Source: an uncultured Lachnospiraceae bacterium
Lineage (GTDB): Bacteria > Bacillota > Clostridia > Lachnospirales > Lachnospiraceae
Length of the DNA: 64,000 nucleotides
Direction of reading: 5' to 3'
Assembly: GCA_950097145.1 (NCBI GenBank)
Contig: CATNCF010000007.1
Coordinates: 25,572 to 89,571, forward strand
Part shown: piece after piece, positions 1 to 64,000 of the stretch
Numbering within the stretch: position 1 is the first letter of the stretch
Layout of the letters: every line of letters starts with the position of its first letter
Made by a program: the position numbers and the translations under genes
The notes under the pieces: model-generated
The model's database searches: none
Told to the model about the DNA's origin: nothing
The model's input: only the letters and a program-made list of their open reading frames with translations

Positions 1-97
1 CACACACTGCGGCGCCCATGCCAGTCAGCGGAACGACGACACCTTACAGAAATTTTATTACGTAATTATAAATAATTCTTAAAAGAAAATAACTCCA

Positions 98-126
98 TTG
101 ACTTCCCATTTTTTCTGCGCTACCAT
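98..126 (+). promoter_or_regulatory. Probable sigma-A promoter of the 158-553 gene
   Basis: TTGACT (98-103) and TACCAT (121-126) are separated by 17 bases, close to the sigma-A consensus. The ribosome binding site AGGAGA (145-150) and the ATG at 158 follow at sensible distances. This is pattern evidence only. Confidence 0.5.
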
Positions 127-157
127 GAAGAAAATATACCGTACAGGAGATGAGATT

Positions 158-553
158 ATGAAACAAAAAATACAGCATTTCATGATGGGAAGATATGGCG
201 CTGACCATCTTGGACAATTATTGATGGGAATGTCCGTTGTGGCCTTACTAATTTCCCTGTTTACCAGGCTGGATATTTTTTATATTTTTGCACTGGGATT
301 GATGGGATATGAATATTATCGCATGATGTCCCGCCAAATTGAACGGCGGTACGGCGAAAACCAAAAGTTTATGAACTGGCGGTACCAGCTTGCCATAAAA
401 TGGAATAGAAAGAAAGAGCATATCAGACAGCGGAAAACCCATCGTTTTTACAAATGCCCCTCCTGCCGGCAGAATGTAAGGGTTCCCAGAGGGAAAGGAA
501 AGATTTGTATTACCTGTCCCAAATGCAGTGCCGAATTTATCAAAAAAAGCTAG
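158..553 (+). CDS. Small membrane protein with C-terminal zinc ribbon
   Basis: This 131-residue protein of unknown specific role has two adjacent hydrophobic stretches near residues 20-50, a basic linker, and a C-terminal zinc-ribbon-like knuckle pair (CPSCRQ near residue 103 and CPKC near residue 122). The ORF track starts at 98, but the ATG at 158 is better because AGGAGA lies 7 bases upstream and the earlier codons overlap the promoter-like sequence. It is transcribed opposite to the converging pyrBI genes and ends before a strong hairpin. I read it as a membrane-anchored cytosolic metal-binding domain. The family is seen often in Lachnospiraceae, but I know of no function. Confidence 0.75.
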   Translation: MKQKIQHFMMGRYGADHLGQLLMGMSVVALLISLFTRLDIFYIFALGLMGYEYYRMMSRQIERRYGENQKFMNWRYQLAIKWNRKKEHIRQRKTHRFYKCPSCRQNVRVPRGKGKICITCPKCSAEFIKKS

Positions 554-581
554 TGTATTTTTCAAACACGCTCTAATACTA

Positions 582-616
582 CTGCCTTCGTTTTATCACA
601 ACGAAGGCAGGTATTT
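582..616 (+). terminator. Intrinsic terminator between convergent genes
   Basis: An 11-bp perfect stem (CTGCCTTCGTT / AACGAAGGCAG) with a 7-base loop is followed by GTATTTTT on the plus strand. It sits between the end of the zinc-ribbon gene and the end of pyrI. The minus-strand tail is less T-rich, so it serves the plus-strand gene best and may be partly bidirectional. Confidence 0.8.
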
Positions 617-628
617 TTAAGCTTCCGC

Positions 629-1072
629 TCATCTTCTTATCTTTTTATGCCCCTTGTATTTTTCCTCACAATATTTACAGCGATAGATCTGTGCGTCCTC
701 GTCTGTCAAGTAGAAAATTTGATCCAATTCCTGTTCAATGGAGGTGATGCAGCGGGGATTTCTGCAGTGAATGACATTTTTAATCTCTTTGGGAAGCTGA
801 AGCTCCCGCTTTTCTACAATTTTTTCGCCCTTGATAATATTGACTGTAATATTATGGTCAATAAATCCCAGCACATCTAAATCCAAAGCGTCAATATCAC
901 ATTCCACCTTAAGAATATCCTTCTTGCCCATTTTGTTGCTGCGGGCATTTTTGATAATCGCAACACAGCAGTCCAGTTGATCCAACTTGAGATCATGATA
1001 AAGAGACAGGCTGTTCCCCGCCTGTATATGATCTAGTACAAATCCCTCTGTAATGGCACCTACATTTAACAT
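629..1072 (-). CDS. pyrI: Aspartate carbamoyltransferase regulatory chain
   Basis: This is the regulatory subunit of aspartate transcarbamoylase, which binds nucleotide effectors and joins the catalytic trimers of PyrB in de novo pyrimidine synthesis. The 147-residue protein has the N-terminal allosteric domain and a C-terminal zinc domain with four cysteines in the expected pattern (C103, C108, C132, C135). The ATG follows GGAGGTGG and overlaps the end of pyrB by 7 bases, so translation is probably coupled to the catalytic chain. Length and layout are typical for the family. Confidence 0.97.
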
Positions 1073-1986
1073 ACTTCCACCTCCAATAATGTAAGAATCA
1101 AAGCCATCCGCACATAAACGCCATACTGCGCCTGTTTAAAATAAGCAGCCCTCGGGTCATCATCCACATCCACGGATATCTCGTTTACTCTCGGCAGAGG
1201 ATGCATGACAATCATATCTTCCTTGGCCAATTTCATCTTCTTTTTATCCAGAATATAGAAATCCTTCATCCTCACATAATCATCCTCATTAAAAAACCGT
1301 TCTCTCTGTACCCGTGTCATATAAAGAATATCCAGTTCTGCCATTGCATCTTCCAAACGTTCTACCTCCTGGTATGGAATCTTATTTTTCCTGAGCACAT
1401 CTTCGCGGATATAGCTGGGCACACGCAGCTCTTCTGGAGAGATCAAGGTAAATCTGATATTGGGATAGCGAATCAGAGCATGAATCAAAGAATGAACAGT
1501 ACGGCCAAACTTAAGATCACCGCAAAGACCAATGTTAAGATGATCCAGACGTCCTTTAAGAGAACGAATGGTTAGAAGATCTGTCAATGTCTGGGTGGGA
1601 TGCTGGTGTCCGCCATCCCCCGCATTGATAACAGGAATTTTCGACTTCTCGGATGCAACCAGAGGCGCCCCCTCTTTGGGATGGCGCATTGCACAAATAT
1701 CTGCATAACAGGAAATTACCCGAATGGTATCAGAGACACTTTCTCCTTTTGCGGCGGAACTGCTGTCTGCACTGGAAAAACCTAGGACACTGCCTCCCAA
1801 ATTCAGCATGGCAGCCTCAAAACTTAACCTTGTCCTGGTACTCGGCTCATAAAAACAAGTAGCAAGTTTCTTTCCTTCACATGCATGGGCATATTTCTGA
1901 GGATTATTTTCAATATCATTTGCCAGCGTAAGCAGTTTGTCCAGTTCCTCCACAGACAAATCCAGCGGGCTCATTAAATGCTGCAT
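1066..1986 (-). CDS. pyrB: Aspartate carbamoyltransferase catalytic chain
   Basis: Catalyses carbamoyl phosphate plus L-aspartate to N-carbamoyl-L-aspartate, the committed step of pyrimidine synthesis in the cytoplasm. The 306-residue protein shows the carbamoyl-phosphate motif STRTR (residues 49-53), the HPTQ motif (129-132) and the MHPLPR motif near residue 261. Start chosen at the ATG behind AGGAGG. It is the first gene of a pyrBI pair with its own promoter-like sequence 60 bases upstream; pyrI overlaps its 3' end. Full length with all key motifs. Confidence 0.98.
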
Positions 1987-2046
1987 AGAACGCCTCCTAT
2001 CTAAAAAAATAGTATAAGTACCTGCAATGCTCCAGGCATTTTTACT

Positions 2047-2075
2047 ATCATATAACAGACTGGTAATAATTGCAA
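2047..2075 (-). promoter_or_regulatory. Probable pyrBI promoter and leader
   Basis: On the minus strand TTGCAA (2075-2070) and TATGAT (2052-2047) are 17 bases apart. The short leader that follows contains a small hairpin (AATGC/GCATT) and a run of seven Ts before the AGGAGG site of pyrB. The rest of the 187-base gap to the AraC gene shows nothing further that I can name. Confidence 0.6.
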
Positions 2076-2173
2076 GAAAAAGGTTGCAGTTGTGTAAAAG
2101 AATACAAGAAATTCATAATTTTTCACACAAAACGGAAGTCTTTGCCGTAAAAACTTCACCAAATCCCGGTCGT

Positions 2174-3117
2174 CTATTCTATATCCTTTTTTTCGACAAA
2201 AAGATTACGGACCTTCTTTCTTTCAGCCCAGTAATTTACAAATTGTTTATCGTCATCTGATTTCAGCCGCCACTTAGTAGGAGATTCTCCCAAAATCTTC
2301 TTAAAATTACGTTCAAAGGTAGAAACAGAGGAATATCCTATTTTCCAGGCAAGGGCACTCATGGAAATATCCTCCTTCTGCAGAAATTCACATGCCTTCC
2401 GTATGCGGATTGTGTTTATATATTCCAGCGGTGACATTTCTATACAATTCCCAAATAATCTTCGAAAATAGGGTTCACTGATATTGCAGATCTCAGCCAG
2501 ATCCTTAATCTTAAGGTTTTCATTGTAATGAAGCTCAATATGTACAAGAGCCGGCTGTATCTTCTCAATATGCAGAATTTCTTTCTCATGTTCCACTACT
2601 ACATACTAATTAAGCGGATTAGTTCCTGAATCATAACATACAGATAACCGTTCACTGCCTCTCTATTTAATGCCCGCTGTTCCCTGTTTTCTTCTAGAAC
2701 CGCAGAAATTACAGCCGACAGCCTTGGCTGTTCCTCCACACTCACCATAATTGGTCCTCTTGTAATCTGCTGTAAAACCCGTAATTGAAGAAATTCGTCA
2801 TTGGAATAACACTTTTCCACAAACCCGGCTAAATCCAGATACAGGAATTCCCAGGAACAGATACTTCCTTTGGCACTGTATATCCTATGAGGAAAATTAC
2901 TGGGTATCAAGGAAATCATACCCGGCCCATATTTCTCCATATCTTCTCCCACAAATACCAGCCCTTCTCCAGAATAACAATAACCAGCCTGATAAAAATT
3001 ATGAAAATGCTGTTCTGCTGCATGGTAATTCATGGTCCATTTATCCCCCAGCAATGCCCTGTCATACCGCCCCACGGGCATTTCATAAAAAACAACTTCT
3101 TCTGTCTTGTTATCCAT
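2174..3117 (-). pseudogene. AraC-family transcriptional regulator, frameshifted
   Basis: Two adjacent ORFs make one AraC-type regulator of about 315 residues. The upstream part (2599-3117, 172 residues) is a cupin-like ligand-binding domain with a histidine-rich pattern and good ribosome binding site AAGGAG. The downstream part (2174-2596) carries the two helix-turn-helix motifs of the family (KIKDLAEICNISEPYFRRLF and the second repeat ending in GESPTKWR). The upstream frame ends in two consecutive stop codons; the downstream frame is open only four codons earlier, so a single-base change around the GTAGTAGTG repeat at about 2595-2604 would join them. It could be a disrupted gene, a slippage-prone switch, or a sequencing error. 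The target is unknown. Confidence 0.75.
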
Positions 3118-3171
3118 TTGGTGAATCTCCTTGTTATGTTTTGCTTGGGTGATTTATCGGCATCAAACTCT

Positions 3172-3214
3172 AAAAAGCACAAGGGCTCCTCCCAGCTTCG
3201 CTGGGTCCCTCCTC
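3172..3214 (-). terminator. Possible terminator after the TGS/uridine kinase gene
   Basis: On the minus strand a GC-rich hairpin (CCCAGC-GAA-GCTGGG, 3205-3191) lies within a longer imperfect AGCA...TGCT pairing that is followed by TTTTTA at 3176-3171. It lies between the kinase gene end and the AraC start. The U-tract is separated from the strong inner stem, so the call is tentative. Confidence 0.45.
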
Positions 3215-3222
3215 ATGCTAAA

Positions 3223-4887
3223 TTATACATGAAAACAGCTTCCGCCAATGAATTCACGCAAAATAGAATTCTTTGCAATGTCCTCACTGGGCACTGGAAG
3301 AAAATAATCCAGAAATTTTAGCAGCCGCTTTGCTTCAATATACTCCGGGCTGCTCTTGTCTATCTCAAACAGCAGCGGTTCTGCATATTGTTTTAACACT
3401 GCAAGTTCATAAATAAGTGCGGAATTAAACATAATATCCGCATCCTCCTGGAATGGAAAGATATACTGTTCCTCACCTTTGCGGACAGAATCCCACATGC
3501 CAATGGTGGCTTTTGCCGGATGATTCCTGGTTCTTGCATCCCGCACAATCCGCCTTATCATTCTGCCATCCGTAGTAGGCAGGTTATTATGCTCATCAAT
3601 ATTTAACTGGGTCAGGGCGCTGATATAAATTTTCAACTTGCTGGACTTTGGCAGCGAATAAGACAGCTTATCATTCAAACCATGGATTCCCTCCAGCACC
3701 AAGATATCATTTTTCTCAAGCTGCTTAAAAATCCCTTTGTATTCACGCTTTCCAGTTCGGAAATTGTAGGTGGGAAGTTCTACGCGCTCTCCATTCAGCA
3801 GCGCAGACATATCTCTGTTAAACAATTCAATATCCAGCGCCTCCAGACATTCAAAATTATAGCTTCCGTCTGGATGTTTTGGGGTATCTACACGATTAAC
3901 ATAATAGTCGTCCAGTGCAATGGGATGGGGCTTTAACCCCTGTGCCATCATCTGTATGGAAAGACGGTGGGAGAACGTAGTCTTTCCAGAAGAAGAAGGG
4001 CCTGCAATCATAATAAATTTTTTATCCGGCTTATCTGCAATATCTTCAGCAAGCCTTCCAATTTTACGTTCCATCAGCGCTTCCGAAACCAGAATCACAT
4101 CCCGGATCCGCCCCTGGGCTATCGCGTCGTTCAATGCCCCGATGGTTCCAATATCCAGCATTTCTCCCCATTCCACAGACTCTTTTAGCACATGAAATAG
4201 TTTGCCGGAAGGAACAAATTCCGCTGGTTCCTTTGTATTCTCATTGGGAAACAACAATACAAATCCACTTTCATACAGCTTTAGCTCAAAATATTTCAGA
4301 TAACTGGTATTAGGCACCATATATCCATAAAAATAATCTTTGTAATTCCCAATACTGTAAATATTCACTTTGGAACTTCTCCGGTACGCAAACAGCCGCT
4401 CTTTATCGTGCATCCCCAGTTCCTGGAATAAATTCACTGCTTCATCCGTAGAAATACTTGTTTTCTGAATAGGATGGGCTTCCTCCACTAATTGAAGCAT
4501 TTCCTGTTTCAGCCTGCCGATATATTTCTCATCTGCTTTCTCTCCCTGCAATTCACAAAAATACCCCTGGCTGATGGAATGTTCCACGCGTACAGTAACA
4601 GGCTTTCCGTCCTCTTTTGCCAGATTATTTACAGCACGCTGCATTAAAAGCGTAACACTGCGGCGGTAAGCTTTTTTCCCCGCTTTTTCCCTGGTAGTTA
4701 CAAAAGAAAGTGTTCCGTCCGCCTTAACTCTTTTGTGAAGCTCCTTTAAGCGGTTGTTAAACATCACCAGTACAATATCATCCTCATATTTTGACTGATA
4801 CTCTTTTGCAATCTCTAAAAAAGCGGTTCCTGCCGGATACTGCTTCTCTTCCCCCTCAATCCAAATCTGATATGATGATTTTTTCAT
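3223..4887 (-). CDS. TGS-domain nucleoside (uridine) kinase-like protein
   Basis: A 554-residue protein with an N-terminal TGS/threonyl-tRNA-synthetase-like region (about 1-200) and a C-terminal uridine kinase/phosphoribulokinase domain. The P-loop GPSSSGKTT lies near residues 296-304, followed by the DDYYVNR stretch and an LEGIHGLND motif typical of uridine kinases. The ORF track begins 4 codons earlier, but that ATG is part of the ATGGAGG ribosome site; the ATG at 4887 is the better start. It follows the nif3-like gene directly. Family knowledge suggests phosphorylation of a nucleoside or related substrate; the exact substrate is not visible here. Confidence 0.85.
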   Translation of the reverse strand: MKKSSYQIWIEGEEKQYPAGTAFLEIAKEYQSKYEDDIVLVMFNNRLKELHKRVKADGTLSFVTTREKAGKKAYRRSVTLLMQRAVNNLAKEDGKPVTVRVEHSISQGYFCELQGEKADEKYIGRLKQEMLQLVEEAHPIQKTSISTDEAVNLFQELGMHDKERLFAYRRSSKVNIYSIGNYKDYFYGYMVPNTSYLKYFELKLYESGFVLLFPNENTKEPAEFVPSGKLFHVLKESVEWGEMLDIGTIGALNDAIAQGRIRDVILVSEALMERKIGRLAEDIADKPDKKFIMIAGPSSSGKTTFSHRLSIQMMAQGLKPHPIALDDYYVNRVDTPKHPDGSYNFECLEALDIELFNRDMSALLNGERVELPTYNFRTGKREYKGIFKQLEKNDILVLEGIHGLNDKLSYSLPKSSKLKIYISALTQLNIDEHNNLPTTDGRMIRRIVRDARTRNHPAKATIGMWDSVRKGEEQYIFPFQEDADIMFNSALIYELAVLKQYAEPLLFEIDKSSPEYIEAKRLLKFLDYFLPVPSEDIAKNSILREFIGGSCFHV

Positions 4888-4898
4888 AAATTCCTCCA

Positions 4899-5681
4899 TT
4901 ATACAAATAAAAATGGCTGTTTTACCGGCTGGCCAACGATTTCTATCCCCTGAAGCCGTTCCCTGAGATACTCTGTCATATAAGGGATAAACATTTTCTC
5001 CACGCCATAATGTCCTGCATCAATTACTGCAAGTCCCTGTGATGCTGCATCAATTCCTTCATGATGGTCCACATCTCCCGTCACCAATAGCTGGGCTCCT
5101 GCTTTTAGGGCGTTTCTTATCACACTTTTCCCTGACCCTGGGCAGACCGCCGCCTTTTGTACTTTCTGGTTCAGATCTCCGAATACTTTGACAGTATCCA
5201 CTTCAAACGCCTGCTTCACGCGGCTGATACAGGCAGCCAGAGAAATTGCTTCCTGTAAAAATCCAACTCTTCCAATTCCCTCCGGTCCATCTTTTCCCTG
5301 GCAGGTTTCTTCCAGCACCTGGCATTTTGTCATATGCATTCGTTCTGCAGCAAGCTCCGCCATACCTTTCACGTCAAAATTCGTGTGCATGGCATAATAG
5401 GAAATATTATTTTTTATCAATTGAATCACACGTTTTCCCGTGAAATCCAAGGTATTGACTTTCTTCAATCCCTTAAAAATCATAGGATGATGAGTAAGCA
5501 GCATATCTGATTTTTCCTGTACCGCCTCTGAAATTGTCTCTTCTGTGGCATCCAATGCTATGTATATCCTCTTAACCTCCTGCTGAAAGTCTCCCACCAG
5601 AAGCCCCACATTATCCCATTCACATGCAAATTCTTCTGGGGACTGTTCTTGTAATAATGATATGATCTCATTGCATGTCAT
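4899..5681 (-). CDS. Nif3-like dinuclear metal centre protein (YqfO type)
   Basis: A 260-residue member of the Nif3/GTP cyclohydrolase 1 type 2-like family. Metal ligands are visible in LLTHHPMIF (near residues 60-68), AMHTNFD and the C-terminal DAGHYGVE motif. The family binds two metal ions, but its reaction is not settled. Start chosen at the ATG at 5681, which forms an ATGA overlap with the trmK stop; the track start is a GTG inside the AAGGAG ribosome site. It stands in the usual Firmicute order after rpoD and trmK. Confidence 0.9.
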   Translation of the reverse strand: MTCNEIISLLQEQSPEEFACEWDNVGLLVGDFQQEVKRIYIALDATEETISEAVQEKSDMLLTHHPMIFKGLKKVNTLDFTGKRVIQLIKNNISYYAMHTNFDVKGMAELAAERMHMTKCQVLEETCQGKDGPEGIGRVGFLQEAISLAACISRVKQAFEVDTVKVFGDLNQKVQKAAVCPGSGKSVIRNALKAGAQLLVTGDVDHHEGIDAASQGLAVIDAGHYGVEKMFIPYMTEYLRERLQGIEIVGQPVKQPFLFV

Positions 5682-6406
5682 ATTTCCTGCTCCTTCCACA
5701 TTTTTAGTAAGTCTTCAATTTCCATAAGTTCCTGTTCAATCTGAACGTTCCTCTGAGAAACGTCCTGTCTTGCATAAGAAGCCAGACATTCTAAAATTTT
5801 CTCCTTTTGCTTCTTCTGATACTGCAGATACTGGTGCAATACGGGATGGCGCTGTCTTATCAGCAATGGTCCGTACTTTAGGGAAATTTCCGTACTCTCC
5901 GGCTGCCTGCAGTATCCGTCCGCATCTATGGAATATTCCACTGCCATCATACTATAGTATTTTCCATCCTCGTACACCATATCCTCCGCCACAATCCCAT
6001 ATCCACGCTCCAGTAAAAAACTGCGGAATGCGTAAAGTTCAGACTGGGGCTGCAGCACCAGTTTCTTTGCTGTGCGCGCCGCTTGTTCTCCTTGGGACAA
6101 AATACGCATCATCAATTTTCCGCCCATTCCGGCAATCACAATGGTATCTGCTTCTCCTGGCAATAATGAGGAAAGACCGTCCGAACGTCTGGTTTCAATT
6201 TTGCCTTCCATGCCATATTGATTGATATTCTGTTTTGCACGCCGAAGCGGTCCCAGGTTTATATCCATTGCAACGGCTTTCTGGATTTTGCCAGAGGATA
6301 AGAGATAGACTGGTATGTATCCGTGGTCTGTTCCCACATCAGCAAGTACTTCTGCATTTCCCGCCAAGTCAGCAACAGCCAGCAGCCTTTTCGATAACTG
6401 TAACAT
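5678..6406 (-). CDS. trmK: tRNA (adenine-22 N1)-methyltransferase
   Basis: A 242-residue Rossmann-type methyltransferase of the TrmK family, which methylates N1 of A22 in tRNA with S-adenosylmethionine. Visible motifs are the SAM-binding loop VADVGTDHGYIPVYLL near residues 20-35, the acidic VAMDIN and the catalytic-region TIVIAGMGG. The ATG follows AGGAGAGG. It is placed 13 bases after rpoD and overlaps the nif3-like gene by 4 bases, the standard neighbourhood in Firmicutes, which supports the identification. Confidence 0.93.
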   Translation of the reverse strand: MLQLSKRLLAVADLAGNAEVLADVGTDHGYIPVYLLSSGKIQKAVAMDINLGPLRRAKQNINQYGMEGKIETRRSDGLSSLLPGEADTIVIAGMGGKLMMRILSQGEQAARTAKKLVLQPQSELYAFRSFLLERGYGIVAEDMVYEDGKYYSMMAVEYSIDADGYCRQPESTEISLKYGPLLIRQRHPVLHQYLQYQKKQKEKILECLASYARQDVSQRNVQIEQELMEIEDLLKMWKEQEI

Positions 6407-6419
6407 ATCCTCTCCTAAT

Positions 6420-7520
6420 TTAATCCAGATAATCCTTCAGTTTCCTGCTTCTGCTTGGATGGCGCAGCTTACGGAGCGCCTTTGCCTCAATCTGGCGGAT
6501 ACGCTCTCTGGTTACGTTGAACTCCCTTCCAACTTCTTCCAGTGTCCTGGCACGCCCGTCGTCCAGCCCAAAACGCAGGCGCAGTACCTTCTGCTCCCGC
6601 TCTGTCAGGGTTCCCAAAACTTCCACCAATTGTTCCTTCAGCAGTGTAAATGCCGCCGCATCAGCCGGAACTGGAACATTATCATCCTGAATAAAGTCTC
6701 CCAGATGGCTGTCTTCCTCCTCGCCAATGGGCGTCTCCAAAGAAACCGGTTCCTGAGAAATCTTTAAAATTTCCCGTACACGTTCCACCGGCATATTCAT
6801 TTCTTCTGCAATTTCCTCCGGGGAAGGCTCACGTCCCAATTCCTGCAGCAGCTGCCTGGACACACGGATCAGTTTATTAATTGTCTCCACCATGTGTACC
6901 GGAATTCGGATGGTTCTGGCCTGGTCTGCAATCGCCCTGGTAATTGCCTGGCGTATCCACCAGGTTGCATACGTTGAAAATTTATATCCTTTGCGGTAGT
7001 CAAACTTTTCAACGGCCTTAATCAATCCCAGATTTCCTTCCTGAATCAGGTCCAAAAATAACATCCCCCGCCCTACATACCGTTTGGCTATGGAAACCAC
7101 AAGGCGCAGATTGGCTTCTGCCAGGCGTTTCTTGGCTTCCTGGTCTCCCAATTCCATGCGCTTCGCCAGATCGATCTCCTCCTCTGCGGTAAGCAAAGGC
7201 ACCTTGCCGATCTCCTTTAAGTACATACGAACAGGATCTTCAATGGAAATTCCATCCGGAACGGAAAGATCAATATTCTCAACTTCCACATCGTCGTCAT
7301 CGTCAATGAGAATATCGTCATCGTCATCATCAGAAATCCGCAGCACGTCAATATTATTGGATTCCAGAAAATCCAGAATTTTCTCAAACTGTTCTGCATC
7401 CAGTTCCATGTCATGAAAGAAGTCACTGATTTCCCGATATTCCAGGACATTTTTTTTCTTCTTTGCCATGGATAACAATTCCTGCAGTTTTTCGATAAAT
7501 TTCACATTTCTTTCTTCCAT
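6420..7520 (-). CDS. rpoD: RNA polymerase housekeeping sigma factor (sigma-70/sigma-A)
   Basis: Primary sigma factor that directs RNA polymerase to -35/-10 promoters. The 366-residue protein contains region 1.1-like sequence, a marked acidic Asp run (residues about 55-75), region 1.2 ([11 protein letters not shown]), region 2 ([31 protein letters not shown]), region 3 and the region 4 helix-turn-helix ending [18 protein letters not shown]. The track start at 7538 lies on the GGAAGG ribosome site; the ATG at 7520 is preferred. It follows dnaG in the classic operon. The near-consensus promoters elsewhere in the window match this factor. Confidence 0.97.
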
Positions 7521-7571
7521 TTCGTTTCTTCCTTCCATTCGTTGTTTATATTTTGTCCTAATTTGGTATCT

Positions 7572-9335
7572 TTATACAGATTTAAGCTTCTGCATATTTT
7601 TCTTATCCGCAACCAGCTTCTGCAGCCCTTCCAAATCCGCCGGCTCTAAATGTCTGGAACGGTAACTGATGCTGTTTTCCTTTAACCGGATTAGTGTTTC
7701 TCTCAATGCCTTTTCCTTTTCTGCCGGCGTTGTAACCTCTTTCAGCCTGGCATTAAACAACCCTGCGATCTCTCTCTGCTGTTCCTCATCGGTAAACATA
7801 CTAATAATCCCAGCGGGATTCAGTTTCCCTTTCTCATACTGGGCAAACAGAATTTTTGCCGCCTGCCGGTATAATTCATCCGTAAAGTCCTCAGGGCCCA
7901 GCCAGTCTGAAATTTTTTCAAATAACGACGAATCTTCAATGAGCCAGGTCAGCATAAGCTTTTGGGATTGTTTCATGCCGTCTTCCTTTTTTTTCTTTTC
8001 CTGTACCCCGGATTTCAGGGGCCTGCGTTCCTTTGCAATTCCAACCCTGGTCCCTTGATGCTGTACAAGACTGCGAAGATTCTCAAATCCTATCTGATAC
8101 TTCCCTGCCACGGCTTCTATGTAATTTTCCCGCTCCAATTCTTCCTCAAATTCCAGAATCCTGCCGGCAATGGCATTGTGAAACTTTGTTTTGCTCTCTG
8201 GGTCTTTTAAATCATACTGCCGCTCTAAAACCTCAATTTCGAACATGAAGCTGTTCTGCGCATGGGCAATCCGCTCTTCATAAGCACTGGCCCCCTCTGC
8301 CTTGATGAACTCATCCGGATCCTTATAGGGCGCCATCTTTACAATTTTTGCCGTAATTCCCGCTTCTTTTAAAATTGGGATTGCACGCAGCGCCGCCTTG
8401 ATCCCCGCACCATCACTGTCAAAGGTACAATAAACTTCCTTGGTATACCGCTTGAGCAGACTTGCATGGCCTGAGGTAAATGATGTGCCCAGTGAAGCCA
8501 CTGCATTATCAAAACCAGCCTGATGCAGCGCTATGACATCCATATATCCCTCGCACAAAAGAATATAATGTTTCCTTGTGCTTCTGGCCAAATTTAATCC
8601 ATACAGAGTTCTGCTTTTGTCAAATACCATAGTTTCCGGAGAATTCATATATTTCGGTTCTCCTTCTCCCATGACCCTTCCCCCAAAGCCAACTACCCGG
8701 TTATTGGCATCCATAATCGGAAACATCACACGATTCCAAAATTTATCGCGTCCCCCTCTCTGCTCGTCAATGGTGACAACACCTGAATCTTTCAGGACAG
8801 CGTCCTCGTACCCCTGCTTCCGAAGATATTGGTACAGGTCGTCGCTATATTTATTCGAATACCCAAGACCAAATTTCTTAAGCGTCTCAGGGCTTAACCC
8901 CCGCTTAACAAAATAATTCATTCCAATCTTCCCCTGCTCCATCCGAAGCTGGGCATAAAAATATTTCGCCGCCGCTTTATTGATCTCCATGATCTTTGTC
9001 CGTTTATCTGCTTCCTGCCGTTCTCTTGCAGAGGTTTCCTGTCTGGGCAGTGAAATACCCGCCCTCTGAGCCAGCGTTTCTAATGCCTCATGGAACGTAT
9101 CATTTTCATACTGCATCAGAAAGGTAAATACATTCCCCCCGGCGCCGCAGCCAAAACAGTAATACATCTGCTTATCCTGGGCAACAGAAAAGGAAGGAGT
9201 CTTCTCGTTGTGGAACGGACACAGGCCAAAATGGGTATTTCCCTTTTTCTTAAGGCGCACATAACCTGAGATCACATCTACAATATCATTTGCAGAACGT
9301 ATCTCCTCAATCAGCTCATCAGAATAATATGGCAT
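7572..9335 (-). CDS. dnaG: DNA primase
   Basis: Synthesises RNA primers for DNA replication with the replicative helicase. The 587-residue protein has the N-terminal CHC2 zinc domain (C39, H42, C60, C63), the catalytic TOPRIM core (LLCEGYMDVIALHQAG, then YCTFDSDGAG), and a C-terminal helicase-binding region. The ATG lies behind AAGGAG. It is sandwiched between the dgt-like gene and rpoD, the conserved macromolecular synthesis arrangement, with rpoD 50 bases downstream. Length is normal for the family. Confidence 0.97.
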   Translation of the reverse strand: MPYYSDELIEEIRSANDIVDVISGYVRLKKKGNTHFGLCPFHNEKTPSFSVAQDKQMYYCFGCGAGGNVFTFLMQYENDTFHEALETLAQRAGISLPRQETSARERQEADKRTKIMEINKAAAKYFYAQLRMEQGKIGMNYFVKRGLSPETLKKFGLGYSNKYSDDLYQYLRKQGYEDAVLKDSGVVTIDEQRGGRDKFWNRVMFPIMDANNRVVGFGGRVMGEGEPKYMNSPETMVFDKSRTLYGLNLARSTRKHYILLCEGYMDVIALHQAGFDNAVASLGTSFTSGHASLLKRYTKEVYCTFDSDGAGIKAALRAIPILKEAGITAKIVKMAPYKDPDEFIKAEGASAYEERIAHAQNSFMFEIEVLERQYDLKDPESKTKFHNAIAGRILEFEEELERENYIEAVAGKYQIGFENLRSLVQHQGTRVGIAKERRPLKSGVQEKKKKEDGMKQSQKLMLTWLIEDSSLFEKISDWLGPEDFTDELYRQAAKILFAQYEKGKLNPAGIISMFTDEEQQREIAGLFNARLKEVTTPAEKEKALRETLIRLKENSISYRSRHLEPADLEGLQKLVADKKNMQKLKSV

Positions 9336-9346
9336 CTATTCTCCTT

Positions 9347-10354
9347 TCAGTTTACCTGCCATGCCTTGGGCATGAAATATTCTTCAAACTTTGCAATCGC
9401 GTACTGATCTGTCATGCCTGCAATATAGTCACAGACAATGCGCTCTTTTTTCTCTCCCTGTTCCATCATTCCAAGATACCACTTCGGCAGCAGATCGATA
9501 TGTACCGCATAATACTGGAACAGACGGCTCAGGAGAGCCTTAGCACGCTCTTCCTCTCCTTTTGCCCTGGGATTCCGGTATACATTTTGAAACATAAATT
9601 TTCGAAGTCCCCGCATTGCCTCCTCCACTTCTCTGGACATACAGATATCGTTTTTATTCAAACTATTGGTAACAATATTATGAATCAGGGTATCCAGACG
9701 CTTTCTTGTGGTGGTTCCCAATATTTCCCGGTATTCAATAGGAATATCCTCCTCGGACAATACTTTTGCACGAATCGCATCATCAATATCATGATTAATA
9801 TATGCAATTTTATCAGAAAGGCGCACAATCTTCCCCTCCAGTGTAGAAGGCATTAAACTGGTCTGGTGGTTCAATATGCCGTCCCGCACCTCCCAGGTCA
9901 GGTTCAATCCTTCTCCTGACTTCTCCAGCTTCTCTACAATACGGACACTCTGCTCATTGTGTTTAAAGCCGTCTTCACAGATTTCATTCAGCATATATTC
10001 TCCTGCATGTCCAAAAGGAGTATGTCCCAAATCATGCCCCAGTGCAATTGCCTCCGCCAAATCTTCGTTCAGCCTCAACGCCTTTGCCACGGTGCGGGCA
10101 TTTTGGGAGACCTCCAAAGTATGTGTCAGCCGGGTACGGTAATGATCGCCTTTGGGTGTGAGAAAAACCTGAGTTTTATGCTTTAATCTCCGAAATGCCT
10201 TGCAGTGCAGAATTCGGTCCCTATCCCTTTGAAAAACAGGACGGATATCACACTGCGCTTCCGCTCTGTCACGTCCTCTGGAATTCTGGCTTAAGGTCGC
10301 AAAAGGACTTAAATAATTCCGTTCCAGTAATTCCATATTTTCTCTGATAAGCAT
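9347..10354 (-). CDS. dgt: dGTPase-like HD-domain triphosphohydrolase
   Basis: A 335-residue HD-superfamily protein of the deoxyguanosinetriphosphate triphosphohydrolase family, expected to hydrolyse dNTPs to nucleosides and triphosphate. The HD core is seen in RLTHTLEVSQ and the strong motif LGHDLGHTPFGHAGE near residues 106-120; the C-terminal half holds further helical HD elements. The ATG follows GAGGTGG. It is 11 bases upstream of dnaG, probably the first gene of that operon. Short bacterial members like this one are often called dGTPase-like because substrate range varies. Confidence 0.9.
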   Translation of the reverse strand: MLIRENMELLERNYLSPFATLSQNSRGRDRAEAQCDIRPVFQRDRDRILHCKAFRRLKHKTQVFLTPKGDHYRTRLTHTLEVSQNARTVAKALRLNEDLAEAIALGHDLGHTPFGHAGEYMLNEICEDGFKHNEQSVRIVEKLEKSGEGLNLTWEVRDGILNHQTSLMPSTLEGKIVRLSDKIAYINHDIDDAIRAKVLSEEDIPIEYREILGTTTRKRLDTLIHNIVTNSLNKNDICMSREVEEAMRGLRKFMFQNVYRNPRAKGEEERAKALLSRLFQYYAVHIDLLPKWYLGMMEQGEKKERIVCDYIAGMTDQYAIAKFEEYFMPKAWQVN

Positions 10355-10502
10355 TTTATCCCACCTCTAATTTGTCCGTAAGTGATTTTACATTTGTATC
10401 AATGATTCTCTAATGATTATATATTCCGCACAAATTGATGATTTCCTTTATTTTTCTTAAATTGCAGCAAATTTTAACCAGAGATATTCCAACACCTGGG
10501 CC

Positions 10503-11681
10503 TCAGCATTTACCAATGCGCTTTGACACGGCTTTTGCCATATGATATATGGGATTTTCCATATGCTTTTTCACCTGTGCCAGTTCTTCCCGTATAGAAA
10601 TATTCTGCGGACAGTGCTGTTCACATTTTCCGCATTTTAAGCATTTTGATGCATTGGTTGGATTTGTCTTAAGCGTCGTGCACATAATATAGGTCTTCAT
10701 TCCCTGATACCAGCTATCGGTATATCTGATATTATATGCGGCAAAGCAGCCAGGAATATCTACGCCTGCCGGACAGGGCATACAGTAGCTGCATCCCGTA
10801 CACGGAACCTTCATACATCGGTTAATCTCTGTTTTCAGTTTCTCGATGACGTCCCTGTCATGGTCATTCATACAGCCTGGCTCAGCCTCAGATGCAATAC
10901 GCACATTTTCTTCTACCTGCGCCGCATCATTCATGCCAGAAAGCACAACCGTTACCTCCGGCTGATCCCAGAGCCAGCGGAGTCCCCATTCCGCTGGACT
11001 CCGTTTGGGTTTTTCTTGTTCCAGCATCTTTACCGCTGTCTTCGGAAGTCCCTGCACCAGGCGTCCGCCCCGGAGAGGTTCCATAATAATCACAGGCATT
11101 CCTTTTTCATGGGCACGCTTCAGCCCCCGTTTCCCCGCCTGGGAATGCTCGTCTAAATAATTATACTGAATCTGGCAAAAATCCCAGTGGTAAACTTCCA
11201 GAATTTTCAGAAAATTTTCGGTACTTCCATGAAAGGAAAATCCAATATTTTCAATCTGCCCCTTTTTCTTTTTCTCTGTAATCCATTCTTTGATCCCAAG
11301 ATTCTTCAGCCGCTCCCAGGCTTCTGTATCATTGAGCATATGCAAAAGATAATATTCCACATGATCCGTCTGCAGCCGATTTAACTGCTCGGTAAAGAAG
11401 CGTTCCATATCTCCCGTTTCTTTTACATAGTAATGAGGAAGTTTTGTGGCAATATTCACCTTGTCCCGCCAGCCCTTTGCCAGAAATTTACCCAGACAGA
11501 CTTCACTGCCGCCATAAGTATATGCTGTATCAAAATAATTCACTCCATGCTCTATGGCAATCCGCATTTCTTCTTCTGCTTTTGCCTGATCAATGCCAGT
11601 CCCTCTCTTACTGTAGCGCAGGCAGCCATATCCTAAAATAGATAACTGATTCTGGTTCTTAGGATTTGTTCTATATAACAT
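10503..11681 (-). CDS. Aldo/keto reductase with C-terminal 2x[4Fe-4S] ferredoxin domain
   Basis: A 392-residue oxidoreductase: an N-terminal NAD(P)H-dependent aldo/keto reductase barrel (FDTAYTYGGSE near residue 50, catalytic Tyr and Lys context) followed by a ferredoxin-like tail with two cysteine clusters (CTGCSYCMPCPAG and CLKCGKCEQHCPQ). This fused class is frequent in anaerobes; the substrate is unknown. The ATG at 11681 is preferred over the track start because AAGGAG lies 8 bases upstream. It is transcribed alone between the dgt operon and tRNA-Leu. Confidence 0.92.
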   Translation of the reverse strand: MLYRTNPKNQNQLSILGYGCLRYSKRGTGIDQAKAEEEMRIAIEHGVNYFDTAYTYGGSEVCLGKFLAKGWRDKVNIATKLPHYYVKETGDMERFFTEQLNRLQTDHVEYYLLHMLNDTEAWERLKNLGIKEWITEKKKKGQIENIGFSFHGSTENFLKILEVYHWDFCQIQYNYLDEHSQAGKRGLKRAHEKGMPVIIMEPLRGGRLVQGLPKTAVKMLEQEKPKRSPAEWGLRWLWDQPEVTVVLSGMNDAAQVEENVRIASEAEPGCMNDHDRDVIEKLKTEINRCMKVPCTGCSYCMPCPAGVDIPGCFAAYNIRYTDSWYQGMKTYIMCTTLKTNPTNASKCLKCGKCEQHCPQNISIREELAQVKKHMENPIYHMAKAVSKRIGKC

Positions 11682-11737
11682 CTGTTTTCTCCTTATTATG
11701 TATGATGTCAATTAATAACAGCTTTTTCTTATAAGAT

Positions 11738-11768
11738 AAAAAGCTGTTGCATCAGCAACAGCTTTTTT
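11738..11768 (-). terminator. Terminator of tRNA-Leu(CAG)
   Basis: A long stem (AAAAAGCTGTTGC / GCAACAGCTTTTT) with an ATCA loop lies directly after the tRNA on the minus strand, followed by TTTTTATCTTAT. It works as an intrinsic terminator and may act in both directions because both arms end in T/A runs. Confidence 0.85.
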
Positions 11769-11773
11769 ATTCA

Positions 11774-11857
11774 TGCAGGAGATGGGACTTGAACCCACAC
11801 GATATTGCTACCACAGGCACCTGAAGCCTGCGCGTCTGCCAATTCCGCCACTCCTGC
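11774..11857 (-). tRNA. tRNA-Leu(CAG)
   Basis: An 84-base class II tRNA. The acceptor stem GCAGGAG pairs with CTCCTGC, the D arm has the GGAATTGGCAGAC form, the anticodon stem CAGGC/GCCTG encloses loop TTCAGGT giving anticodon CAG, a four-pair variable arm is present, and the T arm holds GTTCAAGTC. The discriminator is A and the CCA end is not encoded. It has its own consensus promoter and terminator. Confidence 0.96.
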
Positions 11858-11915
11858 AATTATGCAGTTCTTTTAAACTTTTCTCAATTCCTGTTCTCCA
11901 GAACTCACAATAGTT

Positions 11916-11944
11916 ATTATATACACTATATCAGATTTTGTCAA
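11916..11944 (-). promoter_or_regulatory. Consensus promoter of tRNA-Leu(CAG)
   Basis: On the minus strand perfect TTGACA (11944-11939) and TATAAT (11921-11916) are separated by exactly 17 bases, giving a start about 50 bases before the mature tRNA. It is the strongest promoter match in the window. Confidence 0.9.
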
Positions 11945-11979
11945 CAACTTTTTTACTTTTTTTATTGCCTTCTTTTATT

Positions 11980-12068
11980 GTAACAGTTCAGCCATGCTAA
12001 TCATGAGCGGATAGCCTGCTTTGCAGGCGGTCTGTGGCTTGTTATAAAGGTGCGGGCTGAACTGTTAC
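11980..12068. repeat. Structured inverted-repeat element, family 1, short copy
   Basis: An 89-bp element bounded by a perfect 14-bp terminal inverted repeat (GTAACAGTTCAGCC). Its core on the minus strand, CAAGCCACAGACCGCC followed by a CCTGC-AAA-GCAGG hairpin and CTATCCGCT, is shared with the copy at 19184. The inner hairpin differs as C-G here and T-A there, so pairing is kept. It abuts the stop codon of the nucleoid-protein gene and lies 36 bases before the -35 box of tRNA-Leu. No transposase is inside. It may be a REP-like or MITE-like mobile repeat or an RNA structure. Confidence 0.8.
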
Positions 12069-13102
12069 TATTTCGAAGTAATATGCCCTATATTTTTAAT
12101 TAATATGGAAATGCTTCCGTCCGGATTCGTAATAAATTCAATATGTTCCCCATCCTGGTACTGTTCCATGGGAATTTTAATTTCCACTCCTGTATCTGTG
12201 GCAAGATATTGTTTGGCAAACTTCTGTGCCGTGCGTTCTGCCTGAGGTTCAATCTGAGTATCTGCATCCATATGATATTTTTCCAGTTTCTCATTGACCT
12301 CCTGCTTAAATTCTTCTTTCTCCTTGAATACCCGGTCTAATACTAGAGGCACATCCACGGCCCCAGACTCTTCCAACTGCTGATGAATCACCTGTTTTGC
12401 CTCCATCTGCACCTCAAACTGCTCAGAATCATTGTAATATTTTTTCTGAACGGTATCAATGGCGCGGGTTACAATTGAAAGCTGTGCCTTGGGGGATAAA
12501 GCCCCGCTGCAATTCAAAAAAAGTTTAGAAAAATAATTAATCTTCTGCCCGTTTACCTCATACTTTTTCTCAATCATAGAAATTGTAAAATCCGACAGCC
12601 GAATTACTGCCGCCTCTGACAGTTTTTGAGTCTCTGTAGGAAGTATTGCACGGAATTTAATAATTTCGTTGGTATTTCCAAAAGCATCGGATTGGGTATG
12701 ATGCGTGTACGAAGTCTTGTAATCCATTTTCAGCAGGGCAAGATAATTTTCATGTTCTGATTCAAACAGGATTTCCACAAAGTCTCCCCGGGGAATATCA
12801 ATATTTTGATTCATAATCTCATACAAATGCGCCGCCAGTTTCTGACTCATTTCTACAAAAAATCCATCCTCCTGCAGATTCCCCGCCATCGTCAGAAGCT
12901 GATGATAAACAAAAGAATCCTCCTTATGGAATTCACAAGTCTTTTTATCATCCGAAGACATCAGTTTACAGATATGTCCCTTAAAAAAATCCTCGAAATC
13001 TGAACCATATGCAAGAAGCGCATCAGACATTACAGGCATTCCCACCTCTGAATCCAAAATATGCACAATCACTTTTTGCAGCCTGATTTGTCCTCTCTCC
13101 AT
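12068..13102 (-). CDS. 37-kDa nucleoid-associated protein (NdpA/YejK family)
   Basis: A 344-residue protein of the nucleoid-associated NdpA family, thought to bind or organise DNA; the exact role in Firmicutes is unclear. The N-terminal half starts RGQIRLQKVIVHILD and contains the LAYGSDFEDFF region; the C-terminal half carries VEIKIPMEQY near the end, typical of the family. The ATG at 13102 behind GGAAAGGA is better than the track start, which lies inside exoA. The stop codon TAG sits at the edge of repeat family 1, so the element marks the gene end. Confidence 0.8.
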   Translation of the reverse strand: MERGQIRLQKVIVHILDSEVGMPVMSDALLAYGSDFEDFFKGHICKLMSSDDKKTCEFHKEDSFVYHQLLTMAGNLQEDGFFVEMSQKLAAHLYEIMNQNIDIPRGDFVEILFESEHENYLALLKMDYKTSYTHHTQSDAFGNTNEIIKFRAILPTETQKLSEAAVIRLSDFTISMIEKKYEVNGQKINYFSKLFLNCSGALSPKAQLSIVTRAIDTVQKKYYNDSEQFEVQMEAKQVIHQQLEESGAVDVPLVLDRVFKEKEEFKQEVNEKLEKYHMDADTQIEPQAERTAQKFAKQYLATDTGVEIKIPMEQYQDGEHIEFITNPDGSISILIKNIGHITSK

Positions 13103-13134
13103 TTTAATCCTTTCCACCCCTTCTGCTTCGTATA

Positions 13135-13893
13135 TCACAAAGATATCTCAAGCTCCACAGGACAATGGTCAGAGCCTAAAATATCCGTATGAATTTTTGC
13201 ATCTATAAGCTTGTCCTCCAAATCCTCAGATACCACAAAATAGTCTATCCGCCATCCTGCATTCTTTTCTCTGGCTTTAAAACGGTAAGACCACCAGGAA
13301 TATACCTGCTCTGTATCAGGATAAAAATATCGGAATGTATCAATATAACCATGCTTTAGAATCTCTGTGAATTTCTGGCGTTCCTCATCCGTAAAGCCTG
13401 CATTTTTCCGATTGGTTTTAGGGTTTTTTAAATCAATTTCCTGATGGGCAACATTCAAATCCCCACAGAAAATTACTGGTTTTTTCTCTTTCAAACCATC
13501 CAGATAGTTCAAAAATGCATCTTCCCATTCCATACGGTAGGAAAGCCTGGCCAGTTCATTCTGGGAATTAGGCGTATAGCAGGTCACCAGGAAGAACGTA
13601 TCATATTCCAGCGTAATCACTCTTCCCTCCCTGTCATGTTCCGCTGACCCTATCCCATAGAACACACTGAGAGGTTTTTGTTTTGTAAATATGGCTGTCC
13701 CGGAATATCCCTTCTTTTCTGCATAATTCCAATAGTCATAATATCCCTCGGGAAGTTCCAGGGAAATCTGGCCTTCCTGAAGTTTTGTCTCCTGTACACA
13801 GAAAAAATCTGCATCCGTCTCCCGGAAAAAATCCAGAAACCCTTTCTGTACGCAGGCCCGCAGGCCATTTACATTCCATGAAATAAATTTCAT
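13135..13893 (-). CDS. Exodeoxyribonuclease III (AP endonuclease)
   Basis: A 252-residue Mg-dependent endonuclease/exonuclease/phosphatase-fold enzyme of the ExoA/Xth class that repairs abasic sites. Visible motifs are the start SWNVNGLRA, FCVQETKLQ (metal-binding Glu), GDLNVAHQEIDL (active site) and the terminal LGSDHCPVELE with the catalytic His. The ATG follows AAAGGAG. The nucleoid-associated gene follows after 32 bases and is likely co-transcribed. Length fits the family exactly. Confidence 0.96.
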   Translation of the reverse strand: MKFISWNVNGLRACVQKGFLDFFRETDADFFCVQETKLQEGQISLELPEGYYDYWNYAEKKGYSGTAIFTKQKPLSVFYGIGSAEHDREGRVITLEYDTFFLVTCYTPNSQNELARLSYRMEWEDAFLNYLDGLKEKKPVIFCGDLNVAHQEIDLKNPKTNRKNAGFTDEERQKFTEILKHGYIDTFRYFYPDTEQVYSWWSYRFKAREKNAGWRIDYFVVSEDLEDKLIDAKIHTDILGSDHCPVELEISL

Positions 13894-14008
13894 TTCACAC
13901 GCTCCTTTCCTGTCTGTATGTTTTACTATTCTTTAAAAAATCATTCATTTTGACACGGCTGTTCCGGCTCCACATTCTGTTCCTTACAGTCCGTGGATCA
14001 TCCGGAAT

Positions 14009-14218
14009 TTAACTACTTCCACAAATTTGCATCAGCCGCAAAACATCGTTATATAAATTTCCTTTATCCTCTAAATCAATCATATCAATGATGCCTCCTT
14101 CAAATTCTGATTGGATTTTCACAAAATCTAAGGGATTTAATAACTCTAGTATTTTGTCATCACGAAAGGACAAAGAAAATGTTTCTCTATTCCCAACATA
14201 ACTCCTTGTATTTTTCAA
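14009..14218 (-). CDS. Small hypothetical protein after the DUF262 pair
   Basis: A possible 69-residue protein overlapping the 3' end of the 739-residue DUF262 gene by 32 bases in another frame. The first codon is TTG, with a weak ribosome site; a later start near 14160 is possible. The C-terminal two thirds (FRDDKILELLNPLDF, then acidic sequence) reads like real protein. I recognise no family. It may be the last gene of the DUF262 operon or a degraded tail; I am unsure it is translated. Confidence 0.35.
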   Translation of the reverse strand: MKNTRSYVGNRETFSLSFRDDKILELLNPLDFVKIQSEFEGGIIDMIDLEDKGNLYNDVLRLMQICGSS

Positions 14219-16406
14219 TACGGTTCTCTATATCAACACCATCCTCATTTTGTTTAATATCAATACGTTCTTCCGGTATCTCCACACTTTCCTCCAATTC
14301 TTCGTCATACCAATATGTAACAAAAGCGTCATTTTCACAAACAGTCCATGAACCATTATCCCAATACAAACTCATTCCCTGATTTTCCGGATCTAAATTA
14401 TCATCTGGATCTACTTCTTTCAAAAACGGTTGATAAGTCTTTGTAGATGGATAGCGTTCGGACCACATAACGGCAAATTCATATGGTTTATTTTTAAAGT
14501 CCCACCATCGATATTTTCCATACCTGCCCGGACGAAACTCATCATACTTTACATAATAATACCGCCAATCGTAAAGGTTTTTACCCTCACATTCCGTAAT
14601 ATAATCCTCTACAATTCCCCAAAGTATTTCATCTGTAAAATCATCATTTTCCGATAACAGCTTTACAAGATATTTCTTTGTATTTTCAAATCCTTCCGTA
14701 TTCCTGCTCCTATGAAAAAGATTTCGCCAAGCCATCCCTCGTTCCATTGAGGACCCAAGCTGATACCGCCAGTCATTATCCTTTTGAATATAATTTCCTG
14801 TAACAAGCAAGGCACAATCAACAGCATCATAATCACATTGAAATAATGCTTCAAATTTTGAAAAGCAGTTTGTGTTTTCCAAACCTACAACTCCGATCTG
14901 CCCGTACAAAAGACTATGATCTTCTAATGCAAATAAAAGCTCTGCCATGTCCGGATTGTCAGAAGTCCATTTCAGTTTTTCTGTTTCCTCACTAAGCTGA
15001 ATCACATTGAAATTTCTTTCAAGCTTTACATCTATCTTTCCCTGCAGTATAATCAAATCCACCTGCTTCAAAATCATGGGCATACGGTTACCGCCGACAC
15101 GGTTTTCGCTATCGCTAATCTCATAGTCAGAATTTTGCACCAGATTATTCACAATGCGTATTCTGCGGACAAAGTCTGTATAAGAGACTTCCCCCTTATG
15201 AAGTAAATATGTGACAACAGCATACAAAAGCACCACCCTGCCAAGCGCAAAAGCACGATTGCCATTCCCACTTATCTCTCCATAACTACACAGGCAATCC
15301 TTAAAAATATCTATATTATACCTATTATCCCATCGGATTTTCCCTTGTTCATGTTCATGTGAAATAAAAGATTGAAAAAAATCATACGGAGAATCGTAAT
15401 CTTTTATATCACACCAGCAATCAAAATATTTCTTTAGCAGTTCCACATGATTTTCTAACTTAGAGTTATCGTGTAAAAAATATCGATTTAACAGTTCAAA
15501 AACATCATTATCTTTTCCTTGTGGTGTATCTCCCTCTTTATAACAGATAATATCACACAAAAACTGAAAATACCGTAGGAATTCATCATCTGTGGTATGA
15601 TTCTCTCTCCGGTAATCCCACAACATATCCGTCCAATCTCTGTCAATTTTTCCGATAATATCTTCTGCCAGCTTGTTATCTTTTTGTCGAAGTTCATTTT
15701 CTAATTCAGCCTTGAAATTTTCAAATGTAGTTAAAGGCTTTCCACGTGAATTCATTTTTATATATAAATCATCCGTCAATCCCATATCCTTAATTGGAAG
15801 AAAGTAAAATGTAATTGCACGGTTTTTCAAACTTTCCCATATATTATCTATATCTGCAAATTTTTCATCTATAGAATCCAGCATAACAAGCATAGAATGA
15901 ATTGTCGGATCATTCAGCCAGTCAAATGGAAACCATGACTGGTCTGTAATCTCCTCCGATAATTTTTCTTCAAACACCGGATGAAACTTTACCAGACGAT
16001 TACAAAAATCTCTCGCACTATATCTGGTCGCATACGAAAAATTATTCAAAAAATCATAATCTTTTTCTGCAATCCCTTCTCTTTTCGCAGCATACCAATG
16101 AAGAAGAAAAAGCGTGGTAAGCCTTTGTTGGCCATCTAATGGTATCATTGTCCCATCCGCATCTATATCCCCATAAATCAAATCGAGTGTAACAGGGCTA
16201 TCAACTACCGCCTGTTTCAGTGCGTCCAAAAAACGGTTCCTTACTTTTTCTACCTCTGCACCTACCCTGCCTTGTGCATAATCTCTTTGTATCATAGGAA
16301 CAATGATTTTTTCTAAAATAATACCATCAGCATTATTCTTTTTACTATCTTCTTCATTAAAATTTGAACCAAAAATATCCATGAGAGTATGTAATGTTGT
16401 TGCCAT
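14187..16406 (-). CDS. DUF262-domain protein (GmrS-like), large partner
   Basis: A 739-residue protein whose N-terminal third is a DUF262 domain, with VPMIQRDYAQGR and the nucleotide-binding signature PLDGQQRLTTL near residues 94-104. DUF262 is known from type IV modification-dependent restriction (GmrSD, BrxU) and from SspE, where DGQQR couples NTP hydrolysis to DNA cleavage. The C-terminal half is long and aromatic-rich, and I see no HNH motif in it. It begins 1 base after the stop of the second DUF262 gene, with AGGGGG upstream, so both are one operon. A defence role is an inference. Confidence 0.8.
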   Translation of the reverse strand: MATTLHTLMDIFGSNFNEEDSKKNNADGIILEKIIVPMIQRDYAQGRVGAEVEKVRNRFLDALKQAVVDSPVTLDLIYGDIDADGTMIPLDGQQRLTTLFLLHWYAAKREGIAEKDYDFLNNFSYATRYSARDFCNRLVKFHPVFEEKLSEEITDQSWFPFDWLNDPTIHSMLVMLDSIDEKFADIDNIWESLKNRAITFYFLPIKDMGLTDDLYIKMNSRGKPLTTFENFKAELENELRQKDNKLAEDIIGKIDRDWTDMLWDYRRENHTTDDEFLRYFQFLCDIICYKEGDTPQGKDNDVFELLNRYFLHDNSKLENHVELLKKYFDCWCDIKDYDSPYDFFQSFISHEHEQGKIRWDNRYNIDIFKDCLCSYGEISGNGNRAFALGRVVLLYAVVTYLLHKGEVSYTDFVRRIRIVNNLVQNSDYEISDSENRVGGNRMPMILKQVDLIILQGKIDVKLERNFNVIQLSEETEKLKWTSDNPDMAELLFALEDHSLLYGQIGVVGLENTNCFSKFEALFQCDYDAVDCALLVTGNYIQKDNDWRYQLGSSMERGMAWRNLFHRSRNTEGFENTKKYLVKLLSENDDFTDEILWGIVEDYITECEGKNLYDWRYYYVKYDEFRPGRYGKYRWWDFKNKPYEFAVMWSERYPSTKTYQPFLKEVDPDDNLDPENQGMSLYWDNGSWTVCENDAFVTYWYDEELEESVEIPEERIDIKQNEDGVDIENRIEKYKELCWE

Positions 16407-16407
16407 A

Positions 16408-18147
16408 TTATTCCCCCTGTCCTACTGTGATCGGCTCTTCCAAATAATCTTCCAGTTTATCGTTAATTGCCTGTATATAAGCAATCCTATCTTGTTGTCC
16501 CCAAAAATGAACCTGATTGCCCTCTGACGGAGTATAATATTTTAAAAATACCATCTTCGTGCAAAATGGGATATACAATCCGTTTTGATCCATTTCAATA
16601 ATCTTGTTTCGTTTTACATCAAAGGTAGAATTACTAAGCGCTGCATTATTACTGCTATTTAACAATACCAAATTACCAATTGAATGTAGATATTCACCGT
16701 TTCCCTGTACAGAGAGTTTTTCTATTACTTTTTGCTGAAGCCTTTCGAATTCGTGTTTCTTTAATTCCTTTTTTTCCAAAAGTTCCTCTATGTTCTTTAC
16801 CAGTCCTGTTTGTTTATCTCCAATAGCTCTGAGAGACCGAACATGATCGGAAAGCCACATTCTCCACTCTTCCTGCTTGTTCATACCCTCTGATTGCTGT
16901 GCATGGATATGTTCGAGCGTCCATGAAACATCTGCCTTAAACCTGTCAAAAGGAAACCTTTGTGATTGTTCTTCTATCTTTCTTACAGATTCAATGTTAA
17001 ACAAAAGAAGAAGCCTGCTTATTCTTGCGGCATCTCCGCTTTCTTCATAACTTAGTTCTGCATAATTACCATCAATCTTAATACTTTCACGTATATAATC
17101 ATCCAAAATTTCACAAAATTCACTCTTTTTCTTATTTCTGGATGCCATATAAATCTCTGTTAGGTTCTTTGCCCCCGAAGCAATCAGGAAACCCACCTTA
17201 TGATAAAATTCATGATTCCAATACCAATCTTTTAGGACAAGAAATATTCCCATAATTTCCTGCCACAAATCATCCAGGCTTTTTTCTTTTCTCATTTCTT
17301 CAAAAGCAAAGAAAGTTCCATACTTATCAGCATTCTTTTTCTTTTCGTACAATTTGCTTTTTTCACACATCAGATCAAGAATCAGGTCAATCCTTGTGGT
17401 ATCTGCCCCCCTGTTTTTACTATTTGTCAAGAAAAACCACAAAGAATCATTCCTTAATTCTTTCTCTATAGTGTCCCATTGCAGAGCAATTTCCTCCTGT
17501 TTTTTGTCATATGGCATGATATGTTCGTTTTCACCATAACTCCCACGGCTTAGAAACATTGCTTTCACAAGCTCTGCACTTGTAAGGGCAATCTTTCCGA
17601 TATTAAGCCGTTCAAACAGTTTCACAGGATTTTCATTTTCATCTGCCTCATACCAGATTACTTTTACATTATCTGTGAAATATTTGTTCATACTAAAGAT
17701 TGCTGTTGCAGGATCTTCTTTCGCCTTTGTCCACTCGCTGATTGTTTCCAAAGCGTTACACATATACCAAAAATCAATATTATCCTCTTTCATTGACATA
17801 TCCATCTCTTCAAGAAAATCCTCTTTTTCCGGTCTTGTCTTATATTTTAATGAAAACTTCGGTTTCTTTATCAGATTGGATACCTGTGTGTGCATATAGT
17901 GATAAATAATATAAAGTGTGGTCAGTCTCTGTTGTCCATCTATCAATTCATAATAATCCCCATGATTTTTTATAACAATAGGCTGTAAACAATATCCTTT
18001 TACCTCATTTCCATGCAGATTATAAATATCATCAAGCAATCGCACAACCTCATCCGTTCCCCAACGATACCCCCGCTGATAGGATGGTACTACAAATACT
18101 CCCTCTATCTCACTTACTTTCTTCGTTGTCGGCTTTATATCTGCCAT
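16408..18147 (-). CDS. DUF262/DUF1524 (GmrSD-like) putative nuclease
   Basis: A 579-residue protein with an N-terminal DUF262 domain (VVPSYQRGYRWG near residue 20, LIDGQQRLTTLY near 70-80, a family GLFERLN-like KLFERLNIGK) and a C-terminal DUF1524-like HNH region (LEHIHAQ, IGNLVLLNSSNNAALSN, FDVKRNKI). This is the architecture of fused GmrSD type IV restriction enzymes that cut modified DNA. GAGGAGG precedes the ATG. It is followed at once by a second DUF262 protein lacking HNH motifs, an unusual pairing that suggests a two-component complex. The target modification cannot be told. Confidence 0.85.
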   Translation of the reverse strand: MADIKPTTKKVSEIEGVFVVPSYQRGYRWGTDEVVRLLDDIYNLHGNEVKGYCLQPIVIKNHGDYYELIDGQQRLTTLYIIYHYMHTQVSNLIKKPKFSLKYKTRPEKEDFLEEMDMSMKEDNIDFWYMCNALETISEWTKAKEDPATAIFSMNKYFTDNVKVIWYEADENENPVKLFERLNIGKIALTSAELVKAMFLSRGSYGENEHIMPYDKKQEEIALQWDTIEKELRNDSLWFFLTNSKNRGADTTRIDLILDLMCEKSKLYEKKKNADKYGTFFAFEEMRKEKSLDDLWQEIMGIFLVLKDWYWNHEFYHKVGFLIASGAKNLTEIYMASRNKKKSEFCEILDDYIRESIKIDGNYAELSYEESGDAARISRLLLLFNIESVRKIEEQSQRFPFDRFKADVSWTLEHIHAQQSEGMNKQEEWRMWLSDHVRSLRAIGDKQTGLVKNIEELLEKKELKKHEFERLQQKVIEKLSVQGNGEYLHSIGNLVLLNSSNNAALSNSTFDVKRNKIIEMDQNGLYIPFCTKMVFLKYYTPSEGNQVHFWGQQDRIAYIQAINDKLEDYLEEPITVGQGE

Positions 18148-18277
18148 ACCCTTTCCTCCTCACGATTTTTCCAGTTTTTGTTGACTATTACTTTTCCAAT
18201 TTCTCTATCACTTGTTCCAACACGTACCGTTTCAATATTCTGCTGGGATGAGGCTTATGGAAATTTATCCTTTTTGC
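18148..18277. other. Gap with no convincing gene
   Basis: Upstream of the second DUF262 gene an ATG overlaps the stop of the membrane-protein frame (ATGA) but the frame ends after eight codons. Two other frames hold protein-like stretches of about 25-35 codons without a proper start, so this may be a remnant of a small third gene. It contains the ribosome site GAGGAGG of the DUF262/DUF1524 gene. I see no terminator. Confidence 0.4.
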
Positions 18278-18733
18278 TCATTTATCACTCTCCCCTGCAT
18301 ATTTAAAATGAATCATCATAAGATACTTAAGCCATTTATCTTTTTTATTCTTAGGTTTTATAGTTAATCCAATAAAAAATGTTGATAACGCCATCATTCC
18401 GTATCCAAGCAAGTCATAACTAAACAGTAATCCAGCTATCATCATAATGTAACCTAAAGCCAGAAATATACATACAAGATATTACTCCGGCGGTTAAATG
18501 TCGACGAATTTTACGAAGAATAAATTTTCATCTGCAAGGCGGAAGAATGAGTTGTAGCGAGTGCTACAACGATTGATGACAACGCGGCAGATGGAAATTT
18601 AAGCAAGTAAAAACGTCGATATTTAACCGCCGGAGTAATAACATCCAAATTTTGATATAACCATAAAAATTGCAAATAAAAATACTGATACCGTAACCAA
18701 CAACGAACCAAATTTAGCAATCGCTTTATTCAT
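18278..18733 (-). pseudogene. Small membrane-protein gene interrupted by a 157-bp element
   Basis: The ATG at 18733 opens a frame MNKAIAKFGSLLVTVSVFLF... that reaches a stop inside the inserted element after about 36 codons. If the element (18482-18638) and one flanking TA are removed in silico, the frame runs on for 98 codons as a three-helix membrane protein ending in a basic tail (KPKNKKDKWLKYL...). The stop overlaps an ATG (ATGA). It lies at the head of the DUF262 genes behind a promoter-like region and a perfect palindrome, so it may once have been part of that operon. I do not recognise the family. Confidence 0.85.
18482..18638. mobile_element. MITE-like palindromic element, family 2, copy 1
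   Basis: A 157-bp sequence flanked on both sides by TA (18480-18481 and 18639-18640), with terminal inverted repeats of about 26 bp including TTACTCCGGCGGTTAAAT. It folds almost completely on itself: outer stem, TTTTAC/GTAAAA, an ATCTGC/GCAGAT arm and a central GTTGTAGC-GAGT-GCTACAAC hairpin. It has no coding capacity. It interrupts a membrane-protein gene, and removing it with one TA restores the frame. TA flanks and size are what one expects of elements moved by Tc1/mariner/IS630-type transposases. Confidence 0.9.
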
Positions 18734-18770
18734 GTTAAATATTCCTTCGTAAATGTAAATATGATGAATT

Positions 18771-18796
18771 ATCAAATTGGCAAATACCAATTTGAT
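18771..18796. promoter_or_regulatory. Perfect palindrome, probable operator
   Basis: ATCAAATTGG and CCAATTTGAT form a perfect 10-bp inverted repeat around a 6-base spacer. It lies 38 bases before the ATG of the disrupted membrane gene and overlaps the expected transcription start next to a TACAAT -10-like box (18800-18795, minus) preceded by TGA. There is no U-tract, so an operator for a dimeric repressor is more likely than a terminator. Confidence 0.5.
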
Positions 18797-18959
18797 TGTA
18801 TCATACTTTTATACGGATTCATACAACTTTTATGAATATTATATCTATTCTAATCTAAAGTATAATATATCATCAAGATATAATGGACAGATACTTTTGA
18901 ACGGGCACTTGGATAGACTTATTAAAAAGTGTACTCAATTATTTCAGTAACAAAAATAA

Positions 18960-18988
18960 GGGAAGCCTCAATAAAATCAAGGCTTCCC
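18960..18988 (-). terminator. Terminator of tRNA-Leu(UAA)
   Basis: On the minus strand GGGAAGCCT and AGGCTTCCC form a stem around a 10-base loop, followed by TTATTTTTG. It lies 14 bases after the tRNA end and is a good intrinsic terminator. Confidence 0.88.
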
Positions 18989-19001
18989 AGAGCTTTTTCT
19001 A

Positions 19002-19085
19002 TGCGGAAGATGGGACTTGAACCCACACGTCTATACAGACACAAGATCCTTAGTCTTGCCTGTCTGCCAATTCCAGCACTTCCGC
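19002..19085 (-). tRNA. tRNA-Leu(UAA)
   Basis: An 84-base class II tRNA: acceptor GCGGAAG/CTTCCGC, D arm with GGAATTGGCAGAC, anticodon stem CAAGA/TCTTG with loop CTAAGGA giving anticodon TAA, a variable arm GTCT/AGAC, and T arm with GTTCAAGTC. Discriminator A; CCA is not encoded. It has its own promoter and terminator, in the same layout as the tRNA-Leu(CAG) locus 7 kb away. Confidence 0.96.
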
Positions 19086-19125
19086 AGACAATCAATAATT
19101 GCCACGTCATCTTGACGACTTAAAA

Positions 19126-19154
19126 ATAATAACAAATTAAACTGTAAATGTCAA
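19126..19154 (-). promoter_or_regulatory. Promoter of tRNA-Leu(UAA)
   Basis: On the minus strand TTGACA (19154-19149) and TATTAT (19131-19126) are 17 bases apart. The sequence just upstream, AAAAAAGTTATTGACA, nearly repeats the one before the other tRNA-Leu promoter. Confidence 0.85.
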
Positions 19155-19183
19155 TAACTTTTTTAAATTTTATGCATATTTTT

Positions 19184-19358
19184 GTAACAGTTCAGCCATG
19201 GTCAGCATGATGGGTGAATCATGCTGGCATGAATGAGCACATCGTGCTGACCAGGAGCGGAATGCCCCTTAAGCCTCAGACAGAAGCTGCAAATCAGCGG
19301 ATAGCCTGTTTTACAGGCGGTCTGTGGCTTGTTTGAGGGGCATGGGCTGAACTGTTAC
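19184..19358. repeat. Structured inverted-repeat element, family 1, long copy
   Basis: A 175-bp element with the same perfect 14-bp ends (GTAACAGTTCAGCC) and the same core as the copy at 11980, with additional stems: ATGCCCCT/AGGGGCAT, AAGCC/GGCTT, and a GGTCAGCA/TGCTGACC arm. The central hairpin is CCTGT-AAA-ACAGG, a compensated change from the short copy. The first 48 bases on the minus strand form the last 15 codons plus stop of the GGDEF-EAL gene. The far end lies 29 bases from the -35 box of tRNA-Leu(UAA). Confidence 0.82.
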
Positions 19359-21029
19359 ATATTTTCTTGAAAAATCTTCTGCCGACATAGGACGGTCAAA
19401 ATAAAATCCCTGAATCATATGTATCTGCATTTTTTTCAGAATCTCATACTGCCTGCTGTGTTCCACACCTTCCACGCACACTTTCATCCCAATGACATTT
19501 GCCAGTTCACACACGATTCTCACAAAAACATCTGCAAACTCATCCTGTCCAAGATCCTCTATAAAACATCGGTCAATCTTAATCACATCTATGGGCATTT
19601 CCCTGATATGATTGAGGGAACTATATCCTGTCCCAAAATCATCCAGGGCCACACGCACGCCCAATTCCCGAATCTGACCCAGAATACTCTTCATCCGCTC
19701 CATATCATTAATGGCAAGGCTCTCTGTCACTTCCAGAGTCAGATTCTTAGGATTGATGCCTGTCTCTTCTAACGCTTCACGCACCTGATCAATAATATCA
19801 TTTCTCAAAAGCTGTACAACAGAAAGATTTACATTTACCTTATAATCTGGATATCCGGATTCATTCCATACCCTGCACTGACGGCACGCCTGCCGCAGCA
19901 CATGGCCCCCAATGGGATTGATAAGCCCAAGATATTCTGCCAGGGGAATAAATTCTGCCGGGGAAATAAAGCCAAGTTTTTCACTATTCCACCGAATCAG
20001 CGCTTCTGCCCCTATACAAGGATTTTCTGATTTTGTTACATCTACAATAGGCTGATAATAAACTTCGAACTCATTACAAGCGTTCATTGTGGCATCCCGC
20101 ATATTTTTCTCCATATCCAGCCGCTTAAAGGACACGCCCTTTACAGAATCTGTGTAAAATTCATAACAGTTCTTCCCGGATTTTTTCGCTTCCAGCAAAG
20201 CCAGATCCGCTTTTCGGATCAGATCCTGAACGGAATCTCCATCACCTGGAAAACGCGCAATTCCCATGCTCATAGTGCAATAATAATCTGCTCCTTTTAA
20301 GAACCAGGGTTTTGAAAATATCCCGGCAATGCCTTCTAATATTTCATCCAGCATTTCATACTTATTCTCTGTGACAATAATAATGAATTCATCGCCGCCC
20401 ATCCGGTAACAATTGCTCTCAATCCCCTCAATTCTCTGCATACTGTGAGAAATAGACTTCAGCAGTACATCTCCATACTGATGCCCCAAACCGTCATTGA
20501 TATGTTTAAAGTCGTCCAAGTCCATATACAGCAGCGCACCCTCACTTCCATTCTTCTTACTGGCAGTAATCTGAGCCTCCAAATCCTTTTCACACCGCAT
20601 ACGGTTATAAAGTCCAGTCAAAAAGTCATTGTTGGCCTGCCGCTCAATTCTCTGCTGGTAACGCTTATTCTCTGAAATATCATAGAGTGTATATAATTCT
20701 GCTTTTTCCTGATCCAGCCACTGGATTTCCCGGCGGTGGATCTCGAACCAGCGGTCCTCCCCAGGCAGATATACTTCCCTGCTCTTGCCATCTTCCAGCT
20801 CTATGAGAAGATGTTCCTTGATATCTGCATCATTTTTCAGGCAGGTACAGAATTCCTCATTTGCAAATAAAATCCGGTCGCCTTCCAGTGAAGAGACACA
20901 GATACCGCAGTTTAGATTGTTTAATACTTCAATTCCAGAAGTATAGAAATCAATCTCCTGATACATAAAGTCTTTCCATTCCCACTTTTCATGTTCTAAC
21001 AGCTTCTTATTTTCTGATTCCATATTCAT
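19311..21029 (-). CDS. PAS-GGDEF-EAL cyclic-di-GMP protein
   Basis: A 572-residue cytoplasmic protein with a PAS-like N-terminal part (about 25-120), a GGDEF domain with the intact signature RMGGDEF (211-215) and an EAL domain with EALIRW near residue 349, DDFGTGYSSL and KIDRCFI. Both diguanylate cyclase and phosphodiesterase motifs look intact, so it could make or break cyclic di-GMP. There is no membrane segment. It starts 8 bases after the HEAT-methyltransferase gene. Its last 15 residues (VTVQPMPLKQATDRL) are read from repeat family 1, replacing the native C-terminus. Confidence 0.92.
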   Translation of the reverse strand: MNMESENKKLLEHEKWEWKDFMYQEIDFYTSGIEVLNNLNCGICVSSLEGDRILFANEEFCTCLKNDADIKEHLLIELEDGKSREVYLPGEDRWFEIHRREIQWLDQEKAELYTLYDISENKRYQQRIERQANNDFLTGLYNRMRCEKDLEAQITASKKNGSEGALLYMDLDDFKHINDGLGHQYGDVLLKSISHSMQRIEGIESNCYRMGGDEFIIIVTENKYEMLDEILEGIAGIFSKPWFLKGADYYCTMSMGIARFPGDGDSVQDLIRKADLALLEAKKSGKNCYEFYTDSVKGVSFKRLDMEKNMRDATMNACNEFEVYYQPIVDVTKSENPCIGAEALIRWNSEKLGFISPAEFIPLAEYLGLINPIGGHVLRQACRQCRVWNESGYPDYKVNVNLSVVQLLRNDIIDQVREALEETGINPKNLTLEVTESLAINDMERMKSILGQIRELGVRVALDDFGTGYSSLNHIREMPIDVIKIDRCFIEDLGQDEFADVFVRIVCELANVIGMKVCVEGVEHSRQYEILKKMQIHMIQGFYFDRPMSAEDFSRKYVTVQPMPLKQATDRL

Positions 21030-21037
21030 AACTTATC

Positions 21038-22519
21038 TTAATCCACCTTCTCAATCATAAACAAATAATAGTTATCCTTTTCATCCATGCCGTATTCCTG
21101 CAGAAGTGTAAAATCTTTGTGAAGGCGCAGCTGCTTTTTCACAAAATTTTTCTCATTCGAATAGATAAAAATCTTCCCTTTTTTCTTTAACAATTCCCCT
21201 GCCTTATCAAAAAACATTCTATAAAACCTGTCATGTTCTTCCCTGGGCTTCTTCCCCCGTTCCGGCATGTTGGAAATAATTTCATCAAAAAGGTAATTAT
21301 GTGAGAACTCAAAAAAATCCCGATTGATAAAATAAATTTCCTGTCCTGCAAGCCTGGTATTCTCTCTTGCCTTTAAAACAGCTTCGCCAAAAATATCAAT
21401 TCCATACATCATCCCCGCCGGGCACACACGATTCCGTTCAATCAGCATCGTTCCCACTCCGCAGAATGGATCTAAGACCTGAGCCTTTTCATGCATATAG
21501 GGCTTAGCCAGTCTTGCAATCAGCGCCGCCTGCTCCGGCCTGATAGAAGCTGCCACTGTATTTTTCCGGTAAGAAAAACGCTGTTCTTCAAAGGTATACA
21601 ACTTCACCAAAGGCAGAAACTGCCCTTCCCGGTTTTCCAGAAGCCGAATCTCCAGTTCATAGTCTGACGCAGAATTCTTCAATATTCCGCTTGTCTCCTG
21701 TTCCAGGGCAAAAGCACATTTCTTAACAAACGCACTGCGCTGTGCCAAAGGTTTTGGACTCTGAAGCCCTAACCGAAAATAGAAATTACCCTTTGAATTA
21801 TGAGCTCTCTGCAAAAGTTCAATAAGGTTTGAATCTGCCAGCTCCCTTGCCGCCTCTCTGGGATTCTCTGAAATTTTTCGTATGTTCAGCAAAAACAGCA
21901 ATTCACGGTAAGTAGAAATGGATAACACAGGTTTCAGATGGCTGGTAATCAGGCGCACTCCGCTTTTCAAAATGCTAATCTCACCGCTCTTTAGCTGTTC
22001 TGCCGTTACATTCTGATATTTCTTTCCTGTGGAAAGGATCACTTCCCATGTATGATCATAACCCTGAAATCTGTGCCTTATGTGGGACGTTCCATTCCCC
22101 ACCAGTTTTCTTAATGCCGCCAGTTCTTCCCGTATATGCTTCTCTTCCTCTTCCCGGGGCCGGTACTGTTCCAAATCTTTCAAACGCTGCTCCAGTCTGG
22201 ACCTGCAGACAGAATAATCCAATTCGGCAAGGGCTGAGAGATAGTCGCTTTTTACAAATAACTGTTCCTCCTTCTCATATGCCCGAAACAGAAATTCTGC
22301 ACATACTGGCTGTTTCAGCCTGCCCAAAACTAATGCCGCGTTCTTCCGCACCTTGGCTTCTGAATTTTCCAAAAGCCCTGTCAGTATACTGTAATCCCCC
22401 TGAAGAATGGAAAGCAGCTCCTGCCTTGCCCTGTCTGCCTTCAGTTCCTGTTTCAATGCAATGAGATTCTTTCTCAGATCCTGATTCATTTTCAGGGCCT
22501 CGTATTGTTGTTTTACCAT
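21038..22519 (-). CDS. HEAT-repeat protein fused to an RNA-methylase-like domain
   Basis: A 493-residue protein. Residues about 1-140 are helical and HEAT-like (KVRKNAALVLGRLKQP); the C-terminal half is a class I methyltransferase of the UPF0020/THUMP-associated RNA methylase type, with SAM loop VLDPFCGVGTMLIER near residue 345 and YGIDIFGEAV. The catalytic NPPY position reads SNMPERGKK, so the usual Asn-Pro-Pro-aromatic motif is altered. The ATG follows GAGG and the GGDEF-EAL gene follows after 8 bases. RNA modification is likely by family; the substrate and the effect of the altered motif are unknown. Confidence 0.8.
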   Translation of the reverse strand: MVKQQYEALKMNQDLRKNLIALKQELKADRARQELLSILQGDYSILTGLLENSEAKVRKNAALVLGRLKQPVCAEFLFRAYEKEEQLFVKSDYLSALAELDYSVCRSRLEQRLKDLEQYRPREEEEKHIREELAALRKLVGNGTSHIRHRFQGYDHTWEVILSTGKKYQNVTAEQLKSGEISILKSGVRLITSHLKPVLSISTYRELLFLLNIRKISENPREAARELADSNLIELLQRAHNSKGNFYFRLGLQSPKPLAQRSAFVKKCAFALEQETSGILKNSASDYELEIRLLENREGQFLPLVKLYTFEEQRFSYRKNTVAASIRPEQAALIARLAKPYMHEKAQVLDPFCGVGTMLIERNRVCPAGMMYGIDIFGEAVLKARENTRLAGQEIYFINRDFFEFSHNYLFDEIISNMPERGKKPREEHDRFYRMFFDKAGELLKKKGKIFIYSNEKNFVKKQLRLHKDFTLLQEYGMDEKDNYYLFMIEKVD

Positions 22520-22683
22520 AATTTCCTCTGTTTCTTTTCTCCAATTTATAAAACAAGTACCTCTATTCTACTTCATAATCCACCATTTGGCAATAGCAGT
22601 AAATCCTGGAATCCTTCCATTTTCTTCCATAATTGAGAGTTCAACTATAGAAAGCACGCTGTCCAAACGTTCATTGCCATGAA

Positions 22684-22726
22684 TCAAAAAATTGGCGGAA
22701 GCAGCTTACAACTCCTTCCGCCAATT
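22684..22726 (-). terminator. Terminator after the amidase gene
   Basis: A 12-bp stem (AATTGGCGGAAG / CTTCCGCCAATT) with a 13-base loop is followed on the minus strand by TTTTTTG. It lies 30 bases beyond the amidase stop. Confidence 0.87.
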
Positions 22727-22756
22727 CTTTCTGGTTGTTCCATTTTCATTTTTAAG

Positions 22757-23545
22757 TCAGTCTGGTTTTCTGTCTGTTCCGTTTTTATCCAGATATTCCT
22801 GTACATCTTTCTTAAATTTCTCCCATGCATCCTCATTCTTCACATAGTAAATAGGGCATTCCTTGCCTGTTACATCATAATGGCGAATTACGCTGTCTAC
22901 AGGAAGGTTAAATTTTCCACACAGCCAGGCAGTCAATTCCACCAGAGAATCATATGTCTCCTGGGTAAACTGTCCAGTCTCATCCTTATGGCAGCACTCA
23001 ATAGACAATGTATCCACATTCCGGTCATTGGAGGCATAAGAAATCTCCGAGCTGGGTATGCACTGAATAATTTCTCCGTCCATCCCTACGACAAAATGGC
23101 TGCTGGCCTTGGTTTTCTGCATATCTTTCAGCCCCTCAAAATAGCTTCGGTTCTGAGCCGCCGTAGTTCCTGGATTTGCAGTATAGTGGACAACAATCCC
23201 TTTTACCTTCTCTAATGCCATCTGGGGTCTGGAGTAAGGGTTGGGTGTCAGAAGATCCACTTGATAGTCCGGCGCTTCCTCAATCAGCTTCTGCTGAAAA
23301 CCTTTCTCCTGCTTCTCCTCATGGCTTTTCTTTTGTACGGTCTGAACCTTCGTCACACCTTTTTCTGCCTGGACTGCCTTCGGGCTGTCATCCTTCTGAA
23401 AAACTTTAGTCAAGACAAACAAAATCAAAAGCACTCCCACAGCAGACAAAGCAATCCGCCTGGCCATCTGAATGGTTCTTTGTTGTTTCCTGCGTCGTTT
23501 TCTTGTAAGATATGCCTCCCGGCGTCTTCTCTCTTCACTGGTCAC
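22757..23545 (-). CDS. Membrane-anchored N-acetylmuramoyl-L-alanine amidase (Amidase_2)
   Basis: A 262-residue peptidoglycan amidase. A basic N-terminus (residues 1-30) is followed by one transmembrane helix (about 31-48), a linker, and an Amidase_2/PGRP zinc domain with GIVVHYTANPGT, SSHFVVGMDG and VIRHYDVTGKECP, containing the His ligands and the final Cys/His-type ligand context. The start codon is GTG, behind GGAGAG. It cleaves the amide between MurNAc and the stem peptide outside the membrane. It stands alone before its own terminator. Confidence 0.92.
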   Translation of the reverse strand: MTSEERRRREAYLTRKRRRKQQRTIQMARRIALSAVGVLLILFVLTKVFQKDDSPKAVQAEKGVTKVQTVQKKSHEEKQEKGFQQKLIEEAPDYQVDLLTPNPYSRPQMALEKVKGIVVHYTANPGTTAAQNRSYFEGLKDMQKTKASSHFVVGMDGEIIQCIPSSEISYASNDRNVDTLSIECCHKDETGQFTQETYDSLVELTAWLCGKFNLPVDSVIRHYDVTGKECPIYYVKNEDAWEKFKKDVQEYLDKNGTDRKPD

Positions 23546-23644
23546 TGTAATCTCTCCGTTCTTTCGTGGCTGGTTCTCTGAAACAATTTCCGTTTTTATC
23601 AGTTACAGTATACACCTTTTTTACGAAAAAAAAATTAAAATTCT

Positions 23645-24928
23645 TTAAACTTTTTGTAAGAAAAAAGTAAGTATGCATTGTAAAACCTTTTGCAGGATTT
23701 CTTCTGTATGCGCCAAAGACAAAAACACTGCCTCAAACTGGGAGGGCGCCAGATAGATCCCCTGAGCCAGCATATAATTACAGTATTCGGCAAAAGCCTT
23801 TGTGTCAGAAGTTTTCGCGCTGTCATAATCTTCCACCTTCTGTTTGGTAAAATACAGGCACCCCAGCGAACCTGCATGATTCACCTGGCAGGGAAGACCT
23901 TCCTCTTCCACTATTTCTTCCATACGCCCAAAAAACCAGTCACCCTTCTGATTCAGCGCCTGGTAATATTCTTTATGTTCTTTTAGCAGAGTAAGCTGGG
24001 CCATGCCCGCAGCCATTGCAACTGGATTCCCGCTTAATGTTCCTGCCTGATAGACGCCGCCAAGAGGCGCCACCATCTCCATAATTTCCCGCCTGCCGCC
24101 GTAGGCTCCCACAGGCATTCCGCCGCCGATGATTTTCCCCAGTGTGGTGAGATCCGGACAAACGCCATAATACTCCTGGGCGCCGCCGGCTCCTAACCGG
24201 AATCCGGTAATAACTTCATCAAAAATCAGCACTGATCCGTAATCATCACATAACTTCCGCAGCCCGTGCAAAAATCCAGGCGCCGGAGGCACTAAACCCA
24301 TATTGGCTGCAACAGGTTCTACTATCACCGCCGCAATCTCTTCTCCGCACCGCTCAAAATGATACGCTGCGCTTTCTAAGTTATTGTATTCTGCCAATAG
24401 AGTGTCTTTGGTACATCCTGCTGTCACTCCCAGGCTGTCCGGCACGCCTGCGGTCATGACCCCGGAACCTGCCTGTACCAGCAGCCCATCGGAATGTCCA
24501 TGGTAACAGCCTGTAAATTTGATAATTTTATCCCTTCCGGTAAATCCCCTTGCCGCGCGGACAGCGCTCATTACCGCCTCGGTCCCGGAATTGACCATAC
24601 GCACCATTTCGATAGAAGGAACCATTTCACAGACCAGCTTTGCCATATCCACCTCTATAGAAGTTGCTGCTCCAAAACTTAACCCTCTTTGGCATGTTTC
24701 CACGACACGTTCTATCACTGCTTTGTGGCTGTGTCCCAGAATCATAGGTCCCCAGGAACCAACAAAATCAATATAAGCATTGTCATCTTCGTCATACAAA
24801 TATGCTCCTCTTGCACACTTGATAAATCTGGGCGTCCCGCCTATGGACTGGAAGGCGCGCACCGGGGAATTCACCCCGCCTGGGATTACCTGTACTGCCT
24901 CTTGGAATATTTCTTCTGATCTTGTCAT
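23645..24928 (-). CDS. hemL: Glutamate-1-semialdehyde 2,1-aminomutase
   Basis: A PLP enzyme that converts glutamate-1-semialdehyde to 5-aminolevulinate, the second step of the C5 tetrapyrrole route after HemA. The 427-residue protein has IPGGVNSPVRAF at the start, NSGTEAVMSAVRAARG, the aspartate motif IFDEVITGFR and the PLP lysine in TTLGKIIGGGMP near residue 263. It is the third gene after cobA/hemD and hemB, 28 bases from hemB. Length and motifs are canonical. Confidence 0.97.
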   Translation of the reverse strand: MTRSEEIFQEAVQVIPGGVNSPVRAFQSIGGTPRFIKCARGAYLYDEDDNAYIDFVGSWGPMILGHSHKAVIERVVETCQRGLSFGAATSIEVDMAKLVCEMVPSIEMVRMVNSGTEAVMSAVRAARGFTGRDKIIKFTGCYHGHSDGLLVQAGSGVMTAGVPDSLGVTAGCTKDTLLAEYNNLESAAYHFERCGEEIAAVIVEPVAANMGLVPPAPGFLHGLRKLCDDYGSVLIFDEVITGFRLGAGGAQEYYGVCPDLTTLGKIIGGGMPVGAYGGRREIMEMVAPLGGVYQAGTLSGNPVAMAAGMAQLTLLKEHKEYYQALNQKGDWFFGRMEEIVEEEGLPCQVNHAGSLGCLYFTKQKVEDYDSAKTSDTKAFAEYCNYMLAQGIYLAPSQFEAVFLSLAHTEEILQKVLQCILTFFLQKV

Positions 24929-24956
24929 TTTTCTATGTCTCCCATGTCTTTGAAAT

Positions 24957-25940
24957 CTATCCTATGATCCCCCGTTCTATACATTCTGCCAGTTCTTTTG
25001 CAAAATAACTGATATATAGATCTGTTCCAGCACGATAAGCGCTGACTGCCATCTCACACATAATACTGGACTCATCCACAAATCCTGCCTGCGCCGCAGC
25101 CTTTACCATGGCATATTCCCCGCTGACAGAATAGGATGCTACCGGAATATGAGTTCCATCTTTTATCTCGCGAATCAGATCCCCATAGGTCATGGCGGGT
25201 TTTACCATAATAATATCCGCCCCCTCTTCCACGTCCAGCATGGCTTCTTTCCATGCCTCCCTGCGGTTATGATAATCCATCTGATAAGACTTCCTGTCTC
25301 CAAACGCTGGCGCTGAATCCGCCGCATCCCGGAACGGTCCATAAAAGGAGGAGGCGAATTTCACCGCATAGGACAGAATTGGCGTGTCAACATATCCATA
25401 TTCATCCAATATTCTGCGGATAGCAGCTACCCGTCCATCCATCATGTCCGAAGGCGCCACCATATGTGCGCCTGCCTGTACTTGGGAAAGAGCCGTCTGC
25501 GCCAGAAGTTCCAGTGTCTTGTCATTGTCCACCTCCTGCCCCTTAAGCACTCCGCAGTGTCCGTGGGACGTATACTCGCACATGCACACATCCCCAATCA
25601 GATACATGCCTGGACACGCTTCCCCCGCTTTGCGGAATGCTTTCTGCACAATACCGTCACTGGCATAAGCTCCGCTCCCCTTCTCGTCTTTCTCAGAAGG
25701 AATCCCAAAAATCATCACCGAAGACACCCCTGCATCATACAGTTCTATGAGTTTCTCTTCCATCCGATCCACACTATAACGGTACTGTCCCGGCATGGAA
25801 TGAATTTCCTCTTTCAGATTACTTCCCTCTGCCACAAACATAGGATACACCAGAGAAGACTTATCCATCCTGGTTTCCCGCACCATTTTCCTTAACGCCG
25901 CATTGCCGCGAAGCCGACGCGGCCTATGAATTAGTTCCAT
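24957..25940 (-). CDS. hemB: Delta-aminolevulinic acid dehydratase (porphobilinogen synthase)
   Basis: Condenses two 5-aminolevulinate molecules to porphobilinogen. The 327-residue protein shows the metal-site region DVCMCEYTSHGHCG, the substrate-binding lysine in YAVKFASSFYGPFRDA near residue 199 and the Schiff-base lysine in ADIIMVKPAMTYGD near residue 251. The ATG behind AGGAGG overlaps the end of the cobA/hemD fusion gene by 17 bases, so translation is probably coupled. Canonical length. Confidence 0.98.
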   Translation of the reverse strand: MELIHRPRRLRGNAALRKMVRETRMDKSSLVYPMFVAEGSNLKEEIHSMPGQYRYSVDRMEEKLIELYDAGVSSVMIFGIPSEKDEKGSGAYASDGIVQKAFRKAGEACPGMYLIGDVCMCEYTSHGHCGVLKGQEVDNDKTLELLAQTALSQVQAGAHMVAPSDMMDGRVAAIRRILDEYGYVDTPILSYAVKFASSFYGPFRDAADSAPAFGDRKSYQMDYHNRREAWKEAMLDVEEGADIIMVKPAMTYGDLIREIKDGTHIPVASYSVSGEYAMVKAAAQAGFVDESSIMCEMAVSAYRAGTDLYISYFAKELAECIERGIIG

Positions 25941-27465
25941 ATGTATCTGCCTCCTGCTTTTTCATTTCTGCTATTGACACACAGACATCCACCAGGCTGT
26001 CCAAATCTGCCCGTTTCGATACAAAGGTCTGCATCCCCAGAGCTTTTGCCGCCTGTTCTGTCTGCGCGCCTATACACACTGCCTGCACCAGACTGTAATC
26101 CAGCCCCCCCGCCGACGCGGCAAATCCCTGTACCGTAGAAGCGCTGGTGAATACTGCCATCTGAATCTGTCCATTCTCGAACTCCTGCTTTTCATCTATC
26201 AGTTCACTGGGCTTCTCATACAAGGTCCGGTAAACCGGCAGATCTGTGATTTCCACCGAAACCCGTTTTTCTATTTCTTCTGTCAGCAAAGCATTTCCTT
26301 GTTCTGCCCTTGGTATCAAAAGCCTTTCTCCAGACTGACAAGTTTCTCCCAACAACATTCCCAGATGCTTTCCATCATAAATTTCCGGCATCAAGTCACA
26401 GATCAGCCCCCGGTTTTCCAGTTCTTTTCTGGTTCCGGCCCCAATGGCGGCAATCCGTGCCTTCCCAATGGAACGGATATCCTTTTTTTGCTTTTTAAGT
26501 TCCTGAAAAAATAATCTCGCCCCTGCAGGAGAAGTAAATACCAGATACTGATAATCTGAAAGTCTCTCCATTTCTTCTATAAGCCTGCAGTTATCCTCTA
26601 TCAGCTCTGTGCGGATTGCCGGAAGCTCTAGTACCTCAGCCCCCAGTCTGCGCAGCCTTCCGCTTAAGGTTCCGCTTCTCTCCCTTGGCCTTGTCACCAG
26701 AATTTTCTGCCCGAACAGAGGAAAAGTTTCATACCATTCAAATTCATTTCCCAGAACACAGACTCTGCCTACCATTAAAATTGCCGGTGTATGCACTCCC
26801 TGTTTTTTGACCTGCTGCCTTATATGCGCCAAATCTGTTATGATCTTTTTCTGCCTCGCACTTGTCCCCTGCTGAAGCACTGCCACAGGCATTTTGGGTT
26901 CCATGCCGGCTGCAAGCAATCCCTGGCAGATATCTGGGATCGCTGAAACCCCCATAAGAAATACCAGTGTTCCGTCCAAACGCACCAAAGCTTCAAAATC
27001 AAGATGCAGTTTTTCTCCCGCCTTTTTATGTCCGGTTATCACATGCACAGAAGAAGCAAAGTCCCGGTGAGTCACTGGAATTCCGCCATATGCCGGAACT
27101 GCAAACGCCGAGGTTACTCCCGGCACTACTTCAAAGGGAATTCCATGCTCTTTCAGAAGTGTAAGTTCCTCACCGCCTCTGCCAAAGAGAAAGGGATCTC
27201 CGCCTTTCAAGCGCACCACCCGTTTCCCCTGCTGGGCTTTCTCAAACAGTATCCGATTAATTTCCTCCTGCGGCATCGTATGGGTTCCTGCCCGCTTGCC
27301 CACGTCTATCATTTCTGCCTGTGCAGGGATAAGATTTAAAATCCCTTGTCCCACCAGACGGTCATAAACCACTACCTCCGCCTGTTCTAAAACTTCTCTG
27401 CCTTTTATGGTAAACAGTCCGGGATCTCCTGGACCTGCACCTGTCAGCCATACTTTTCCTTCCAT
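25924..27465 (-). CDS. Uroporphyrinogen-III C-methyltransferase / uroporphyrinogen-III synthase fusion
   Basis: A 513-residue bifunctional protein. The N-terminal half (about 1-240) is the CobA/SUMT methyltransferase with GAGPGDPGLFTIKG, VVRLKGGDPFLFGRG and GIPVTHRDFASSV, making precorrin-2 from uroporphyrinogen III. The C-terminal half (about 250-510) is the HemD domain that closes hydroxymethylbilane to uroporphyrinogen III (VTRPRERSG at its start). This fusion is common in anaerobic Firmicutes. The ATG at 27465 behind GGAAGGA is preferred over the track TTG. First gene of the cobA/hemD-hemB-hemL operon. Confidence 0.95.
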   Translation of the reverse strand: MEGKVWLTGAGPGDPGLFTIKGREVLEQAEVVVYDRLVGQGILNLIPAQAEMIDVGKRAGTHTMPQEEINRILFEKAQQGKRVVRLKGGDPFLFGRGGEELTLLKEHGIPFEVVPGVTSAFAVPAYGGIPVTHRDFASSVHVITGHKKAGEKLHLDFEALVRLDGTLVFLMGVSAIPDICQGLLAAGMEPKMPVAVLQQGTSARQKKIITDLAHIRQQVKKQGVHTPAILMVGRVCVLGNEFEWYETFPLFGQKILVTRPRERSGTLSGRLRRLGAEVLELPAIRTELIEDNCRLIEEMERLSDYQYLVFTSPAGARLFFQELKKQKKDIRSIGKARIAAIGAGTRKELENRGLICDLMPEIYDGKHLGMLLGETCQSGERLLIPRAEQGNALLTEEIEKRVSVEITDLPVYRTLYEKPSELIDEKQEFENGQIQMAVFTSASTVQGFAASAGGLDYSLVQAVCIGAQTEQAAKALGMQTFVSKRADLDSLVDVCVSIAEMKKQEADTYGTNS

Positions 27466-27631
27466 TGATATTCCTTCCAATTCTATGAATTTTAGATTGC
27501 TTCCCGCCGCATAGCGCTTTCATATTATGACACATATATTTCCCAAGCTTGAGCCAAGTCCATTTTCTTCTTCTGATTTTTTAACCAAGTAAATCTCCTG
27601 ATATTCTTTGAAATATCCTTTCTGTACTCTT

Positions 27632-27659
27632 ATTATAGCAGTTTTCTCATTGACTGCAA
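27632..27659 (-). promoter_or_regulatory. Probable promoter of cobA/hemD-hemB-hemL
   Basis: On the minus strand TTGCAG (27659-27654) and TATAAT (27637-27632) are 16 bases apart. The leader of about 165 bases to the ATG shows no B12-box or other riboswitch motif I can recognise. Confidence 0.6.
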
Positions 27660-27711
27660 ATGTTCTTTTACATTCTTAATTCCTCTGTCTCCTCTTTAGA
27701 AATCACAAAAG

Positions 27712-30435
27712 TCACTTTAAAATCTGTCCCTTCACTGTCTCAGGCATAGAATCTCCAAGAAAATACCTGCCTTTTCTCTGTCCCTGTTCCAGCTCTTCTG
27801 TCATTTCTTTTTCCATCTGCCGGATTTCCTCCTGCAGTTCCCTTGCTGAAACCAAAGCGCATCCCTGCCCCCTGATAATAATCTGCTCAAGTCCGTCAGA
27901 AGTGGCAACTCTAACCTGATATTCCCTGGCATGTTCGTGGGCAAACTTTTCAATATACTGGTCTGCCGTTTCCGCCTCTTTGGTAAACACCACATGAATA
28001 TTATGATAGTCCAGAATTTCTGTCTGGTGCTGCTGCACACGGTAAGCATCAAATACTACAATGAGATTGCATCCCTGGATCCCCTGGTAGTTACACATGA
28101 TATCTAAAAGCCTGTCCCTGGCGCTGTCAATATTCTGTTCTGCCAGCTCTTTCAGCTCCTGCCAGGCAAAAATCATATTATAGCCGTCCACCAGAAAATA
28201 TTTTTCTTTTTTCTCATGCGCCTGAAAGGTACGGGTTACGGAAGATACCTGCTGTCTTTTTTCTGGCTTTTTTCTGTGATAGCCTTTTCTGGCAGATTCC
28301 TTGTCATGCTTATTAGCGTCAAAAGTTCTGGAAAGAATGGCCTTCACTTCATCCTCCCCCATCCATGTTTCCTCTATTTCATCTTCCATCTGCCGGCTTC
28401 TGGCCGTCTGTACATATTCCTGATTTTGAATATCCGAAACTTCTGCCCCTTCCAGAATCCTGCGCACCTGCGGAGGTGTCAGGACATGCATATATTTTTT
28501 TACTTCGTTCCATTTTACCACAAACCCAGCGCCATGGGCGCAAAATACGGAGTCTGGAGAATTTTCGATATCGGACTCCGGCTGGTAATCCTTCTTTTCC
28601 ATCACTTCCTGGGAATTATGGCAGGGTTCATAGCCTTTCAGGCTGCAGAACAATTTTCCGCTTCCTTTCGTATATTGAAGAACCTCCTGCTGGTACGTCT
28701 GCATCTCAGATGCCGGGGCAGTTCCCGTGAGCGCCGCCATTCCTCCCTGTGTCTCCGGCAGTTCAAACACGCCGTGCATCCGTTCAATGTCCGTCATGGC
28801 ACGCCCAATCATCTGCTCAGGAATTTCCAGGCGGAACGCGTAAACTGGTTCTAAAAGTACGGATTCCGCTTCCATCAATCCCTGGCGCAGAGCACGGTAA
28901 ACTGCCTGCCTGAAATCCCCGCCTTCTGTATGTTTCAGGTGGGCGCGCCCTGCTGTCAGGGTAATCTTCATATCTGTAATTGCCACCCCTGTCAGTACAC
29001 CTTTATGCTCTTTTTCTTGTAAATGCGTCAGTACCAAACGCTGCCAATTACGGTCAAGAATATCTTCGCTGCATAGGGTTCCAAACTGCAGGCCGCTTCC
29101 TGGCTCTCCCGGTTCCAACAGTAAATGAACCTCTGCATAATGCCTCAGAGGTTCATAATGCCCCACACCCTCCACTGGCTTTGCAATAGTTTCCTTGTAC
29201 AGAATATTCCCTGCTCCGAAGGACACTTCCGCGCCAAAACGCTCCAGAATCAGGCTTTTTAAAATTTCCAACTGGATCTCTCCCATAACCTGCACGCTTA
29301 TTTCCTGCAAAACTTCATCCCACAGAACATGAAGCTCCGGCTCTTCTTCCTGAAGCCTGCGGAAATTATCCAGCATAATTCCTGTATCGCACCCTTCCGG
29401 CAGAAGTACCTGACAAGTCAGCACAGGGACCAGGACTGGCATTGGGGAATCTTTTTCGATCCCAAGCCCCTCCCCGGAATTTGTGGACTGCAGTCCCGTC
29501 ACTGCACAGACCGTCCCCGCTTCTGCCTCTGGGACGGCCTCAAACTTATCTCCCGAATAAATGCGGATTTGATTAATTTTCTCCTGACCATCCGTGGGGG
29601 AAGCTTTCACTTTCAGGCTTCCTCCTGTCACCTTTAAATGTGTCAGGCGGTTTCCCTGGCTGTCTCTGGTAATTTTAAAGATCTTCGCGCCAAATTCTTC
29701 TGGATAAACGGGCTGAATAGTAAACCTTTCTATGCCTTCCAGAAATTCCAGAACACCGGTACATTTCAGGGCTGAGCCAAAAAAACAGGGAAACATAAAT
29801 CTCCCATGGATCAGTTCTTTCATCTGATCTTCTGTTACAACTCCATGCTGCAGATAATATTCCAGCACATCTTCCCTGCATACTGCTGCATCTTCCTGAA
29901 ACTGCTCTGTGCCAAACTCTGAAAAATCCAGACAATTTTCAGACAGTTTTTCTTTCAGTTCTTCCATTAAAACTTTTTTGTCTGTGTCTGGCTGATCCAT
30001 TTTATTAATAAATAGAAAGACCGGAACTTCGTATTTCTTCAAAAGCTGCCAGAGAGTACGGGTATGCCCCTGAACTCCATCTGAACCGCTGATAACGAGA
30101 ACCGCATAATCCAATACCTGCAGGGTCCGTTCCATTTCCGCTGAAAAATCCACATGTCCCGGAGTATCCAATAAAGTTATGGTGCTATTAGGTAGTTTTA
30201 ATACCGCCTGTTTTGAAAAAATTGTAATTCCCCTGGCCCGTTCACGTTCGTCGGTATCTAAGAAAGCATCCCCGCTGTCCACTCTGCCAAATTTGCGGAT
30301 ATTTCCGCTTGTATACAGTAATGCTTCGGAAAGGGTGGTTTTTCCCGCGTCTACATGGGCCAGCAAGGCAATACTAACATGCTTTCTGGGGGTATCGTCT
30401 AAATTGTCTGCTTTATTTACAGATGTATGTTCCAT
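27712..30435 (-). CDS. TetM-like EF-G family GTPase fused to YacP/Rae1 NYN ribonuclease domain
   Basis: A 907-residue protein. Residues about 17-640 form a ribosomal-protection-type translational GTPase with intact G motifs (AHVDAGKTT, RGITI, DTPGH, NKMD) and the EF-G domain order. After a linker, residues 745-880 form a YacP/Rae1-type NYN domain (FLVDGYNMIFAW, VVFDAYRV, ETADQYIEK, ATSDGLEQ), which in Bacillus subtilis is a ribosome-dependent mRNA endonuclease. Acidic catalytic positions are present. The fusion suggests GTP-driven delivery of the nuclease to the A site. It lies 31 bases after an AAA gene. Classic tetracycline resistance is possible but not shown. Confidence 0.88.
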   Translation of the reverse strand: MEHTSVNKADNLDDTPRKHVSIALLAHVDAGKTTLSEALLYTSGNIRKFGRVDSGDAFLDTDERERARGITIFSKQAVLKLPNSTITLLDTPGHVDFSAEMERTLQVLDYAVLVISGSDGVQGHTRTLWQLLKKYEVPVFLFINKMDQPDTDKKVLMEELKEKLSENCLDFSEFGTEQFQEDAAVCREDVLEYYLQHGVVTEDQMKELIHGRFMFPCFFGSALKCTGVLEFLEGIERFTIQPVYPEEFGAKIFKITRDSQGNRLTHLKVTGGSLKVKASPTDGQEKINQIRIYSGDKFEAVPEAEAGTVCAVTGLQSTNSGEGLGIEKDSPMPVLVPVLTCQVLLPEGCDTGIMLDNFRRLQEEEPELHVLWDEVLQEISVQVMGEIQLEILKSLILERFGAEVSFGAGNILYKETIAKPVEGVGHYEPLRHYAEVHLLLEPGEPGSGLQFGTLCSEDILDRNWQRLVLTHLQEKEHKGVLTGVAITDMKITLTAGRAHLKHTEGGDFRQAVYRALRQGLMEAESVLLEPVYAFRLEIPEQMIGRAMTDIERMHGVFELPETQGGMAALTGTAPASEMQTYQQEVLQYTKGSGKLFCSLKGYEPCHNSQEVMEKKDYQPESDIENSPDSVFCAHGAGFVVKWNEVKKYMHVLTPPQVRRILEGAEVSDIQNQEYVQTARSRQMEDEIEETWMGEDEVKAILSRTFDANKHDKESARKGYHRKKPEKRQQVSSVTRTFQAHEKKEKYFLVDGYNMIFAWQELKELAEQNIDSARDRLLDIMCNYQGIQGCNLIVVFDAYRVQQHQTEILDYHNIHVVFTKEAETADQYIEKFAHEHAREYQVRVATSDGLEQIIIRGQGCALVSARELQEEIRQMEKEMTEELEQGQRKGRYFLGDSMPETVKGQILK

Positions 30436-30466
30436 CGGAACTGCTCCTCTCCGTGTTTTTTACGTT

Positions 30467-31333
30467 CTAATGGGGATTCCCGCTTTCAATATGGTTCTCC
30501 AAATCATAAATCACAGCATTTTGTATGCTGTTTAGTATAAAAGGCGAATGAGACGTAATGATAAACTGTATATTCGGAAAAACAGCCGTAAGCAATGGAA
30601 GAATATTTTTTTGTAATTCTAAGTGCAGATGCGTTTCAATCTCATCAATCAGCACAATCCCCGGAAGACTGAAATCAAAGGAACGCTGCGTCTGATACTC
30701 CATCCTCATAATAATATCTAACACAACGTCCAATACTGCTCCATATCCGCTGGACAGGGTATGGAAGTCAAAAGGTTCTTTCCCCTGCTGCAGTATATGA
30801 AATTCAAATTCGTCATCATCAAACTCCAATTTTACTGTTTCATCTGCAAATATTCTTTTCAAAAGCTGCTCCAGTTTCTCAAACCATACTTTTATTTTTT
30901 CTGCCTTTTCAATCTTTTGGCTGTTTCGTGCCAGGGCTTCTGTCACTTTTAAATCTAATAAATATTTTACAAATTCTTTCCGCGGAAATTCAAAAACATT
31001 ATAATAATTCTTTAATTGTACTTTTTCCACATGCTTTGGCTGTTGAGCTTTAAATGTCCTGTCCGCTTTATAACAGGCTGCCAGAAAAGAATGTTTTTGT
31101 TCTATATCTCGGCAATTAAATGTTACGTTTAAACCACTTCCTTCCCCACCTTGACCCATTACTACAATGCCCTGTAAATAATCTGCCAATTCCTCTATGA
31201 CACTGGTCTTCCCGCTCCCATTTTTTCCAGTAAAGATCAAATGTTTCATTTCATTTTCTGACAGGGGGATTGAAATATTCTGTAAATGCCTTACTTTCTT
31301 GATTTCCACATTTGTTATATATACCTGTTCCAT
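30467..31333 (-). CDS. AAA-type ATPase, apparently C-terminally short
   Basis: A 288-residue SMC/RecF-like ATPase with Walker A FTGKNGSGKTS (near residues 34-44), a signature-like LSSGYGAVLDVV, Walker B IVLIDEIETHLH and the switch motif FIITSHSPFI. Relatives usually continue for another 100-200 residues, but this one ends soon after NAVIYDLE. The ATG follows AAGGAGG, and a near-consensus promoter (31412-31440) lies upstream. The GTPase-nuclease gene follows after 31 bases, perhaps co-transcribed. No function can be assigned. Confidence 0.8.
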   Translation of the reverse strand: MEQVYITNVEIKKVRHLQNISIPLSENEMKHLIFTGKNGSGKTSVIEELADYLQGIVVMGQGGEGSGLNVTFNCRDIEQKHSFLAACYKADRTFKAQQPKHVEKVQLKNYYNVFEFPRKEFVKYLLDLKVTEALARNSQKIEKAEKIKVWFEKLEQLLKRIFADETVKLEFDDDEFEFHILQQGKEPFDFHTLSSGYGAVLDVVLDIIMRMEYQTQRSFDFSLPGIVLIDEIETHLHLELQKNILPLLTAVFPNIQFIITSHSPFILNSIQNAVIYDLENHIESGNPH

Positions 31334-31411
31334 CTATCCTCCTTCATAACATCATTGCATATTTTTCAAATTAAATTTGCCTGCAGGAAAAAAATTGCTT
31401 GCACTGCTTAA

Positions 31412-31440
31412 AGTATACCAGAAAAAAACTGCCCACTCAA
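31412..31440 (-). promoter_or_regulatory. Probable promoter of the AAA-GTPase pair
   Basis: On the minus strand TTGAGT (31440-31435) and TATACT (31417-31412) are 17 bases apart, about 75 bases before the ATPase ATG. Confidence 0.6.
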
Positions 31441-31573
31441 TCCGAAACCATCAAAAATTATTCTATGCTTGCGCTGCTAGACGAAGCAGGGAAATGGTAC
31501 ATCTACATATAAGATATCAAGTTCAGGCTCTTTTTTATTGAGTATCAGCTTTTCATATGGTATCATTAACTCG

Positions 31574-31579
31574 TATAAT
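31574..31579 (+). promoter_or_regulatory. Minus-10 box of the toxin mRNA
   Basis: A perfect TATAAT lies 68 bases before the toxin ATG. The -35 region is weak (TTTCAT-like at the right distance). The expected 5' end contains GTAGGATGCG, which is repeated downstream in the terminator arm GTGTAGGATGCTT, so the leader can pair with AAGCATCCTCTAC near the 3' end. Confidence 0.5.
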
Positions 31580-31646
31580 TGAAAATAAAGTAGGATGCGA
31601 TTTTTCGATGGATGCCCTCTAGTCTTACGAAAGAAGGTGATGCCCT

Positions 31647-31727
31647 ATGAGTATAATGGAAGTTCTTACATTATTACTTGTTTTATTTGCGGCACTGTCT
31701 TACATAGACAATCATAGAAAGAAATAA
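31647..31727 (+). CDS. Holin-like type I toxin peptide
   Basis: A 26-residue peptide too short for the ORF track: one hydrophobic helix with an acidic start and a polar basic end (MSIMEVLTLLL...SYIDNHRKK). This matches the pattern of the putative holin-like toxin family of Firmicutes (TxpA/BsrG-like small membrane toxins). AAGGTGA precedes the ATG at a proper distance. A divergent consensus promoter on the opposite strand reads an antisense RNA across the 3' untranslated region. Expected to insert in the membrane when translated; this is family inference. Confidence 0.78.
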   Translation: MSIMEVLTLLLVLFAALSYIDNHRKK

Positions 31728-31814
31728 GCATCCTCTACCGTCCAAAGTGTAGGATGCTTATTCTAAGTCAATTTTACTACTGAGGGTATCGGAGATTCAA
31801 TTCCGATCGCTTCT
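31717..31814 (-). ncRNA. Probable antisense antitoxin RNA
   Basis: On the minus strand TTGAAA (31849-31844) and TATAAT (31826-31821) are exactly 17 bases apart, predicting a transcript from about 31814. It would contain a hairpin (ATCGGA...TCCGAT) and end at the AAGCATCCT/AGGATGCTT terminator followed by ATTTCTTTCT. The RNA of about 98 bases overlaps the toxin mRNA 3' region and the end of its reading frame, the arrangement of RatA-type antitoxins. The ends are estimates. Confidence 0.7.
31726..31759. terminator. Hairpin ending the antisense RNA
   Basis: AAGCATCCT and AGGATGCTT form a perfect 9-bp stem around 16 bases. The minus-strand tail ATTTCTTTCT is T-rich; the plus-strand tail ATTCTAAG is weaker. 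Confidence 0.65.
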
Positions 31815-31820
31815 AACTAG

Positions 31821-31849
31821 ATTATACACTAGAGCTGCTTGATTTTCAA
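31821..31849 (-). promoter_or_regulatory. Consensus promoter of the antisense RNA
   Basis: TTGAAA and TATAAT with a 17-base spacer on the minus strand. The -35 box lies inside the hairpin that terminates the toxin mRNA, so the two signals share sequence. Confidence 0.8.
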
Positions 31850-31865
31850 GCGGCTCTTTTAATTT
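31831..31865 (+). terminator. Terminator of the toxin mRNA
   Basis: AGAGCTGCTTGA and TCAAGCGGCTCT pair as a 12-bp stem with one G-T wobble around a 3-base loop, followed by TTTAATTT on the plus strand. Confidence 0.75.
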
Positions 31866-31912
31866 ATCCCGTAATCAAATGGCAAAACCTGGACTTTTCT
31901 TGTCTGCTATAG

Positions 31913-31918
31913 TATAAT
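31913..31918 (+). promoter_or_regulatory. Minus-10 box before licD
   Basis: TATAAT at 31913 is preceded at 17 bases by TGGACT, a weak -35 box. The start would be about 50 bases before the ATG, which has AAGGAG 9 bases upstream. Confidence 0.5.
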
Positions 31919-31974
31919 GAGGAAAAATTTGATAAAAAATTATAATAAAAAATAACTACAAGGAGATATATGCC

Positions 31975-32967
31975 ATGCAGTTCCCCAAAAATTTTTTTGA
32001 CGAAGAAATTCGCGATGGTTTTACCGTAATCCCCATGATGAAACGCGCCTGGGCGGCTGAACTTGAGATCTTAGAAGCCGTTCTGAATGTCTGTGACCGC
32101 CATCGCCTGAAATGCTTTGCAGCAGGGGGCACTTTACTGGGCGCCGTGCGCCATCAGGGTTTTATTCCATGGGATGACGATATTGATATGACTCTGCTCC
32201 GGCCGGAATTTGATGAACTGATCCGTTATCTTCCTGATGAACTGCCGGAAGGCATTGTAGTGGCAGGCATGTACGCCGATTCTCCCCGTCTGCAGCAGGC
32301 ATGCAATTCACCTCTGCTTCGTGTAATTGCAGACGAAGAACACTGGAACCTTGCTTCCTATATGACGCGCTTTCACGGCTTTCCTTATTTCCGCATCGGC
32401 ATTGACATTTTCGCTTTGGATTACCTGTCAAAGGATCCGGATTTCTCTGATTTGCAATTTCAGATTTGCTATATGATTATGTTTACTGTGCAAAATTGGG
32501 AACTGTATATCAAAGAAGGTTTATTAGAAACTCAGTTAAAAGAAATTGAAAACGCCTGCCAGTTCAAGCTGAATCGTGACAATGATTTAATTCACCAGTT
32601 ATGGCTGCTGTACGACAGCGTCAGTTCCCAGATAAAACCGCAGGATAGCTGCGGTGAACTGGTAAATCTCTCCTATTCACCGGAAGCCGCCAGGCCAATC
32701 CACGGCCGTCCTGCAGATTTATACGATTCTGTGACCCTGCTTCCCTTTGAACATACGCAGATGCCAGTGCCAAAAGATTATATCCGGGCTGTCACAACCC
32801 TGTTTGGTAAAGACTATATGACCCCTATAAAATTTACATCTGAACATGAATATCCATTTTACAAAAATCAGGAAGCCGCCCTTTTGCAGATGTTTGAGGC
32901 TGACGGCATGACTACCAGCATTGAAGACTTTTGCCACAACTGGCAGATTGCAATGGGCGAAGTGTAA
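31975..32967 (+). CDS. LicD-family phosphotransferase/nucleotidyltransferase-fold protein
   Basis: A 330-residue LicD-family protein, a family that transfers phosphocholine or similar phosphodiester groups to surface glycans. The signature GGTLLGAVRHQGFIPWDDDIDM lies near residues 50-72 with the expected Asp pair. It is one of only three plus-strand genes and has its own promoter. Its last 56 bases overlap the 3' end of hemC on the opposite strand. The acceptor glycan is unknown; the surface-polymer genes are 18 kb away. Confidence 0.88.
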   Translation: MQFPKNFFDEEIRDGFTVIPMMKRAWAAELEILEAVLNVCDRHRLKCFAAGGTLLGAVRHQGFIPWDDDIDMTLLRPEFDELIRYLPDELPEGIVVAGMYADSPRLQQACNSPLLRVIADEEHWNLASYMTRFHGFPYFRIGIDIFALDYLSKDPDFSDLQFQICYMIMFTVQNWELYIKEGLLETQLKEIENACQFKLNRDNDLIHQLWLLYDSVSSQIKPQDSCGELVNLSYSPEAARPIHGRPADLYDSVTLLPFEHTQMPVPKDYIRAVTTLFGKDYMTPIKFTSEHEYPFYKNQEAALLQMFEADGMTTSIEDFCHNWQIAMGEV

Positions 32968-33826
32968 GCGCAAGATCTCTGCCCAGTTTTTCTGCCTCAT
33001 CTTTGCGGCCGATAATGGAACCAATCTGGTATTCCAGACTGGTTTCTGCGGCATACAGTCCCGTCAGTTTCAACGTCCCACTGTTTTCTATTACCGCATA
33101 AGCTGCCAGCGGGGAACTGCAGCCTCCGTCCAAAGTCCGGATAAAACTGCGCTCTGCCAGCGCGCACCAGGTACTGTCTGCATGAAAAAATCCTTCCAGA
33201 TATCCATATGCTTCACCGCTTCTTCCCTGGACTGCAAGAATTCCCTGGCCTGCCGCAGGCAGCAGTTCTTCTGTGGAAAAATAACGGCTGATACGTTCTT
33301 CAAGCCCAAGACGCTTCAGTCCTGCCGCTGCAAGCACCAGCCCGCTGTACTCCCCCCTGTCCAGTTTTTCCAAACGGGTCAGCACATTGCCCCGGATACT
33401 CTTAATTTCCATCCCAGGAAAAAGCTTCTTCAATTGAATGGTTCTCCTTGCACTGGAACATCCCAGGGGAAGCGCTGGTTGTACTGTAGTAGTACCTTTT
33501 GGCAACACCAACACATCCCTTGCATCCTCTCTTCTGGAATATCCTAACAAAGGCAGGTCTTGCGGTACTTCAGCGGGAACATCCTTCAGGCTGTGAATGG
33601 ACACATCACTGCTCCCTTCCCTCAGCGCCCGGTCAAGTTCCTTTACAAACAGCCCTTTCCCGCCGATCTCATCCAGCTTCCGGTCTAATATTCTGTCGCC
33701 AGTAGTTTTCATGGCCACAAGCTCCGGCTGAAAACCCTGGCAGGATTCACGGATATAATCTGCTAAAAGCTCTGCCTGTAGCACTGCCAGACGGCTCTCT
33801 CTGGTTCCAATCTTTACTGTCCGCAT
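32912..33826 (-). CDS. hemC: Porphobilinogen deaminase (hydroxymethylbilane synthase)
   Basis: Polymerises four porphobilinogens to hydroxymethylbilane on a dipyrromethane cofactor. The 304-residue protein has IGTRESRLAVLQ at the start, SIHSLKDVPAE with a catalytic Asp, SIRGNVLTRLEKLDRGEY, and the cofactor cysteine in LDGGCSSPLAA near residue 240. Start chosen at the ATG behind GGGAGG. Its C-terminus (about the last 18 codons) overlaps licD in convergent orientation. Last gene of the cobD-cbiP-cbiC-hemA-nudix-sirC-hemC run. Confidence 0.97.
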   Translation of the reverse strand: MRTVKIGTRESRLAVLQAELLADYIRESCQGFQPELVAMKTTGDRILDRKLDEIGGKGLFVKELDRALREGSSDVSIHSLKDVPAEVPQDLPLLGYSRREDARDVLVLPKGTTTVQPALPLGCSSARRTIQLKKLFPGMEIKSIRGNVLTRLEKLDRGEYSGLVLAAAGLKRLGLEERISRYFSTEELLPAAGQGILAVQGRSGEAYGYLEGFFHADSTWCALAERSFIRTLDGGCSSPLAAYAVIENSGTLKLTGLYAAETSLEYQIGSIIGRKDEAEKLGRDLALTLRPLQSASCGKSLQCW

Positions 33827-33828
33827 GA

Positions 33829-34296
33829 TTACTCTCCCTCCCAATTCGAAACCTGGTCTCTGATTTTCTCCGTCAATTCTGCCACTTTTCGATGATTCCT
33901 GCCTCCCGCATTCACTCCCACAGTAACTTCTCCTGCCTGGACAATTCCTGGAAAATAAAAATCACATTTTTCCTTATCAGACGCCGTATTTACCGGAATT
34001 TCCTTGTGCCGGCATTCACGGAAAATCGTATCATTCACCTGCTCATCATCCGTGGCCGCCAGAACAAAATCTTCTTCTGATAACTCACTGGGACGGTATT
34101 TGCGGAAATATAAGCTCAGTTTTTCCTGCCGCTCAGCTAATTCTTTTAGCTCTTCTGTAATTTCCGGAGCCACCACATGGACTGCCGCCCCAAACTCCAG
34201 CAGTGACTTCACACGCCGTGTGGCAATTGTTCCCCCGCCAAATACACGAATATTTTTATCGGTGATATTCACAAACAATGGAAAATATTTTATCAT
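33829..34296 (-). CDS. Precorrin-2 dehydrogenase (siroheme synthase N-domain type)
   Basis: A 155-residue NAD-dependent enzyme equivalent to the CysG N-terminal domain/Met8/SirC, which oxidises precorrin-2 to sirohydrochlorin, the anaerobic branch point to cobalamin and siroheme. The Rossmann loop VFGGGTIATRRVKSLL lies near residues 19-34, with VNTASDKEKCDFYFPG typical of the family. It overlaps the Nudix gene by 4 bases and is followed by hemC after 2 bases. Single-domain form; the CobA activity is encoded in the separate fusion at 25924. Confidence 0.94.
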   Translation of the reverse strand: MIKYFPLFVNITDKNIRVFGGGTIATRRVKSLLEFGAAVHVVAPEITEELKELAERQEKLSLYFRKYRPSELSEEDFVLAATDDEQVNDTIFRECRHKEIPVNTASDKEKCDFYFPGIVQAGEVTVGVNAGGRNHRKVAELTEKIRDQVSNWEGE

Positions 34297-34802
34297 TCTG
34301 CCACCTCAAATGCCTGCCGGATACTGTCATAATGCAGAAAGATTCCCTGGGCTGCCAGTTCTTCAATCTTGGATTTCTCCGCCAGCATATACCCTGCCGT
34401 CTCTTCTTCCTGCAGCCGAAGGTCGCTCTCTTCAAAATCAAGTACAAACCGATAGACATCTACAAAATAATTATCTCCCTCCCCTGGATTTTCCCGGTGA
34501 TATGTAAAGAGATAGCCATCTTTACAGCCAGACACATCCAGACCCGTTTCCTCTCGTACTTCCCGGACTACTGCGTCCCTGGAATCCTCTCCAGCAACTA
34601 CTGCCCCGCCGGAAACCTCCCACCAGCCGGGGGCCCATGCTTTTGTCATAACCCGTTTTGTAATCAGGAACGTTCCGTCTGGACGCATAATTACTCCCAG
34701 CACCGTAAGATGGTACTCTCCATCCTTTAAACACCAGTCATTCCGTTTCATAGTGCGCCCAGTCCGCTGCTTCCTGCTGTCATAAATGTCCCACATTTCC
34801 AT
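34293..34802 (-). CDS. Nudix hydrolase
   Basis: A 169-residue Nudix protein with the full box GAVVAGEDSRDAVVREVREETGL near residues 67-90, in the G-x5-E-x7-REUxEExGU pattern. It resembles the clade with an N-terminal WDIYD...T motif, near the isopentenyl-diphosphate isomerase-like hydrolases. The substrate is unknown. It sits inside the tetrapyrrole run between hemA and sirC, overlapping sirC by 4 bases (ATGA), so it is almost surely co-expressed; a link to tetrapyrrole metabolism is possible but unproven. Confidence 0.9.
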   Translation of the reverse strand: MEMWDIYDSRKQRTGRTMKRNDWCLKDGEYHLTVLGVIMRPDGTFLITKRVMTKAWAPGWWEVSGGAVVAGEDSRDAVVREVREETGLDVSGCKDGYLFTYHRENPGEGDNYFVDVYRFVLDFEESDLRLQEEETAGYMLAEKSKIEELAAQGIFLHYDSIRQAFEVAE

Positions 34803-34864
34803 AACTTCTATTTCCTTTCTTTTTCCTGAACTCTTTGTATTCTGAACCGCTCTTCAAAGAATTG

Positions 34865-36115
34865 TTACCCTTCTTTTCGTTCTCCATATACCTGCTCCAT
34901 AATTTCCACTGTTTTCTGAAGAATTTCCTGCTCCGCCTGATCCCGCAGTTCAAACAACAACTTATCCACCACTTTTCCTGTAGTACATGCCAACTGTTTT
35001 CTCAGCACATCTCTTTCTGCTTCCTGCAGATGAAGCGCCTGGAACGGTTTCTCCATTCTCCACACCAGCTCTTTTGCTGTTTCAACACCAATGCGCTGAA
35101 TCCTTGGCACCAGATCCCGGCATTCCTGCCAGTCCAGAAATTTCTGTATTTCCCCCGCAAGGATATGTTCTGCCTCCTGGCACTGGCTGCACATGCGCTC
35201 AGACTGTGCCTCGATGGGAAGGCTGTCCATATCATAATATACTGCGCCTTTCTTTTGGGCAATGGCTGGTTCCATATCTCTGGGCACCGCAAGATCAAGA
35301 TAAATCTGATTTTTAACAAATGTATCTCCCATACAAGATTCCAGACCCTCTTTTGTAATTGTAAGATTCGGGCTTGCCGTTGCTGAGACAATCAGGCTGC
35401 ATTGAGGAATATAATGGTAACGTTCTCCGTAATCAATTCTTTTCGCCCCTTTTGGAATTTTCACCATTCCGCTCCGGTACTGCCGGACGGTAACCGTCAC
35501 ATCCGCTCCCTCTTCCATCAGCGCCTGGGCCGTAAGTTTTCCCATTTCTCCATTCCCAATCACAAGGCAGATCTTTCCTGCCAAATCATTTCCCTGATCC
35601 TTCAAAAATTCCAGGGCACGGTGGGCTGCTGAAAAATTGGCCTTGTCCATTACCACATTTGTTTTCACCTGTTTCCCTGCGGTCACTGCCATGCGAAACA
35701 GAACTTCCAGGAGACGATCCGTACATTCCTGCTCTCTGGCAAATGCAAGCGCCTCTTTCACCTGGGTCAAAATCTGATCTTCACCCATAATCTGTGAACG
35801 CATTCCTGCGCTTAAACGAAACAAGTGCTCCACAGCCTCCCGGTTTTCACGCACCACCAGATACTCTTGGTAGTCCATAACAGAAAGCCCTTTCAGGCTG
35901 CAAAGAACATCTGGAAGCTCCAGCTTTGCATGGTCTGTCAAGCTGAGCCAAAGTTCCATCCGGTTGCAGGTAGAAAGCAGCACACAGCCCCGGATCTCAG
36001 GATTCTGCCTCATTTGAGCCATTGCCAGTTCCATAGACTTTTTGGTAAAAGAAAAACACTGCCTGATATCGATATCTGCTCTGGTATAATCTATCCCAGT
36101 CATCTTTAAATTCAT
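34865..36115 (-). CDS. hemA: Glutamyl-tRNA reductase
   Basis: Reduces glutamyl-tRNA to glutamate-1-semialdehyde with NADPH, the first step of the C5 tetrapyrrole pathway. The 416-residue protein shows the catalytic cysteine in VLLSTCNRMELW near residues 46-57, the MGEDQILTQVK motif near 110, the NADPH loop VIGNGEMGKLTAQAL and the C-terminal dimerisation helix. The ATG follows TTGAGGAA. It lies 27 bases after cbiC and 62 before the Nudix gene. HemL, its partner, is 10 kb away. Confidence 0.96.
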   Translation of the reverse strand: MNLKMTGIDYTRADIDIRQCFSFTKKSMELAMAQMRQNPEIRGCVLLSTCNRMELWLSLTDHAKLELPDVLCSLKGLSVMDYQEYLVVRENREAVEHLFRLSAGMRSQIMGEDQILTQVKEALAFAREQECTDRLLEVLFRMAVTAGKQVKTNVVMDKANFSAAHRALEFLKDQGNDLAGKICLVIGNGEMGKLTAQALMEEGADVTVTVRQYRSGMVKIPKGAKRIDYGERYHYIPQCSLIVSATASPNLTITKEGLESCMGDTFVKNQIYLDLAVPRDMEPAIAQKKGAVYYDMDSLPIEAQSERMCSQCQEAEHILAGEIQKFLDWQECRDLVPRIQRIGVETAKELVWRMEKPFQALHLQEAERDVLRKQLACTTGKVVDKLLFELRDQAEQEILQKTVEIMEQVYGERKEG

Positions 36116-36142
36116 AATTTCCTCAATTCTTCCAACTTCTGA

Positions 36143-36784
36143 TTACTGCCTGCGGTCATACAGCATATACAGCAATGCATTTACAATAGCCGCCGCCGTA
36201 TTGCTGCCGCCCTTGCGTCCCCTTGCAACAATATGTGGAACAGAAAGGGTAAGAATCAGCTCTTTGGACGGAACCACATTTACAAATCCCACTGGAACAC
36301 CGATAATGAAATCCGGCAAAAACTTTCCCTCCTGGACCAGTTCATAAATCCGTATCAATGCCGTAGGTGCATTTCCAACAGCCAGTATCACTGGCTTTCC
36401 TAAAGCCGCCGCCTTATCCATACATGCCGCAGCCCTGGTTGTATGCCCCTGTTCTGCCAGCTCGGCCACATCCGGGTCGCTCATAAAATTATAGACTTCT
36501 ATTCCCAGGGCTTTTAAGGCTTTTTTGTTGATCCCGGCCATTGCCATCTGAGTATCTGTCACAATGCATGTCCCTCTTTTCAGAGATTTCAGGGCATGTT
36601 CTACCGCATTTTTCGAAAATACTAGATTTTTGGCATAATCAAAATCCGCCGTGGCATGAATCACACGTTTTACCACAAGCGCATCTCTTTCCTCCAAATC
36701 CAGTTCTCCAAGTTCCTTTGAAATAATTTCAAAGCTGCGGGCTTCAATTTCACCGGGCAGTACTTGTTCCAATTCTGTCTTCAT
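36143..36784 (-). CDS. cbiC: Precorrin-8X (cobalt-precorrin-8) methylmutase
   Basis: Moves the methyl group from C11 to C12 to give (cobalt-)hydrogenobyrinic acid in corrin synthesis. The 213-residue protein contains the catalytic-histidine motif [11 protein letters not shown] near residues 40-50, [22 protein letters not shown] and the C-terminal [17 protein letters not shown]. The ATG behind AGGAGG overlaps the end of cbiP by 35 bases, so the two are tightly linked. Typical length. Confidence 0.96.
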
Positions 36785-38318
36785 TTCCGGCCTCCTCCTT
36801 TATCATCATTGCATAGACCGCATTCATATCCAAATTTTTGCGCAGTGTATCTGCCAGAAGATCGTATTGTGTTTCCTTATATTCTCTCCAGCTTTTCTCG
36901 CTGAACGGTTCCAGCGCCACTCCTTTTCGCTCTGCCAAAGCCGTAAACAATGCATTCACAACGCCTGCTTCGTCAAAAATCCCATGAATATATGTACCAT
37001 ATACATTTCCCCGGCAGCAGCCCTCCGGTTCCTGGCGCTGTCCCGGCGGAGTCTGCACAGCAGCTTTGGCCAGGGGCAATGTTCCATCCTCTTTTAAAAT
37101 ATTTGTCCGCCCCATATGGATTTCATAGCCTGCCAGTTCCAGCCCTGACAGACTTTTCAAGACACCGGAAATATTAGCAAAATTTCCACGGACCTGGGTC
37201 CTCTCCTTGTTCCTGGTGAGAACTGTCTCAACAGGAAGCAACCCCATTCCCCAGATCGTTCCCCCTTCTTCCACCTGTTCTGGGTCTGATACCATTCTGC
37301 CCAGCATCTGATACCCTCCGCAGATGCCAAAAATAACACTGCCCTGTTCCTTTGCCCTGCAGACTGCTGATTCCAGCCCGTTCTGCCTGAGCCACTTTAA
37401 ATCTCCCAATGTATTTTTGGTGCCTGGCAGCAGAATCATATCGGGTTCTCCCAACTGGCGCACCTCGCTTACATAGCGCACATTAGCCTGTCCTGCCGCT
37501 TCTAATGCTGCAAAATCTGTAAAGTTCGATATCCTGGGCAGACGGATCACAACAATGTCCAGAACGCCTCCAGTATGTTTTGCTGTAAAACGCTGGCTCA
37601 GACTGTCTTCTTCTTCTATATCCACCTGCATATACGGCAGGAGTCCCACCACAGGGATACCAGTAATCTTCTCTATCATCTCCACACCTGGTTCCAGAAT
37701 GCTGGGGTCGCCCCGGAATTTATTAATGATCATGCCCTTAATTCTCGCCTGTTCTTCTGGCTCCAGCAGCAGGACAGTCCCGGCAAGCTGTGCAAAAACC
37801 CCACCAGGATCAATGTTCCCCACAAGCAGGACCGGAGCGTCCACAAGCCTGGCAAATCCCATATTTACAATATCATCCTGTTTTAAATTGATTTCTGCCG
37901 GAGAACCTGCCCCCTCAATGACAATGATATCATACATTTCTTCCAATTGGCGGTAAGCTTTTAAAATATCTGGAACCAGGTTCTTTTTATAGGAAAAATA
38001 TTCTTTGGCGCTCATATTCCCATGGACTTCTCCGTTGACAATAACCTGGGACCCCGTATCGCTGGAGGGTTTTAGCAGGATGGGATTCATCAAAACGGAA
38101 GGTTCCACCCCTGCCGCCTCTGCCTGAACCGCCTGAGCCCGACCCATTTCCAGCCCCTCACTGGTGATATAAGAATTCAGCGCCATATTCTGGGATTTAA
38201 ATGGCGCCGCCCGAAACCCATCCTGTCTGAAAATCCTGCAAAGACCTGCAGCAATCAGGCTCTTTCCGGCATTTGACATTGTTCCCTGTATCATAATTGC
38301 TTTTGCCTTTTTACTCAT
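36750..38318 (-). CDS. cobQ: Cobyric acid synthase
   Basis: ATP- and glutamine-dependent amidation of four carboxyls of adenosylcobyrinic a,c-diamide (CobQ/CbiP). The 522-residue protein has an N-terminal dethiobiotin-synthetase-like ATPase ([29 protein letters not shown]) and a C-terminal glutaminase domain with the nucleophile in [12 protein letters not shown] near residue 332 and the HG-x-F/D end YIHGIFDE. It overlaps cobD by 8 bases upstream and cbiC downstream. Canonical. Confidence 0.96.
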
Positions 38319-39393
38319 GTTCTTCCTCAGCTTTCCAATATTCTATCCGCTTCAGGGATTCTATGAAATACTCATTTTCGCTTCTTGAACGCACTGCAAG
38401 CCTGTACCATCCCTCACAAAGCCCTGGAAAATTACTGCAGTCCCGAATCAAAATCTTATCCTTTATGAGTTCCTGTCCCAGTCCGGAAACACTTCGAAAA
38501 AAAATGAAATTGGCCGCATGTCCGTAAATATCAATAAAAAACCTTTTCTTATCTTCCAAAAACGCAAGCTGCTCTAATAGAAACTGCTTCTCTTCTGTCA
38601 CTGCCTGCCTTGTCTTTTCTAAAAAAAATTCTTCTTCCGCGGCTGCAATCCCGGCCTCCTGTGCCAGTACAGATACATTCCAGGGCTGGGTCACTGCCTC
38701 CATCCGTTTCAGCACTCCGGCATTGCGGATTACCCCATAGCCCAGCCGAAGCCCTGGGATGGCAAAGGATTTTGTAAATGCTTTTATTAAAATCAAATGA
38801 TCTGAAATTTTCAAAAATTTTTTTACAGAAGCGTGCCTTTGACCATTCATAGGCACAAAATCCATAAAACATTCATCCACCGCCAGAAGCGTTTCAGTCT
38901 CTTTGCACCGCTCCAGAAGTTTTTTCATCATGATCCCTTCTGTCAGAATCCCCGTGGGATTGTTGGGATTGCAGAAAAATACCATATCAATGGAATCATC
39001 CAGCTTCGCCGGAATTTCTTTTAGCTGAAAATTATCTTCCGGACGAAGATACTCATAAACAATCTCACAGCCTGCACTGCGCAATGCCTGTTCATACTCC
39101 TGAAAAGATGGGGCAAAAATTAATGCCTTTTTGGGCTTTTCTGCAAGAACCAAAGAAAAAATCACCTCAGCAGCGCCATTTCCACAGATAACCTGTTCTT
39201 CCCCCACCTGTTCTAATTTTGCAATTGCCCGGCAAAGCCTCTGGTTTCCCGCCTGGGGGTAGTGGATCATCTCCGGTACTGCCGCCTGAACTGCTTCCAG
39301 AACGGAAGCTGGCGGTCCCAAAAAATTAATATTTGCTGAAAAATCAAGATAGCCTGGGTGGCTGTATATATCTCCGCCATGCTGATACATCAT
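38311..39393 (-). CDS. cobD: L-threonine-O-3-phosphate decarboxylase-like aminotransferase
   Basis: A 360-residue class I/II PLP enzyme of the CobD/CobC type that makes (R)-1-amino-2-propanol phosphate, the linker of the cobalamin lower loop. Visible are [33 protein letters not shown] and the PLP lysine in [19 protein letters not shown] near residue 207. Its position next to cobyric acid synthase supports cobalamin function over histidinol-phosphate aminotransferase. First gene of the cob/hem run; a promoter-like sequence lies 31-60 bases upstream. Confidence 0.9.
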
Positions 39394-39423
39394 ATTATCT
39401 CATTTCTTTCCATAGTTTCTTAT

Positions 39424-39452
39424 AGTATAATGAATCCTGGATGGCTGCGCAA
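39424..39452 (-). promoter_or_regulatory. Probable promoter of the cobD-cbiP-cbiC-hemA-hemC run
   Basis: On the minus strand TTGCGC (39452-39447) and TATACT (39429-39424) are 17 bases apart, inside the end of the preceding small gene's region. No cobalamin riboswitch fits in the short leader of about 30 bases. Confidence 0.55.
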
Positions 39453-39454
39453 CA

Positions 39455-39874
39455 TTATCTGCCAGGAACTGGGATTTGACCATATGACAGACTATATGAA
39501 ACTAAAAACAGAATCACTATATCGTAATACTGCCGCCCCATAGTAAACTGCCAGTAAGACTTGCTAATCGTTGAAGTATTTATAGTTTTTTTAAATTCAA
39601 TCATATGCAGATCCCACTTTTCTTTCTCCCGCTTCTTCTTATACAGAAACACATCTGCACAGGATTTTGCTCCCTTCTTTTGTCCGTCCAGATAAGGAAG
39701 TACAAAATTTTCTGGAGAAGTAAAAATCAGGCTCTCGTCTTGTACGGTACACTTTAACTTTACTTCTCCGTCTTTCTTCTTTTCCTTAAATTCTGTCTGT
39801 TCCTTCTCCTTTAATATTACAAATGTTCCCTTCCGAAACATCCGCAGCTTTTCTTCTACATGTGCCGGAAACAT
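39455..39874 (-). CDS. Small PD-(D/E)xK-like partner of the AAA ATPase, possibly truncated
   Basis: A 139-residue hypothetical protein starting at the ATG behind AGGGGG, 10 bases after the AAA ATPase gene. The pattern SCADVFLY...WDLHMIEFKKTI resembles a nuclease-fold D-x(n)-E-x-K core. After TMG the sequence turns hydrophobic and unlike the family; a one-base shift in the GGGGCGG run would instead give TMGAAVLRYSD, which reads more like the relatives I recall. So the C-terminus may be lost by frameshift. The function is unknown; an ATPase-nuclease pair is an inference. Confidence 0.55.
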   Translation of the reverse strand: MFPAHVEEKLRMFRKGTFVILKEKEQTEFKEKKKDGEVKLKCTVQDESLIFTSPENFVLPYLDGQKKGAKSCADVFLYKKKREKEKWDLHMIEFKKTINTSTISKSYWQFTMGRQYYDIVILFLVSYSLSYGQIPVPGR

Positions 39875-39884
39875 CCTGATCCCC

Positions 39885-41228
39885 CTAATCTCCCTCAAAA
39901 TCCTGAACTTCCGTTGTCTGCTCCAAGAATTCCATCAATGCATTGGAAAAAGTCTTTACCCGAAACTCTCCATCCTCGGGAACTACTTTCTCGACAACAG
40001 AATACTCACCCAAATCTGTAAACTGATAGATGGCAACCTTCTGCAAATCTATCACGTCTTTATCAGACAATTCCAGCCTTTCCATCAATTCTTTGGGAGA
40101 ACCCATCTCCCAAAGCCTGCACATATTATTAATATGCTGGATCATAATGTCACTGTGAGTCGTTGCAGCCACACAAATCCCACTATTTACAAGGCGTACC
40201 AGCAGTTTTCCCATTTCCTGCTGCAGCCTTGGATGCAGGCACATTTCCGGCTCCTCATAACATACCACATTCAAAAATTGCTTATACTTTAAGAGCAGCA
40301 GCAACGGAGTCAATTCTGTCACCACCGCAGAAGAAGTCCGCAGTGGCAGGCTGTCATGGCCGCCGTCCGGCAGATAGCGTATTTCACTTTCACTGGCTTC
40401 ACTGCCGTACTGTATTTTTCCGCAAATCATAGATGCTTCCATCCATGCGGTGATATCTTCATAGGGTGATTTGCAGTCCAGAGACAATGCTTCCATCATA
40501 TTCAAGAACTGAATCACCGGCTTGGTAAACGGCTGGATTTCTTCCCTGCTGCGAAATTCGAACGCATCATACGCAATCTCTCTTCCCACCCGGTTAATTA
40601 CATTTTTTGCCAGCATAAATCCCGTCCTTGCCGCTGGCAGATAAACGGTATTATAATTACTACAATAAGTATTTCCTTTTAAAAACCATAGTAACATTTT
40701 GCAAAAAACATCATTTACAACTATATTCACATTATCTTCTATCTGTTCTGTGAGAAAGGACATTCCAAAGGAACCTTGGTTATAGGAAAATGAAATCCCA
40801 TTTTTCAATCTGTTTCCCCTTAAAACAATTTCAAATTCCTGTCCAATCATCACAGCAAGCATTCCAATAGATACCTGCTCAGAATTAAAAATCCCCGCTG
40901 CAAACCGGTCTTTGTTGCGCTGCAGCATTCCATTCAAAATGTCAGCAAATGTCCTGGAGGATATTTTTATTTCCTGTGTCTGATTTTGGATTACCTGCCG
41001 GACAAACTCATGCAATTCTTCATAACTTTCTAAATAATTCTCTTTCAAAAACTTTTCCATACCATGAAAAATTACAGAAGACGCGTCTGCTGAGTAAATT
41101 CCCCAAATCAGTGACAGGAGATAACTCTTGCCGCTGTTGTTGTCTCCCACAAACAAGGTAAGCGGGGAAATCTCTACCTGGGCTTTTTTAATTTTGCCAA
41201 ACTCTTCAATGATTAACGTATGCTCCAT
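39885..41228 (-). CDS. AAA-family ATPase (RecF/OLD-like)
   Basis: A 447-residue ATPase with Walker A LFVGDNNSGKSYLL near residues 25-38, a long insert with PAARTGFML, the Walker B-like CYEEPEMCLHPRLQ and the switch-like CVAATTHSDIMI. This is the layout of single-chain AAA ATPases that work with a nuclease or effector gene, as in OLD, Septu or PARIS-type defence pairs. The ATG follows TAGGAG. The small gene at 39455 follows after 10 bases and is the likely partner. No family-specific assignment is possible. Confidence 0.82.
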   Translation of the reverse strand: MEHTLIIEEFGKIKKAQVEISPLTLFVGDNNSGKSYLLSLIWGIYSADASSVIFHGMEKFLKENYLESYEELHEFVRQVIQNQTQEIKISSRTFADILNGMLQRNKDRFAAGIFNSEQVSIGMLAVMIGQEFEIVLRGNRLKNGISFSYNQGSFGMSFLTEQIEDNVNIVVNDVFCKMLLWFLKGNTYCSNYNTVYLPAARTGFMLAKNVINRVGREIAYDAFEFRSREEIQPFTKPVIQFLNMMEALSLDCKSPYEDITAWMEASMICGKIQYGSEASESEIRYLPDGGHDSLPLRTSSAVVTELTPLLLLLKYKQFLNVVCYEEPEMCLHPRLQQEMGKLLVRLVNSGICVAATTHSDIMIQHINNMCRLWEMGSPKELMERLELSDKDVIDLQKVAIYQFTDLGEYSVVEKVVPEDGEFRVKTFSNALMEFLEQTTEVQDFEGD

Positions 41229-41237
41229 CCCTGTCTC

Positions 41238-42353
41238 CTAATTTCCAAAATATGCATCCAGACCGTCTGCAATCCCTGCGGCCAGCTTCTGCTGGTAGCC
41301 TCCGTCCGCCATATTCTGATCTTCTGTGGGATTGGTCATAAAGCCCATCTCCACAATGGTGACTGGAACCGTACACCAGTTGATGCCGCTCATGCTGTCC
41401 GTCTCCCAGATATACTGTTTGTTGGCTCCTGTGGCGTTCACTGCACCGTCCAGTACGCATTCTGACAGGCTTCGGCACTGATTGTAGAGATTTCCCATAT
41501 AAGGATTTCCTGCTGTGGGGCAGATCGTCAAAATCCCATTCTGGCTGCTGTCGTCTGAACCATTGGCATGGACGCGTACGAAGGCGTCTGCACCCGCATC
41601 ATTCGCAATGGCGGCGCGCTCACTGTTGCTGATATTCACATCATGGCTTTCGCGCACCATCAGAACCTGATAGCCCCTTGCCTCCAGTTCCTCCTGGAGC
41701 CTTAATGACACTTGGAGGGTCAGCTCAAATTCATTTAACCCGGTTACGCAGCCGGAAGTCCCGCTTGCCACTTTGGGTTTCGTCTCAGAGGCCCCTGGGC
41801 CTATGGGCTCATGCTCGCTGTTTCCCTGGGCCTGGTGCCCGGCGTCAATAACCACAAGACAGCCATTATCCTTCCTCTCTGAAGCCAACTGCAGATATTC
41901 TGACGCTATATAATATTCTTCCTCTCCCACTTTTACCGCACTCCATGTCCCGTCATTTGCTGTTCTGGTAAATGCACTCCTTTTCGGCACGTTTTGGTAA
42001 ACCTCACTTTCTGTAGAGGGAGCTTTCCGTACATTCACAGACGTGGTGGTCACTACTTCTTCCTGGGCATAGACCACAGTATCGGAATTCAGTTCCGGCA
42101 CAGAAGGCTTTTCTTCCTCTGGTTCTTCCTGTTCCGGCTCTTTTTTTTCTGGTTTATCTTCTGTCTTTTTTACTTCCTGTGGTTTGGATTTTTCCTCCTC
42201 TTTTGCTTCCTTCGAATACTCCTCCTGTTTTTCATTTTCTGAATTTTCAGCGGCAGAAGATTCCGGGGTTTTTACCCCGGAATCTTTCCCTGCACAGCCT
42301 GCCAAAACCAATGACAGCAAAAAAACTGCCACAATTCTGCTGTATTTTCTCAT
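41238..42353 (-). CDS. Lipoprotein SH3-domain N-acetylmuramoyl-L-alanine amidase (Amidase_3)
   Basis: A 371-residue secreted lipoprotein: signal peptide with lipobox LAGC (Cys about residue 20), a long charged Glu/Lys/Pro-rich spacer (about 25-90), a bacterial SH3 domain (about 98-160, TTSVNVRKAPSTES) and an Amidase_3 zinc domain with VIDAGHQ, the Glu ligand region (NEFE), RVHANGSD and VEMGFMTN. It cleaves the MurNAc-peptide bond at the cell surface. GGGAGG precedes the ATG. The AAA gene begins 9 bases after its stop. Confidence 0.93.
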   Translation of the reverse strand: MRKYSRIVAVFLLSLVLAGCAGKDSGVKTPESSAAENSENEKQEEYSKEAKEEEKSKPQEVKKTEDKPEKKEPEQEEPEEEKPSVPELNSDTVVYAQEEVVTTTSVNVRKAPSTESEVYQNVPKRSAFTRTANDGTWSAVKVGEEEYYIASEYLQLASERKDNGCLVVIDAGHQAQGNSEHEPIGPGASETKPKVASGTSGCVTGLNEFELTLQVSLRLQEELEARGYQVLMVRESHDVNISNSERAAIANDAGADAFVRVHANGSDDSSQNGILTICPTAGNPYMGNLYNQCRSLSECVLDGAVNATGANKQYIWETDSMSGINWCTVPVTIVEMGFMTNPTEDQNMADGGYQQKLAAGIADGLDAYFGN

Positions 42354-42400
42354 TTCTGCCTCCCTGATATCATAAATATACGTAAATCATATTCATGATA

Positions 42401-44155
42401 TTAACTATTGCAACTGACAATGCCTTCCCTGGCGTCTAATGTCACATAAGCCCCTGTCTTCAAAATACTGGTGGCTTGTTCCGCCTCAACGATAACTGGA
42501 AGTTCCAGGCTCAGTCCGGCAATTACCGCATGGGAATTGGGACCGCCTTCTTCCACAATCAGCCCGGACGCCTTGCGGATCTGCTCCATCATATCATTAT
42601 TTGTCTCCTTTGCCACAATCACATCGCCCTCTTTGAAATTCTGCTTCAGCTCCTCTGCATTCCTGCAGACGCAGACATTCGCAGACACGGTTTTATCATT
42701 AATACCTTTTCCTTCCACAAGAATATGCCCCGCCACATGGACTTTCAGAATATTCGTAGTCCCGGATACCCCCAATGGTACGCCCGCTGTGATCACGGTA
42801 ATATCTCCCATAGACACCAGCCCGGCCTTTGAAGCCATGTCCACCGCATGTTCAAACAGTTCATTTGCATCTTCCTTCTTCTGAATCTCCAAAGGGGTTA
42901 CTCCCCAGGAAAGATTTAGCTGGCGGCATACTTTCTGATGCATGCTGCCTCCGATAATATTACAGTTGGGACGATATTTGGAAATCATCCGCGCCGTCTT
43001 TCCTGACTGAGTCACAGTAATAATCGCAGCCGCATTTAAGTCAATTGCCGTAGTACAGGTGGCATGGGAAATAGCATTGGTAATATCAGGATTGCTCATA
43101 GTCTGCCGCAAGCGAAATCTTGCCATATAATTAATATCCTGCTCGGTACGGATAGCAATCTTAACCATAGTTTTCAATGCTTCTACGGGATACAAGCCTG
43201 CTGCGGTCTCGCCGGAAAGCATAATGGCGCTGGTTCCATCGTATATTGCATTTGCAACATCCGTGGACTCTGCCCGGGTAGGCCTTGGATTCTTCATCAT
43301 AGAATCCAGCATCTGAGTAGCGGTAATTACCTGCTTGCCCGCGTCAATCACCTTCTTGATAATCATTTTCTGGATCACCGGAACATCCTCCAATGGGATT
43401 TCCACGCCCATATCTCCTCTCGCCACCATAATTCCATCCGATACCCGGATAATTTCATCAATATTATCCACGCCCTGCATATTCTCAATCTTAGCAATAA
43501 TATTAATTGTATGGCAATTCTTTTCCTCAAAAATTTTCCGGATCTGAAGAATATCATCTGCTGTGCGCACAAAAGACGCCGCCACAAAGTCAAAGTCATT
43601 TTCTATTCCAAATACAATATCCTCATAATCCTTATCGCTGATATAAGGCATGGACAGCTCCACATTCGGCACATTGACTCCCTTCTTATTGGAAATCATT
43701 CCGCCATTTACCACACGGCAAAAAATCTCTGTTTCTGTCACTTCCTCCACGCTCAGCTCAATCAAGCCGTCGTCAATGAGAATCCGGGAACCTGCCTGCA
43801 CATCCTTTACCAGGTCCTTGTATGTGATGGAGACTCTGTTCTCATCGCCCAGAATTTCTTCCGTTGTCAGAACAAATTTCTGCCCCGCTTTTAACAATGC
43901 CTTTCCGTCTTTTAATTCACGCAGCCGGATTTCCGGTCCCTTTGTATCTAACAGCGATGCTATGGGCAGATTCAATTCTTCTCTCAATTCCTGAACTTTC
44001 CGTAAACGCTGCCCCTGTTCTTCATGGGTCCCATGGGAAAAATTAAACCTGGCAACATTCATTCCCTCCAGCATAAGCTGTTTTAATACGTCATCTTTGT
44101 CCGTGGACGGTCCCAAAGTACAGATAATCTTAGTCTTTCTCCTATCTTTCATCAC
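42401..44155 (-). CDS. pyk: Pyruvate kinase with C-terminal PEP-utilising domain
   Basis: Converts phosphoenolpyruvate and ADP to pyruvate and ATP. The 584-residue protein has the barrel start KIICTLGPSTD, NFSHGTHEE, the metal/substrate motif VARGDMGVEIPLEDVP, ATQMLDSM, and the A and C domains. Residues about 480-584 form an extra PEP-utilising swivel domain (EEGGPNSHAVIAG), as in Bacillus-type long pyruvate kinases; its His could be phosphorylated. AGGAGAG precedes the ATG. It follows the carbamate kinase gene by 21 bases. Confidence 0.97.
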   Translation of the reverse strand: MMKDRRKTKIICTLGPSTDKDDVLKQLMLEGMNVARFNFSHGTHEEQGQRLRKVQELREELNLPIASLLDTKGPEIRLRELKDGKALLKAGQKFVLTTEEILGDENRVSITYKDLVKDVQAGSRILIDDGLIELSVEEVTETEIFCRVVNGGMISNKKGVNVPNVELSMPYISDKDYEDIVFGIENDFDFVAASFVRTADDILQIRKIFEEKNCHTINIIAKIENMQGVDNIDEIIRVSDGIMVARGDMGVEIPLEDVPVIQKMIIKKVIDAGKQVITATQMLDSMMKNPRPTRAESTDVANAIYDGTSAIMLSGETAAGLYPVEALKTMVKIAIRTEQDINYMARFRLRQTMSNPDITNAISHATCTTAIDLNAAAIITVTQSGKTARMISKYRPNCNIIGGSMHQKVCRQLNLSWGVTPLEIQKKEDANELFEHAVDMASKAGLVSMGDITVITAGVPLGVSGTTNILKVHVAGHILVEGKGINDKTVSANVCVCRNAEELKQNFKEGDVIVAKETNNDMMEQIRKASGLIVEEGGPNSHAVIAGLSLELPVIVEAEQATSILKTGAYVTLDAREGIVSCNS

Positions 44156-44176
44156 ACACTCTCCTATCTTCCAATA

Positions 44177-45109
44177 TTATTTATGAATCAAAGTTCCCTG
44201 ATTCTCCATACCCTCTTCTTCGGCAGTCCCAAGCTTGGTAATCAGCACGCTGCGCACTGCAGAATTCCCAATAAATTCAATAGCCGTCTCAATTTTGGGA
44301 AGCATGGTTCCCTCTTCAAACTGCCCTTCTTCTATATATTTTTGCGCCTGAGAAACTGTAAGCTCGTCCAGACGCTGTTGGTTTTCTGTTCCAAAATTCA
44401 AACACACTTTCTCAACGCCTGTCAAAATCACCAGACGCTGTGCATCTACCAGATCCGCAAGTTTCCCAGCCGCTGAATCCTTCTCAATTACAGCGCTGGC
44501 CCCCTTTAAACAATTCTTCTGTGCCAGAACCGGGATCCCCCCTCCTCCACAGGCGATAACTATCTGTTCTGCCTCTAACAGCGCACATACTGCATCAATC
44601 TCCACAATATCCACAGGCTTTGGAGCAGCCACAATCCGGCGGAATCCCTCTTGTGTCTTTACCACATGATTTCCTTTCTTTTCTTCTGCCTCCGCCTCTT
44701 CTTCCGTCATGACACGCCCGATAATTTTCGTTGGATGGTAGAATGCTTCATCGTATGGATCCACTGTCACCTGAGTCAGAAGGGTGGAAACAGGCTTATA
44801 AATTCCCCGGTTCAGAAGCTCCGTGCGGATAGCATTCTGCAGATCATAACCGATATACCCCTGGCTCATTGCAGAACATACCGACATCGGGGTAGGGGTA
44901 TATTCTGGATAGATCCGGCAGAATTCTGACATAGCTGTGTGGATCATTCCCACCTGTGGGCCGTTGCTGTGGGATATCACTACCTGATAATCCTCTTTTA
45001 TAAAATCAACCACTGCCTTTGCCGCCCGCTTCGTTGCATGTTTCTGTTCTGGCAGCGTGGTTCCCAGCGCATCATGCCCCAGCGCAATTACGATTTTTTT
45101 CTTCCTCAT
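44177..45109 (-). CDS. arcC: Carbamate kinase
   Basis: Transfers the phosphoryl group between carbamoyl phosphate/ADP and carbamate/ATP. The 310-residue protein has the amino-acid-kinase start IVIALGHDALG, the substrate motif SHSNGPQVG, IACGGGGIPV and EKDSAAGKLAD. Start chosen at the ATG behind GGAGGG, seven codons after the track start. No arginine deiminase genes are in view, so whether it serves catabolism or makes carbamoyl phosphate for the distant pyrBI is open. Carries a leader hairpin upstream. Confidence 0.94.
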   Translation of the reverse strand: MRKKKIVIALGHDALGTTLPEQKHATKRAAKAVVDFIKEDYQVVISHSNGPQVGMIHTAMSEFCRIYPEYTPTPMSVCSAMSQGYIGYDLQNAIRTELLNRGIYKPVSTLLTQVTVDPYDEAFYHPTKIIGRVMTEEEAEAEEKKGNHVVKTQEGFRRIVAAPKPVDIVEIDAVCALLEAEQIVIACGGGGIPVLAQKNCLKGASAVIEKDSAAGKLADLVDAQRLVILTGVEKVCLNFGTENQQRLDELTVSQAQKYIEEGQFEEGTMLPKIETAIEFIGNSAVRSVLITKLGTAEEEGMENQGTLIHK

Positions 45110-45134
45110 GAAAAATCCCTCCATATGCATAGAA

Positions 45135-45163
45135 CGCCAATCCAGACATTTCCCGGATTGGCG
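45135..45163 (-). promoter_or_regulatory. Hairpin in the leader before carbamate kinase
   Basis: CGCCAATCCGG and CCAGACAT... fold so that CGCCAATCC pairs with GGATTGGCG (9 bp) around 11 bases, 26 bases before the carbamate kinase start. The tail (TTCTATG) is weak for a terminator after htrA; attenuation or mRNA protection are other options. Confidence 0.45.
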
Positions 45164-45214
45164 CCTCAGTCTATGTTTATCCTACCATACTTTAAAGAAT
45201 TTTAAAAGGAAAAA

Positions 45215-46960
45215 TTATCCATTCTTTCTTCCAAGCATTACAGTTACTGTTTTCTCCTTCCACTCTCCATTTTCATTAACCTGAAGAACTACTTCCACCT
45301 CAGTACCTGCTGCATAATACTGCATAATATCCTGCAGTCCCTCCATTGACTTCACTGCTCTTCCATCAAGTTTTGTAAGAACGTCTCCTTTTTGGATGCC
45401 TGCCTGGGCCGCTGGACTGTTCTCAGATACCATCGTAATGTAAAGACCCTCCGGCATCCCAAAACTCTTTGATATCTCACTGGTTACATCCTGCCCTGAG
45501 ACACCCAGGAAGGACGCATTTGATTCATCTACCAGCTCTCTGGTAATGAGGCTGTCAATAATAGGCTGTGCCGCCGAGATTGGAATGGAATATCCCATGC
45601 CTTCTACCTGTGTGTCAGAATATTTTACAGAGTTAATTCCAATTACTTCACCGTTCATGTTCAGCAGCGCGCCCCCACTGTTGCCAGGATTGATAGCCGC
45701 GTCCGTCTGAAGCAGAGCGTTGGTGATAGATGAGCCTGTTGTCTCGTCCTGTACCGTCACGTCTCTGTCCAGGGCGCTGATCACACCTGTGGTCACAGAC
45801 TGTCCATATCCCAGTGCGTTTCCAATTGCCACTACAGATTCCCCTACTTTAATATCATCTGAATTGCCCAGAGTCGCCACTTTAATCTTATCCATGGTAT
45901 CGCTGGGAATGTCCTTCACCTTCACTGAAATCACTGCAAGATCTGTACTGGCGTCTGTACCTTTAATCTCTGCCACCACCTGCTGGTCATCAATGAAATT
46001 CACTGTAAGCTGCTGGGAATTAGCAACCACATGATTGTTTGTGGCAACGTAAATTTCATCTTCTGTCTGGCCAATGATAATTCCGCTTCCTGCACTGGAG
46101 GTATCCTGCTGAAATTTCCGGCCAAAGAAATCTGCTTCCACCTGCCCCATATTCGTAATGGATACAATCGACGGCATAACATTTTTCACAATATCAGATA
46201 CGTCTGTTACCGTAGTTGCCGTGCTTACGTTGGTAGCAGGCAGACTGCCGTTCTTTACTGCCGCCCCGGAAGTTCCATTTCCGTCAGCAGTGGACTCCAC
46301 TCTGGATTTCGTACCTGCAGTATACTGAAAAGCAAGGCCCGTTCCATAAAATACAGTGCTGGACACCAGTCCAAATACCACTGCAAGAGCTGCGCATTTT
46401 ATAACGGTCATTCCAAACCCATGCTGTTTTTTCATGCCGGACATATTCCTTTTCTTCTCTTTTTTTCCAGAAGCTTCCGGCGTTTTGTAGAAATTCTGTC
46501 TGGATTCCCCGGCAGGACAACCCTCAGTTCCCTGACTTCCTTCATATCCCCGGCCTGCTGGATAGCCCTGGTTTCCATAATTCTGAGTTCCGCCCTGGTT
46601 TCCTGTATAGCCTTGTTCTGCTCCCTGGTTTGATGTCTGGTTCTGTGTATAGCCCTGAGGGTCCATCTGATTCTCTTCCTGGAATGTTCCATAACTTCCT
46701 GTGGTATAAGTCCTCTGGCCATTGGCATTTTCTTCTTCTTTTTTCTCAAAGTAATTGGGATTGCGATCCTGGTTTTCCTGATTCAAATAGCTGTAAGAAT
46801 AAACAGAACCAGGCGCACCTGTGCTGGCAGGCTCCACACTGGAATTCACGGCCTCCGCCTGCTCTGGCCTGCTGCCTGCCACGTCTGCGCTGCTGTTTCC
46901 CTGTTCCATATGATTCCTCTCATTTTCAAAATTATTATATTCATTGAATTTATGTTCCAT
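45215..46960 (-). CDS. HtrA/DegP-family trypsin-like serine protease with PDZ domain
   Basis: A 581-residue membrane-anchored protease for envelope protein quality control. Residues about 1-170 form a long cytoplasmic Asn/Gln/Gly-rich low-complexity tail; one transmembrane helix follows (about 188-210); then the protease with the catalytic His in ATNNHVVAN, Asp in STDLAVISV and Ser in NPGNSGGALL; then a PDZ domain (about 480-560, AAQAGIQKGDVLTKLDG). AAAGGAG precedes the ATG. The unusually long N-terminal tail is common in Lachnospiraceae copies. Single gene. Confidence 0.93.
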   Translation of the reverse strand: MEHKFNEYNNFENERNHMEQGNSSADVAGSRPEQAEAVNSSVEPASTGAPGSVYSYSYLNQENQDRNPNYFEKKEEENANGQRTYTTGSYGTFQEENQMDPQGYTQNQTSNQGAEQGYTGNQGGTQNYGNQGYPAGRGYEGSQGTEGCPAGESRQNFYKTPEASGKKEKKRNMSGMKKQHGFGMTVIKCAALAVVFGLVSSTVFYGTGLAFQYTAGTKSRVESTADGNGTSGAAVKNGSLPATNVSTATTVTDVSDIVKNVMPSIVSITNMGQVEADFFGRKFQQDTSSAGSGIIIGQTEDEIYVATNNHVVANSQQLTVNFIDDQQVVAEIKGTDASTDLAVISVKVKDIPSDTMDKIKVATLGNSDDIKVGESVVAIGNALGYGQSVTTGVISALDRDVTVQDETTGSSITNALLQTDAAINPGNSGGALLNMNGEVIGINSVKYSDTQVEGMGYSIPISAAQPIIDSLITRELVDESNASFLGVSGQDVTSEISKSFGMPEGLYITMVSENSPAAQAGIQKGDVLTKLDGRAVKSMEGLQDIMQYYAAGTEVEVVLQVNENGEWKEKTVTVMLGRKNG

Positions 46961-47143
46961 AATAAATATCTCCTTTCTTCTCTTTTGCTCTCCTTCGTTT
47001 CTAATAAGCAGTTTACGGAATATTTGTGATGATTTTGTGTCTAATATTTTAAAAAAAAGTGTTTTTATTTATTTTCATAAGCCCAATGAAAGTTTCTCTT
47101 CCAAAATCACTTTCCTGGATACAAAATTCCACACTGACATAAT

Positions 47144-47173
47144 AAAAAACCGATGATAAAAATCACCGGTTTC
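47144..47173 (-). terminator. Terminator after glmS
   Basis: On the minus strand AACCGGTGA and TCATCGGTT pair with one G-T wobble around a short AT loop, followed by TTTTTATTATG. It lies 64 bases after the glmS stop. Confidence 0.83.
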
Positions 47174-47236
47174 TCATTGTATACCACGCAATGATATTAT
47201 GCAAGTATATTCTGCCAGTTACAAAACTTACCAATT

Positions 47237-49063
47237 TTATTCCACCGTAACAGATTTCGCAAGATTCCGCGGTTTATCCACATCACATCCCTTGCCTACA
47301 GAAACATAATAGCTGAAAAGCTGCAGAGGAATAATTGCCAGGGAATTGGTAAACCAGCGGTTGGTCTGCGGAATATAAATCACATAATCCGCGGCTTTTT
47401 CAATCTCTGTGTTGCCTGTATTCGTCACGGCAAGTACAAAGGCGCCGCGGCTTTTCAGTTCCACAATATTGCTGATAGTCTTTTTATACAACACTTCCTG
47501 AGTCAGCACTGCCGCAACCAATGTCCCCTCTTCAATCAGGGAAATGGTTCCATGCTTTAACTCCCCTGCCGCATAGGCTTCCGAATGGATATAAGATATC
47601 TCTTTGAGTTTCAGTGATCCCTCCATAGAAATTGCATAATCTACTCCCCGGCCCACAAAAAATACATCCTTTGCAGAAATATAGCGGTTAGCAAAATGCT
47701 GGATCCTCTCCTTATTGCTCAAAAGCATTTCAATCTGTTCTGGCAGCTTCCTCAAATCCCTAATATAAGAAGAAAGCTCTGATTCTGTGATTTCCCCGCG
47801 GGCCTGGGCAAATCTCATTGCAAGAAGATATTCTGCAATCAACTGGGCGCTGTAAGCCTTGGTAGTGGCAACTGCAATTTCCGGTCCCGCCCAGGTATAC
47901 ATAACGGTATCAGCCTCTCTTGCAATGGAACTTCCCACCACATTGACAATCCCAAGTGTCTTAATTCCCTTATTCTTTGCCTCCCGAAGGGCTGCCAGAG
48001 AATCTGCTGTTTCGCCGGACTGGCTGATAACGATTACCAGGTCATTTTCCTGTAAAATCGGATTACGGTACCGAAACTCTGACGCCAGATCTACTTCCAC
48101 CGGAATCCGTGCCATGCCTTCAAACACATATTTTGCAGTTACCCCGGTATGGTACGCAGAACCGCAGGCAACAATATGGATTCTCTGGATTTGGTTGATC
48201 TCCTCGTCTGTCATGCCAAGCTCTTCAATCACTACTGTCCCATTCTTAATTCTCGGATTCAGGGTATCCCGCACAGTCTTTGGCTGCTCATACATCTCCT
48301 TCAGCATGAAATGCTCATAACCAGCCTTTTCCGCCGCATTGATGTCCCAGTCGATGGTGGTGGAATTTTTCTGAATCTCCTCCCCATCCACATTGTAGAA
48401 CGTGATACTCTCTCCCGACAATATGGCGAGCTCTTCATTCTGGATAAAATATACATTTCTGGTATATTTTAAAACCGCAGGCACATCAGAAGCTATCAGA
48501 TTGCCGTCTCTGCCATGCCCTACAATCAGAGGACTGTCCTTTCGCACTGCGTATACCACTCCCGGATGTTCCCGGAACATAATACCCAGGGCATAAGAAC
48601 CCTCCACACGGTGCATGGTTCTGGTAATAGCCTCAATGGGATCTCCCTTATAATAATAATCTAGAAGATGCGCTACCACTTCTGTGTCTGTATCAGAAGT
48701 AAAATGATAATTTTTGCCCTCCAGATACTTTTTCAATTTTAAATAATTCTCTATAATTCCATTGTGCACCACTGCAATTGTCTCGTCCTGGTTAAAATGG
48801 GGATGAGCGTTGTCTTTGGAAGGCGCGCCATGGGTTGCCCAGCGGGTATGCCCAATTCCTACTGTTCCAGGCATCGTCGCCCCGTCATGAGTCAGTTCAC
48901 TTAAAACCTTCAGACGGCCAATGGATTTCTGAACTTGAATATGTTCTCCGTCAAATACCGCAATCCCTGCCGAATCATAGCCTCTGTATTCCAGTTTGGA
49001 CAACCCATCCAGCAAAATTGGGGCTGCCTGAGATTCTCCTATATAACCAACAATTCCACACAT
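47237..49063 (-). CDS. glmS: Glutamine-fructose-6-phosphate aminotransferase (isomerising)
   Basis: Makes glucosamine-6-phosphate, the entry to peptidoglycan and amino-sugar synthesis. The 608-residue protein begins MCGIVGYIG, so Cys2 is the N-terminal nucleophile of the glutaminase domain; it also has RWATHGAPSKDNAHPH, and two SIS sugar-isomerase domains (CGSAYHTG, VISQSGETADSLAAL, and the end DKPRNLAKSVTVE). It starts 14 bases after an LCP gene, so it is transcribed with it; there is no room for a glmS ribozyme at its own start. Confidence 0.98.
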   Translation of the reverse strand: MCGIVGYIGESQAAPILLDGLSKLEYRGYDSAGIAVFDGEHIQVQKSIGRLKVLSELTHDGATMPGTVGIGHTRWATHGAPSKDNAHPHFNQDETIAVVHNGIIENYLKLKKYLEGKNYHFTSDTDTEVVAHLLDYYYKGDPIEAITRTMHRVEGSYALGIMFREHPGVVYAVRKDSPLIVGHGRDGNLIASDVPAVLKYTRNVYFIQNEELAILSGESITFYNVDGEEIQKNSTTIDWDINAAEKAGYEHFMLKEMYEQPKTVRDTLNPRIKNGTVVIEELGMTDEEINQIQRIHIVACGSAYHTGVTAKYVFEGMARIPVEVDLASEFRYRNPILQENDLVIVISQSGETADSLAALREAKNKGIKTLGIVNVVGSSIAREADTVMYTWAGPEIAVATTKAYSAQLIAEYLLAMRFAQARGEITESELSSYIRDLRKLPEQIEMLLSNKERIQHFANRYISAKDVFFVGRGVDYAISMEGSLKLKEISYIHSEAYAAGELKHGTISLIEEGTLVAAVLTQEVLYKKTISNIVELKSRGAFVLAVTNTGNTEIEKAADYVIYIPQTNRWFTNSLAIIPLQLFSYYVSVGKGCDVDKPRNLAKSVTVE

Positions 49064-49077
49064 ATCATATCCTCCTG

Positions 49078-50202
49078 TTATTCAACGCTTCCAAGATTTA
49101 CCCCAGTCCGATATATAATCTCATCGCTGATACTTTCCACACTGTCCGTCACTGTGTAACTTGTATTTCCATATAAGAAATCGTGGAGCTGCTTTACATT
49201 TGCAGAAAGGCTCACTGGAACCACACAATCTGCGTCTGCTTTCTGATAGGCAATATCTACCACCTTATTCTCCTTGTTAAAAGGAAATCCTGCATTCTCC
49301 CCCATCTTATAGTTAAAAGCATCCATCGCCATTGATGCAATCTCTGTTTTGCCCAGACTGGTCTTAATCTTAGGGAACACTGCATCGATCAGTTTATTGA
49401 TGGTTGTAATATCCGATGTAAGAGCTTTTTCTACCATTTTATTCACCACCAGGCGCTGGCGTTCCGTTCTCTTAAAATCATCCCCCGCCGTATAGCGTAT
49501 TCTTCCATAGGATACTGCCTGTACGCCATTGAGGTTATAAGTTCCTGCACCTGGAAGAGGTTCGTAACTCTTTTCTGTAACTTCTGAGGTCTCAATGCAA
49601 TAATTGTTCAAATGCACGCATTCTTCTTCCGTGATTTCAACTTCCACTCCGCCTAAGATATCAACGGCTTCTGCCACAGCATCAAAGTCAAAGGACACAT
49701 ACTCCTGAATATCCAAATCCAGGTTCGTATTCAGCATACGCACCGCCTGCTGTGGGCCTCCCACCGCATATGCCGCATTTGCCTTACTGTAAGCTTCCGT
49801 ATTGTCCAAATCGGCCATTTTCAAATATGTATCGCGGTACACCGACACCAGGCGGACTTCCTTGGTATCCTTATCAATTCTTGCCACCATAATCACATCT
49901 GAATTTCCGCTGTTATAAGAATTCGTGTCTCGGTTATCAAGCCCAAACAATGCGATGGTGGTATATTCCCCCAGCACATCCTTTGTCTCTTTTGTCAATT
50001 CCTCATTCTTAACATTTTTTGCTTCAAATGCCTCATCTGTCTGAATCTTGTCCATTTTTGAATTGGTCCAGAGCCAAGCCAGAATTCCCGCCAGAACCAG
50101 CAGCTCTATCCCAAACAATATGACCTTCCGTCTCCGTTTCTTTGCCCTTGCGGCCTTCCTCCCCACTGTATTTTTTTCCCGACTGCCATTATTCTTTGCC
50201 AT
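49078..50202 (-). CDS. LytR-CpsA-Psr family wall-polymer ligase, first copy
   Basis: A 374-residue type II membrane protein: basic N-terminus, one transmembrane helix (about 25-43), and an extracellular LCP domain with IALFGLDNRD, DVIMVARIDK, RLVSVYRDTYL and the arginine-rich SYGRIRYTAGDDFKRTERQR. LCP enzymes attach glycopolymers to peptidoglycan from lipid carriers. It is paired with glmS and faces the glycosyltransferase genes, which fits polymer attachment. It is a clear paralogue of the protein at 62803. Confidence 0.95.
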   Translation of the reverse strand: MAKNNGSREKNTVGRKAARAKKRRRKVILFGIELLVLAGILAWLWTNSKMDKIQTDEAFEAKNVKNEELTKETKDVLGEYTTIALFGLDNRDTNSYNSGNSDVIMVARIDKDTKEVRLVSVYRDTYLKMADLDNTEAYSKANAAYAVGGPQQAVRMLNTNLDLDIQEYVSFDFDAVAEAVDILGGVEVEITEEECVHLNNYCIETSEVTEKSYEPLPGAGTYNLNGVQAVSYGRIRYTAGDDFKRTERQRLVVNKMVEKALTSDITTINKLIDAVFPKIKTSLGKTEIASMAMDAFNYKMGENAGFPFNKENKVVDIAYQKADADCVVPVSLSANVKQLHDFLYGNTSYTVTDSVESISDEIIYRTGVNLGSVE

Positions 50203-50270
50203 ACCTACACCTTACCCACTTTAAATTTTATTACATTTATCTTACAGACTGTTACACACTTATGACCTAT

Positions 50271-50297
50271 ATTATAATATTTCTCCAAATTTATCAA
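50271..50297 (-). promoter_or_regulatory. Probable promoter of LCP-glmS
   Basis: On the minus strand TTGATA (50297-50292) and TATAAT (50276-50271) are 15 bases apart; a shifted TAATAT gives 17. It overlaps the 3' end of the upstream glycosyltransferase gene. Confidence 0.5.
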
Positions 50298-51046
50298 CTA
50301 TTTTTTCTCCCCAAGTTCAGAATCCGCTTCCAAAAATAAAAAAGAAAAACCAGACGATTTCTCACCATCCTGTAAAATCCATAATGGGTCATTGCAGATT
50401 GATTGTCTCCATGCCTGCGGTACAAAAGCAGCACCTGGGGCAGAAAAAAGGATTTTCCTGCAAAATAATCCCCTAAAATTCCAATCCACTGGTCATGCAT
50501 TTCTATACGTTCCGGAATAGGGACAATAGTCTTTAAAAGCTCACAGCGAAATGCCATACAGCATCCAATATAGCTGTTTTTTATGATATTTTTCATTATC
50601 CCCGGACCAGAATCCCGAAAGGTGAAAAAAGAATTCATCAAGACCTTCTGCACATCTTCTCCTGCAAAGACCCTGGCATCATGAACTACCACAGAAACAT
50701 TTTGTTCTTCAAATACCTGCAAAACCTGTTCCACTTTTCCCGGCATCCAGATATCATCCTGATCTGCCAGAAAAATATAACGGCCTCTGGCATTTAAAAC
50801 AGCATGTTCCACATTTTTCTTAACTCCGTTCCCAGGACCCTGCAGCAGGCGGATCCTGGAATCCTGTTCCTGATATCCCTGCAGAATAGAACAAGTACCG
50901 TCTATTGAGCCGTCGTCTGAAACCACCAGCTCGTCCTGATCTCCTAATTGCTGTAGAATAGAATCTATTTGTTCCCTAAGATAGGAAGCGCCGTTATAAG
51001 TGGCCATTGCCACAGAAACCCGGAACTTGTCCTGCCCCTTCACCAT
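50294..51046 (-). CDS. Family 2 glycosyltransferase (rhamnosyltransferase-like)
   Basis: A 250-residue GT-A enzyme with VSVAMATYNGASYLREQIDSILQQ at the start, VVSDDGSIDGT and the DxD-type ADQDDIWM near residue 92. The track start is 30 codons upstream inside the previous gene; the ATG at 51046 behind GGGGGTGG overlaps that gene's stop. The family adds nucleotide-activated sugars, often rhamnose, to surface polysaccharides. Last gene of a sugar transferase-GT-GT set. Confidence 0.9.
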   Translation of the reverse strand: MVKGQDKFRVSVAMATYNGASYLREQIDSILQQLGDQDELVVSDDGSIDGTCSILQGYQEQDSRIRLLQGPGNGVKKNVEHAVLNARGRYIFLADQDDIWMPGKVEQVLQVFEEQNVSVVVHDARVFAGEDVQKVLMNSFFTFRDSGPGIMKNIIKNSYIGCCMAFRCELLKTIVPIPERIEMHDQWIGILGDYFAGKSFFLPQVLLLYRRHGDNQSAMTHYGFYRMVRNRLVFLFYFWKRILNLGRKNS

Positions 51047-51804
51047 AACTTCCACCCCCACTTTCGAAAATACTGCAGCATGGATGTCATATGTATTCGA
51101 AACAGCCTGCTGTCTTTGTGTGATCCCCTCTCCCATTTATGGATGACAGCCGTCTTTGGGCAATACCAAAGGCTGCTGATGGAATTTACCTGCCTACACA
51201 GATCCGCATCTTCCATATACATAAAATAACGCTGGTCAAATCCTCCCAGTTCCCGGAACAATTCCGTGCGTATCACAAGAAAGCTGCCCTGGGCAAAGGG
51301 AACCGGAAAAGGCAGATGGTAATCCATATCCTGCATCGTATGGTAATTCTGGCGTTTCAGAAAATGCCCGGATAAAAACATCCGTATTCCCATGTCAAGC
51401 ACCGTCAGTTCCCGGCGGTACACCTTCTGAAGCTCCCCGCTCTCATCAAGAAGCCTGGGTACTGCCATTCCAGCCTCTGTCTGCTCCATAAAATCTAAAA
51501 GCACAGAAAAACTGTCCTCTTTTAAAAGAATATCAGGGTTTACAATGGCATGAAATCTGGAATCCAATTTCTCCAAAACATAGTTGTGGCCTCCTCCAAA
51601 GCCAAGATTTTTCCCCGGCTTTAAATAAATCACATCCTGATACTCCTCTTCCAGAGAGGACAGCATATTTTCTTTCGTACTATTATCTACAATATATATT
51701 ATTTTAGAAAGAGACCTGGCAGTACATTCTTCCATAGAAGATACCGCGTTTCTCACATCTGCCTCATTATTATAAGCTACAATGGCAATTGAAATATCTG
51801 TCAT
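51040..51804 (-). CDS. Family 2 glycosyltransferase (WbbL-like)
   Basis: A 254-residue GT-A enzyme with ISIAIVAYNNEADVRNAV at the start, the motif LGFGGGHNY typical of rhamnosyltransferase-like members, AIVNPDILL and YFMYMEDADLC near residue 205. It overlaps the preceding sugar transferase by 4 bases (ATGA) and the following glycosyltransferase by 7. The donor sugar is not determined. Confidence 0.9.
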   Translation of the reverse strand: MTDISIAIVAYNNEADVRNAVSSMEECTARSLSKIIYIVDNSTKENMLSSLEEEYQDVIYLKPGKNLGFGGGHNYVLEKLDSRFHAIVNPDILLKEDSFSVLLDFMEQTEAGMAVPRLLDESGELQKVYRRELTVLDMGIRMFLSGHFLKRQNYHTMQDMDYHLPFPVPFAQGSFLVIRTELFRELGGFDQRYFMYMEDADLCRQVNSISSLWYCPKTAVIHKWERGSHKDSRLFRIHMTSMLQYFRKWGWKLW

Positions 51805-53216
51805 GACGATCCTTTTCCTGTCAGCACTACCCCAACCGTCCGGAACAGAATCCGAACATCCAGGGAAAGAGACCAGTTGGAAATATACTGGGTATCCAGT
51901 GCCACAATTTCTTCAAAATCTTTAATGTCGCTTCTTCCGCTGACCTGCCACATGCCCGTAAGTCCCGGACGTATGCCAAGCCGTGCTTTATGGTGAAGTT
52001 CATACTGTTCAAATTCATCTTCCGTGGGAGGTCTTGTCCCAACCAGGCTCATATCGCCTTTCAGTACATTCCAGAATTGGGGAAGTTCATCAATAGAAAA
52101 TTTACGCATAAATTTTCCCACCGGGAAAATCCTAGGATCATCCTCCATTTTAAACATCAGTCCTTCCATCTCATTCTGTTCCATGAGATCTTTCTTCATG
52201 TTATCCGCCCCCACTATCATGGTACGAAACTTATAAAACTTAAAACGTCTTCCGTTTTTCCCGATCCGGGTCTGGGCATAAAACACTGGTCCCGGGGACT
52301 GCATCTTAATCAAGGGCGCAAAAATCAGCCAAGCAATTCCAGTTAAAAGCAGTCCCAGCAGACTGCCTGCAATATCCATACACCGTTTAAAAAATATCTG
52401 ACGGTTAGTGGCAATCTTCATGCTGGTTGTCAGCACCAGATATTTCCCGCAATGCTCAATAAGTTTCGTGGGCATTAATTGGGACTCTCTTACTAAATTG
52501 AAATGCACCGTCAGTCCCAGTTCCAGCAGTTCATTTGCCAACGCCTCGCTGCTCTCCCTGGTATTACCATTGATAAACACCTCATCCACCACACTGCGCC
52601 GGACATATTCCAAAAATCCATCTGCCGAAGCAACCACCGGCACTCCGCAGATCTGTTCTCCAGTCCGGTTTTTATCTACAATCACTACCCCGGTTACTTC
52701 AAATTCTTTATACCGGTTGTGCTGGAAATCAGAGACACATTCTTTTGCATAGCGTTCTTCTGTCACCACCACAAGTTTCGTAAACCGCTTTCCCCGGATC
52801 ATGCGCTGGCGGATATAAATCTTCCACAAACACCTGGTAAAATATTCTACAACAATAGAAGCTCCCCAGAACACCAGAATAACCTGACGGGAATAAATCT
52901 CCGCCTGTTTGGTGGCCCACACATAGACCGTAATGGTTGCAAATACCGTACTGCAGTGTATAATTACCGCTTTTAATTCCTGTATCCGGTTCCGCCGCAA
53001 AATCCCGGTATAGGCTTCTGACAAAAATACAACGCAAATATCCGTCAGCAGCAGCACAATCGCCAGACGGTTATAATATTCACTGATTCCTGATCCATTA
53101 TAAAAGCTCCCCAGTCTGATAAGACAGGATAAGTAAAACGTAATTTCCAGACAAAGCACATCCACAATCAGAAAATCCAGGTGCTTTACCCAGCTCTTTT
53201 TCTGTTTTTTATACAT
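51801..53216 (-). CDS. Polyprenyl-phosphate sugar-1-phosphate transferase (initiating transferase)
   Basis: A 471-residue membrane protein of the WcaJ/CpsE type that starts glycopolymer synthesis by moving a sugar phosphate to undecaprenyl phosphate. Four N-terminal membrane helices and a Rossmann-like middle part (about 130-260) are followed by a membrane-associated catalytic domain with FKRCMDIAGSLLGLL, PVFYAQTRIGKNGRRFKFYKFRTM, RKFSIDELPQFWNVLKGDMSLVG and GLTGMWQVSGR. First gene of the polymer operon, with a promoter upstream. Confidence 0.95.
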   Translation of the reverse strand: MYKKQKKSWVKHLDFLIVDVLCLEITFYLSCLIRLGSFYNGSGISEYYNRLAIVLLLTDICVVFLSEAYTGILRRNRIQELKAVIIHCSTVFATITVYVWATKQAEIYSRQVILVFWGASIVVEYFTRCLWKIYIRQRMIRGKRFTKLVVVTEERYAKECVSDFQHNRYKEFEVTGVVIVDKNRTGEQICGVPVVASADGFLEYVRRSVVDEVFINGNTRESSEALANELLELGLTVHFNLVRESQLMPTKLIEHCGKYLVLTTSMKIATNRQIFFKRCMDIAGSLLGLLLTGIAWLIFAPLIKMQSPGPVFYAQTRIGKNGRRFKFYKFRTMIVGADNMKKDLMEQNEMEGLMFKMEDDPRIFPVGKFMRKFSIDELPQFWNVLKGDMSLVGTRPPTEDEFEQYELHHKARLGIRPGLTGMWQVSGRSDIKDFEEIVALDTQYISNWSLSLDVRILFRTVGVVLTGKGSS

Positions 53217-53274
53217 AATTTTCTTCCCCGAAACTCGTAATTAGCATACGTTCATGGCAAATTTCCATTTACTC

Positions 53275-53302
53275 ATTCTAATGACATTTTATGTTACAAC
53301 AA
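53275..53302 (-). promoter_or_regulatory. Probable promoter of the sugar transferase operon
   Basis: On the minus strand TTGTTG (53302-53297) and TAGAAT (53280-53275) are 16 bases apart. The rest of the gap up to the zinc-ribbon gene end at 53450 holds no other signal I recognise. Confidence 0.5.
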
Positions 53303-53449
53303 TCTTTCCAAAGGAAACAACGGAATTTTATTAAAATTTCCTTAATTTCTCATAGACGACAGGAAATCCCATCATTTTCTTTCATTCTGCCAATTGGCGC
53401 CAGGGTTTCTGTACGTACGCTTCCTTCCTATTGTAACCGACATTTCGTC

Positions 53450-53656
53450 TTAAGATTCACCTGAAGTACGGTTTCGTATGTATAGCCAGCTTTCAGAATA
53501 ATCTTTCCTCTGCTGCTCATCCATCTGGGTATATTTTGCAAAGGTGAGCTTCGAAGGAATCATCTGGGTTCCTCCGCATTTATGACAAAACACTTCCTTC
53601 CGTCTGGATACTGTTGTAATGCTTCCACATTTTGGGCATATAAACACTTTCATCAT
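53450..53656 (-). CDS. Small double zinc-ribbon protein
   Basis: A 68-residue protein with a C-terminal polar tail and one compact zinc ribbon formed by two cysteine pairs (CPKCGSIT and CHKCGG, residues about 6-9 and 24-27). The ATGATG start at 53656 follows GTGGAGAA; the track start is earlier and has no ribosome site. A promoter-like TACAAT with TTGCCC at 17 bases overlaps the terminator upstream. Its function is unknown; nucleic acid or protein binding is usual for such ribbons. Confidence 0.7.
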   Translation of the reverse strand: MMKVFICPKCGSITTVSRRKEVFCHKCGGTQMIPSKLTFAKYTQMDEQQRKDYSESWLYIRNRTSGES

Positions 53657-53715
53657 ATGTTTTTCTCCACATCCCACTCTGTATATTTGATTCCTCTATT
53701 GTAGCATTGAATTAA

Positions 53716-53749
53716 AAAAAGGGCAAGTTCTAATGAACCTGCTCTTTTT
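53716..53749 (-). terminator. Terminator after the two-domain glycosyltransferase
   Basis: On the minus strand AAAAGAGCAGGTTC and GAACTTGCCCTTTT pair with two G-T wobbles around ATTA, followed by a T run. It lies 18 bases past the stop of the 53768 gene and overlaps the promoter-like TTGCCC-17-TACAAT (53726-53699) of the zinc-ribbon gene. Confidence 0.82.
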
Positions 53750-53767
53750 GAATCTGCCTTGTTTGGT

Positions 53768-55612
53768 TTACGGCTTCAAAGCATAATTACATTTTTTCAG
53801 GGAAAAATTAGGGTTGTAATAGGGATCTCCTTTTTTCAGCAAGTCAATCCACCGGGTACGAATAAATTCAATTTCCTCCCCAAAACGATGAACCTTTTCT
53901 TTTGTATCTTCTTTTCCTCTGGACTTTGATTCGTAATGGTATGCCTCTACAAAAGGATCGTATACCACCAGATACCCCTTCTGGCAGACACGCAGACAGA
54001 AATCCAGATCGTTAAATGCCACCGCAAGCTGTTCTTCCAGCCCGTGAAGTTCCTGATAAAGCCTCCTCGGAACCATAAGGCATGCGGCTGTCACAGCACT
54101 GTAATTTAACTGAATCGCCGCTTTGTGGTAATACCCTTCCTGTCCCCTGCGCAGACCTGGAAACATATTGGCTGCAATTCCGTCAATTCCCACCACAATT
54201 CCAGCATGCTGAATTGTATTGTCAGGATAATAGAGCCTTGCGCCCACAATGCCTACCTCCGGTCTCTGGCAGTTGCCAAGCAGTTCCTCCAGCCAGTCCA
54301 GCGTGATGATCTGAATATCATTGTTGAGCAGCACAAAGTACTCTCCCTCTGCATAAGACGCTCCAAAATTATTGATAGCTGAATAATTAAAGCCGCTGTC
54401 CCATACGACTACTTTCACGGACTGTCCTCCCGGAAGGGTTCCTGTTCCATAAATTTTGCCCTCTCCCTTATGCTGGCAAAGCTGGCTGTAATACTGGAAT
54501 GTTTCTGGCTCCTGGCTGTTATTTTCAATAATAATAATTTCGTAATTCTTCCAAGTTGACTTCACGATGGACTGTATGCACTGGCGAAGAGTATCCTTCT
54601 GATCTTTATTTGGAATCAGAATGGATACCATAGGGGTCCCGGAAACTGGATATTTGATGCGGTAAAAGCCAAAATGTACCAATTGGCTGACCTCTCCTGG
54701 CTGTCCCATTCTCTTCAGATGTTCCTCCAGCGCATGCTGCCCTGCTTCATAGGCATACAATTTGCTTAAGGGATTATCCGCAGTAGAATTGCTGTGTACC
54801 CTCCAATGATACAGGACTCGTGGTACATGACCGACTTTTTCTGCCGCTTCTGTACAGCGCAAAATAAAATCGTAGTCCTGGGCTCCGTTAAATTCAGGCC
54901 GAAACCCTCCCACTTTTTCTGCAATCTTGCGTTTTACACAGAAAAAATGTGTAATATAATTATTGGAACGCAGAAGATCCAGACTAAAGTCCGGCTTAAA
55001 ATGCGGATTTTGATGTTCTAGCCCGTATTTTGTCTCCTCCACCTGATCTTCATCTGAATAGACAGCTTCCAGTTCCGGCTGCTGATTCATCAGCGAAACC
55101 ATTTCATATAATGCCTCCGGCGCCAAAAGATCATCGTGATCGAGAAAACCCAGCCATTCCCCTTCTGCCATCTCAATCCCGGCATTCAAGTTCTGTGCAA
55201 TCCCCAGGTTCCCGTTTAAATGTTGATAGCATATTCTCTCTTCTTTATACTCTCTGACAAAAGCTTCCACCTGCTCTTTCACCTGTTCTGAGGGCGTAGC
55301 GTCTGCAAGGCAGAGCTGCCAGCGGCTGTAAGACTGACACCGCACAGAATGAAGCATCTCTGTGAGGTATGCTTCTTTTGTCTTGTAACAGGGAACCACG
55401 ATACTGATGAGAGGACAAGAGGAAAACTCTTTTTCTAAGGATGTCTGGTGAGCCAATTCCTGTTCTCCCGCCCTGTTTTTCTCATACCATGGACCATAAG
55501 GCACGTCCTCCGGCTCCATTTTGTCCAGCAGACGGTTCCAAAATGCCTTAGGCCCATAATGTTTGAAATATCGTATTCCTTTTTTAATTCGGTAAGGTGT
55601 AATTTTCATCAT
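53768..55612 (-). CDS. Two-domain family 2 glycosyltransferase
   Basis: A 614-residue protein with two GT-A glycosyltransferase domains: the first near residues 68-300 (ISIVVPCYKTKEAYL, LDHDDLLAPEAL) and the second near 330-560 (VSILIPNKDQKDTLRQCIQS, LNNDIQIITLDW). Such tandem GT2 proteins extend rhamnan or other repeat-unit surface polymers. Start codons ATGATG follow AAAGGGCGG, the second being slightly better spaced. It starts 10 bases after the glucosaminidase gene, joining polymer synthesis to wall remodelling, and is followed by a strong terminator. Confidence 0.9.
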   Translation of the reverse strand: MMKITPYRIKKGIRYFKHYGPKAFWNRLLDKMEPEDVPYGPWYEKNRAGEQELAHQTSLEKEFSSCPLISIVVPCYKTKEAYLTEMLHSVRCQSYSRWQLCLADATPSEQVKEQVEAFVREYKEERICYQHLNGNLGIAQNLNAGIEMAEGEWLGFLDHDDLLAPEALYEMVSLMNQQPELEAVYSDEDQVEETKYGLEHQNPHFKPDFSLDLLRSNNYITHFFCVKRKIAEKVGGFRPEFNGAQDYDFILRCTEAAEKVGHVPRVLYHWRVHSNSTADNPLSKLYAYEAGQHALEEHLKRMGQPGEVSQLVHFGFYRIKYPVSGTPMVSILIPNKDQKDTLRQCIQSIVKSTWKNYEIIIIENNSQEPETFQYYSQLCQHKGEGKIYGTGTLPGGQSVKVVVWDSGFNYSAINNFGASYAEGEYFVLLNNDIQIITLDWLEELLGNCQRPEVGIVGARLYYPDNTIQHAGIVVGIDGIAANMFPGLRRGQEGYYHKAAIQLNYSAVTAACLMVPRRLYQELHGLEEQLAVAFNDLDFCLRVCQKGYLVVYDPFVEAYHYESKSRGKEDTKEKVHRFGEEIEFIRTRWIDLLKKGDPYYNPNFSLKKCNYALKP

Positions 55613-55621
55613 AACCGCCCT

Positions 55622-57928
55622 TTACGCCTGCTCTGCCATCATGGCCTTGGAATAAGAAGAATTTTTCTTCCCCCCTGAAGTCTTCACATAGGAACGTATC
55701 TTATAGTAATAAGTTTTCCTGGATGAAACTCCGCTGTCCGTCCACTTCAAAGTATTGTTGCTGGAAATTGTTTTTATCTTCTTATAACCGCCCTTTAGGG
55801 TATTGGAACGGTACAGATAATAGCCTGTCGCCTTAGAATCCCGTTTCCATGCCAGCTTCACTTTGCTCCCGGATTTCTCAGCGCTGCTTAATTTGGAAGC
55901 CTTCATTGCAATTTCAGCCTTTTTCACGCTGGTATACTTCGAATAATAATTCTTGCCGTTCACAGTTTTATAGCAGCGGATTCGGTAAGAATACGTATGC
56001 CCCGGCTGAACTGTAGTATCTTTATAGCTAAGGGTATTATTGTTCTTAATCGTCTTAATTCTGGTAAACTTGCCGGAATCTATCCTTCTGTAAATGCGGT
56101 AGCCCGTTACATTTGCCTTCTTCCAGGACAACTGCACTGTGGTATAGTTTTTCACCTTAAGGCTTTTCCATGAAGCAGCCGGTATGGCAAAATTCGCTTT
56201 TTTTTCACTGGAAAAAGAGGAACGGATCGTTCCCTCTTTCCGCTTAAAATAACTTCTAACTTTATAATAATAAGTCTTTCCAGTTTCCACTTTCTTATCC
56301 TGCCAAGAAGTAGTTCCAAGCCCGGCTGCTGTTTTTACTTTCTTATAGGTGCCGTTTTCTCCTTCTTTCCGGTAAACCTGATATCCCTGGGCGCCGCTCA
56401 CTTCCTTCCAGGATAACTTCACCAAATTGCCGCTCTTTTTTACAGTAAGATTTGTTTTATCCAGTTTTTCCCCTGGTTTTGGATATGCAGAACCAGGCAT
56501 ATTTTTATAAACAGGAACTTTAAACACAAATTTGTTGTTGAGCGCCCCCATGGATTCATAGCTTCTGCGGACATTTTTCCCTTCATTATCCGCTGCCAGA
56601 AGATTTTGCATATATTGATGCCAGTACAGGCCGTCATAAGAATCATCCACGTCAAATTTCTGCAGATAGAAAGTATCCTGACCCTTGGCAATATATTTCT
56701 CCGCAGTCTTTTTTGCTCCTCCAAGCAATGCCGCATACCTTGTGGTCCATCCGGCTTCCTTTGCTTCTTTCAGGCCATTGATCACCACCTGTTCTCCCAG
56801 TCCAAAGGCCGAAATATTGAAATAATTGTAATACCCTTTATATCCTGGATACTTGCCGGAAATCAGCGGCGAATCTCCCTTAACGCCCTGCTCCTGCCGG
56901 ATGCGGCTTGCCAGGAAATACGGACTGACTTTTAATTCTTTTCCAATCTTCATAAAGGCTTTGGCATAGGTAATTCCGCCGCCAGAACCGTCCTCTAATT
57001 TTTTCTTGCTCATAAAAGTTCCGTTCAATATCTTTTCCACACCGGATTCATTGTGGTAAGCGCTGTTATAGGTGAGCTGTTCAAACTGAAACACTGATTC
57101 CTCATTCAGGAAATTTCTGGGGTCCAGATAATGCTTCACAATGGATTCTGACGCCTGCACCCAGTTCTGTCCATCTTTGGCAATCCATTGTCCCGTGCTC
57201 ATATTATAATCCTCTTCTGCGGTGGATTTCCATAAAATCGGTTCTGTGACATACACCAGGTTTCTGGCATTAACCATCTCATTTTTCACTACATCAGACC
57301 ATTCCAGTCCGGTATTCATAGGCACAAAAGTCCAATTGGGATGTGCATTGACCAATGTCTTGATATAGGAACGGTAACTGGAGGGAAATGCCGATAAATC
57401 TGTTTCTCCCGCCGTATCGGAAGTGACCGCCGCCCTGCCCATACCTTTGGTGAAATATTGGTTTTTCCATGCTTCCAGCCTTGTATCCTGGGATATTACA
57501 TATTCTTCCTGGATAAATCCTGTGTATTCCACCCCATGAACGGCAAAGGCTGTCTGAAACCAAATCCCATCCTCCTGGACTACGGCTCCCAGAACACGTA
57601 CCTGATAGCCGCTGGAGAGGTTTTTCACGATTGGAGCTTCCACAGAAGGCTCTTGATAAGCCGGAATACTGGCTGCATTTGTGACCACTCCGTACAGTTC
57701 ATATTCCCGCAGTAAAGCTGCAAGGCCATTCTCTGCTTCCTCTGCTTGATTTGCACCGTCATCTCCGCTGACATTCCTTCCCTGTATCCAGCGATTTTCA
57801 GCAATTTCTTCCTGCTGTTCCCTCTCTTGCGCCTGCACGGCGCCGACGGAAGATCCTCCAAAATCCGCTGCCAGCACTGCTGCCGCCAGCAGATATGCCG
57901 TGATTCTGGTTCTCTTTCTCATCCTCAT
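55622..57928 (-). CDS. Secreted SH3/glucosaminidase protein with three FnIII-like repeats
   Basis: A 768-residue secreted protein: signal peptide (about 1-33), SH3-like domain near 75-150 (ASIPAYQEPSVEAP), a GH73-like endo-beta-N-acetylglucosaminidase region near 180-460 (IRQEQGVKGDSPLISG, GYYNYFNISAFG), and about three fibronectin-III-like repeats near 500-768, each with the WKxV..A.GYxVYR and TYYYKVRS pattern. It should cut glycan strands in the wall. It is in line with the amidase upstream and the glycosyltransferase downstream, with which it is likely co-transcribed. Confidence 0.9.
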   Translation of the reverse strand: MRMRKRTRITAYLLAAAVLAADFGGSSVGAVQAQEREQQEEIAENRWIQGRNVSGDDGANQAEEAENGLAALLREYELYGVVTNAASIPAYQEPSVEAPIVKNLSSGYQVRVLGAVVQEDGIWFQTAFAVHGVEYTGFIQEEYVISQDTRLEAWKNQYFTKGMGRAAVTSDTAGETDLSAFPSSYRSYIKTLVNAHPNWTFVPMNTGLEWSDVVKNEMVNARNLVYVTEPILWKSTAEEDYNMSTGQWIAKDGQNWVQASESIVKHYLDPRNFLNEESVFQFEQLTYNSAYHNESGVEKILNGTFMSKKKLEDGSGGGITYAKAFMKIGKELKVSPYFLASRIRQEQGVKGDSPLISGKYPGYKGYYNYFNISAFGLGEQVVINGLKEAKEAGWTTRYAALLGGAKKTAEKYIAKGQDTFYLQKFDVDDSYDGLYWHQYMQNLLAADNEGKNVRRSYESMGALNNKFVFKVPVYKNMPGSAYPKPGEKLDKTNLTVKKSGNLVKLSWKEVSGAQGYQVYRKEGENGTYKKVKTAAGLGTTSWQDKKVETGKTYYYKVRSYFKRKEGTIRSSFSSEKKANFAIPAASWKSLKVKNYTTVQLSWKKANVTGYRIYRRIDSGKFTRIKTIKNNNTLSYKDTTVQPGHTYSYRIRCYKTVNGKNYYSKYTSVKKAEIAMKASKLSSAEKSGSKVKLAWKRDSKATGYYLYRSNTLKGGYKKIKTISSNNTLKWTDSGVSSRKTYYYKIRSYVKTSGGKKNSSYSKAMMAEQA

Positions 57929-57956
57929 TTCTATTTTTCCTTCTTTCCTTATCTTC

Positions 57957-60900
57957 TTATTTCTTCTTGACCGTGGAAATCACGGCTGACACCGGAGCGG
58001 TCTCATCCCCGTTTCCAGTCTCTTTTCCAATGGTTCCCACTGCTGCAACCTTATAATAATAAACAGTTCCTTCGCTCACTTTGCTGTCCTTGTAACTTAC
58101 TGTTCCATTCCCGCTTACCATGGCAATCATTTCATATTCAGGATTCCCGTTTGCAGCTCTTAGCACCGCATAACCGGTGGCTCCTTTGACTTTCTCCCAT
58201 TGAAGCTGCATAGTTCCCGGGCTGTCCGGCGTTACAGACGGTCTGGAAGCTGTTACTTTCAGACCCTTAGGTGCAGGAAGCATCCACTTTTCTGCAATTT
58301 TGCCAGAACTTCCATAGCCAGTATATTTTCCCTCACGAATTGCGCGGACACGATAATAATACCTCTTTCCGGCCGTTACGTTTTTATCTGTAAAACTGGT
58401 ATAATCGGCATTTTTTATCTTTGCAATCTGCTGGAACCCGCTGCTGGCTGAGTTACTTCTCAATACGATATATGTATTGGCTCCATCCGCTTTCTTCCAG
58501 CTCAGAGTAATGCCATTCTTCCCTGCCTGGATGGAACTGATACTTATCTTCTTTAAATTGAATGCAGACTTTGGTTTGGAATCCCCGCTGTAATTTTTTA
58601 CTTTATTTTTCTTAGTGATAACTTCCACTACATAGAAATACTTTTTGCCGCCTGTCACGTTTTTGTCCACGTATTTCGTGATATCACGGTCACGGAGTTC
58701 AGCAATCTTTGTGTACTCTCCACTTTTCTTGGTGCTTCGTTTTACACTGTAGGCATAAGCATCCGCATGTTTCTTCCATTTCAGCTCCATACTTCCGCTG
58801 CTTTTGGATCTGACATAAATCATTGACGTGCCAGTGATGGTCTGGCCAGAAACCGCCTTACAGTAACCGCTGTAACCACTCTTATTATTGACGCGGTTAA
58901 TGGTCTGAACTTTATAATAATATGTCTTTTTCTCTTTCACTTTCTCATCAATATAGGAAGTTTTTCCATTCTTGACAGTTGCAATAACTTTGTATTTGCC
59001 TTTTTTGGAATCAGCTCTCTGGATTCGGTAAGCATAGGCATTATCTACCTTTTTCCAACGGATCAGCAAAGATGTGCTGGTTTTGGAGCTGACACTGGAA
59101 ATAGAGGTCTTTTGCACCGCCCAGCCGGACAATATCTTAGAATAACTGCTGTAACCATTCTGTTCCCCGCCTCTGGCACGGACTTTATAAAAATATTCTT
59201 TCTGCATTTCCAGATTCTGATCAACGTAAGCATTTCCAGCTAAATTGGCAATCTTACGATAAGTGCCGTCCTTAGCGTCGCTGCGCCACAGATCATAACT
59301 CTTAGCGCCTTCAATGGCATCCCATTTAATGTCCAGCTTGCCGCCGCTTCTGGAAACAATTCCGTTAATTACAGGGGCTGCCAGAGAACTTCCGGGATAG
59401 ATTCTGGAAAAAGAAGATTTATTGCCGTCTGAATACACAGCACATACCTTATAATAGTAAGTTATGCCTGGTTTTATCTTCTCATCATCATAGACATCTC
59501 CTCTGAGTTCTGCAATCTTCTTATATTCACCTGCCTCAGAATCACTCCGGTACACCTGATAAGATTCTGCGTCCACTGCCTGGTTCCAGCTAATCCGCAG
59601 TTTCTTGCTTCCTCTTGGCTGAATCCACTGAATTTCCGGCTGGCTGGTTCCAACCGTCAGACCATAATACTGCACGATTCCTTTTGCGTCTGCAAGTCCA
59701 AGATTCTTAAGCTTCGTATCAGAATTTAAAAACTTGCTGACATCGCCTGAATTGCTCAAAAATGCATGTTCTATCAGCACTGCGGGAATCCCTGCCAGCT
59801 TGCTTCTTCGTATTACGGCTAGATAATCTGCAAGAGAACCGTCGGGATATAACGTATTGTTTTCTGAATTATGTATCAGAACCCCGCCTGCCCAGGTATC
59901 AAGCCCCAGTGCGCTGAGTTTTTTATAGATCTCTGTAGCCAGTCCTTTTCCCTCTTCTCCAATGGCTGGACGATAGCTGCTGTTGGGATAATACACTCCC
60001 ACTCCTGAAGGAAGTGAACTTGGACTGGAATTCAGATGAAAACTCACATAAACATCTGCTTTTTTATCCTTAGCAAGTTCTACCCTTTGAGCGTTACAGG
60101 TACTTGAGCTGACTTTGCTTCCTCCAAATGGACAGGTATTGCTTTCTCTGGTCATATAGACGCTGACGCCTGCATACTTCTGAAGTTCTGCCTTACAATA
60201 TTGGGCAATTTTTAAAACCGCTTCTTCTTCTTTACACCCATTTCCCCGGGCGCCTGCATGGGTGCTGTCATGCCCTGGATCCAGCATGATTCTCATATTT
60301 TTTACTTCGCTTGGGGTTACAACAGCCCGCCCCCTGGAAAAACGCTGCAAACCCTCGGATGCTTCCAGTACATTTTCCATATTGTTTTCAGAAACAATAG
60401 TTCCATTTTCATCCAAAGTGACCACATTCGCTTCCACTTCTTCCAGAAGCTCCTTATCAAACAAAAGCTCATCTGGCTCAGTCTCCGTCTGGCAGTTCAC
60501 GCCAAATTCTACTTCCATCCCAAGCTCAGCAAAATTTACCTGATAAGTCTTTCCCTCTGCCACATATTGAATAGAAGCCAGTTTATAGATATCCGCCTGA
60601 TCTTCATCTGTAAAGTCCATGGTAAATTTTACGGTGCTGTCCACAATTCCTGCAGCCTCTTTCGTAAAGTTCTCTCCTGTGCTGTTCTGATAACAGAGCT
60701 GCGCGTTCTCTGCAGGTTTGCCTTCCTCTCCAAGGTCGGCAACAATATTCTGGGTTCCCGGCGTCTCAACAAAGGTACTTTCCTGCATGACAAAATTAAG
60801 TTTACCCGGCAGAATTTCCTGTTCTTCCTCTGTTTTGGCCTTTCCTTCCATTCTGCTGTTTTCTAGATCCTGCACAGTCTGGCCAGTTTCGGCATTCTCT

Positions 60901-61040
60901 TCGCCTGTGCTTCCAGCCAGCCCCTGCATAACATTCTTTCCATTTTCTGCAGATTCTTCTGCCTGTACCCTAATGCCTGACGAAGATAAAATCAGACATA
61001 CTGACAACAGAACTGCTGCCCACTTTTTTAACAACCTCAT
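57957..61040 (-). CDS. Large secreted Amidase_3 protein with multiple FnIII-like repeats
   Basis: A 1027-residue secreted wall hydrolase. The signal peptide starts at MRLLKKWAAVLLSV; the ATG at 61040 follows GGAGTGTGGAAG and is preferred over the track start. After an acidic stretch comes an Amidase_3 domain (about 245-460: IMLDPGHDSTHAGARGNG, VSFHLNSSPSS, VLIEHAFLSN). The C-terminal half holds about six fibronectin-III-like repeats (SYQVYRSDSEAGEYKKI, YYYKV pattern). Together with the glucosaminidase next to it, it can cut both peptide and glycan bonds of peptidoglycan. Confidence 0.92.
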   Translation of the reverse strand: MRLLKKWAAVLLSVCLILSSSGIRVQAEESAENGKNVMQGLAGSTGEENAETGQTVQDLENSRMEGKAKTEEEQEILPGKLNFVMQESTFVETPGTQNIVADLGEEGKPAENAQLCYQNSTGENFTKEAAGIVDSTVKFTMDFTDEDQADIYKLASIQYVAEGKTYQVNFAELGMEVEFGVNCQTETEPDELLFDKELLEEVEANVVTLDENGTIVSENNMENVLEASEGLQRFSRGRAVVTPSEVKNMRIMLDPGHDSTHAGARGNGCKEEEAVLKIAQYCKAELQKYAGVSVYMTRESNTCPFGGSKVSSSTCNAQRVELAKDKKADVYVSFHLNSSPSSLPSGVGVYYPNSSYRPAIGEEGKGLATEIYKKLSALGLDTWAGGVLIHNSENNTLYPDGSLADYLAVIRRSKLAGIPAVLIEHAFLSNSGDVSKFLNSDTKLKNLGLADAKGIVQYYGLTVGTSQPEIQWIQPRGSKKLRISWNQAVDAESYQVYRSDSEAGEYKKIAELRGDVYDDEKIKPGITYYYKVCAVYSDGNKSSFSRIYPGSSLAAPVINGIVSRSGGKLDIKWDAIEGAKSYDLWRSDAKDGTYRKIANLAGNAYVDQNLEMQKEYFYKVRARGGEQNGYSSYSKILSGWAVQKTSISSVSSKTSTSLLIRWKKVDNAYAYRIQRADSKKGKYKVIATVKNGKTSYIDEKVKEKKTYYYKVQTINRVNNKSGYSGYCKAVSGQTITGTSMIYVRSKSSGSMELKWKKHADAYAYSVKRSTKKSGEYTKIAELRDRDITKYVDKNVTGGKKYFYVVEVITKKNKVKNYSGDSKPKSAFNLKKISISSIQAGKNGITLSWKKADGANTYIVLRSNSASSGFQQIAKIKNADYTSFTDKNVTAGKRYYYRVRAIREGKYTGYGSSGKIAEKWMLPAPKGLKVTASRPSVTPDSPGTMQLQWEKVKGATGYAVLRAANGNPEYEMIAMVSGNGTVSYKDSKVSEGTVYYYKVAAVGTIGKETGNGDETAPVSAVISTVKKK

Positions 61041-61083
61041 CTTCCACACTCCATTCTGACATTCTTTTTCATAATTTGTACCT

Positions 61084-61112
61084 ATGGTATCATAATTTTT
61101 TGTCGAGTACAA
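61084..61112 (-). promoter_or_regulatory. Probable promoter of the amidase-glucosaminidase-glycosyltransferase genes
   Basis: On the minus strand TTGTAC (61112-61107) and TACCAT (61089-61084) are 17 bases apart, with TG just before the -10 box. It lies about 45 bases before the chosen ATG. Confidence 0.6.
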
Positions 61113-61170
61113 CCTTAGAAAAGGATATTACAAAAACTTTACATTTTTCCCAAATCTTTCGTAATTACAA

Positions 61171-61429
61171 AAAAGGGCTGCTGCAAAATGCAGGGATTCT
61201 ACAATATATTACTAAGGCGGTTAAATGTCGAATGAATTTTACGCAGAATAAATTTCTATCTGCAAGGCGGAAGATTGAGCTGTAGCGAGTGCTACAGCGA
61301 TTGATGACAACGCAGCAGATAAAAATTTAGACAAGTAAAAACATCGACATTTAACCGCCTTAGCAATAAAGTAACAAAAAGAGTTTGTACCGTATATTGT
61401 AGAAATCCCTCTTTTACAACAGCCCCTTT
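61171..61429. repeat. Outer palindromic element, family 3, carrying an inserted family 2 element
   Basis: Two arms of about 38 bases (61171-61208 and 61393-61429) are imperfect inverted repeats with ends like AAAGGGGCTGTTGTAAAA and TTCTACAATATA. In silico removal of the inner element (61209-61366) and one TA leaves a hairpin of about 100 bases with a 24-base loop. Size and ends resemble palindromic MITEs or very long terminators. There are no internal genes. Confidence 0.75.
61209..61366. mobile_element. MITE-like palindromic element, family 2, copy 2
   Basis: A 158-bp relative of the element at 18482, flanked by TA on both sides (61207-61208, 61367-61368). The ends are TTACTAAGGCGGTTAAATG and its near-perfect inverse (one mismatch). 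The central hairpin is GCTGTAGC-GAGT-GCTACAGC. Against copy 1 the outer CC/GG pairs become AA/TT, T-A becomes C-G in the centre, and C-G becomes T-A in the ATCTGC arm, all compensated. It has no coding capacity. Confidence 0.9.
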
Positions 61430-61462
61430 CATAATACGCCGTCTTCCAGCGCTTATTCTATT

Positions 61463-62734
61463 TTATTGCCTGTACGTAATCCAAAAGCAATAGTTTTTTG
61501 TACTTTGGAAGTTCTTTTTTCCTACCCTCTTATTAGCCACAACCATAAAATAATACTGCTTTCCCTGTTTCAGGCTGGCTTTCCCGCATGTTCGAACCGT
61601 CATAGAGGTTTTGGCAGTACTTTTCACCTTCTTATAACCAGAAGTTCTTCTGGTAGAAATATATACACTGTAGCTCTTGGCGCCGCTCACCTTATCCCAT
61701 GTCAGCAAAATACCGCCCTTTGTGTTCTTCGTTGTTACATCTGGCTGCCTGGAAAAATAAATCCAGTCAGACCATTTGCCGTATTTGGAACTTCCAGGTA
61801 TTTCAATGTAACCGCGTATCCTTAGTTTCAGAAAACGAAGGCTTTTCAATTTACCAGTAATCAGATACGTGCTGTTTCCATCTCCTGCCTTCTTCCCGGT
61901 AAGCAAAGCCTTCTTCCCGTCTTCCGCAAAAATCTGATACTGATATCCGTCTGCAGAATCACTTTTCTTCCAGCCCAAATCCAAATGCTCAGAAGTGGGA
62001 CTCCAAAAGCTCGCTTCCACTCCCTTAATTTTGGCGGGAAGCACCGGACACCCGGAAAGATTTGCCGTATGGCTGCCCAACGCCCGAAATCCGCTGGAAC
62101 TTTTTTTCACTGGGATCAGCCAGAAATCATATTCTGTATTTTTGCTGAGTTTTTTAGCTGTGTATGAATTTACCTTGCCAAGCTGTACCACTTTCCTGTT
62201 TTTTACATCTGCGCCCTTTTTTCCATAAGCAAGCTGATAAGCATTGGCGCCTGCACTTTTTTTCCAGGAAACCGTAATACTGGTTTCCGACGCCTTTGTC
62301 TGGCGGAAATTTTTGACTTTATCATCTGCAGGAGCAGTCACCACTTCCAGTACTTTGGAGGCAGTTCCCCAGGAAGACTGGGGAACTTGCTCATCTGTCA
62401 TAACAAAGGCTGTCACTCTGACATAATATTTACTGCCCGCCGTAAGCCCTGAAAAACTCTCCTTTGGCAAGGCTGTCCCCCTGCTTCCGGCGCTGAGATT
62501 ATCCATAACGCCTCCAGTAAAATTCTTATTTTCACAAAGTTCCACCTTATACCTGATGTTATTGCCTATCACTGCTTTCCAGCTAATTTCTATCCTGTTT
62601 GGACCCGCAAAAGTCTGTTTCAGCCCGCTGGTTCTGCCCACAACTGCTGCTTCTGATTTCATGCCAACTCCCAAAAATAATATACTTACTATCATCATGG
62701 TATATAATTTTACAATTTTCCACACTTTTCTCAT
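61463..62734 (-). CDS. Secreted protein of FnIII-like repeats
   Basis: A 423-residue secreted protein: signal peptide (about 1-30, ending SEAA) and about four fibronectin-III-like domains, each with a Trp-Lys strand (ISWKAVIGNN, VSWKKSAGANAYQ, LGWKKSDSADGYQ, LTWDKVSGAKSYS) and a KYYVRV-type strand. There is no catalytic domain. It is probably a wall or surface adaptor that shares its repeats with the two hydrolases next door. AGGGAGG precedes the ATG. The LCP gene ends 68 bases upstream. Confidence 0.82.
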   Translation of the reverse strand: MRKVWKIVKLYTMMIVSILFLGVGMKSEAAVVGRTSGLKQTFAGPNRIEISWKAVIGNNIRYKVELCENKNFTGGVMDNLSAGSRGTALPKESFSGLTAGSKYYVRVTAFVMTDEQVPQSSWGTASKVLEVVTAPADDKVKNFRQTKASETSITVSWKKSAGANAYQLAYGKKGADVKNRKVVQLGKVNSYTAKKLSKNTEYDFWLIPVKKSSSGFRALGSHTANLSGCPVLPAKIKGVEASFWSPTSEHLDLGWKKSDSADGYQYQIFAEDGKKALLTGKKAGDGNSTYLITGKLKSLRFLKLRIRGYIEIPGSSKYGKWSDWIYFSRQPDVTTKNTKGGILLTWDKVSGAKSYSVYISTRRTSGYKKVKSTAKTSMTVRTCGKASLKQGKQYYFMVVANKRVGKKNFQSTKNYCFWITYRQ

Positions 62735-62802
62735 AACGAATCTTCCTCCCTGAGGCTCCTGTAATTTATCCCCACGGATATGCCCTGCATCATCTTAAGA
62801 GA

Positions 62803-63882
62803 TCAATAACCGGTATTATTGTGAATCGTCTCGCTTAAATCCTTCACAGTCTGAGAAGGTGTATAAGTCTCATTGGCATACAGAAACTGGTGAAGCTTCA
62901 CCACATTTTCTTCAAGATCCAACGGGATTACCATATCGCCCATACTGCCTACATCATGAGACTCTTTTTCAAAGGGGAATCCTGTATTCTCTCCCATATG
63001 GTATTTTGCCGCATTTCCAGCAAGGCTAAGCAGTTCTGTTGGGCTTAAGCTTGTGGAAATCTGCGGAAGCAGCTTATCCATAAGGCTGTTTAATGTCATC
63101 AAATCACAGCTTTTGGCCTTTTCGAACATTTTTGTAATGATGGTGCGCTGCCGTTCTGTACGCCCATAATCCAGGCCCACATAACGAATTCTGGCATAAG
63201 CTGTTGCCTGTACGCCGTTCAGATGTACGTTCTGTCCGGCTGACACTTCCGGCACATATTCCTCATATCCAATATTCTTTACGGTATCGTTCACATATGC
63301 GTTCAGCCATTTTGCCTCTTCCTGAGACAACTCATCCAAATCAACACCGCCTAAGAGATCAACGGCGTCTACCAACGCGCTGAAATCCACACTGACATAA
63401 TCCGTAATATCCAGATCCAGGTTCTTATTGAGCATCTCAATAGCTTTTTTGGGACCTCCATTGGCATAGGCAGCGTTGGCCTTACGGAATTTATCTTCGT
63501 CAATATCCAGATAGGTATCACGGTACACAGAAGCCATCTTAATTTCTCCTGTTTCTTTATTGATACTTACCACGATAATGGTATCACTGTTTCCACTCTC
63601 AAAATTACCGGTCGAGCGGTTATCCAGCCCGAATAAAGCAAGACTCTCATAGCCTTCCAAAGCTTTCTTTGTATCGGGTTCAAGCTGGTTGATCTTTACA
63701 TCCTTATCTTTGATTACGATTTTACCCATCTTATCATATTTACTCCAGGAAAATGCCACCGGAATCATGATCAATACCAGAAGTACTGCTGTCACAAGCA
63801 GAATAATTTTTCGCTTCTGCCTTTTCCTCCTGCTGGTTTTTCTTTTTCCGCCGCTGCGGTCATTCTGCGCGTCTCTTGCCAT
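62803..63882 (-). CDS. LytR-CpsA-Psr family wall-polymer ligase, second copy
   Basis: A 359-residue type II membrane protein: basic N-terminus, one transmembrane helix (about 25-45) and an LCP domain with LALFGLDNRSTG, DTIIVVSINK, KMASVYRDTYLD and ARIRYVGLDYGRTERQR. The ATG at 63882 behind AGGAGG is preferred; the track start has no ribosome site. It is a paralogue of the 49078 protein, with which it shares most motifs. The pair flanks the polymer and hydrolase genes. Upstream sequence runs out of the window. Confidence 0.95.
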   Translation of the reverse strand: MARDAQNDRSGGKRKTSRRKRQKRKIILLVTAVLLVLIMIPVAFSWSKYDKMGKIVIKDKDVKINQLEPDTKKALEGYESLALFGLDNRSTGNFESGNSDTIIVVSINKETGEIKMASVYRDTYLDIDEDKFRKANAAYANGGPKKAIEMLNKNLDLDITDYVSVDFSALVDAVDLLGGVDLDELSQEEAKWLNAYVNDTVKNIGYEEYVPEVSAGQNVHLNGVQATAYARIRYVGLDYGRTERQRTIITKMFEKAKSCDLMTLNSLMDKLLPQISTSLSPTELLSLAGNAAKYHMGENTGFPFEKESHDVGSMGDMVIPLDLEENVVKLHQFLYANETYTPSQTVKDLSETIHNNTGY

Positions 63883-64000
63883 TCTAACTTCCTCCTGCCT
63901 TATCTTACATGTGTTTTCACTTATATTCTTCCCGTTCTTCTGAAATATCACACCTAATATTTGATTGTGCCCAGAAGATAATCTATGAAATTATAACACA

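What the first reader, a model, noticed from the sequence alone, without database searches (positions are those of the whole stretch)
18278..18800. A 157-bp TA-flanked element interrupts a membrane-protein gene, and its removal restores the frame
The element 18482-18638 sits between two TA dinucleotides. Deleting it plus one TA on paper joins codons GGA TGT TAT CTT GTA and restores a 98-codon three-helix membrane protein. The net insertion (159 bp) is a multiple of three, but stop codons inside it end the frame. Frame restoration plus target duplication is direct evidence of mobility, probably recent since the gene remnant has not decayed. The broken gene heads the DUF262 operon.
Basis: seen in the sequence. 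Interest (0 to 1): 0.87.

Follow-up and report, generated by a model that had tools for sequence, protein, structure and literature searches.

The report
Jumping DNA hairpin splits gene remnant
The 157-base insert is one copy of a small jumping-DNA hairpin found in dozens of copies per genome in many species of one genus of gut bacteria; it carries the end signals of a known kind of transposon (IS630 type) and sits in a membrane-protein gene that relatives suggest was already shortened, so it is a new family of a well-known kind, its tiny 45-base versions being the most unusual feature.

Summary
The element at 18482-18638 is 157 bp, lies between two TA dinucleotides, and removing it plus one TA rejoins a 98-codon frame. 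It is a non-autonomous MITE of the IS630 (Tc1/mariner) type. The own genome holds about 40 copies; the window copy is 100% identical to four others. Across the genus 94 of 102 non-redundant copies have TA on both sides, and four copies at other loci match uninterrupted homologous sites in relatives. An intact IS630-family element in a sister species shares 21-22 of 27 terminal bases. No such transposase was found in the 83%-complete own genome.

Two inferences need correcting. The empty site at this position cannot be tested: no genus relative held has this block. The 98-codon gene is probably not an intact ancestor: its only homologues are 199 aa, so it lacks about 58 internal residues and its C-terminal part. 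The DUF262 (GmrSD) link is adjacency only.

Bonus: the hairpin covaries along its whole length, and a 45-bp micro-element (14 copies, 4 species, unrelated sites) is little more than two abutting transposon ends. Verdict: new member of a known kind.

The parts
18482..18638 (.). 157-bp IS630-type MITE (CTCCGG subfamily)
18480..18481 (.). left TA of the duplicated target
18639..18640 (.). right TA of the duplicated target
18482..18511 (+). left terminal inverted repeat (30 nt without TA)
18609..18638 (-). right terminal inverted repeat (30 nt without TA)
18551..18570 (.). central stem-loop GTTGTAGC-GAGT-GCTACAAC with two-sided (compensatory) changes in relatives
18278..18733 (-). membrane-protein gene remnant split by the element (98 codons when rejoined; homologues are 199 aa)
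16408..18147 (-). DUF262 / GmrSD-type gene, neighbour only
61209..61366 (.). second copy of the family in the window (CTAAGG subfamily, 158 bp, TA on both sides)

Best explanation
The insert is a miniature inverted-repeat transposable element (MITE) of the IS630/Tc1-mariner type. It codes for nothing and consists of two 30-bp ends around a folded-back spacer. A transposase encoded elsewhere recognises the ends, mobilises the element and inserts it at a TA, which is duplicated. Shown: sequence, copy number, TA on both sides, full/empty comparisons at other loci, an IS630-family element with matching ends in a sister species, identity of several copies. Inferred: that an IS630 transposase moves it in trans, and that this copy inserted into a TA of an already shortened membrane-protein gene, ending its frame with stop codons. 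A transcript of either strand would fold into a 161-nt hairpin, a plausible RNase III target; that is not shown.
For: Own genome: 81 BLAST matches representing about 40 copies on many contigs; window copy 100% identical to copies on contigs 2, 13, 16 and 22. Present in 19 of 25 genus genomes, with one weak match in 16 genomes of other families. Exact end pattern in about 85,000 species genomes: 62 stretches, titled Lachnospiraceae (Petralouisia muris, strains A2, 3-1, X68, mouse-gut MAGs) except one 'Eubacterium sp.' MAG and one 'uncultured bacterium' MAG. TA on both sides in 94 of 102 non-redundant copies, one side in 8, none in 0; TA frequency 5.6%. Full/empty: a 99%-identical copy at G000:C3:29385 splits GGAATA|GTTTT, unsplit with one TA in seven relatives; a copy in G024 against G015, 81% over 168 bp ungapped; a glycoside-hydrolase-3 copy and a PDDEXK-nuclease copy against unsplit homologues. 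IS630 partner in G043: two intact 1146-bp copies (TAs included), 348-aa transposase, Pfam DDE_3 6.5e-34, NCBIfam IS630 206 bits over a cut-off of 100; ends equal to the MITE's at 21-22 of 27 positions including TA, seven other IS630 groups at 8-16 of 24.
Against: No transposase of this lineage in the own genome, though it is an 83%-complete draft whose contigs often end inside copies. No autonomous element with exactly the TTACTCC end in any genome or locus examined; the partner's ends differ at 5-6 of 27 positions. The window position itself has no testable orthologue.
Confidence: 0.93

Rival explanations
1. The element is a stationary structural repeat (a bidirectional terminator or RNA hairpin) kept for a regulatory function, and its copies spread by recombination instead of transposition.
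For: Whole-length hairpin with two-sided changes in 19 of 54 pairs, 0 of 500 shuffles reach this; several copies lie just downstream of genes; central stem scored as terminator-like.
Against: TA on both sides of 94 of 102 copies, single-TA empty sites, copies that split genes, ends shared with an IS630 element. A hairpin role in addition to mobility is not excluded; palindrome correction could also cause the covariation.
Confidence: 0.04
2. The element is mobile, but by a transposase of another family that also targets TA; the likeness of its ends to the G043 IS630 element is convergent or ancient.
For: No IS630 element with the exact TTACTCC end was found and none of this lineage in the own genome.
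Against: 21-22 of 27 end positions shared at both ends; of the IS630 groups examined only this one comes close; TA duplication is the mark of IS630/Tc1-mariner (PMC2170065).
Confidence: 0.06
3. The split gene was a functional short (98-aa) paralogue until the insertion.
For: The rejoined frame is open for 98 codons (about 0.0008 by chance) with an ATG at 18733 that lines up with the start of the homologues.
Against: The only homologues found are 199 aa; the window frame lacks about 58 internal residues and the C-terminal part, and its neighbours differ.
Confidence: 0.25

Closest known systems
RUP (repeat unit of pneumococcus), proposed to be mobilised by IS630-Spn1 (PMC3049150, PMC2229807)
   Same: Non-coding, about 100-160 bp, terminal repeats like those of an IS630 element, TA insertion, tens to a hundred copies, can split genes (a restriction gene among them, PMC3049150).
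   Different: Other host and length (157-158 bp instead of 107), almost fully palindromic, and no partner transposase found in the carrying genome. No RUP sequence was compared here.
Correia / NEMIS elements of Neisseria (PMC10969869, PMC2229807)
   Same: About 155 bp in the full form, terminal repeats, TA-ended; hairpin transcripts cut by RNase III there.
   Different: Unrelated host; regulatory roles are shown there and none is shown here.
ISY100, an IS630/Tc1-mariner element studied in vitro (PMC2170065)
   Same: TA target and duplication; 24-bp terminal repeats recognised by the transposase.
   Different: Autonomous. The 45-bp form of the present family is shorter than two ISY100 ends (2 x 24 bp).

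Membership tests
MITE of the IS630/Tc1-mariner type | terminal inverted repeats | tested here: met
   32-nt arms including TA, 91% complementary
MITE of the IS630/Tc1-mariner type | TA target duplication | tested here: met
   94 of 102 copies TA/TA; unsplit sites with a single TA at other loci
MITE of the IS630/Tc1-mariner type | no coding capacity, a few hundred bp at most | tested here: met
   157 bp, stops in all six frames
MITE of the IS630/Tc1-mariner type | many dispersed copies | tested here: met
   about 40 in the own genome, present in 19 of 25 genus genomes
MITE of the IS630/Tc1-mariner type | ends shared with an autonomous IS630 element | tested here: met
   21-22 of 27 positions at both ends with the G043 element; in a sister species, not in the own genome, and not identical
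MITE of the IS630/Tc1-mariner type | moved in trans by that transposase | not testable with these tools
   needs a transposition assay
IS630 family (partner element in G043) | IS630-type transposase with DDE_3 domain | tested here: met
   NCBIfam NF033545 206 bits, cut-off 100; Pfam PF13358 117 bits, cut-off 28.6
RUP | sequence of the RUP repeat | not tested
   likeness rests on PMC3049150 and PMC2229807 only
Rfam RNA family | match to a curated RNA model | tested here: not met
   only two tRNAs in the window reach a gathering score

The most novel reading that the evidence does not exclude
The family includes a 45-bp micro-element (TTACTCCGGCGGTTAAAT[GA]TCGACGAATTTTAACCGCCGGAGTAA) that itself moves: two transposase-binding ends placed almost back to back. 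Fourteen copies in four species sit at unrelated places, 13 with TA on both sides. If it transposes as such, a Tc1/mariner-type transposase can pair and cut two ends with virtually no DNA between them, which a stiff double helix should not allow; a hairpin (single-strand) intermediate, or pairing of ends from different copies, would be needed. Repeated deletion inside 157-bp copies at short repeats (as the 36- and 42-bp forms suggest) is not excluded.
Probability: 0.4. Interest if true: 0.6.

Novelty: new member of a known kind. Interest (0 to 1): 0.35.

Why it matters
It adds a MITE family, with a probable partner IS630 lineage, in a mouse-gut Lachnospiraceae genus; the literature searches made here turned up no report of it. 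It coincides with many contig ends in this draft genome and marks insertions in flagellin-like, glycosidase and nuclease genes. The length classes (181, 156-158, 69, 45, 42 and 36 bp) offer a natural series for asking how short a Tc1/mariner-type element can be and still move, and the whole-length covariation raises the question whether the hairpin itself matters for movement or for RNA.

Tried and rejected
No match to the element in plasmids, phages or viral contigs, so no sign that it travels on these. Lone end matches at C1:104824, C19:39039 and C34:27461 of the own genome were read for an autonomous element: no transposase beside them. A DDE_3 search of the own genome gave one 22-bit fragment with no matching ends nearby. 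Seven other IS630 end types of the genus are unlike the MITE. Transposase search of the loci from the species-genome scan: none. Homologues of the membrane protein in plasmids and viral contigs: none. Empty-site queries for two further own-genome copies did not span the junction because the flanks are not syntenic. The 98-aa query and the third row of A1 carried one wrong residue (Y for C at position 35, my typing); the correct frame is and was used. The conclusion does not depend on it.

Full report
What is there. It is 157 bp, TTACTCCGGCGGTTAAATGTCGACG...CGTCGATATTTAACCGCCGGAGTAA, between two TA dinucleotides. The arms 18480-18511 and 18609-18640 are 91% complementary, and the whole 161-nt stretch folds back on itself (-73.5 kcal/mol, z -12.8). 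All six frames of the element contain stops. Taking out the element and one TA rejoins GGA TGT TAT CTT GTA and gives a frame of 98 codons.

It is a repeat family. In the window's own genome (3.05 Mb, 80 contigs, 83% complete) the DNA finds about 40 copies, many of them at contig ends. Two main subfamilies exist, with CTCCGG ends (157 bp) and CTAAGG ends (158 bp). A second copy in the window lies at 61209-61366. The window copy is 100% identical to copies on contigs 2, 13, 16 and 22, which indicates recent spread. The family was found in 19 of 25 genus genomes, and in 16 genomes of other families there was one weak match. An exact end pattern run over about 85,000 species genomes gave 62 stretches, titled Lachnospiraceae bacterium A2, 3-1, X68, Petralouisia muris and gut MAGs.

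It duplicates TA. Of 102 non-redundant copies from all loci held, 94 have TA on both sides, 8 on one side and none on neither; TA makes up 5.6% of dinucleotides in the window. Unsplit relatives of split sites exist. (a) The copy at G000:C3:29385-29545 splits GGGAATA|GTTTTAC; G021 and six other genomes carry the continuous GGAATAGTTT with one TA. Conservation to the left of the TA is short there, 5 to 12 bases. (b) A copy in G024 (L061) splits a sequence that is continuous in G015 (L089), 81% identity over 168 bp with no gap. (c) A copy shifts the frame of a glycoside hydrolase family 3 gene: the rejoined protein matches the Pfam domain across the junction, 7.4e-21, and a homologue in G015 aligns across it at 63%. 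(d) A copy lies in a PDDEXK-family nuclease gene that is continuous in homologues of G022 and G015, 66-67%. Items (c) and (d) are homologous, not proven orthologous, sites. A further copy splits a flagellin-like gene.

A partner exists in the genus. A search for the IS630 catalytic domain across 29 genus genomes, followed by a search for these ends near the hits, singled out one IS630 lineage. G043 has two intact copies of 1146 bp including the TAs, with a 348-aa transposase (Pfam DDE_3 6.5e-34; NCBIfam IS630 206 bits). Its ends, TATTACTTTGGCGGTTAAAACTCGACA and TATTACTTCGGCTATTAAAAATCGACA, match the MITE ends at 21-22 of 27 positions; seven other IS630 end types match at 8-16 of 24. Further, mostly decayed, copies occur in G014, G015, G019, G023 and G042, and none in the own genome. 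An autonomous element with the exact TTACTCC end was not found. The MITE has this end type, but the precise mobilising transposase remains unknown.

The split gene. The 98-aa product has no Pfam or NCBIfam match. The only relatives in 29 genomes are 199-aa proteins in G022 and G042. They align with the window frame at the N-terminus and, at 74% over 42 residues, in the part GLLF-YDLLGYG; between these the window lacks about 58 residues, and it ends where the relatives go on for about 50 more. The relatives follow a TetR-like gene and precede a short cysteine-containing protein (my reading of the frames); in the window neither neighbour is present. The simplest reading is that the gene was already shortened when the element arrived; a short paralogue is possible. 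The DUF262 neighbour is a GmrSD-type protein. The block DUF262 + split gene lies next to tRNA-Leu (19001-19086); the tRNA-Leu and the GGDEF/EAL gene beyond it are conserved together in many genus genomes, the block is not.

The hairpin is kept. In 19 diverse copies, the 54 pairs of the fold form standard pairs in 94.6% of cells; 19 pairs show two-sided changes against 7.7 expected from shuffling (0 of 500 shuffles reach it) and 5-11 in slid controls (first seen). Six of the eight pairs of the central stem, which is not part of the ends, show two-sided changes. Either the single-stranded fold matters (as RNA, or as DNA during movement), or the arms are kept alike by palindrome correction, a mutational process known to me from general knowledge. 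These data do not separate the two. The sequences are related, so the shuffle count is not a probability.

Micro-elements. The family has sharp length classes: 36 (1 copy), 42 (3), 44 (5), 45 (14), 69 (3), 156-158 (57), 181 (5) among 102 copies. The 45-bp form occurs in G000, G014, G022 and G023 with one and the same inner junction. The flanks are unrelated, and 13 of 14 have TA on both sides. Its two ends almost touch. ISY100, a studied IS630/mariner element, has 24-bp ends thought to be the minimum (PMC2170065). I rate movement of the 45-bp form at 0.4: the shared junction and six copies in G022 speak for it; the 36- and 42-bp forms, explainable by deletions at short repeats, show that in-place shortening probably also happens, and one 45-bp copy with altered but mutually matching ends (L168) could be an independent deletion.

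Comparison and verdict. In make-up and behaviour this is like RUP of the pneumococcus, attributed to IS630-Spn1 (PMC3049150, PMC2229807), and like the Correia elements (PMC10969869). It meets every defining feature of an IS630-type MITE that could be tested. It is a new family of a known kind, and the finding at this locus is ordinary apart from the micro-elements and the hairpin covariation.

Noticed in passing
window 19184-19358 and 11980-12068: A second repeat family with ends GTAACAGTTCAGCC (175-bp and 89-bp copies), each near a tRNA gene; many copies in the genus, some in tandem triples (G044:C1:448178-448707). At 19184 the relative G021 lacks it, and the flanks suggest a duplication of about 8 bp (ATATTTTT / ATATTTTC), unlike the TA of the first family. 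It overlaps the 3' end of the GGDEF/EAL frame 19311-21029.
   Followed up: partly
L160-L173, L177-L182; own genome C8:56242, C21:29119, C25:24776: 45-bp micro-elements with an identical inner junction in four species, and 36/42/44/54-bp forms.
   Followed up: partly
window 16408-18733, beside tRNA-Leu 19001-19086: The GmrSD-type DUF262 gene and the split gene form a block absent from the conserved tRNA-Leu/GGDEF neighbourhood of genus relatives; it looks like a small tRNA-adjacent island.
   Followed up: partly
L014 (G000:C3:29385-29545): The copy there splits a conserved GGAATA...CATAGAATC motif upstream of a small membrane-protein gene; the motif resembles a sporulation-type promoter (recalled, untested), so the insertion may alter expression.
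   Followed up: no
G042 contigs 5, 47, 91, 96, 208 and others (L112, L117, L122, L125, L127, L128): Several C-terminal fragments (65-68% identity) of the partner IS630 transposase at or near contig ends, suggesting a multi-copy, different sublineage of that IS in G042.
   Followed up: no

Follow-up and report, generated by a model that had tools for sequence, protein, structure and literature searches.

A short IS630-type element nested in a hairpin element best read as an IS1182-type MITE in an uncultured Lachnospiraceae bacterium

The window, a stretch of 64,000 nucleotides from an uncultured Lachnospiraceae bacterium, carries a composite of two elements between two genes on the minus strand (Table 1). 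We refer to the inserted element as "family 2" and to the inverted repeat that it splits as "family 3". An earlier note on this DNA had described an inverted repeat split by a 158-bp element at 61171-61429, and the structure is confirmed, with the repeat at 61174-61426, a few bases inside those limits. The stop of the gene at 61463-62734 precedes the composite by 36 bp; the gene that follows (57957-61112) probably starts further in than the TTG from which its longest frame runs. The hairpin and the adjacent T run on the minus strand (61169-61173) resemble an intrinsic terminator of the upstream gene, and the composite may still terminate transcription; a consensus terminator scan, with the loop limited to 8, did not list it. 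As a separate observation, one end of family 2 and its target TATATT form a promoter-like match at 61231-61203 on the minus strand (TCGACA, spacing 17, TATATT, 10 of 12 positions, a match to consensus only), directed toward the next gene.

Table 1. Features of the composite and its surroundings, in window coordinates
Feature	Position	Strand	Remark
Gene following in transcription, 1051-aa ORF from TTG start	57957..61112	-	amidase-like by inspection
A run on plus strand (T run on minus), immediately outside family 3	61169..61173	-	
Family 3 element, interrupted (IS1182-type MITE, best reading)	61174..61426	.	253 bp with insert, 93 bp without
Family 3 left arm (AGGGCTGCTGCAAAATGCAGGGATTCTACAATA)	61174..61206	.	
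TA, left copy of target duplication	61207..61208	.	
Family 2 element (IS630-type MITE)	61209..61366	.	158 bp, without coding gene
Family 2 left terminal inverted repeat	61209..61231	.	arms 96% complementary
Family 2 inner hairpin (GAGCTGTAGCGAGTGCTACAGC)	61277..61298	.	fold
Family 2 right terminal inverted repeat	61344..61366	.	arms 96% complementary
TA, right copy of target duplication	61367..61368	.	
Family 3 right part: loop remainder and right arm (..TACAACAGCCCC)	61369..61426	.	
Gene upstream in transcription, 423 aa	61463..62734	-	fibronectin-III-like repeats by inspection
Second family 2 copy in the window, outside any family 3	18475..18642	.	

When family 2 (ends TTACTAAGGCGG.. and ..CCGCCTTAGCAA) is removed and the flanks are rejoined with one TA, the product is a 93-nt hairpin with a folding energy of -38.6 kcal/mol, against -13.7 ± 3.1 kcal/mol for 300 shuffled sequences. 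What the earlier note had described as an ordinary hairpin element, family 3, is itself mobile. Rejoining without TA gives -33.8 kcal/mol and with both copies -38.4 kcal/mol, and the near equality of the values for one and two copies means that folding alone cannot tell one TA from two. The window has a single occurrence of the family 3 arm GGGGCTGTTGTAAAAGAGGG, and with up to three mismatches allowed the arm had no hits in shuffled sequence. An Rfam search returned only a chance-level hit.

Family 2 is abundant. The window's own genome (3.05 Mb in 80 contigs, 82.8% complete) contains about 40 copies, and matches were found in 23 of the 29 genus genomes searched, in other Lachnospiraceae records and, as ends, on two viral contigs. 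Many contigs of the window's genome end within family 2 copies (C11, C14, C16, C26, C46, C53, C60 and others), so the count of copies is a minimum, and the element itself breaks up the assembly. On one contig (C46:2-300, L028) two copies lie head to tail with a common junction region. A size of 157-158 bp is dominant, other classes measure 45-77, 181 and 211 bp, and all copies are shorter than about 310 bp. Among about 250 loci inspected, family 2 ends were not seen on any element of IS size; such elements surfaced only via a DDE_3 search. That search of the genus for IS630-type transposases yielded two intact IS630-family elements of about 1150 bp, both in one genome (G016; L302 and L289). 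Their transposase has 348 aa and scores 205 bits against NF033545 (IS630; cutoff 100) and 116 bits against PF13358. They end in TTACTTTGGCGGTTAAAACTCGAC and TTACTTCGGCTATTAAAAATCGAC, compared with TTACTAAGGCGGTTAAATGTCGA for family 2; by hand count, TTACTTTGGCGGTTAAAACTCGAC is identical to the window copy at 19 of 24 positions. TA stands outside both ends of both elements, and the flanks differ between the two.

That TA is also the target of family 2, as the earlier note had proposed, is supported by two copies inserted within genes. With one TA kept, the frame through C10:72492 stays open for 83 aa, compared with 62 or 46 aa otherwise. At C6:34898, in a flagellin-like gene, one TA alone yields ..DIFDN-SYVSMDIF.., a frame read by hand where the automatic longest-frame script had chosen the opposite strand. 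Because both frames close with exactly one TA, duplication of TA on insertion is supported. The flagellin-like gene also holds a stretch resembling another dispersed repeat, AAAATAGCCATGTTT(A/C)CATGGATATTTGACG, which belongs to neither family and occurs in several genus genomes, many of its loci (L152-L170) being in G028.

In its TA duplication, in ends common to the intact IS630-family elements of the genus, and as a short, multi-copy, non-coding and palindromic sequence without a transposase, family 2 agrees with MITEs of the IS630 family (IS630/Tc1/mariner superfamily), and an IS630 transposase would have mobilised it in trans. It differs in that its exact autonomous partner is absent from this genome: a search of the window's genome, at 82.8% completeness, for an autonomous IS630 with family 2 ends found weak fragments only, and the L302 transposase has no match in the weak fragment of IS630 type found there. 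Family 2 was not found as a named MITE family in the open-access literature searched.

Family 3 occurs independently of family 2. The earlier note had proposed a search for family 3 without the insert, its reading being at odds with arms that never stand apart from family 2. With the restored, insert-free sequence as query, at least eight uninterrupted copies were read in the same genome (C10:16332, C3:24401, C29:23268, C20:240, C18:46593, C68:1786, C2:178272 and C3:25741). Related species hold about 20 others, and most copies measure 96-97 bp. An exact 16-base pattern of the family 3 end is present in 13 of 29 genus genomes, and its reversed control in none. The ends are conserved, while the inner arms diverge between species yet remain complementary, with changes on both sides in 6 of 19 consensus pairs. 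A contig scan with the strict family 3 pattern gave no matches; viral contigs gave three matches to the end, each single and unpaired. There are also short hairpins, 42-49 bp long, that have the outer sequence of family 3. In the loop of the copy at C3:24401-24498 (L032:202-297) stands TATTACTAAG, an exact family 2 end adjoining the point that matches the insertion site of the window copy; it could be a scar or chance, an excision scar being disfavoured by the standard length of the copy (96 bp).

The affiliation of family 3 comes from its ends. At 15 of 15 positions the end sequence GGGGCTGTTGCAAAA equals the left end of L344, a decayed IS1182 element in G016, the genome with the most family 3 end matches (8). 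The N-terminal fragment encoded by that element matches PF13751 and scores 35 bits against NF033551, below the whole-protein cutoff, as expected of a fragment. The exact family 3 end was found on this decayed copy only; intact IS1182 copies of the genus have a related end, GGGGCTGTCGC, not GGGGCTGTTGC. In the window's own genome (82.8% complete), a search for an autonomous IS1182 with family 3 ends found weak fragments only. Its ends, common to IS1182, and its presence and absence at orthologous sites make an IS1182-type MITE the best reading of family 3, and the transposase family that moved it would, by its end sequence, be IS1182. Families 2 and 3 thus match two unrelated transposase families, IS630 and IS1182 respectively.

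A second copy of family 2 within family 3, at C11:7147-7326, places family 2 in the outer left arm, after TGTTG, whereas in the window it lies in the inner left arm. Together with the uninterrupted copies of family 3, this second, independent nest supports the order of events given in the earlier note, family 3 first and family 2 later. By a rough estimate, with about 40 insertions spread over 3 Mb, of which family 3 makes up about 1 kb, about 0.01 nests would be expected, or about 0.1 if family 2 insertions were limited to spacers, and two nests exceed that expectation. The presence of family 2 within family 3 at two places might suggest that all 253 bp form one element moving as a unit, but we regard this as extremely improbable: family 2 lies at differing points of family 3 in the two nests, each family occurs apart in many copies, and the 253-bp unit was not found a second time. 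The nesting is therefore real and was correctly read, and it is of a known kind. Nested MITE/IS insertions are familiar in bacteria, where they give the order of events, and the present case differs only in the families and in the host lineage, a Lachnospiraceae-type genus. The host element, family 3, is the more interesting part of the finding.

Family 3 sits at or in terminator hairpins and does not use TA. In the hom-apgM spacer it is present in the window's genome alone and absent from the relatives inspected, an absence which indicates that the element has been mobile over evolutionary time. Some of those relatives have another, different short hairpin in the spacer, and the site is compatible with replacement of a stem-loop, the ancestral state being uncertain. 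At a locus beside a gene for a RecD-like helicase (protein read by inspection), G016 carries family 3 inside a terminator hairpin, with one hairpin arm on either side of the element, AAAAAAGGCAAGAC TGTTAT [element] ATTAT GTCTCTGCC TTTT, where the empty site in G012 reads GGCAAGAC CGTTAT GTCTCTGCC; the two genomes are 98% identical at another locus. Ordinary terminators, free of family 3, occupy the same position in seven other species (G001, G002, G004, G007, G009, G010 and G026/G027). Insertion into a hairpin loop is read from this one empty/filled pair, in which the stem of the target hairpin is retained and the loop seems to have been duplicated over 3-5 bp, depending on where the element ends are placed. 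In G012 the same terminator also occurs with a different element (L358 and L359, in the first 150 bases of contigs C11 and C5), which ends in CACGACAAACGC.. and shows TCTCTGCC as a repeat of 8-9 bp. Terminators seem to be hot spots for insertion.

Flank statistics provide a second line of support for hairpin targeting, after the resolved site. Across the family, copies lie at gene ends and the flanks are biased, A-rich on the left and T-rich on the right. With a gapped score for the complementarity of the flanks of 31 copies, the observed mean was reached by 21 of 10,000 re-paired permutations, a signal carried by a few copies. An ungapped complementarity test and a duplex-energy test of the flanks gave no signal, and no conventional target duplication of note was detected at family 3 copies. 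The flanks of the window copy score 5.0, a value reached by 17% of re-paired flanks; they are not unusually complementary, so that a hairpin target for this particular copy is unproven.

Two other accounts of family 3 deserve consideration, and we consider each of them improbable. Its location at the ends of genes, the A-rich flank on its left and the T-rich flank on its right, the 42-49 bp hairpins with the same outer sequence, and the lack of a clear target duplication at most copies are what one would see if family 3 were not mobile at all, being an ordinary or selected intrinsic terminator of conserved sequence that was hit by chance by an IS630-type MITE. A terminator of that kind is hard to reconcile with the uniform length of 96-97 bp, the conserved 15-base ends common to the decayed IS1182 element, the absence from the orthologous hom-apgM spacer of relatives, or the empty/filled pair in a terminator loop. 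The ends could also point to a different family. IS6 elements end in GGNNCTGTTGCAAA, which resembles GGGGCTGTTGCAAAA, and insertions 3' of genes do the least harm; family 3 might accordingly derive from IS6 or another IS family with a similar end, its location at terminators reflecting survival, not targeting. IS6 insertion is expected to leave 8-bp target duplications, but none was seen at family 3 copies, and it is an IS1182 element that carries the family 3 end exactly.

Very probably, then, a non-autonomous element of one transposase family inserted into a non-autonomous element of a different one. In the history that we propose, an IS1182-type MITE of about 95 bp would first have entered just downstream of the minus-strand gene whose end is at 61463. 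It probably landed in that gene's terminator hairpin or took the hairpin's place, if the target was indeed a terminator. Later the 158-bp IS630-type MITE would have inserted at a TA of family 3, within the inner left arm, by cut-and-paste with duplication of the TA. Neither element encodes a protein; for both, the transposase would have acted in trans, supplied by full-length relatives. As a hairpin followed by a T-rich flank, family 3 could substitute for the terminator that it disturbs.

The nearest known system is IS1272, of the IS1182 family, which is reported to insert at inverted repeats whose sequence is not fixed, often immediately 3' of a gene, and in doing so to delete the stem-loop without duplication (PMC5678879, PMC4923244). 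Family 3 resembles IS1272 in its targeting of stem-loops, often terminators directly 3' of genes, in the lack of a conventional target duplication, and in an end shared with an IS1182-family element found in the genus. At one resolved site, and in the gapped flank score, the target is seen to be an inverted repeat. The differences are that family 3 measures about 97 bp and lacks a transposase and that, whereas IS1272 deletes all or part of the stem-loop, the sole empty/filled pair of family 3 retains the stem, with 3-5 bp of loop apparently duplicated. A possible pathway in which the loop alone is duplicated has been drawn (PMC5678879). Our literature search found no paper on an IS1182-type MITE, and one that seeks hairpins appears to be undescribed in the open-access literature searched.

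It is possible, though we advance it tentatively, that family 3 represents a new non-autonomous class that transposes in IS1182 fashion into terminator loops, duplicating the loop and itself resembling a terminator. If so, family 3 would rewrite gene ends across a genus of gut bacteria at little cost, and its loop duplication would be the pathway drawn as possible, not shown, for IS1272; G012 and G016 provide a ready pair for comparison. The nest itself orders two transposition events and links each to a transposase family. The host element indicates that terminator hairpins can serve as landing sites for elements that lack genes and are hairpins in their own right. This bears on the evolution of gene ends and on the choice of structured targets by enzymes of the IS1182 family.
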